Virus record (IMG/VR): IMGVR_UViG_3300030107_006310
Span: 863-24,406 of that record
Origin: a virus
Direction: 5' to 3' (one strand)
DNA: 23,544 bases
Shown one piece after another: positions 1-23,544 of this stretch (within the stretch, counting starts at the first letter, position 1; each line of letters begins with the position of its first letter). Under the pieces are notes generated by a model. The model saw nothing but the letters and a program-made list of their open reading frames with translations, was not told where the DNA came from and made no database searches. The position numbers were made by a program, and so were the translations under genes.

Positions 1-1
1 T

Positions 2-490
2 GCTGGCAATTGGAGTTATGATGATTTATTGAGTGACTTTGAAGTTATTTTTGATCCAGCTAGAGGTGGAACATCTTCTAAACTTGGTTTAGCTAGTTTA
101 CCTGTAATAACTCATTTTAATAAATTGGGTGGATTTATGGATGCAACTTTTAAAGGTGCTACAGATGCAGGTTCATTAAATTATAACTTTGAAAAAAGTC
201 AAGGTGCTTTTGGTCATAAAGTAATGAAAATTGAAACTATCCATGGTGATTTGTCTATGGTTAAAGAGCCTTTGTTCAGAGGACAATCTGCAGGCTTTTT
301 AGCAATGGTTGACTTAGACCATGTATCTTATAGACCTCTTGTTGGTAATGGAGTAAATAGAGATACATCAATCACTACTAATGTGCAACAAGCTGATGAG
401 GATTTACGTAAAGACATGATTCTAACAGAAGCAGGTCTTGAAGTTAGTCTTCCTGAAACTCATGCACTAATACACTTACAAGGAGTTTAA
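2..490 (+). CDS. Major capsid protein, C-terminal fragment (5' partial)
   Basis: The reading frame is open from base 2, so the gene begins upstream of the window and only about 162 C-terminal residues are present. A TTG at 29 could be read as a start, but the open upstream frame (AGNWSYDDL...) makes a partial gene far more likely. The C-terminal segment has the layout of HK97-fold capsid proteins of the SU10/DUF5309-like type: a beta-rich run (HKVMKIETIHGD), a VDLDHVSYRPL strand, then an RDTSITTNVQQ loop, DLRKDMILTEAGLEV strand and a terminal HALIHL. Such proteins build the icosahedral shell. It is followed after 2 bases by a probable decoration protein, which fits a capsid module. The assignment is by remembered family pattern, not alignment; another shell or shell-associated protein is possible. 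Confidence 0.7.
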   Translation, partial: AGNWSYDDLLSDFEVIFDPARGGTSSKLGLASLPVITHFNKLGGFMDATFKGATDAGSLNYNFEKSQGAFGHKVMKIETIHGDLSMVKEPLFRGQSAGFLAMVDLDHVSYRPLVGNGVNRDTSITTNVQQADEDLRKDMILTEAGLEVSLPETHALIHLQGV

Positions 491-492
491 TT

Positions 493-951
493 ATGAGAAG
501 TGATGTGTTAAATAAGAATAGTAATGACTTTTTAAAAGATGCAGAAGGAGTTATGGTTACAAGAGTCCCTGCTGTGCTATCTGATTTTACAGATGGAGGT
601 GGTACTTCAGGTACTTATGCTAGTGGTGTTGTAATCCCTAAAGGAGCTATTGTTTTAAATAGTTTAATTGATATAAGAGCAGAAGTTGGAGCTTCAACAT
701 TAACATGTGAAATAGGTGATGGTTCAGATGCAGACAGGTTTAATGCTTCTAGTGATCCATCATTAGATACTGTTGGTCTTGTTAGTGGAGGTGCACCTCA
801 AGGAACTGCTTTATGCACTTCTGATGCATCAATTACATTAACTGTAACAGAAGGTTCAGACTTTGGAGATGTAACTACGTTAGATTTTGTAGTATATTTA
901 TATTACTATATTCCAGCAGAGTTCCAAACTCAAAAAGGTACTGTTTACTAA
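493..951 (+). CDS. Probable capsid decoration / virion beta-sandwich protein
   Basis: This 152-residue protein starts at ATG 493, with AGGAG at 481-485 inside the end of the capsid gene. It is Gly/Ser/Thr/Asp-rich and beta-rich with no membrane segment. The core reads VVIPKGAIVLNSLIDI, then TLTCEIGDGSDADRF, ending in hydrophobic strands (TLDFVVYLYYYIP). This pattern (PKGAIV strand, then a GDGSDAD turn) is common in small phage virion proteins encoded directly after the major capsid gene, where they often decorate the shell. The role is inferred from position and composition; a head-fibre base or neck protein is the alternative. Its gene is followed by a 108-base gap with a strong hairpin, so the capsid and decoration genes may form a separately terminated transcript. 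Confidence 0.55.
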   Translation: MRSDVLNKNSNDFLKDAEGVMVTRVPAVLSDFTDGGGTSGTYASGVVIPKGAIVLNSLIDIRAEVGASTLTCEIGDGSDADRFNASSDPSLDTVGLVSGGAPQGTALCTSDASITLTVTEGSDFGDVTTLDFVVYLYYYIPAEFQTQKGTVY

Positions 952-987
952 ACCAAAACAATAAGGTTTAATAGTTATTAGAACTAT

Positions 988-1034
988 GGGGGATGTCGTA
1001 TAAAGGGCATCCTCCGAATCTAAAAAGATTTTTT
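988..1034 (+). terminator. GC-rich hairpin plus T-run, candidate terminator or attenuator
   Basis: In the 108-base gap after the decoration gene, bases 988-996 (GGGGGATGT) pair with 1007-1015 (GCATCCTCC) as a 9-bp stem with two G-T wobbles and a 10-base loop. It is followed by a small AATCT/AGATT hairpin (1017-1021 with 1026-1030) that runs into six T (1029-1034). A GC-rich stem is conspicuous in such AT-rich DNA. The T-run lies about 13 bases after the main stem, so termination may be partial or depend on the second hairpin. The rest of the gap holds the AGGAG (1047-1051) of the next gene; I see no clear promoter in it. Confidence 0.45.
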
Positions 1035-1059
1035 AACAATTTAAATAGGAGATAGAATT

Positions 1060-1245
1060 ATGGCTATGACAGTTACAACAAAATCATTTATACATAATGC
1101 TACTGAAGGAACAACTGGATTAGCAGCTGATGTTAAAGCTTATATGGATACGTTGACACCAGCTAGCAATAATACTGTAAATGTTACATGCGCAGGAATA
1201 GGCAATAATAGAGTTCTTACTTTAGTAGTAGTAGAAACAGCTTAA
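1060..1245 (+). CDS. Small hypothetical protein, structural region
   Basis: A 61-residue protein with a convincing start: ATG 1060 preceded by AGGAG at 1047-1051 with 8-base spacing. The sequence is Thr/Ala/Val-rich (MAMTVTTKSFIHNATEG, ending NRVLTLVVVETA), with a predicted helix around residues 20-33 and a hydrophobic C-terminal strand. It has no signal peptide and is too polar for a membrane protein. It is the first gene after the hairpin and lies two bases from the next start. I do not recognise the family. Position between capsid and adaptor genes suggests a minor virion or assembly protein. Confidence 0.6.
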   Translation: MAMTVTTKSFIHNATEGTTGLAADVKAYMDTLTPASNNTVNVTCAGIGNNRVLTLVVVETA

Positions 1246-1247
1246 TA

Positions 1248-1466
1248 ATGACTAGAAGTTATTATTGTGATATATGCCAGAAAGTTATTACATTTGACTG
1301 TAATGAAAGCACTAAGAAGTGTAGCTGTAGTAAAATATTTGAAACAACAGCACAACCTTATCATACACTTAATATGAGAAAAAATGCTTTTAGTGCAACT
1401 ACACAAGTAGAATTTAGTTCAACAACAGTAGGTGATGATATAAAAAGTAGAGGTGGAAGTCTTTAA
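1248..1466 (+). CDS. Small zinc-ribbon-like protein
   Basis: A 72-residue protein with clustered cysteines: CDIC (residues 8-11), Cys18, and CSC (25-27). The CxxC and CxC pairs about 14 residues apart suggest a compact metal site such as a zinc ribbon, although the second pair is CxC rather than CxxC. The rest is Ser/Thr-rich, ending GDDIKSRGGSL. It begins two bases after the previous stop, and its TAA overlaps the next ATG as TAATG, so it is co-translated with the adaptor-like gene. Function unknown; possibilities are an assembly factor or small regulator translated with the neck genes. Metal binding is inferred only from cysteine spacing. Confidence 0.6.
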   Translation: MTRSYYCDICQKVITFDCNESTKKCSCSKIFETTAQPYHTLNMRKNAFSATTQVEFSSTTVGDDIKSRGGSL

Positions 1467-2650
1467 TGGCTAATTTTGGAACACAAATAAAATCTTTAAC
1501 AGGTATAGATACTAGTAATAGTACAATACAAGGGTATATTAATACTTGGCTTACTGATGGAGTTAAAGAAATACAAAATGTGTTACCACCTGATAAATTA
1601 GAAGAGTGCACTAATGTTGCTACATTAAATGGTTCATCTACTACTTTAAATTATTATACTGCTACTATAGGGAAAATAGTATCAGTTAATAGAAATAATG
1701 GAAGTGGTTATTATCAAGTTTGTAGAAAAGTTCCTGTTTCACATTCAACAAGAGTTACAGATTCTTCTGATATAATGAATTATGCAACTGCTACTGATCC
1801 TGTATATTGGATGAATAATAATACATTATCAGTTTTTCCAACACCTACTACTTCTGGAGGAGAAGCTAATGTTTATTATGTTTATATGCCTGCTGTTGTC
1901 TACACAGATTCTAATATTAGTCATTTTTTAACAGAAGCTGAATATTTAGTAGTTAATTATGCTAGTATAAAATCGTTGCAATATTTAATGAATCAAAAAT
2001 CTAATGATTTGCCAAGTTTTACATTACCATCTATTCCTGAAAGTGTAAGTGTTCCTTCGTTTGTTTATCATGACGCAGATGTAGATGATGTAATAAACCC
2101 TGAGTTGTCTTTATTATTAAATAATCCACCTATTTATAGTCCTCCTGACTTAGTATTAGATTATGCAGATGCTAATACTTGGTTAAATAATGAAGAGGAT
2201 AGTGAAATGGTTAGCTCTAGATTATCAATTATATCTTCTCAAATTAACAAGTTTAATGCTGAAATGACAAATTCTAGGAATAAATATACAGAAGAATTAG
2301 AACAATACAAAGAAAGTATGACAAGAGCTCAACAAAATTTGCAATCTGAAATTAATTCTAATCAATTAAATTTATCAAAAAATCAAACATTAGCATTACA
2401 AAATGCTACTCAAAATTTTCAAAAAGATGTACAAGAATATGATGCAAGTATTAAAAAGCATCAATCTGATTTGCAAGTTTACACAGCTGAAGTAACAAAA
2501 GAGATGCAAAGATTTAATGCTGAATTACAAAAGCATACAACAGATTATCAATGGTATCAAAGCCAATATACACAATTAAATAACGATTACAATAAAGGAT
2601 TGCAATTGTTAACAGGTGGAGGAAGTCCACAACAGCCAAGAGGAGAATAA
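1466..2650 (+). CDS. Head-tail adaptor/neck-like protein with long C-terminal coiled coil
   Basis: A 394-residue protein in two parts. Residues 1-175 resemble head-tail adaptor proteins of marine podovirus-like phages: an N-terminal helical segment (TIQGYINTWLTDGVKEIQ), a strand block (PVYWMNNNTLSVFPTP, YYVYMPAVVY) and a helical end (HFLTEAEYLVVNYASIKSLQ). Residues 183-235 are a Pro-rich linker. Residues about 248-382 are a charged, Gln/Asn-rich coiled coil (NKFNAEM, QNFQKDVQEYDASIKKHQ), then a GGGSPQQPRGE tail. Adaptors of this type bridge the portal and tail, and the coiled coil could reach along the portal channel. The start overlaps the previous stop as TAATG. The adaptor role is inferred from pattern and position; another neck-associated rod-like protein is possible. 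Confidence 0.55.
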   Translation: MANFGTQIKSLTGIDTSNSTIQGYINTWLTDGVKEIQNVLPPDKLEECTNVATLNGSSTTLNYYTATIGKIVSVNRNNGSGYYQVCRKVPVSHSTRVTDSSDIMNYATATDPVYWMNNNTLSVFPTPTTSGGEANVYYVYMPAVVYTDSNISHFLTEAEYLVVNYASIKSLQYLMNQKSNDLPSFTLPSIPESVSVPSFVYHDADVDDVINPELSLLLNNPPIYSPPDLVLDYADANTWLNNEEDSEMVSSRLSIISSQINKFNAEMTNSRNKYTEELEQYKESMTRAQQNLQSEINSNQLNLSKNQTLALQNATQNFQKDVQEYDASIKKHQSDLQVYTAEVTKEMQRFNAELQKHTTDYQWYQSQYTQLNNDYNKGLQLLTGGGSPQQPRGE

Positions 2651-2651
2651 T

Positions 2652-3020
2652 ATGGCAAATGAAATTAAAATTAATTTATCAATATCAGCTACTAAAAATG
2701 GTGCAAAATTTGAAAGACAAGAATCATTTACTGATGATATGACTGGAGATGCTTGGACAACAGGAATAGTAGATATAACTGCTAGTGGTGTTCAATTAAC
2801 AGATTTAGATGTAGGTACTTATGGTTGGGTATTTGTAAAAAATTTATCAACAGGGTCGGCTTATGTAGATATACAAAGTAGTCAAAATACAGCAGATGAC
2901 AATTTATGTAGATTATATGCAGGCGAATCAACTATTTTAAAAACAGCAGGATTAACAGCATTATGGGCAGATTCAAGTAGTGGAACACAAGCAGTTGAAT
3001 ATGCAATAATAGAGTTATAA
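2652..3020 (+). CDS. Small beta-sandwich virion protein
   Basis: A 122-residue protein. I place the start at ATG 2652 rather than an in-frame ATG at 2616, because AGGAG at 2641-2645 sits 6 bases upstream and the extra 12 residues would overlap the previous gene. It is beta-rich, with strands such as IKINLSISA, GVQLTDLD, TYGWVFVKNLSTGSAYVDIQ and a RLYAGESTILK turn, ending AVEYAIIEL. The pattern of a NL strand, then VDIQ, then an AGES(T/H)IL loop recurs in the protein at 3340-3804 (LAAGESHILG), so the two are probably paralogues. Such beta-sandwich proteins are common accessory virion components around the neck. The exact role is unknown. Confidence 0.6.
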   Translation: MANEIKINLSISATKNGAKFERQESFTDDMTGDAWTTGIVDITASGVQLTDLDVGTYGWVFVKNLSTGSAYVDIQSSQNTADDNLCRLYAGESTILKTAGLTALWADSSSGTQAVEYAIIEL

Positions 3021-3022
3021 TT

Positions 3023-3328
3023 ATGACAGTTAAAGATGTTATAGGACAAATGGAATTATTATTTGGAAGAAAGCCAGAAAAATATATGCTTAGACTTATA
3101 AATGATGGTTTAAAAGATATGTCTGCAAAGAAAAAAGCTTATGTAGTCTCAGCAGAAACAGATTTAGAAACATATAAAAGATGGTATGCATTAGACGATC
3201 AAATGATAGAAATTAAAAAAGTAGAAATAAAAGATACTAATAGTAGATATGTAAAAATACCTAAACTTGCTGATCCACATCATCTACTTAGAGAAGATAC
3301 TGATTCGGCTGATGACTCATTAACTTAA
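3023..3328 (+). CDS. Adaptor/neck protein, probable N-terminal half
   Basis: A 101-residue, charged, mostly helical then beta protein (DVIGQMELLFGRK, YMLRLINDGLKDMSAKKK, DLETYKRWYALDDQMIEI, RYVKIPKLADPHHLL). The run from RWYALDD through KIPKLADPHHLL is typical of the N-terminal half of a larger marine-phage head-tail adaptor that I would expect to be about 200 residues. It stops early (DSADDSLT). The C-terminal half of such a protein seems to be present at 3804-4430, after an intervening gene. Ribosome binding signal is weak, with ATG 3 bases after the previous stop. Either this is a naturally two-part adaptor or a gene broken by insertion of the middle gene. Assignment is from recalled family pattern. 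Confidence 0.5.
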   Translation: MTVKDVIGQMELLFGRKPEKYMLRLINDGLKDMSAKKKAYVVSAETDLETYKRWYALDDQMIEIKKVEIKDTNSRYVKIPKLADPHHLLREDTDSADDSLT

Positions 3329-3339
3329 AGGAGAATTAA

Positions 3340-3804
3340 ATGGCAACAACAATATCAAATGCTACCATGACAGTTACAATAACTGAAACAGTATCTTTAA
3401 ATGGTAGTCCTCAAGGAGCAACTAATACATTAACAATAGCAAGTGTAGATGAAATTTATAAAAGAATATTAACATGCACAGCTAGTCAAACTACAACTAT
3501 AGCAACATTCAATGCAACAGTTCATGGAGCTGCAAATGCTTTAGATTTACAAGATTGTAAATATATTAGAATAACTAATAAAGATGATACCAACCCTTTA
3601 GAATTAGCTATAGTAGGAGCTTCAACATGTTATCAAGTAGAATTAGCAGCAGGAGAAAGTCATATATTAGGAAATCCTGAAGCTTTAATGTTAGCAGAAG
3701 CAGATACTAGTCCTAGTTTTGGAACAATGGCAGATTTGGCAAGTTTACAAGTAAATCCAGGTTCTAACGCAGTAGATGTTGAGATATTCGCAGCGAGTGT
3801 ATAA
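3340..3804 (+). CDS. Beta-sandwich virion protein, probable paralogue of 2652-3020
   Basis: A 154-residue Thr/Ala/Asn-rich, beta-rich protein with start ATG 3340 preceded by AGGAG at 3329-3333. Near its centre CKYIRITNKDDTNPLEL and YQVELAAGESHILG parallel VFVKNLSTGSAYVDI and CRLYAGESTILK of 2652-3020, pointing to a shared fold. It has no signal peptide or membrane segment. It sits between what look like the two halves of one adaptor (3023-3328 and 3804-4430), and its TAA overlaps the next ATG (TAATG). Likely an accessory virion protein bound at the neck or on the capsid; the function is not established. Confidence 0.6.
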   Translation: MATTISNATMTVTITETVSLNGSPQGATNTLTIASVDEIYKRILTCTASQTTTIATFNATVHGAANALDLQDCKYIRITNKDDTNPLELAIVGASTCYQVELAAGESHILGNPEALMLAEADTSPSFGTMADLASLQVNPGSNAVDVEIFAASV

Positions 3805-4430
3805 TGGCTAGTAATCAAAGGACATATCCAAATACATATTTTGCTTGGTATAATGATGATACTAGAGTAGCTATTGTTAGTAAAGATACTGAAAATGTAA
3901 GTGGAGAAAGAGTAACTGAATTATATGATACTTGGCAAGGTCAAGGTGATTTAAGTGGCACATTAACTGATATAGATGGTAATGGTAGTACTGCGACAGC
4001 AACAGCTAGTGGAGCTCATAATTTAGAAACAGGCGATAGAGTAACTATAAGTGGTAGTCATAGCGATTTTAATGGAACACATACTATAACTGTTCCTTCA
4101 GATAGTACAACTACATTTACTTTTAGTAGTTCTAGCAGTCAAACTAATCAAACAGGTAAATTTGTAGTTAAATTTATTAATGATGGAATTAGAGTAACTT
4201 ATATATCTAAATATGAAGAAGCAACTGCTATAACTCATGATTTATTTACTGATTTGGGTGTAGATACAGGTATGCAAATATCTTTAGTATATTATGTTAA
4301 AGCTAGATTATATGAAGATATAGGTGATATGGAAAAAGCAAACTATTTTAGAAAGTTATTTTATAGAGAAATGAAACAATATCCATCTAAAAGAACAGGA
4401 GTAAGGATACTTTCAGTACCTAAATTATAA
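3804..4430 (+). CDS. Adaptor/neck protein, probable C-terminal half with inserted FCCH-like domain
   Basis: A 208-residue protein. Residues 1-48 (TYPNTYFAWYNDDTRVAIVSKD) and 120-208 look like parts of one adaptor; the C-terminal block (LVYYVKARLYEDIGDMEKA, then YPSKRTGVRILSVPKL) is a helical pair followed by a terminal strand typical of neck proteins. Between them, residues 51-119 form a Thr/Ser/Gly-rich beta module (AHNLETGDRVTISG, DFNGTHTITV, TTFTFSS) of the type annotated as FCCH-like (ubiquitin-activating E1 first-catalytic-half-like) in phage tail proteins. The gene begins by TAATG overlap without a good Shine-Dalgarno, so its translation probably depends on the upstream gene. It may complete the truncated adaptor at 3023-3328. 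Confidence 0.5.
   Translation: MASNQRTYPNTYFAWYNDDTRVAIVSKDTENVSGERVTELYDTWQGQGDLSGTLTDIDGNGSTATATASGAHNLETGDRVTISGSHSDFNGTHTITVPSDSTTTFTFSSSSSQTNQTGKFVVKFINDGIRVTYISKYEEATAITHDLFTDLGVDTGMQISLVYYVKARLYEDIGDMEKANYFRKLFYREMKQYPSKRTGVRILSVPKL
3954..4160 (+). other. FCCH-like beta domain inserted in adaptor gene
   Basis: This segment encodes residues 51-119 of the 3804-4430 product. Landmarks are a HNL(x)TGD turn, VTISG, FNGTHTI and TTFTF strands. The same order (HGFVAGD, IQIWGITG, FNGQYEV, STFTIS) occurs in the segment 13889-14101 of the nozzle-like protein, consistent with a mobile structural module. Confidence 0.55.
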
Positions 4431-4996
4431 TGGCATATAATACAACAACATGGGAAACAGATAGTAATACTAAAGCTAGTGCTAATACTACTAATTCAAA
4501 ATTTCATATATATAAAAGTGTACATGCACAATCTATACTTGATTCAGGAACTGATGCATATTTTATAGCTTTTCATTATGCTTCTTTATCAAATTCAACT
4601 GTTCCAGGAGTACCAGCTAATAGATATACTTGGCTTACTAGTGGTAATCTTATAAAAGGTTATTTTATAGCTGAAGATTGGAATCCTAATGATAGTAGTA
4701 ATACTATGCAATTTAAAGTTTATAAATTGTCTCCAAATACTAATGGTGTAGATATAGCATCTGTGGAAAGTTATACTTTATTAGAAACTGTTACAATTTC
4801 TAATGCTAATTTACAAGCAGAAGGAAGAGGAATTATAGTAGATTTTACAGAAGCAACTTGTGCATTTTCTAAAGGAGATATAATGGCTATTAGTTATAAA
4901 AATACAGTAGATGTAACTAATAATTCTCAAGATACAACTCAATTTAATTTTGTTTTAAAAGAGGATTGGAATGATATAATATCTTCCAACGTATAA
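4430..4996 (+). CDS. Short fibre/receptor-binding-like protein
   Basis: A 188-residue protein starting by TAATG overlap. Its first 30 residues (NTTTWETDSNTKAS...FHIYKSV) match in order the N-terminus of the next gene (NTRWLTDSKTKAT...LSIFKSI), so both probably use the same attachment module on the virion. The remainder is a beta-sandwich/jelly-roll-like domain with GYFIAEDWNPNDSSN, MQFKVYKLSP, VTISNANL and CAFSKGDIMAISYKN strands. The last resembles YSAGDIMQVRFDPT near the C-terminus of the 605-residue tail fibre at 16069-17886, hinting that the tip folds are related. It is probably a short fibre or fibre adaptor. Receptor binding is inferred, not shown. Confidence 0.5.
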   Translation: MAYNTTTWETDSNTKASANTTNSKFHIYKSVHAQSILDSGTDAYFIAFHYASLSNSTVPGVPANRYTWLTSGNLIKGYFIAEDWNPNDSSNTMQFKVYKLSPNTNGVDIASVESYTLLETVTISNANLQAEGRGIIVDFTEATCAFSKGDIMAISYKNTVDVTNNSQDTTQFNFVLKEDWNDIISSNV

Positions 4997-4997
4997 A

Positions 4998-7900
4998 ATG
5001 TCTGTTAGTAATACTAGATGGTTAACAGATAGCAAAACAAAAGCTACAAGTTCTACTTCTACTAGTACTAGTCTTTCTATATTTAAAAGTATTGCAGTAT
5101 CAGGTCAAACTACTGTTTCTGCTTTAAATGATTCCGATACATTAACATTAGTTGCAGGCACAGGAATAACATTAACTACTTCAGGTCAAGCTCTAACAAT
5201 TACAAGTTCAGCGACTACAGGAGATATTTCTTTTTCAGGTAGTAATATAACTTCATCAGGTGCTAGAGTATCTATTTTAGATCAAGTAACTATAACTCCT
5301 GCAGCAGATTCAACAACATCATTTTTAGTAGAAAAAGCAGATGGAACAGATATATTTGCAATTGATACTACAAATTCTAAATTAGTATTAGGAACAGGAA
5401 TTTTTGAATTACCAGATAGTAATATTGGAATTGGTAATAGTGTAGCATTTCATGCTAATGCAACTGAAAATATAGCAATAGGGAAACAAGCATTAGATGG
5501 AACTACTGGTACAGCACAAAGAAATGTTGCAATAGGTGTTTATGCATTAACTTCATTGCAAACAGGTGATAATAATGTAGCTTTAGGCTTTACAACAGGA
5601 CAATCTTTAACCACAGCAAGTGATAATATGTTAATTGGTAAAGGTGCAGGAAATAAGATAACTAATAGTGGTGCTAATACATTAATTGGTGCTAATGCAG
5701 GTTACCAAATAACAACTTCAAGTGGTGCAAAGAATACAGGCATTGGTTCTTATTCTCTTTATAAGGCAGGTGGCAATCCGAATGAAAATGTAGCTATTGG
5801 CTATTATTCAATAGGGAAAGGACACAGTACAGGCGATGATTATTCAGGAAACTCACCTTCTTATAATGTAGCTATTGGGAATTACACATTGGGTGGTGCA
5901 CCAACATTTTCCAATGATACACAACAAGATTCTTTATATGGCATTGCTATTGGACACGAAGCTATGACATTTTCTGAAAGTGGACAACATAATACAGCAG
6001 TTGGATATTTATCAGGAAAATACCTTACAACAGGCAGTTATAATATGTTTATTGGTGGTTCAACAGGTGGAAGTGGAAGTAGTACAGCATTAACAGGTGA
6101 TAATAACTATGCAATAGGGTATGGTGCAGGAAACAATATACAAGGTACTTGTTCAGGTACAATGTACATTGGAAGAAGTGCAGGTGCATCAACTACAACG
6201 AGTGGTATAGGAAATACAGGAATCGGATATTATGCTTTATCAGGTACAGTTAATAGTTTAAGAAATACAGCTATTGGATATGAAGCATTAAAAGTACACA
6301 ATACAGCAGGAGCAGATTATGGCAATAATGTTGGTATTGGGTATAAGTCATTAAATGTTTTAACAATAGGTAAAGATAATACAGCTTTGGGTGCTAATTC
6401 AGGAATAGCATTAACTGAAGGTAATGATAATATACTTATAGGCTCTGGAGGGTTAGGATTAACAACAGGTGATAAGAATTTAGTAATTGGTAATTATGCA
6501 GGCAATGCTATAACTACTGAAGAAAATGGGACTTTTATAGGTTATAAAGCAGGGCAACATACTACAGGTGCAAGTAGGGCATTATATATAGGATATTATG
6601 CAGGTTTATATTTACAAGGTGGAGATGACAATCTTTTACTTGGTGGGTTGGCTATGGGTTCAGGGAATACATCTGATAAAAGTCAAAATTCAGGTTATAA
6701 AAATATTGCTATTGGATACAAAACCATAGGTGGCAATATTGGTTCAGGGGATAATTTAACAGCATTTTATAATGTTGCTTTAGGTTATGAATCAATGAAA
6801 AATGCAACATCAGCACAATACAATATTTGTTTAGGTGCATTAGCAGGAACAGTTATGTCCACAGGCTCTTTCAATGTAGGCATAGGATATAATTCTATAC
6901 AAGCTATGACAACAGGCACAGGAAATTTAGCTATTGGTGCTAATGCATTAAGAACAGCAGTAGCTGACCGTTCAAATATCGCAATAGGTAAAGAATCATT
7001 ATATTATTTAAATAATAGCAGTAATTACGGATACAATGTTGCAATCGGAGAAAATGCAGGTAGAGAGGCGACCATATCGCAATATTCTTTTTTTCTTGGG
7101 AGTGATGCAGGTAGGTATGTAACAACTGCCAAAAATAATGTTGCAATAGGATACCAAACACTCGGTGCAGGTAAAAGTGCAAATAGATTGCGAGGTTATG
7201 GTGATGGTGGTGGAATGGCATCTTATTCTGGAGAAAGAAATATTGCGATTGGATATAGGGCATTATACGAATTAAGTAATTCAGTAGCATCTGATAATTC
7301 TTTAATAATTGGAACATCGGCATCATCATATAACAATACTGTAATCGGTGCTTATGCAGGAATAAGAATGATAACTGCAAAACAAAATACTTTAATCGGT
7401 GCAGAAACAGGTCAAAAAATGCTCGGCAATTTAAATACAGTAATCGGAACAGCAAGTTGTTATAATTCTCACTATGTATCAGGTGCAACTGTTATCGGTG
7501 GTGCTACTATGGGTAGCTATTCAGGTGAAGATTATGCTGTTGCAATAGGTGTTGGTGCATTTAAAAATTTAAGAAATGTTGGTAGAATTTCAACTGTAGA
7601 TGATACTACTCCAACACCATCGAGTGCTTGGCAAGCAAGTCAAACTCATACAAATATATCACCTACAAGTGATGATTCAACAAATGGAACAGAAACAACA
7701 TTTGATATAGTAACCGATGGTTCAGGTAATCCAACATTTACAGTTAATGCTAGAGGTTATAATTATCAATCAGATGATGAATTAACATTTACTGACCCAG
7801 GTAGTACAAGTAATACAGCAGTTTTAGTGGTTAATGCTTTAAAAACAGATAATGGGCAAATAGCAATCGGATATAATGCAGGTTATGATTTGCAACAAGG

Positions 7901-8954
7901 TACGAACAATGTATTAATAGGAAAAGAAGCAGGTTCTAATATAATTTCAGCAAGTGGAACAGTAGCTATTGGTGCTTGGGCAGGCTATTATCATGAATCA
8001 GGTGATAGAAATATATTTATTGGTAGAGGTGCAGGGCAAGGTGTTACAGGAAATAGATTAACAGGTGGTTCAAATATATGCATTGGAGATTATGCAGGTA
8101 GTAAATTGCAGGGAACAGCTACTCAAAACCATTTAATTGGAGATGGTGCAGGTGATAATATTACAACAGGTTGGCAAAACTTTGCTATTGGTCGCCATTC
8201 TTTAGATGCTGAAGTTGCAGGAAACAGGAGTGTTGCAATTGGGAATGCAGCATTATCAGATGCTACTCAAGCAACTAATACTCAAGTTGAAAATACAGCT
8301 ATTGGATATGGAGCAGGAGATGTAATAACATCAGGAATTGAGTGCACTTTTATTGGTGGGAGCTCTAATGGTGATGCAACATCAAGTGGTCAAGTTGCTA
8401 TAGGGCAAAGTGCTGTAACTCAAAATGCAAATGAAGTTAGAATTGGATATCAAGGAGCATTCCAACTCTATAGTGTTGAAGCTGAATGTGGTTTAGGAGG
8501 AACAGATGAAAATGATCCATCTCATTCAACTCCATTATTTAAGATACCACAATATGCTATCATTAAATCAGCAACTGCAGTAGTTACACAATTAAGTAGT
8601 GTAGCTCATCATAAATTAAAACTTGTATTGTCTACTGATTCTAGTGGTACAGATAATACAGTATTAAATAATATTCAAGAAATAATAGGAGCAGGTGCAG
8701 ACAATTCATGGTCAGGAAGTGCAAGTGATGGAACTGCAAAAGATATTGATGCAGGAAGTACTGCAGCAAATTTAAAAGTAGCTTATGCTACAACAGTTTT
8801 AGGGAATGATACTGGATTATCTTCAATAGATACAACATCAGCAGATCAATATGTTTATTTAGCTTTTGCAGATGCTTCATACACAGGTGGTGATGGTCAA
8901 CCAGGAACTAATCCTAAAGTAAGAGTTTGTATAGAATTTGTAGGTGAAGATTAA
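4998..8954 (+). CDS. Giant fibre protein with about 50 AIG-type beta-roll repeats
   Basis: A 1318-residue protein, the largest here. Residues 1-30 are the anchor shared with the preceding gene. Residues about 35-140 are a Ser/Thr-rich fibre region (TLTLVAGTGITLTTSGQ, FLVEKADGTDIFAID). Residues about 141-1152 hold about 50 units of the type NVAIGY(x)AL or NTAIG(x)xAG separated by TTG/SGD turns, like the left-handed parallel beta-roll heads (Hep/Hag) of trimeric adhesins. An unlike module interrupts them at residues about 866-954. Residues about 1155-1317 are a C-terminal beta-sandwich (KIPQYAIIKSATAVV, HKLKLVLSTDSSGTD) ending KVRVCIEFVGED. A trimeric host-contacting or head fibre is expected. 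There is no S74 autoprotease motif that I can see, unlike many long fibres. ATG lies one base after the previous stop without an evident Shine-Dalgarno. Confidence 0.75.
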   Translation: MSVSNTRWLTDSKTKATSSTSTSTSLSIFKSIAVSGQTTVSALNDSDTLTLVAGTGITLTTSGQALTITSSATTGDISFSGSNITSSGARVSILDQVTITPAADSTTSFLVEKADGTDIFAIDTTNSKLVLGTGIFELPDSNIGIGNSVAFHANATENIAIGKQALDGTTGTAQRNVAIGVYALTSLQTGDNNVALGFTTGQSLTTASDNMLIGKGAGNKITNSGANTLIGANAGYQITTSSGAKNTGIGSYSLYKAGGNPNENVAIGYYSIGKGHSTGDDYSGNSPSYNVAIGNYTLGGAPTFSNDTQQDSLYGIAIGHEAMTFSESGQHNTAVGYLSGKYLTTGSYNMFIGGSTGGSGSSTALTGDNNYAIGYGAGNNIQGTCSGTMYIGRSAGASTTTSGIGNTGIGYYALSGTVNSLRNTAIGYEALKVHNTAGADYGNNVGIGYKSLNVLTIGKDNTALGANSGIALTEGNDNILIGSGGLGLTTGDKNLVIGNYAGNAITTEENGTFIGYKAGQHTTGASRALYIGYYAGLYLQGGDDNLLLGGLAMGSGNTSDKSQNSGYKNIAIGYKTIGGNIGSGDNLTAFYNVALGYESMKNATSAQYNICLGALAGTVMSTGSFNVGIGYNSIQAMTTGTGNLAIGANALRTAVADRSNIAIGKESLYYLNNSSNYGYNVAIGENAGREATISQYSFFLGSDAGRYVTTAKNNVAIGYQTLGAGKSANRLRGYGDGGGMASYSGERNIAIGYRALYELSNSVASDNSLIIGTSASSYNNTVIGAYAGIRMITAKQNTLIGAETGQKMLGNLNTVIGTASCYNSHYVSGATVIGGATMGSYSGEDYAVAIGVGAFKNLRNVGRISTVDDTTPTPSSAWQASQTHTNISPTSDDSTNGTETTFDIVTDGSGNPTFTVNARGYNYQSDDELTFTDPGSTSNTAVLVVNALKTDNGQIAIGYNAGYDLQQGTNNVLIGKEAGSNIISASGTVAIGAWAGYYHESGDRNIFIGRGAGQGVTGNRLTGGSNICIGDYAGSKLQGTATQNHLIGDGAGDNITTGWQNFAIGRHSLDAEVAGNRSVAIGNAALSDATQATNTQVENTAIGYGAGDVITSGIECTFIGGSSNGDATSSGQVAIGQSAVTQNANEVRIGYQGAFQLYSVEAECGLGGTDENDPSHSTPLFKIPQYAIIKSATAVVTQLSSVAHHKLKLVLSTDSSGTDNTVLNNIQEIIGAGADNSWSGSASDGTAKDIDAGSTAANLKVAYATTVLGNDTGLSSIDTTSADQYVYLAFADASYTGGDGQPGTNPKVRVCIEFVGED
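5418..8454 (+). repeat. Coding beta-roll repeat array of the giant fibre
   Basis: I count 51 occurrences of a hydrophobic-x-(I/L/V)-G core (AIG, LIG, GIG, ALG) between IGIGNS near the start and VRIGYQ near the end, spaced roughly 14-30 residues apart. The DNA is degenerate (att/ata/atc plus ggt/gga/ggc), so the repeat is conserved at protein rather than nucleotide level. It ends directly before the C-terminal globular domain. Confidence 0.8.
7594..7859 (+). other. Non-repeat module interrupting the fibre beta-roll
   Basis: This segment (residues about 866-954) has no AIG repeats. It is Thr/Ser/Asp-rich, with ETTFDIVTDGSGNPTFTV, GYNYQSDDELTF and NTAVLVVN strands, resembling the GSGYAVGDTLTI-type beta modules common in phage fibres. 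Repeats stop at VAIGVG (about 7539) and resume at IAIGYN (7860), so it looks like a domain inserted into the stalk. Confidence 0.55.
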
Positions 8955-8971
8955 TAAAAAAGGAGATTGAA

Positions 8972-9235
8972 GTGAATATAAAAAATTATGTAAGTTTAAA
9001 AAGTAAATCAGCAATAAGTTTTAGCAAGGCTGATGATAGTGATGGGATTACTCGTTACTATGTAACTCAAAAAAAATGGGATAGTGACACAGGTGATGCT
9101 TTATCTGATTCAAAAATTGAAATTCAACTATCTGATTATGAGAATGAGTTAAGCCACGTTACAGGACAAATTACTAGTTTAACTGAAGAAAAAACAAATT
9201 TAGAAAAAATAATAGAGGATATTAAAGCATTATGA
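8972..9235 (+). CDS. Small fibre-associated hypothetical protein
   Basis: An 87-residue protein with a GTG start at 8972, chosen because AGGAG at 8961-8965 precedes it by 6 bases. The N-terminal half is beta-like (NYVSLKSKSAISFSK, TRYYVTQKKWDSDTG); residues about 53-87 form a short coiled coil (LSHVTGQITSLTEEK...LEKIIEDI). Its TGA overlaps the next ATG (ATGA). Small proteins of this build often follow tail-fibre genes in marine phage genomes, but I know of no established function. Fibre assembly or attachment is a guess from position. Confidence 0.6.
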   Translation: MNIKNYVSLKSKSAISFSKADDSDGITRYYVTQKKWDSDTGDALSDSKIEIQLSDYENELSHVTGQITSLTEEKTNLEKIIEDIKAL

Positions 9236-9429
9236 GTAAAAATAAAAAAGAAATAAAGCAAGAAGACTTAAAAGAACAATTAAAGCAAATTACAGATAAA
9301 CATAATGAAGCTATTCAACAAAGAGCTATAAATGATGAATTAGCTAAAAGATGCCTTGGAGCTATGGAAGTTTTACAAGGTTTAATAGAAGAAGAAGATC
9401 AAGTTGATGAAGTAAAGGAAGAAAAATAA
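9232..9429 (+). CDS. Small charged coiled-coil protein
   Basis: A 65-residue, Lys/Glu/Gln-rich, almost entirely helical protein (QEDLKEQLKQITDKHNEA, then AMEVLQGLIEEEDQVDEVK). It is translationally coupled to the preceding gene by ATGA overlap. It has no membrane segment and one cysteine. It may be a partner of the preceding coiled-coil protein. Function unknown. Confidence 0.55.
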   Translation: MSKNKKEIKQEDLKEQLKQITDKHNEAIQQRAINDELAKRCLGAMEVLQGLIEEEDQVDEVKEEK

Positions 9430-9430
9430 T

Positions 9431-9838
9431 ATGAAAAAATTAATAGAAGCTGTTAAGTTATCAGAAGGATATAAACCTACTGTATATAAAGATACTTTAG
9501 ATATTGATACAATTGGATACGGATTTGCTATTAAAGACCTTTATTTAGATGAAGAAATATGTGAAATGATCTTAAAGCAAAAATTAGAGAAATTAATTAA
9601 AGAGGCTGATAAAAAGTTTGAGTTTCTTAAATACACACCACAAGAAGGTAAAGAAGTAATATATGAAATGTGTTATCAACTTGGTATTAATGGTGTTTCA
9701 AAATTCAAAAAAGCTTTAGCTTATATGCAAGATAAAAAATATGACAAGGCTTCAGTCGAGATGCTCGATTCTTTATGGGCAAAGCAGACTCCAAATCGTG
9801 CATTGAAGTTAAGTAATATAATTAAAAGCTTAGCATGA
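9431..9838 (+). CDS. T4-type lysozyme endolysin (glycoside hydrolase family 24)
   Basis: A 135-residue muramidase expected to cleave peptidoglycan glycan strands at lysis. The catalytic segment SEGYKPTVYKDTLDIDTIGY carries Glu12, Asp21 and Thr27, matching the T4 lysozyme Glu11/Asp20/Thr26 triad with identical spacing. The T4 GIGH motif reads GYGF here (His replaced by Phe). The C-terminal helical lobe includes MCYQLGINGVSKFKKAL and SLWAKQTPNRALKL, the latter equivalent to the conserved W...Q.PNRA of the family. Length is slightly shorter than T4 lysozyme (164 residues). No signal peptide is visible, so release should need a holin, and a one-helix candidate overlaps its stop codon (ATGA at 9835). 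AAGGAAG precedes the ATG by about 9 bases. Confidence 0.92.
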   Translation: MKKLIEAVKLSEGYKPTVYKDTLDIDTIGYGFAIKDLYLDEEICEMILKQKLEKLIKEADKKFEFLKYTPQEGKEVIYEMCYQLGINGVSKFKKALAYMQDKKYDKASVEMLDSLWAKQTPNRALKLSNIIKSLA

Positions 9839-9981
9839 TAGATACATTAAAAACAGCAGGAGTTGGTATTGCAGGGAGTGCATTGCATTGGACAGAGTAT
9901 GTGCCTCCTATTATGAGTGCACTAGCAGCTCTTGCTACCTTAGTGTATATGTTAATAAAAATAAGCAAAGAAATAAAATAA
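9835..9981 (+). CDS. One-helix holin candidate
   Basis: A 48-residue protein overlapping the endolysin stop as ATGA, so it is translationally coupled. It has a polar/Gly-rich N-terminus (MIDTLKTAGVGIAGSALHW), then a single membrane helix at about residues 25-43 (PIMSALAALATLVYMLIK) and a short basic tail (KISKEIK). This matches the layout of small T7-type (superfamily II) phage holins: one strong helix after a PP-I segment and a positively charged C-terminus. Holins make the inner membrane permeable to the endolysin at a set time. Immediate coupling to the lysozyme supports the call. The next gene starts 11 bases later. Confidence 0.65.
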   Translation: MIDTLKTAGVGIAGSALHWTEYVPPIMSALAALATLVYMLIKISKEIK

Positions 9982-9991
9982 AAGGTAAAAT

Positions 9992-10771
9992 ATGGATAGA
10001 GGTGTTGTACAAAGAGCTATTGTAACACCTGATAAGCATTTTCCAATAGCTGATAAAAAAGCTGTAAATGTGGTTTGTAAAGCAATAGAAATGGTAAAAC
10101 CTGATACTTATATTGATTTAGGTGATACAGGAGAATGGGAAATGTTTAGTAGTCATTATTGGAAGAATAAAGAAAGACCTCCATTAGAGGTTTTAATACC
10201 AATGTTGAATAAAGAAGTAAAACAAGTCAATAAAGGTATGGATTTATTTGACAAAGCTTTAGATAAGATTGATTGTAAAAATAGACATTTTATACAAGGT
10301 AATCATGAATTATGGTTAGATAATTTTGTAAATAAACATCCTTATTTACCTGAGTTTATGACAGAAAAAGCATTAAGATTGAAAGAAAGAGGTTATAAAT
10401 ATTGGAAATATATTTCTACTAAGAAATTAAAAATAGGCAAATTAAACTTTACACATGGTGATTATGTTCCAATACATCATGCTAAAAAGCATTTAGCCTC
10501 ATATAAAGAAAATATTATATATGGACATACACATGATTTACAAAGATTTACAGAGACTGGATTAGGAGGAACACAAAGTGCTTGGAGTTTAGGTTGTTTA
10601 AAAGATATGAGTTCTGAAAAGAATACATGGCTTAAAGGTAACTTACATAATTGGAATCATGCATTTGCTATAGTTGATTGGTTTAAAAATGGAGACTTTA
10701 AAGTAGAAGTAGTAGAAATAATAAAAGGTAGGACAAGCTTATGGGGGGAAGTTATAGATGGAACTAAGTAA
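9992..10771 (+). CDS. Calcineurin-like metallophosphoesterase
   Basis: A 259-residue protein with all the metal-site motifs of the calcineurin-like phosphoesterase superfamily in order: DKH (Asp14, His16), LGD (Asp45), GNHE (Asn104, His105), HGD (His155, Asp157) and GHTH (His179, His181). These bind a two-metal centre that hydrolyses phosphomono- or diesters. The substrate cannot be read from sequence; the superfamily covers nucleases, cyclic nucleotide and protein phosphatases. It has no signal peptide or membrane segment, so it is likely cytoplasmic. It lies between the holin candidate and a two-helix membrane protein, overlapping the latter by 14 bases, so it is expressed with late genes. 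A role in host nucleotide or nucleic acid turnover, or in counter-defence against phosphate-ester signals, is only conjecture. Confidence 0.85.
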   Translation: MDRGVVQRAIVTPDKHFPIADKKAVNVVCKAIEMVKPDTYIDLGDTGEWEMFSSHYWKNKERPPLEVLIPMLNKEVKQVNKGMDLFDKALDKIDCKNRHFIQGNHELWLDNFVNKHPYLPEFMTEKALRLKERGYKYWKYISTKKLKIGKLNFTHGDYVPIHHAKKHLASYKENIIYGHTHDLQRFTETGLGGTQSAWSLGCLKDMSSEKNTWLKGNLHNWNHAFAIVDWFKNGDFKVEVVEIIKGRTSLWGEVIDGTK

Positions 10772-11210
10772 AGAAGAGGTAGAAAAAAGAAAGAAAGAAA
10801 GAATGGCTGCTAAAAGACTTATGATAGATAAATTGAGATTTTGGGTAGGTGTATTTTCTGTTCCAACTATTCTTATTATGGCATGTATGCTTATTGGAGC
10901 AGCTTATTATCTTGGTGAATCACAATTAGCTGTAGTAACAGGTCTTATTTCGACCATAACGATAGGTTTAATCAATGTTCTCAATGGAATGGTAGTACCA
11001 CCTCCACCAGAAGACCCGTTGGCTGTAGTGGCTAAAGATTTAGTTCACCACTTACAAGATCAAGCTCAAAAAGATATGGAAGTATCTATGGATAGAAATA
11101 CAATTAAGATTGGTGGAAATGGAGTAAAGATGGAATCTAAAACTCCTAAAAATTCTGTATGGGGAGATGATATCCCTTTAAACAATAAAAAAAGGACAAA
11201 GAAAAAATAA
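10758..11210 (+). CDS. Two-helix membrane protein, possible second holin/lysis factor
   Basis: A 150-residue protein. A strongly basic N-terminus (residues 1-25: EEVEKRKKERMAAKR) is followed by two membrane helices (about 29-51, WVGVFSVPTILIMACMLIG; about 57-78, AVVTGLISTITIGLINVL) joined by a very short turn. A PPPPEDP hinge (81-87) and a hydrophilic, Lys-rich tail (KKRTKKK) follow. This is a helical hairpin with both ends probably cytoplasmic, as in two-helix holins, although the 70-residue tail is long for one. It overlaps the phosphoesterase gene by 14 bases and is next to the synthetase-like gene. A membrane anchor for one of these enzymes is the alternative. Confidence 0.6.
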   Translation: MELSKEEVEKRKKERMAAKRLMIDKLRFWVGVFSVPTILIMACMLIGAAYYLGESQLAVVTGLISTITIGLINVLNGMVVPPPPEDPLAVVAKDLVHHLQDQAQKDMEVSMDRNTIKIGGNGVKMESKTPKNSVWGDDIPLNNKKRTKKK

Positions 11211-12035
11211 ATGAAAAACATGTATGATTATAGTAAAGTAGTAAAAGCAATGAGAGATTTCTTTCAAGAAGAAAAAGGGTTTATAGAAGTACCTGCACAA
11301 AGTAGGCAATCTATATTAGCAGCTTGTGAAGACCCTAAAACAATATCACAATATATATTTAGTGGTGTTAATTATCCATTACCTCAAACAGGTCAAATGT
11401 GGCTTGAAAGAGATTTGCTTGAAAATCCTAAAGTTAATGGTGTATTTTGCATTACTACTAGCTATAGAAATGAACCTAATCCTGTAGAGGGAAGACACGA
11501 TAAAATATTTCCAATGTTTGAGTTTGAATCACATGGTAATATTAATGATATGATTAAATTAGAAGAAGAGTTATTAATGCATTTAGGATTTGGTTCTATG
11601 CATGAAAAGATAATGTATGATGAAGCTTGTAAAAAATATAATGTAAATGAATTAGATTATGATGAAGAAGAAGCTTTATGCAAAGATTTTACACCTTGTA
11701 CCTTCTTAACTCATTTCCCATTAAGGACACATCCTTTTTGGAATATGAAGCATGCTGGTACAGGTATATATAATAAAGTAGATGTTATTATGCATGGTAT
11801 GGAAACTATAGGCTCTGCTGAAAGAGCTGTAGATGTAAAAGAAATGAGAGAACAATTTCACAATATATCAGATGGTGAATATGCTCAATTACTTTATAAT
11901 CACTTTGGTAAAAAAAGAGTAGAAGATGAATTAGAAGAGTATTTAGCTTTAGATATGTTTGAAAGGTTTGGTGGTGGAATAGGAGTTACTAGAATGGTAT
12001 CTGCTATGAAAGCTGCTGAAATATTGGAGGAATAA
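11211..12035 (+). CDS. Stand-alone class II Asx-tRNA-synthetase-like catalytic core; possible asparagine synthetase A-like enzyme
   Basis: A 274-residue protein with the catalytic motifs of class II AspRS/AsnRS enzymes. Motif 1-like helix and strand: MRDFFQEEKGFIEVP (14-28). Motif 2: SYRNE (Arg86, Glu88), a loop with RH (95-96), then MFEFE (102-106), as in the ATP-binding FRxE loop. A GMETIGSAER block (196-205) resembles the GGxE...G..R region of AspRS/AsnRS. Motif 3: FGGGIGVTRM with Arg261. The N-terminal OB-fold anticodon domain (about 100 residues in AspRS/AsnRS) is absent, since motif 1 begins at residue 14. Known relatives with this layout include archaeal asparagine synthetase-related enzymes and poorly characterised tRNA-ligase-related proteins. 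It could activate Asp to make Asn or modify another acceptor. An alternative start is ATG 11220. Confidence 0.78.
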   Translation: MKNMYDYSKVVKAMRDFFQEEKGFIEVPAQSRQSILAACEDPKTISQYIFSGVNYPLPQTGQMWLERDLLENPKVNGVFCITTSYRNEPNPVEGRHDKIFPMFEFESHGNINDMIKLEEELLMHLGFGSMHEKIMYDEACKKYNVNELDYDEEEALCKDFTPCTFLTHFPLRTHPFWNMKHAGTGIYNKVDVIMHGMETIGSAERAVDVKEMREQFHNISDGEYAQLLYNHFGKKRVEDELEEYLALDMFERFGGGIGVTRMVSAMKAAEILEE

Positions 12036-12036
12036 T

Positions 12037-12267
12037 ATGCTTTTTGGAACTTGGATTTTAGTAGTATCAGTAGGTGTAGGATTTGGAGAATATTTTAATT
12101 GCAAATACCCTAGAGTAGATGAATCTTATAGTAGTGAAGGATTCTTTTGTAATTGGGAAGATGATGATTTTTATAAAGAGGATGGTAAGTGGGTACTTAC
12201 TCAATCTGACTCTACTGACAACTGCTTTGAAGAAAAGTGGAGAAAAAAGTATTGGGAGAAAAGATGA
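12037..12267 (+). CDS. Small exported or membrane-anchored Cys-containing protein
   Basis: A 76-residue protein with start ATG 12037, preceded by GGAGG at 12027-12031. The N-terminus (FGTWILVVSVGVGFGEYF) is hydrophobic and may be a signal or anchor helix. The rest is very acidic/aromatic (CNWEDDDFYKEDGKW) with Cys at 23, 38 and 63, and a basic end (KWRKKYWEKR). The three cysteines would suit an oxidising periplasm. I see no lipobox. It is followed by two even smaller membrane proteins; the next starts at ATG 12264 within its TGA stop. A superinfection-exclusion or envelope-acting role is conceivable but unsupported beyond topology. Confidence 0.55.
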   Translation: MLFGTWILVVSVGVGFGEYFNCKYPRVDESYSSEGFFCNWEDDDFYKEDGKWVLTQSDSTDNCFEEKWRKKYWEKR

Positions 12268-12377
12268 TGGATTTATTTATAGCTATTTTTAAAAGTATAT
12301 TTATATCAATACCTATATTTATAGTATATATAGCTATTAAGATTAAATGGAAAGAGTGGAGAGAAAGAAGTATATGA
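12264..12377 (+). CDS. Tiny one-helix membrane protein (37 aa)
   Basis: ATG at 12264 overlaps the preceding stop (ATGATG, TGA at 12265-12267). The product is MMDLFIAIFK, then an Ile/Phe-rich helix (SIFISIPIFIVYIAIK) and a basic/aromatic tail (WKEWRERSI), ending at TGA 12375-12377. One membrane helix with positive C-terminal flank is predicted. It lies in a 247-base stretch that would otherwise be empty, and its close coupling supports it being real. Function unknown; a small lysis regulator or membrane peptide is possible. Confidence 0.45.
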   Translation: MMDLFIAIFKSIFISIPIFIVYIAIKIKWKEWRERSI

Positions 12378-12378
12378 A

Positions 12379-12537
12379 TTGCACGAGGATATAGCATTAA
12401 TTATAATAGCAATATTAATCCATTATGGAATAGAATTTGGTAAAGATATGGGAGACTATAGTTGTCCCTCATATTGTGAAGTTAAACATGAACATATAAA
12501 AGAGGATGGAAGTGATGAATTTAAAAAACATAAATAG
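12379..12537 (+). CDS. Tiny membrane/Cys protein with TTG start (52 aa)
   Basis: The frame from TTG 12379 (one base after the previous stop) to TAG 12537 encodes a helix (DIALIIIAILIHYGIEFG), then DMGDYSCPSYCEVKHEHIKE with a CPSYC pair and two His, and a Lys-rich end. The frame is open back to 12334 but holds no ATG or GTG, so the start is uncertain and initiation may rely on coupling to the preceding gene. It overlaps the next gene by 23 bases. A single-pass membrane protein with an exported Cys/His segment is the best reading. Function unknown. Confidence 0.4.
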   Translation: MHEDIALIIIAILIHYGIEFGKDMGDYSCPSYCEVKHEHIKEDGSDEFKKHK

Positions 12538-12820
12538 TGTATTGAAAAAATTTGATGTAGATGTAGATAGTATTAAAGATGATCTTGAAGCAGCAGTCCA
12601 AGAAGAAGTTAATATTGTCAAAAAAGAAGTAGCAACAAAAGCTCAAAATAAAATTATGCATTACCTTGATAGTGAAGAAGGTAAAAAGCAAATGGTTAAA
12701 AAAATTAATGATGCTATAGATATACCTTGGATATCAGAATCTATGGAAGAAAAAATATTTACAGTAATATTTAATGTAATTAGTGGAGCAATTAAAAAGG
12801 TATTTAAAAAGGAGAAATAA
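12515..12820 (+). CDS. Small helical hypothetical protein
   Basis: A 101-residue, Lys/Glu-rich protein. I prefer ATG 12515 over ATG 12506 because AGAGG at 12501-12505 is correctly spaced (9 bases) only for the former. It is largely helical (SVLKKFDVDVDSIKDDLEAA, EEVNIVKKEVATKAQNKI), with an amphipathic hydrophobic C-terminus (KIFTVIFNVISGAIKKVF) that could associate with a membrane or oligomerise. It is followed by a gene with a good ribosome site. It is not a family I recognise. Confidence 0.55.
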   Translation: MNLKNINSVLKKFDVDVDSIKDDLEAAVQEEVNIVKKEVATKAQNKIMHYLDSEEGKKQMVKKINDAIDIPWISESMEEKIFTVIFNVISGAIKKVFKKEK

Positions 12821-12821
12821 T

Positions 12822-13070
12822 ATGCCAACAGTAATAGATAAAGCAACAGGTGAAGTAATAGAAGAATTTAGTTATGATGATGCAGGTCAACAATTAGCTC
12901 AAGATATGGTAAATGCTAATCCTAGTTTGACAATATCAAATAATGCTCAATATAGGTCTAATACTTCTTATGAAGATGGAAGTAATATTCAGAATGTAAG
13001 TGAAAATGTCGATGATCCATATGGTGCATATAATCCAATGGCAGATTTAACTAAAAACAAATCTGTGTAA
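12822..13070 (+). CDS. Small disordered protein upstream of tail nozzle gene
   Basis: An 82-residue protein from ATG 12822, chosen over an in-frame ATG at 12783 because AAGGAG (12808-12813) lies 8 bases upstream and the longer form would overlap the previous gene. The sequence is acidic and Asn/Ser-rich (TVIDKATGEVIEEFSYDD, then SNTSYEDGSNIQNVSEN), probably disordered in its second half. Its TAA overlaps the next ATG (TAATG), coupling it to the 999-residue tail protein, which suggests a chaperone or minor tail component. No family recognised. Confidence 0.5.
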   Translation: MPTVIDKATGEVIEEFSYDDAGQQLAQDMVNANPSLTISNNAQYRSNTSYEDGSNIQNVSENVDDPYGAYNPMADLTKNKSV

Positions 13071-16069
13071 TGCCTAAAAGTATATTCAAAATAACTGAAT
13101 TTGATGGTGGAGAAAATAGGGTTAATGATCCTAGAGATTTACAATTAAATGAATGTGTCCAAGCTAAAGGTATTGAATTTGATAAGATAGGAAGAATAAG
13201 AGTAGCAGGTAGTGGATTTCAATTATATTTAGCTAATTTTATGTATGGTACTCAAGGAACATTACCATTAAATATGAGATTATCTAGTGGGTATGGAATT
13301 TTTAAATTTAAACATGATTTTAATATGGATGAATTTGTGCAAGGGAACAACCCTCAAGAGACTCCTACTGAATTTATTGCAATATCATATTTACATCAAA
13401 GTAATATCCATAAAATAGGTTTTATAGACTCTAGGAGTTACGAATATGTAAATAATGAAGATTATGATATGAATGGTGATGCTTTTTTTGCGACTGTATT
13501 TTCATATACCGATGAAGCAGTAAATAAAAAACTTAAAACTCAATTTTATTATGCAGATGCAGGATTAAGAATTTTTGATTCTGAGCTTAAAAACAATTCT
13601 CCATTTATATATTATGGGCATATTAAAAGAGATTTCTTTACAAAAGTTGAAGGATTTGATGAATCTCCTTTAACTGTAAATACTTGGATAAAAGACAACC
13701 AAAGCTTAGAGTTATCAAATAAAGCTAATTCTAGTAGACCTTATGAAAACCAAGATAGAACATTTGCAAGTTTAGAATTTCATCAAGCCTTATCAGCCGA
13801 TTTTCCTACAGGAGAAGGTAAAGGAGAAGTAATTTTACAAATATCTGAAAATTCAACAACTGGAACTAATGCTAAAAGACATGTTATAGATGCTTCTTCA
13901 GTAAATACAGGAATTACTACTTGTACAACTACTGGTGAAAATCATGGTTTTGTTGCTGGTGATATGATACAAATATGGGGAATTACTGGTGAAGAAATAT
14001 TTAATGGTCAATATGAAGTTATAGATGCTCCTACAAGTAGTACTTTTACAATATCTGCTGAGTCTTCTAATGATGATTTTAATGGTGCTTATGTTTCAAA
14101 AATAGAAGATATGCTAAATGAAGAGCTTAGAGGTAAGTGGATATATGGTATTTCATATATTTTAGATGGTAGGCAAGAAACTAAAATAGCAACAGGAAGT
14201 ATTTATAATGCAAGTTTTGAAACTACAAATAATTCAGATATTATGAATAACTCTACTACTATACTTACAGATGGAACTGAAATAAAGCATTATGATGATT
14301 GGACAACATTTATGAATGAACCTAAAATAAGATTTGGGTTTAAACATGGTACAGAAGAAGGTAAATGGCATGAAAGAATAACAGGTTTTAGAATTTACAT
14401 GAAAAACATAGAAGGGATTACTTCTGATCAAATAAGTAGAAATTGGAATTTATTATTAGATGTTGATTTTGTTAAAGGAATATATGTATTGCCAGGAAAA
14501 GATTCTATAGAAAAAACTTTAACTTTTTCAGAAGGATATAGAATGTCAAATTATCCTGATGGTAGCGAAGCTCAAAATTGGGATGATATAAGGTATTTAT
14601 CTCCAATTACTTATGAAAGTATAAATACATATTCTAATGACGATATAATAGAAGCTAAATATAAAACAGCAGTAATAGCTAATGAAAGATGCTATATTGG
14701 AAATATATTACAAAATGGACAAACTTTTCCTGATAGAATAATAAAATCTCCTGTTGGTGCTTTTGATGTATTTCCAGAATCTAATATTTTAGAAGGTATA
14801 ACAAGTGATGGGGATAGTATTGTAAAATTAGAATATTTTGGAGACAGGTTATTTTGTTTTAAAAGAGATACTTTACATATAATAAATATATCAGATGAAG
14901 AAGAATATGTAGAAGAGTCATTAAGTGGACATGGAATTGATGAACCTTGTCAAGTTACTAAAACTAATGATGGTATTTCTTATGTAAATGGGTCAGGATT
15001 ATATCTTCACAATGGTTCTGAATTTGTAAATCTAACAAAAAATAAAATAAATCCATTTAATTTTAATAGCAATGACTTAGAAAGAAAAGGATTTTTTAAT
15101 AAAGGTTCAAAGCCTAATTTGGGTTATGATAGTGAATCAAATAAATTAATACTTTCTAGATCAAGTGTAGCATCAAATTTTAGTGTAAATATAAGTGCTG
15201 ATCAAACAGGTAGTGGTGGAAATAACCAAGACTTATCTATTGCATTTTCGGCAGGTGGATTTATTTATGAAGCTAATGGAAATAAAGCACCTAATATTGG
15301 AGATGTTTTTAAACTTTCAAATGGAGCTGGACATGATTTGCTTTTAGATGAGCTTTCAATAGCTAAGTATGGTGTAGGAGGTAAATCATTAGCACTTAAC
15401 GATCATTTTATAATAACTTCTAATTTTATTACTTATCCATCTATTCAATATTTAGATATTGATCCAGATGTATTTATATATGACTTAACAAATAATTGTT
15501 TTTCATTAAGAAATTTTGCTTTTGGGAGTAATAATACTTCTTATACTATGACAAATTTTATAAATACAAAGATATTTAAAAATACAAATAAATTAGTGTT
15601 ATTAAAAGATAATTCATCTTTACAAAACGGATCAGACGTAGATATAATGTCATGGGAAGATTCTTCACAAGACATAACTGATATGGATGGAACTTTTAGC
15701 TATATTACTAGAGATATTGACTTTGGAGACCCATCAATAAGAAAGAAAATATATAAATTATATATTACATTTAAAACTGGAGATGGTATAAATACTTATA
15801 GTGATTCAAATGTAAGGGTTTATTATTCATCTAATCAAAGTTCAACATGGACAGAGTTTGACGATTCAAGTTCAAATTACAATAGTACTAAAGGATTATA
15901 TAGCGAAAATAGTAGTTTAGATTGGCAATCTGCAGAACTTAAACCTACTAACTCTATAAATAATATATATTCATTACAACTAAAGTTTGTAAATACTAGT
16001 GATGATGTACCAAAAGGCTTTCAAATAAATGACATATCTATAGTTTATAGAAAGAAACCTATAAAATAA
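13070..16069 (+). CDS. Tail nozzle/hub (stabilisation-like) protein, P22 gp10 / T7 gp12-like
   Basis: A 999-residue protein. The N-terminus (FKITEFDGGENRVNDPRDLQ, ending QLNECVQAKGIEFDKIGRIR) has the F.GG.N...P..L..N.c..a.g..fd..G.lr pattern of tail nozzle proteins. Later repeats such as GDRLFCFKRDTLHIIN and GISYVNGSGLYLHNGSEF (around residues 600-660) look like beta-propeller blades, as in P22 gp10 and T7 gp12-type tube ends that hold the tail knob and fibres. Residues 274-344 are an FCCH-like insertion. The C-terminus (IYKLYITFKTGDG, RVYYSSNQSSTWTEF, IYSLQLKFVNTSDD, FQINDISIVYR) is a beta-sandwich. It starts by TAATG overlap with no Shine-Dalgarno and ends the same way into the tail fibre gene, so the two tail proteins are co-translated. 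Confidence 0.65.
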   Translation: MPKSIFKITEFDGGENRVNDPRDLQLNECVQAKGIEFDKIGRIRVAGSGFQLYLANFMYGTQGTLPLNMRLSSGYGIFKFKHDFNMDEFVQGNNPQETPTEFIAISYLHQSNIHKIGFIDSRSYEYVNNEDYDMNGDAFFATVFSYTDEAVNKKLKTQFYYADAGLRIFDSELKNNSPFIYYGHIKRDFFTKVEGFDESPLTVNTWIKDNQSLELSNKANSSRPYENQDRTFASLEFHQALSADFPTGEGKGEVILQISENSTTGTNAKRHVIDASSVNTGITTCTTTGENHGFVAGDMIQIWGITGEEIFNGQYEVIDAPTSSTFTISAESSNDDFNGAYVSKIEDMLNEELRGKWIYGISYILDGRQETKIATGSIYNASFETTNNSDIMNNSTTILTDGTEIKHYDDWTTFMNEPKIRFGFKHGTEEGKWHERITGFRIYMKNIEGITSDQISRNWNLLLDVDFVKGIYVLPGKDSIEKTLTFSEGYRMSNYPDGSEAQNWDDIRYLSPITYESINTYSNDDIIEAKYKTAVIANERCYIGNILQNGQTFPDRIIKSPVGAFDVFPESNILEGITSDGDSIVKLEYFGDRLFCFKRDTLHIINISDEEEYVEESLSGHGIDEPCQVTKTNDGISYVNGSGLYLHNGSEFVNLTKNKINPFNFNSNDLERKGFFNKGSKPNLGYDSESNKLILSRSSVASNFSVNISADQTGSGGNNQDLSIAFSAGGFIYEANGNKAPNIGDVFKLSNGAGHDLLLDELSIAKYGVGGKSLALNDHFIITSNFITYPSIQYLDIDPDVFIYDLTNNCFSLRNFAFGSNNTSYTMTNFINTKIFKNTNKLVLLKDNSSLQNGSDVDIMSWEDSSQDITDMDGTFSYITRDIDFGDPSIRKKIYKLYITFKTGDGINTYSDSNVRVYYSSNQSSTWTEFDDSSSNYNSTKGLYSENSSLDWQSAELKPTNSINNIYSLQLKFVNTSDDVPKGFQINDISIVYRKKPIK
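13889..14101 (+). other. FCCH-like beta domain inserted in nozzle gene
   Basis: This segment encodes residues 274-344 of the 999-residue tail protein. Landmarks are a Thr/Cys-rich strand, HGFVAGD, IQIWGITG, FNGQYEV and STFTIS. The same order is present in 3954-4160, inside the adaptor gene. It interrupts the propeller-like context of the host protein. Confidence 0.55.
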
Positions 16070-17886
16070 TGAGTAATATTAAAAGAGATATTAAAAAACT
16101 TGATAGGAAGACAGGTAGAAAAACTACTATTAAAATTGGGATTCCTCATCCAAGAGAAGGTCAGAATGGAGATATAACTCTTAGAAAAACTCCAATAGGA
16201 AATGAATTATTTGCTAAAATAGACGGATTGTGGTATGGGACAGTATTAAATGCAATTGAAGGAGCTGTTAAAAATTCACTTCATGGGAAAGTATCAAGAG
16301 ATCAAGTTAAGAAAAAACCTAATACAGGTGGATGGAATCCTACAAGTACCAATAATAATTTTAATAACAATAAAAATACTAAAGGCATTAGAACTATAAA
16401 CGATATCGTATCAAATGTTGTTTTAAAAGACAAAACCACTAATGATATAGTACTATCAAATAAAAAAGCTTCTCAAGCATCTCCTAATATTAAATTAATA
16501 AATAATACAGCTGGAGGTACAGGTGTAGCTTATACACCAACATTGCAATTAATAAAAAGTCCTAAAGATGGATTAACTGCTATGCAAGATAATGATTCTA
16601 TTGGTCTTATTGCCTTTCTTAGTGATGATAGTAGCACTACAGATGGAAGTATTATATATGGGACTATAAGGTCTACTATTAAAGATGTAACAAATAGCAC
16701 TAAAGACTCTAAAATGGAATTTTCTACTTGGGAAAATAATAGTTTTGGAATAGGATTAACTTTAGAAGGAAACAATGTTTCTGTATTAGGAGATTTAAGT
16801 GTTGGTGGGGACTTAACAGTTAATGGTAATAATATAAATTTTGATGCATCTCATTCATATATAAGTGTTGGAGATAGGACTGGTACTGATGAGGGTGGTC
16901 ATAGATTAATATTTGAAGCAGGACAAGGAACTGGAACAGGGGTTGGAGGTTCTATATATTTTAAAACATCATTAGCTGGTGGCTCTTCTAATGATACTGT
17001 TAATAGCTTAACAGATATAGTGGGAATACATGGTTCAGGAGATATAGCATTTAAAGCTGCAAGTAAATTACTCTTTGATGCAGCAAATGGTGCAGGACAT
17101 ACTTATATACAAGAAACTAGTGATGATGTATTAAATATATATGTTGGTGGTGACCAAATGCTAGAATTAAGCGAAGCATCTAGTAAAATAAGTATGTTGG
17201 AAAATTTTAAATTATATTTTGACGGAGCAGGAGAAGCTAATTATATATACTCGGATAGTTCAAATATTGTTATAGGCTCTGATGGTTCTGATAAATTTTC
17301 AATAGATGATACTGATACGAAAATGGAGCAAACATTAAAAATAAAAGAATCAGCTGCTGCTACTTCAGATACTGCAGCTTATGGGCAAGTATGGGTTAAA
17401 AATAGTACTCCTAATAAATTAATGTTTACAGATGATGCTGGTACAGATATTGCTTTAGGTGCTCAATTTTATAAGAATTGTGGTTGGTATCAAGCTAATA
17501 GTAGTGCTAGATATTTACCTATAGCAAGTGGACAAAGTGAACAATCTGCATTAATAGACTATGCAAATGATGATGCTTTTTTTATAGTGCCATTTGATTT
17601 AAAAATAACTAAAGTATATATAAATATAACTAGACAAAGTTCAGGACAATCACATCCAGGTAGCACTACTTTAAGATTATATAAAAATGGCTCTGCATTA
17701 TCAGGAGTTATAACAGTAGATATAAATGCATCAGGTTATGATTCTACTGACTTGTATAATCCTTTTACATTTGATTTTAGTGCGACAACTAATGACTATT
17801 CAGCAGGAGATATAATGCAAGTTCGTTTTGATCCAACAAATACTGTATATTATGGTTCAGCAACAGTAACAGGATATTACACATAA
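16069..17886 (+). CDS. Tail fibre protein with N-terminal anchor and jelly-roll-like tip
   Basis: A 605-residue fibre. Residues 1-60 (IPHPREGQNGDITLRK, NELFAKIDGLWYGT) are an anchor of the kind seen in marine phage tail fibres. Residues 84-104 are a Gly/Asn-rich flexible linker. The middle holds beta-helical shaft motifs (VLGDLSVGGDLTVNG near 240, then DGAG/SDSS turns, and AYGQVWVKNSTPNKL before residue 464). From about 465 (KNCGWYQANSSARYLP) to the end is a beta-sandwich tip (KITKVYINITR, TTLRLYKNGSAL, DYSAGDIMQVRFDPT). It presumably binds the host surface. It is placed directly after the nozzle protein with TAATG overlap, so attachment to that tail part is likely. The tip resembles the domain in 4430-4996. 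Confidence 0.75.
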   Translation: MSNIKRDIKKLDRKTGRKTTIKIGIPHPREGQNGDITLRKTPIGNELFAKIDGLWYGTVLNAIEGAVKNSLHGKVSRDQVKKKPNTGGWNPTSTNNNFNNNKNTKGIRTINDIVSNVVLKDKTTNDIVLSNKKASQASPNIKLINNTAGGTGVAYTPTLQLIKSPKDGLTAMQDNDSIGLIAFLSDDSSTTDGSIIYGTIRSTIKDVTNSTKDSKMEFSTWENNSFGIGLTLEGNNVSVLGDLSVGGDLTVNGNNINFDASHSYISVGDRTGTDEGGHRLIFEAGQGTGTGVGGSIYFKTSLAGGSSNDTVNSLTDIVGIHGSGDIAFKAASKLLFDAANGAGHTYIQETSDDVLNIYVGGDQMLELSEASSKISMLENFKLYFDGAGEANYIYSDSSNIVIGSDGSDKFSIDDTDTKMEQTLKIKESAAATSDTAAYGQVWVKNSTPNKLMFTDDAGTDIALGAQFYKNCGWYQANSSARYLPIASGQSEQSALIDYANDDAFFIVPFDLKITKVYINITRQSSGQSHPGSTTLRLYKNGSALSGVITVDINASGYDSTDLYNPFTFDFSATTNDYSAGDIMQVRFDPTNTVYYGSATVTGYYT

Positions 17887-17891
17887 AATAC

Positions 17892-17945
17892 TTGGGAATG
17901 TTAAAGAGAATATAGTATATTAAAATGATGGACTGCATATAAATA
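17892..17945 (+). promoter_or_regulatory. Possible weak promoter region before internal virion genes
   Basis: The 72-base gap between tail fibre and the next gene holds TTGGGA (17892-17897), 18 bases, then TATATT (17916-17921), a fair sigma70-like match. The latter lies in a short palindrome AATATA-G-TATATT (17909-17921). TATAAATA (17938-17945), identical to the T4 late promoter core, follows. AT-rich DNA makes such matches by chance. AGGAG at 17950-17954 serves ATG 17959. Confidence 0.25.
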
Positions 17946-17958
17946 CACAGGAGATAAA

Positions 17959-18417
17959 ATGTTTGGAGTTAATTTAGATAGTAGAGATAGAAGGATTAAT
18001 AGAAAAAAGTCTAGAGATGCAAACACTATTAAAGATTTTTTAGCTAGGTTAGAAGATTCTTATAAGCCTAATCTTTTTAAGAAATATGGTCAAACATTTC
18101 TTGATATAACTAAAAAAGCTCCTAATCCTTTTATAAAAGGAGGTTCTTATTTAGCTGATTTAGGTTTAAATTTTATGTCTGATGGTGAATATGATGTTAA
18201 TATGAAACAACCTAATATTTCCTATGGTCAATCTACTATCAATGAGGCTATTAAAAATGCTAGAGCTATGAATGAAGTGATGGAACATCAAAAATATTTA
18301 AATGCAATAAAGATAGCAGGTGAATTTGGATTTGGAGATCAAGGAGAAGATAGTGACGGAGTTCCAAAAGATACTGCTCTTATGCAACTTATAAAAAGTA
18401 TGGGGATTAAAGTATAA
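17959..18417 (+). CDS. Probable small internal virion protein
   Basis: A 152-residue basic protein with ATG 17959 after AGGAG. The N-terminus is Arg/Lys/Asp-rich (DSRDRRINRKKSRD); the middle has helices with a mildly hydrophobic stretch (GGSYLADLGLNFMSDG), and the C-terminus is helical (STINEAIKNARAMNEVMEHQ). The first of four consecutive genes with internal-virion features downstream of the tail genes. In podovirus-like phages this place usually holds proteins packaged in the head and ejected with DNA. No direct family recognised; a scaffold or structural role is the alternative. TAATG overlap links it to the next gene. Confidence 0.45.
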   Translation: MFGVNLDSRDRRINRKKSRDANTIKDFLARLEDSYKPNLFKKYGQTFLDITKKAPNPFIKGGSYLADLGLNFMSDGEYDVNMKQPNISYGQSTINEAIKNARAMNEVMEHQKYLNAIKIAGEFGFGDQGEDSDGVPKDTALMQLIKSMGIKV

Positions 18418-19742
18418 TGTCAGTAGCATGGGAAGATAGAGAAAGATGGCATAGAAGAAATAAAGTTACTAAAAATGGTGTAGATTTTTGGGAATATAAA
18501 TATATAGATATATATGGTAGTACAACTAAACGAAGACTATCAACAGAAGATAGAGGGTCACAAGTTGTAGACCCTACTTCATATACTGGATATTATGATA
18601 GTTCACTAGATTTAGCTCCTGGTCTAGATAGTGGTTATAGTTGGGAAAGTGCATTTAGAGATCATAGAATAAGAACTCATTTTTTTGATAATGCTGAAAA
18701 TGGTGACAAGTTAAAAGATTGGTTTCTTACATATGGCAATAAAGGGGAATTGCCTACTGCTCAAGAATTAAAGAATATAAAAGAAAACTCTACTGCTGAA
18801 GAATGGAAAGGCTTTTTACAGTATGGTGTAGGAGTTAAAGAAGATAATTTAGATTACTATATATCTGGTGAAGGAAAGTTTGATGAAGCATCAGATATGA
18901 GTCTTGAAGAAATAGAAGAATGGATTAAACCAGAAGATACTAGTTCTTGGTTTAAAGAAAATCAAGAAGGTGATATAAAAGTATTAAAAGAAGAACAAGA
19001 TATACAAACAAGTACAGACCCTAGAATAGCTCAATTAAACGAATGGGCAAGTGGTGATAACCCTAGGATAAACCAAGATCAATATGAACTTTTTATGAAA
19101 AGATTGACTGGCTCAGAGTCTGGAGAAACAATAAGTGATACATCTGTTATAGGAAAAGAAATTAAGGCAAGAGAAGATTATAGAGAAAGTTTAACTGGAG
19201 AAGAAGGATATAACGAAACATTAAATGATTTAATAAGAGCTAAAGAAGAGGATATGCAATCTCTTAATATAGATAAAGATACTTCATTAGACCAAATATT
19301 AGATAATTATATGAAAGAATCAGATGAATATCAAGATGCTTTTGGGAAACAAGTATCTGATATTAAACTTCAAGAAGATATAATGAAAAGCAAAACAGGT
19401 CTATCTCGTGACGAAATGAGTATATCTGATCTTGCAAAAACTTATGAAGAAGATTATATAGATAAGATAGATAAATATAGGCAAGAAACAGGAAAGACTC
19501 AAGAAGAGGCAATGGAAGATGTTAGGCAAACAGAAACTACCTTCCAAACAGAAAAAGATACTGCTAGAAGTTCATTAGATTTTTCTTTGCAAAATATTTA
19601 CGATGAATTAGGTGGAGGAAGTACTGGTGCAAGTAGTTTTTTAACGGAATTACAAGCAGGATATTGGGATGATTTATATAAAGACGTAGATGCTATAGAT
19701 GATGAACATATTGCATCTACAATTATAGGACAAAATTGGTAA
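18417..19742 (+). CDS. Probable internal virion protein (acidic, helical)
   Basis: A 441-residue, acidic, largely helical protein without membrane segments. The N-terminus has WEDRERWHRRNKVTKNG, then a YIDIYGSTTKRR strand. Residues about 180-420 are Glu/Asp/Lys/Gln-rich helices (DMSLEEIEEWIKPED, EYRESL-type, DKIDKYRQETGKTQEEAM). The end is GGGSTGASSFLTELQAGYWD. Length, charge and position in a row of similar genes suggest a DNA-ejection or core protein. The GGGSTGASS tract is a flexible hinge. Starts and ends by TAATG overlaps, so it is translated in step with its neighbours. No enzymatic motif visible. Confidence 0.5.
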   Translation: MSVAWEDRERWHRRNKVTKNGVDFWEYKYIDIYGSTTKRRLSTEDRGSQVVDPTSYTGYYDSSLDLAPGLDSGYSWESAFRDHRIRTHFFDNAENGDKLKDWFLTYGNKGELPTAQELKNIKENSTAEEWKGFLQYGVGVKEDNLDYYISGEGKFDEASDMSLEEIEEWIKPEDTSSWFKENQEGDIKVLKEEQDIQTSTDPRIAQLNEWASGDNPRINQDQYELFMKRLTGSESGETISDTSVIGKEIKAREDYRESLTGEEGYNETLNDLIRAKEEDMQSLNIDKDTSLDQILDNYMKESDEYQDAFGKQVSDIKLQEDIMKSKTGLSRDEMSISDLAKTYEEDYIDKIDKYRQETGKTQEEAMEDVRQTETTFQTEKDTARSSLDFSLQNIYDELGGGSTGASSFLTELQAGYWDDLYKDVDAIDDEHIASTIIGQNW

Positions 19743-21457
19743 TGGCTGATATATTTAAGAAACAAAGATTATACGACAGTTTAAATACTAAATCAAATTG
19801 GAATTGGAAAAGAGAAGATAATTCTTCTAATATAAAAAACCAAAGTTTTCAAAGGAATATTTCTAGTATATATGGTTCTGTTACTCCTACTAATAACCAA
19901 AGTATAAAAGATGTAGAAACAAGACTTAGTGAATTTAAAGATAATTACAATAAAGACAATAATTGGAATGAAACTACTTTAATGCATTATCAACAAGCTA
20001 TAGATGGTTTAGACCAATTTAAAAATGAGAATATTAGATTTAAAAATGATTTTGATGCAATAATGCAAAAAGATGATGATTTAAAGTCAAAGTTATTAGG
20101 TGTATATGACGAAGAAACAGGAAAAAAAGACCCTTCTGCTGATTTACTTACATTGCCTCAAGAAGAATTTGAAGAAAAAATAAGATATAATAAGCATAGA
20201 TTTTTAGATGACTTACATAAAGATAAAATGCTTTTTTATGAATTTGAAATGAAATATCCCAATAGAATTTCAAACTCTACTACTATAAAGCAAGGAGTTT
20301 ATAATACATATGATACTATGAATATGTGGAAAAATGCAATAGAATCTGAATTGCAAAGTGTATTAGGGTTGAAACCATCTGAATTTCAAAATATAATAGA
20401 AAATCCTGAGCTTTATGAGCAATATTATAACTCTAAAATAAAAGAGTATGATGGTGTTAGGAGAGGTATACAAAAAAAATTAGACACATTATACCCTGAA
20501 TTTACTACAAGATTAAATAATTTTAAATCAGGTAGTATGTGGAAAAAAGTTGGTCAGGAAAATCAATATGTTCCAATGAATGCTCCTGAAATAGAGCAAA
20601 ATAAAAACGAAATGTATAGATTGCAAACAGAAGCTAGAAAATTGAATTATGCTTGGGGACAAAGTCACTATTTCCCTCCAGACAATCCTGTTTATTTAGA
20701 TTTTGAAGTAGATGGTAAGGAGTATCAAGAGATTGATAAAATTATTGCACTTATTAAATCTGATGAAAATGATAAGAAACAATTTATAAATGATCCAATA
20801 GCTTATGTTAAATCAAAAGGACTTAAAAAAGGATCAGAGGTTGATATTGCACAATCATTGGGTTTAGCACCTAACTTTGCAAATATAGATAAACAAGAGC
20901 CTGTAGGTGATATAGTTATGGCATCTAATAAGAAAGAGGAAAAAGAAGTAATAGAAGACGAGGAAGAGGAAAAAGTAGTAGAAGACGATAAAGAAGAAGA
21001 TAAAAAGAAAAAAGATGAAGTATTACTATATGATAAAGAAGAAGGATTTACTCCTGCTGCTAATGAATATGATATTAATGCAATTCAAAAAGAATTAAAA
21101 AAAGGCGAAAATGTTGTATATATAAATTCAAAAAATTCTAGTGAAATTTCTTTAGAGCCTAAAAAAGGCTATAATAAAAGTACTCTTACAAAACAAAAAA
21201 TAATACAAAGGATGAAAGCATTTAACAATAGTCTTAGGTCTAAAAATAACATAACACTTAAAAAAGCCTTAAATGACACAAGAAGCATGTTAAATGACCC
21301 AAATATTAGAAAGTCTATAATAGGTGATAAAAGTACTATAAATCAAGCTATGGCAGAAGAAATAAAAGAATTTAACAATCAAAATCCTGATATGTCATTT
21401 TTAGAATGGCTAGGTAAAAAGTATAACGTAAGTCAAAATTTGACACAGAATAAATAA
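19742..21457 (+). CDS. Probable internal virion protein with charged low-complexity linker
   Basis: A 571-residue protein. ATG 19742 (TAATG) is preferred to TTG 19736, two codons upstream, as only ATG gives the usual overlap. Residues 1-390 are Asn/Asp/Lys/Tyr-rich and helical (KDVETRLSEFKDNYNKD, LLTLPQEEFEEKIRYNKH, YDTMNMWKNAIESELQSV). Residues about 397-425 (bases 20932-21018) are almost only Glu, Asp, Lys and Val. Residues 430-571 are a second helical domain (KKALNDTRSMLNDPNIRK, MSFLEWLGKKYNV). No membrane segment or enzyme motif is apparent. A head-internal ejection protein is inferred from position. The linker could be unfolded so the two halves pass the portal. Confidence 0.5.
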   Translation: MADIFKKQRLYDSLNTKSNWNWKREDNSSNIKNQSFQRNISSIYGSVTPTNNQSIKDVETRLSEFKDNYNKDNNWNETTLMHYQQAIDGLDQFKNENIRFKNDFDAIMQKDDDLKSKLLGVYDEETGKKDPSADLLTLPQEEFEEKIRYNKHRFLDDLHKDKMLFYEFEMKYPNRISNSTTIKQGVYNTYDTMNMWKNAIESELQSVLGLKPSEFQNIIENPELYEQYYNSKIKEYDGVRRGIQKKLDTLYPEFTTRLNNFKSGSMWKKVGQENQYVPMNAPEIEQNKNEMYRLQTEARKLNYAWGQSHYFPPDNPVYLDFEVDGKEYQEIDKIIALIKSDENDKKQFINDPIAYVKSKGLKKGSEVDIAQSLGLAPNFANIDKQEPVGDIVMASNKKEEKEVIEDEEEEKVVEDDKEEDKKKKDEVLLYDKEEGFTPAANEYDINAIQKELKKGENVVYINSKNSSEISLEPKKGYNKSTLTKQKIIQRMKAFNNSLRSKNNITLKKALNDTRSMLNDPNIRKSIIGDKSTINQAMAEEIKEFNNQNPDMSFLEWLGKKYNVSQNLTQNK

Positions 21458-21478
21458 CCACTTAAATGTGAGGACAGA

Positions 21479-23544
21479 ATGGCATTGTCTAAAGAATATC
21501 TAGTATATGATACTAGAAGAAAATATCCATTCCTTGAAAATGCTTCTGATGAAGAAGTATATAGATATGGAGCACGTCAATATAATGATGTAGAAATAGA
21601 ACCTTGGGATGTTAATGATACAAAGCAACAAACACAATTTAAACAACAATCACAATTAAATGAATTAGATACAACTCCTTCTTACTTTGATTATTTAGAT
21701 TATGGTGCTGATGAAAATAGTTGGTACATAACAAAGAAAGCTTATAATGATTCTTTAACAGGAATGAGTGAGCAATTACTTACTGGTAAAAAGCGATTTG
21801 ATTTAAGTGAATATGAGCCTCATATAGCTCAAGATATAGCTGCGACTGCTATGGGTTTCTTTATGCCTTTAGATTTAATTGCTATGTTTGCAGGTGGAGG
21901 ATTTGCTGCTAAAGGATATGGTGCTGTAGCACCATTAGTTACTAAACAGATGAGTAAAGAAGTTGCTAAAAAATTTGGAACTATAGAAGCATTGTCAAAA
22001 AGTGCTCCTATAGCTACTAAGATGTTAGAATCTGCTGGTTCTTTAGGTGCTTATGAAGGTGCTGTAGGTTATGTAAATGCTAGAAATCAAGGTATGAGCC
22101 AATCAGATGCTATAGGTGAAGGTGTAAAAGGTGTTATACATGGAAGTGCAATGGGAAGTATGGTTGGTGGTATTAGCCAAGGATTTGCAGGTAAACATAA
22201 AGAAATAATGGCATTAGCTGAAAAAGGTACATTGTCAACAGCTCAAAAAGCGACTAAAATTGCAACAGGTAAGACTGGTGCTTATGTTGCAGAAGTAGGT
22301 GCTTTTCAAGGTGCTTCAACTATAAGTCATTTAATGAAAGAAGGTGAATTGCCTGATGCTGATCAATTTTTATATGAACTGACATTTAACGCAGGTTTAA
22401 TTGGAGCTTTAAAAACATCTCATCTTGCTTTAAGTAAAGGTAAAGCTTATTTAAAAGAAAATGAAAATATTAAAAAGCTAACTGATTTAGGACTTGACGA
22501 CAATACTGCAGAAAAAGGATTGAAAAAAGAATTAGATGGAATGCTTGAACGTGGCGAAATAGATACTAATACTCACCAAAAAATGTCTGAGCCATTAGAA
22601 AAAATGTTAGATGCTAAGAAAAAATCTTACAATGAAAGCACATTAGGTTATGATGGTGTTATGCATTGGCTAGGTAATTTGTTGCCTAAAATAAGAAAGT
22701 CTAAAAGAGCCGATCAAGCTACTGCTCAAAACATTAAAGATGTTGTAATTGCAATAAAAGCCGAAAAGCAAATGCTTGAACAAATTAAAGAGCAATATAA
22801 TTTTAAAAAAGGCACTGCTACTGAAGTTGAGTCAAGAGCTTTAGATAGAAGGATTAAAGAAGTAGATAGTATTTTAAAAGAATTAGATAAAGATTTATCT
22901 AATATAAGAGAAGGTATATATAATACTGGTGAAAAGAAATTAGAAATAAAAGTTCCCTATAATAGAAATAAAATAATAGAAAAAGCTAATGAATATGGTT
23001 TAGATGTAGAAGATTTATTTAAAAATAGTGCTACAGCATCTAAAAATAAGTGGTCAAAACAAGAAAGGATAGAGGCTACTGAAAAAATATATGAATTTGA
23101 AAAACAATCTGCTATAAAAACCAAGTCTATAGAAAATCTTCAAAAAGATAAAAAGACTGATGTACCTAAAGCTGAAGGGACTGAGCCTTTATCTACTAGT
23201 AAATTTAGAGATAGTGTTAATAATGTTATTTTCAAAAGCAAGAAACTTGCTAGTGATATAAAAGATAGAATATTGTTAGCTGCAAAATTAGATGAAAAAC
23301 TTTCTGCAAGTAAAGGTGGATTTAAAAAGGACTCTAAGCCTTTAGCATTATATGAAGAAAGTAAAAATATTGTAAGAAGTATCTTGCAAGGCTCTTATGT
23401 AGTTAAATTTGGAAAAACTGTAAGAGCTGGTAGTTTAGTAGCAGGTACTAGAGAACGTATAAAACAAATGGATTCTTTTGCTAAATATTTAGCTAAAAAA
23501 GGTAAAAGCTTTAAAGATATGGTAGATGAAGATGTCCAATTATG
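21479..23544 (+). CDS. Large internal virion / ejection protein, 3' partial
   Basis: ATG 21479 follows GAGGA (21469-21473). The frame stays open to the window end, giving 688 codons without a stop, so the gene continues downstream. The N-terminus (KEYLVYDTRRKYPFLENASD, DEEVYRYGARQY) is a helical head typical of marine-phage internal virion proteins. Two Gly/Ala-rich hydrophobic stretches at residues about 120-152 (MGFFMPLDLIAMFAGGGFAA) and 213-238 (HGSAMGSMVGGISQGFAG) could insert in a membrane. Residues 300-688 are long charged helices (KAEKQMLEQIKEQYNFKK, RRIKEVDSILKELDKD). Proteins like T7 gp16 form an ejection conduit through the envelope, and this is the probable counterpart. No lytic transglycosylase motif is seen in the part present. 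Confidence 0.55.
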   Translation, partial: MALSKEYLVYDTRRKYPFLENASDEEVYRYGARQYNDVEIEPWDVNDTKQQTQFKQQSQLNELDTTPSYFDYLDYGADENSWYITKKAYNDSLTGMSEQLLTGKKRFDLSEYEPHIAQDIAATAMGFFMPLDLIAMFAGGGFAAKGYGAVAPLVTKQMSKEVAKKFGTIEALSKSAPIATKMLESAGSLGAYEGAVGYVNARNQGMSQSDAIGEGVKGVIHGSAMGSMVGGISQGFAGKHKEIMALAEKGTLSTAQKATKIATGKTGAYVAEVGAFQGASTISHLMKEGELPDADQFLYELTFNAGLIGALKTSHLALSKGKAYLKENENIKKLTDLGLDDNTAEKGLKKELDGMLERGEIDTNTHQKMSEPLEKMLDAKKKSYNESTLGYDGVMHWLGNLLPKIRKSKRADQATAQNIKDVVIAIKAEKQMLEQIKEQYNFKKGTATEVESRALDRRIKEVDSILKELDKDLSNIREGIYNTGEKKLEIKVPYNRNKIIEKANEYGLDVEDLFKNSATASKNKWSKQERIEATEKIYEFEKQSAIKTKSIENLQKDKKTDVPKAEGTEPLSTSKFRDSVNNVIFKSKKLASDIKDRILLAAKLDEKLSASKGGFKKDSKPLALYEESKNIVRSILQGSYVVKFGKTVRAGSLVAGTRERIKQMDSFAKYLAKKGKSFKDMVDEDVQL

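What the first reader, a model, noticed from the sequence alone, without database searches (positions are those of the whole stretch)
11211..12035. Free-standing Asp/Asn-tRNA-synthetase-like core in a phage late region
Motifs 1, 2 (YRNE, Arg86/Glu88) and 3 (GGGIGVTR, Arg261) and the GMETIGSAER block are intact, so ATP-dependent aminoacyl activation is plausible. The OB-fold anticodon domain is missing. This layout resembles archaeal asparagine synthetase-related proteins and uncharacterised tRNA-ligase-related proteins rather than a working tRNA synthetase. In a phage late operon it could make asparagine (virion proteins here are very Asn-rich) or modify a protein or small molecule. The Asn link is inference.
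Basis: partly seen in the sequence, partly recalled or inferred. Interest (0 to 1): 0.78.

Follow-up and report, generated by a model that had tools for sequence, protein, structure and literature searches.

The report
Phage tRNA-charging enzyme tied to pyrimidines
The gene is a real stripped-down asparaginyl-tRNA-synthetase-like enzyme whose phage relatives travel with their own odd transfer RNA, and whose cellular relatives sit among pyrimidine-synthesis genes in genomes that lack the normal first enzymes of that pathway, which points to an undescribed way of starting pyrimidine synthesis.

Summary
The ORF 11211-12035 (274 aa) is a complete class IIb synthetase core without an OB domain; an in-frame stop lies directly upstream. 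It belongs to an unnamed family (phrog_29758; 'tRNA ligase' in cyanophages P-SSM2/5/7). The AlphaFold model matches AsnRS cores best (Z 27.8). Two facts displace the 'asparagine synthetase' reading.

(1) In most phage lineages the gene is followed, median 26 bp, by a dedicated tRNA with anticodon GUU (rarely GUC), G73 in every case, usually a long variable arm, and an anticodon loop unfit for decoding (U37 in 53 of 55, sometimes C33). Searching viral contigs for the tRNA alone recovered the enzyme in 90 of 97. The window's sister lineages (75% and 71% identity) have it; the window's 24-kb fragment does not.

(2) Cellular relatives lie in pyrD/pyrE/pyrF operons. Of 44 genomes, 35 have PyrF but only one has aspartate carbamoyltransferase. 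P-SSM2/5/7 are also the only cultured cyanophages with pyrE.

I propose that this enzyme activates Asn (or Asp) as the entry step to dihydroorotate, replacing CarAB/PyrB/PyrC, and in phages uses a non-decoding tRNA as acceptor. The genetic association is well supported; the chemistry is inferred. High interest.

The parts
11211..12035 (+). Synthetase-like core gene, 274 aa, family phrog_29758 (PF00152 fold), no OB domain
11208..11210 (+). In-frame stop codon directly before the ATG: rules out an in-frame N-terminal extension
11385..11408 (+). QTGQMWLE (residues 59-66); E66 aligns with the AsnRS Glu of the amino-acid pocket, where AspRS has Lys (general knowledge)
   Evidence: E66 invariant in 106 relatives
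11460..11528 (+). Motif 2 and following block (residues 84-106: S84 Y85 R86 x E88 ... H96 ... E104 x E106)
   Evidence: R86, E88, H96, E104, E106 invariant
11796..11825 (+). GMETIGSAER (residues 196-205); R205 aligns with the Arg of AsnRS GGSMR that binds the side chain
11970..11993 (+). Motif 3 GGGIGVTR (residues 254-261), ATP-binding Arg261
9431..9838 (+). Lysozyme/endolysin-like gene upstream (context)
   Evidence: phrog_7 E 3.1e-13
9992..10771 (+). Metallophosphoesterase gene upstream (context)
   Evidence: phrog_221 E 6.3e-26; syntenic in L007
10758..11210 (+). Small gene with a hydrophobic segment, stop codon directly abutting the synthetase start (context)
   Evidence: 89% identical and syntenic in L007

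Best explanation
The enzyme is an adenylating AsnRS-core ligase that starts an alternative route to UMP. SHOWN (sequence level): intact class IIb active site with an Asn-type pocket; phage relatives paired with a dedicated atypical tRNA; cellular relatives embedded in pyrD/pyrE/pyrF operons in genomes lacking aspartate carbamoyltransferase and mostly lacking carbamoyl-phosphate synthase and dihydroorotase; some phage copies co-occurring with pyrD/E/F-type genes; one invariant active site in both settings. INFERRED: the enzyme activates Asn (or Asp) with ATP and its product becomes L-dihydroorotate, which PyrD, PyrE and PyrF (phage or host) turn into UMP, bypassing CarAB/PyrB/PyrC. INFERRED: in phages the dedicated tRNA is an amino-acid carrier, not a decoder, with G73 as recognition base and the anticodon unread because the OB domain is gone. 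A chemically economical version is Asn + CO2 (as N-carboxy-Asn) + ATP, with the side-chain amide closing the ring, free or tRNA-bound; this last step is speculation. For the window phage, membership in this enzyme family is shown; its tRNA and pyr partners are not in the 24-kb fragment.
For: Fold and active site. tRNA partner: 24 of 24 pairs standard in all rows, 21 with double-sided changes; tRNA-only search: 97 folding tRNAs, 97 with G73, 90 with the enzyme upstream on the same strand, median 26 bp; the other 7 have at most 366 bp of upstream DNA held. In the cyanophage-type set 59 of 68 loci have the tRNA by scan and the nine missed ones show the same tRNA with a C33 loop. Window clade: L011 and L219 carry it. 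Non-decoding loop: U37 in 53 of 55 distinct tRNAs from protein-derived loci, C33 in others. Pyrimidine link: pyr genes beside 27 of 79 clearly cellular loci, often directly abutting; PyrB over cut-off in 1 of 44 genomes although PyrF is over cut-off in 35 of 44; PyrC and CarB mostly absent; in Saprospiraceae all four enzyme-bearing genomes are among the 16 of 199 with no PyrB match. Phages: pyrF+pyrE beside L041, a DHODH-like gene directly upstream in L167; DHODH-like genes over cut-off in 6 phage records; P-SSM2, 5 and 7 are the only cultured cyanophages found with pyrE and the only ones with the enzyme. A pyr-linked cell (Chitinophagales, L432) has an unlinked odd tRNA of the same kind.
Against: No chemistry is shown. 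No odd tRNA was found in the window fragment, its 68-kb relative G002, or the best tRNA-model hits of six other pyr-linked cellular genomes, so the tRNA may not be general. The large phage clade around L016-L086 has no linked partner tRNA and mostly no pyr genes nearby. Many PyrB-less carriers are parasites, CPR or predators that might import precursors. Bacteroidota carriers keep a PyrC-like gene. Genome completeness was not reported and many are MAGs. One carrier (G047) has PyrB and PyrC. pyrD/F were not found in most phage records.
Confidence: 0.48

Rival explanations
1. A phage-encoded minimal AsnRS with its own orthogonal tRNA-Asn for translation, for example to keep Asn-tRNA available when host tRNA-Asn is cut, limiting or differently modified.
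For: Dedicated GUU tRNA with G73 next to the enzyme; AsnRS is the closest fold and the pocket is Asn-type; the GUU anticodon is kept in most lineages although the enzyme lacks the OB domain that would read it.
Against: U37 and C33 are nearly unknown in decoding tRNAs (general knowledge) yet U37 dominates and C33 recurs here; L053 and L475 carry GUC with the same pocket; it does not explain the pyrD/E/F operons, the absence of PyrB, or the lack of a linked tRNA in cells.
Confidence: 0.2
2. A tRNA-independent dihydroorotate synthase (Asn + bicarbonate + ATP, or Asp + urea + ATP); the phage tRNA only regulates or protects the enzyme.
For: Cellular pyr operons mostly without a detected odd tRNA; carB, pyrB and pyrC missing together.
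Against: The near-obligate tRNA in several phage lineages and the G73 invariance imply an acceptor role.
Confidence: 0.17
3. Asparagine synthetase A-like enzyme.
For: Stand-alone core like archaeal AsnA, Z 24.7.
Against: Family model far below cut-off, dedicated tRNA in phage relatives, pyrimidine context.
Confidence: 0.06
4. Protein- or small-molecule-modifying synthetase paralogue of the EpmA type.
For: Stand-alone core; EpmA profile matches weakly.
Against: EpmA cut-off missed (34 of 264 bits); Asp/Asn-type Arg205 instead of a lysine pocket; linked tRNA in relatives.
Confidence: 0.03

Closest known systems
Asparaginyl-tRNA synthetase catalytic core (class IIb; PDB 2xti, 1x54, 8h53)
   Same: Fold (Z 26-28), motifs 2 and 3, pocket Glu and Arg by alignment
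   Different: No OB domain; 274 aa; about 22% identity; partner RNA is not a normal tRNA-Asn
Archaeal asparagine synthetase A / AS-AR (PDB 3p8t, 3reu, 3rex)
   Same: Free-standing class IIb core of similar size
   Different: Z 24.7, 19% identity, family cut-off not reached; here with a dedicated tRNA and pyr genes in relatives
phrog_29758 / T4-GC 194 'tRNA ligase' of P-SSM2, P-SSM5, P-SSM7
   Same: Same family, 52-55% identity; tRNA-Asn directly downstream
   Different: Annotated only as 'tRNA ligase', function unknown; the tRNA pairing and pyr link are not noted in the records seen
Classical UMP pathway (CarAB, PyrB, PyrC, PyrD, PyrE, PyrF)
   Same: PyrD/E/F-type genes accompany the family
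   Different: CarAB/PyrB/PyrC absent in most carriers; the synthetase-like gene stands in their place
PylRS-tRNAPyl type dedicated synthetase:tRNA pair
   Same: A synthetase encoded beside its own structurally unusual tRNA
   Different: Different subclass; here no codon reassignment is implied and the loop looks unfit for decoding (comparison from general knowledge)

Membership tests
Class IIb (Asp/Asn/Lys) synthetase fold, PF00152 | Pfam gathering score; motifs 2 and 3 intact | tested here: met
   (70.8 vs 25 bits)
Class IIb (Asp/Asn/Lys) synthetase fold, PF00152 | Three-dimensional core fold | tested here: met
AsnRS | N-terminal OB-fold anticodon-binding domain | tested here: not met
   in-frame stop directly upstream; the whole model is catalytic core
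AsnRS | NCBIfam asnS cut-off | tested here: not met
   22 of 342.6 bits
AsnRS | Asn pocket residues (Glu and Arg) | tested here: met
   (by alignment)
AsnRS | Charges a decoding tRNA-Asn | not testable with these tools
   relatives pair with a GUU tRNA whose loop breaks R37 and sometimes U33
Archaeal asparagine synthetase A | Family profile cut-off (NF005055) | tested here: not met
   23.2 of 389 bits
Archaeal asparagine synthetase A | Asp + NH3 + ATP gives Asn | not testable with these tools
   no assay
EpmA (EF-P lysine ligase) | Profile cut-off (NF006828) | tested here: not met
   34 of 264 bits
phrog_29758 | Profile match over full length | tested here: met
   E 3.6e-94, residues 6-267
Enzyme + dedicated tRNA pair | Partner tRNA nearby in the window's own genome | tested here: inconclusive
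   none in the 24.4-kb fragment; present in L011 and L219
Enzyme + dedicated tRNA pair | Linkage in relatives beyond chance | tested here: met
PyrB-less pyrimidine module | pyrD/E/F neighbours and absent PyrB in cellular carriers | tested here: met
PyrB-less pyrimidine module | pyr genes in the window phage | tested here: inconclusive
   DHO_dh: none in G000 or G002; OMPdecase: none in G002; fragments only

The most novel reading that the evidence does not exclude
A tRNA-dependent pyrimidine pathway: the ligase loads Asn or Asp onto a dedicated, non-decoding tRNA (or a host tRNA), and dihydroorotate is built from that activated amino acid without carbamoyl phosphate, aspartate carbamoyltransferase or dihydroorotase. 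Phages carry it to raise UMP/TMP supply outside the host's feedback control.
Probability: 0.3. Interest if true: 0.97.

Novelty: categorically new. Interest (0 to 1): 0.85.

Why it matters
Pyrimidine synthesis is held to start everywhere with carbamoyl phosphate, ATCase and DHOase. A synthetase-derived enzyme standing in for all three, shared by phages, symbionts and predatory bacteria, would be a new entry to a core pathway. Coupling it to a non-decoding tRNA would add a metabolic role for tRNA. It would also explain a phage gene annotated so far only as 'tRNA ligase', and the enzyme:tRNA pair is a natural candidate orthogonal pair for engineering.

Tried and rejected
tRNA in the window: ARAGORN, Rfam with lax thresholds, own covariance model and a relaxed descriptor scan all negative. 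Literature: no held open-access paper on a phage AsnRS-like enzyme with its tRNA, tRNA-dependent dihydroorotate, or cyanophage pyrE with 'tRNA ligase'. The AGTCAGG tRNA-like elements were considered as the partner in the tRNA-less clade and rejected: none of the loci found by that pattern holds the ligase gene (the only match listed there is the window itself) and most have A73. A residue split between tRNA-linked and pyr-linked members was sought: only an I/V difference at position 45. A cellular odd tRNA by DNA pattern: only the Chitinophagales genome; two other pattern hits were not tRNAs. Best tRNA-model hits in six pyr-linked genomes were ordinary Leu, Ser, Tyr, Phe or Asn tRNAs.

Full report
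Observation. The ORF at 11211-12035 is real: 274 aa, ATG to TAA. The triplet before the ATG is an in-frame TAA, so the missing OB domain is not hidden upstream. Pfam PF00152 covers residues 3-269 (E 1.3e-19). No equivalog model reaches its cut-off: lysS 36 of 468 bits, EpmA 34 of 264, asparagine synthetase A 23 of 389, asnS 22 of 343. The strong match is phrog_29758 of unknown function (E 3.6e-94). In GenBank phages the family is in P-SSM2, P-SSM5, P-SSM7 ('tRNA ligase') and a few huge uncultured phages; IMG/VR holds hundreds.

Structure and active site. An AlphaFold2 model from 45 family members has pLDDT 91.7 and pTM 0.90. Against the PDB the best VIA matches are AsnRS (2xti Z 27.8, rmsd 2.2 over 247 residues; human 27.6; P. 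horikoshii 26.6), then AspRS (1b8a 26.3), then archaeal asparagine synthetase A (3rex 24.7). By alignment E66 of QTGQMWLE matches the Glu of AsnRS LYLE, and R205 of GSAER matches the Arg of GGSMR. AspRS carries Lys at the first position (general knowledge), so the pocket looks Asn-type. Over 106 diverse phage and cellular members E66, R86, E88, H96, E104, E106, N178, E198 and R205 are invariant, and R261 wherever the position is present.

A dedicated tRNA. In P-SSM5 and P-SSM7 a tRNA-Asn follows the gene within 10 bp; ARAGORN finds it at the same place in P-SSM2. It is 85-88 nt. Scans of other loci found the same kind of RNA in deep separate clades. All five helices, variable arm included, are supported: 24 of 24 pairs standard in every row, 21 with changes on both sides, against 38-47% of cells paired when slid. 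A reverse test used only tRNA letters (D-loop plus anticodon loop) on IMG/VR. Of 118 loci, 97 fold as such a tRNA; all 97 have G73; 90 have the synthetase gene upstream on the same strand (median 26 bp, 84 within 120 bp); the other 7 have at most 366 bp of upstream DNA held. In the cyanophage-type set 59 of 68 loci have the tRNA by scan, and the nine missed ones show the same tRNA with a CCGTTTA loop when read by eye.

The tRNA does not look like a decoder. Among 55 distinct tRNAs from protein-derived loci the loops are CTGTTTA (27), TTGTTTC (16), CTGTTTC (8), TTGTTGG (2), CTGTCTC (1), TTGTTTG (1): U37 in 53 of 55, G73 in all. Others have C33 (L041; nine loci). U33 and a purine at 37 are close to universal in decoding tRNAs (general knowledge). 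With no OB domain to read the anticodon, its conservation is unexplained.

The window's own case. Its fragment (24,406 bp) and relatives L007-L010 show no tRNA. L011 (75% identical) has it 1,053 bp downstream and L219 (71%) 603 bp downstream. The tree puts L011 beside the window clade with full support. The window phage therefore probably descends from tRNA-bearing ancestors; whether it keeps one elsewhere is open.

Cellular relatives and pyrimidines. A genome-contig scan found 131 stretches encoding relatives in gammaproteobacterial MAGs, Chlamydiae, Dependentiae, Myxococcota, Patescibacteria, DPANN, Aureispira, Pasteurella atlantica and others, at 51-65% identity in the 80 loci kept. Of those 80 only one has the tRNA next to it (L440, which groups with phage sequences). 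The most widespread conserved neighbours are pyrE/pyrF and pyrD, often directly abutting: L425 enzyme end 6822, pyrF start 6824; L451 1240/1251; L410 enzyme-pyrD-pyrE-pyrF. No pyrB, pyrC or carAB was seen in the clusters read. In whole genomes, PyrB exceeds its cut-off in 1 of 44 (14 of 14 controls), while OMP decarboxylase exceeds its cut-off in 35 of 44. CarB is over cut-off in 2 of 33 and PyrC in 1 of 33, though Bacteroidota keep a PyrC-like gene below it and only 11 of 14 controls reach that cut-off. Within one free-living family, Saprospiraceae, 183 of 199 genomes have a PyrB match (171 over cut-off); the four genomes with the enzyme are all among the 16 without. By my own arithmetic that is about 3e-5 by chance, or 4e-4 if two near-identical genomes are merged.

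Phage side of the same link. L041-type phages carry pyrF (TIGR01740 over cut-off) and a PyrE-like gene beside the enzyme and tRNA, on the other strand; L167 has a DHODH-like gene directly upstream of the enzyme and L179 carries one on the same contig. DHODH-like genes are over cut-off in 6 of 44 phage records searched. L318 has pyrE (TIGR00336 over cut-off) about 0.3 kb upstream. In the phage collection the cultured cyanophages with pyrE are P-SSM2, P-SSM5 and P-SSM7, exactly those with the enzyme, while more than 440 Synechococcus/cyanophage records carry the related head protein. P-SSM2 and P-SSM5 are one species, so this is two lineages. A cell links both sides: Chitinophagales MAG G055 has the enzyme in a pyr cluster and, unlinked, an odd tRNA (116 nt, loop TTGTCTC, G73-CCA) beside housekeeping-looking genes. 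Its loop matches phage L053 (CTGTCTC).

Mechanism. The simplest reading that covers both facts is that the enzyme supplies the substrate of PyrD. Shown: family, fold, intact pocket, tRNA pairing, pyr linkage, PyrB absence. Inferred: Asn or Asp activation; dihydroorotate as eventual product; tRNA as carrier. Speculative: N-carboxy-Asn activation with ring closure by the side-chain amide. Main weaknesses: the tRNA is not found in most cells or in the large L016-L086 phage clade; many carriers are parasites that could import precursors; no biochemistry.

Novelty. No held paper describes this (open-access only). The fold is known; a synthetase core paired with a non-decoding tRNA and with a PyrB-less pyrimidine module is not a kind I can file under any known system.

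Noticed in passing
L092, L094, L096, L098 and loci (L514 onward): Widespread phage tRNA-like elements with constant ends (AGTCAGG...CCTGACT acceptor, Leu-like D arm, ACAGG-TTCGAAT-CCTGT T arm) but variable interiors with no consistent anticodon loop, often several per contig; not linked to the synthetase gene.
   Followed up: partly
NC_006883.2 (P-SSM2), L002: The tRNA-Asn is annotated at 164094-164179 inside a CDS, but ARAGORN places it at about 162082-162169, directly after the 'tRNA ligase' gene: likely an annotation shift.
   Followed up: partly
L423, L433, L434, L439, L445, L446, L449, L461, L462, L463: In Patescibacteria the cellular copy lies next to a tRNA-dihydrouridine synthase-like gene, and in most also near dnaX; DHODH and Dus share a fold, so this may bear on the function.
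   Followed up: no
window 4998-8954: 1318-aa protein made of many N/V-AIG-type repeats, probably a fibre or adhesin; the first-stage note on Asn-rich virion proteins may refer to such genes.
   Followed up: no
L380 (G033:25000-40000): Phage contig with the enzyme carries a nearly complete tRNA set (23 calls) including one tRNA call with a four-base anticodon (gaaa).
   Followed up: no
L011 7123-7456 and L106 78-173 (same contig G004): Sister phage of the window carries a tmRNA and a tRNA called SeC (anticodon TCA), possibly a UGA-reading tRNA.
   Followed up: no
L091:162-303: 142-nt tRNA-like element with G73 in the phage of L036; the anticodon arm is unclear; could be the partner RNA of the otherwise tRNA-less clade.
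   Followed up: no
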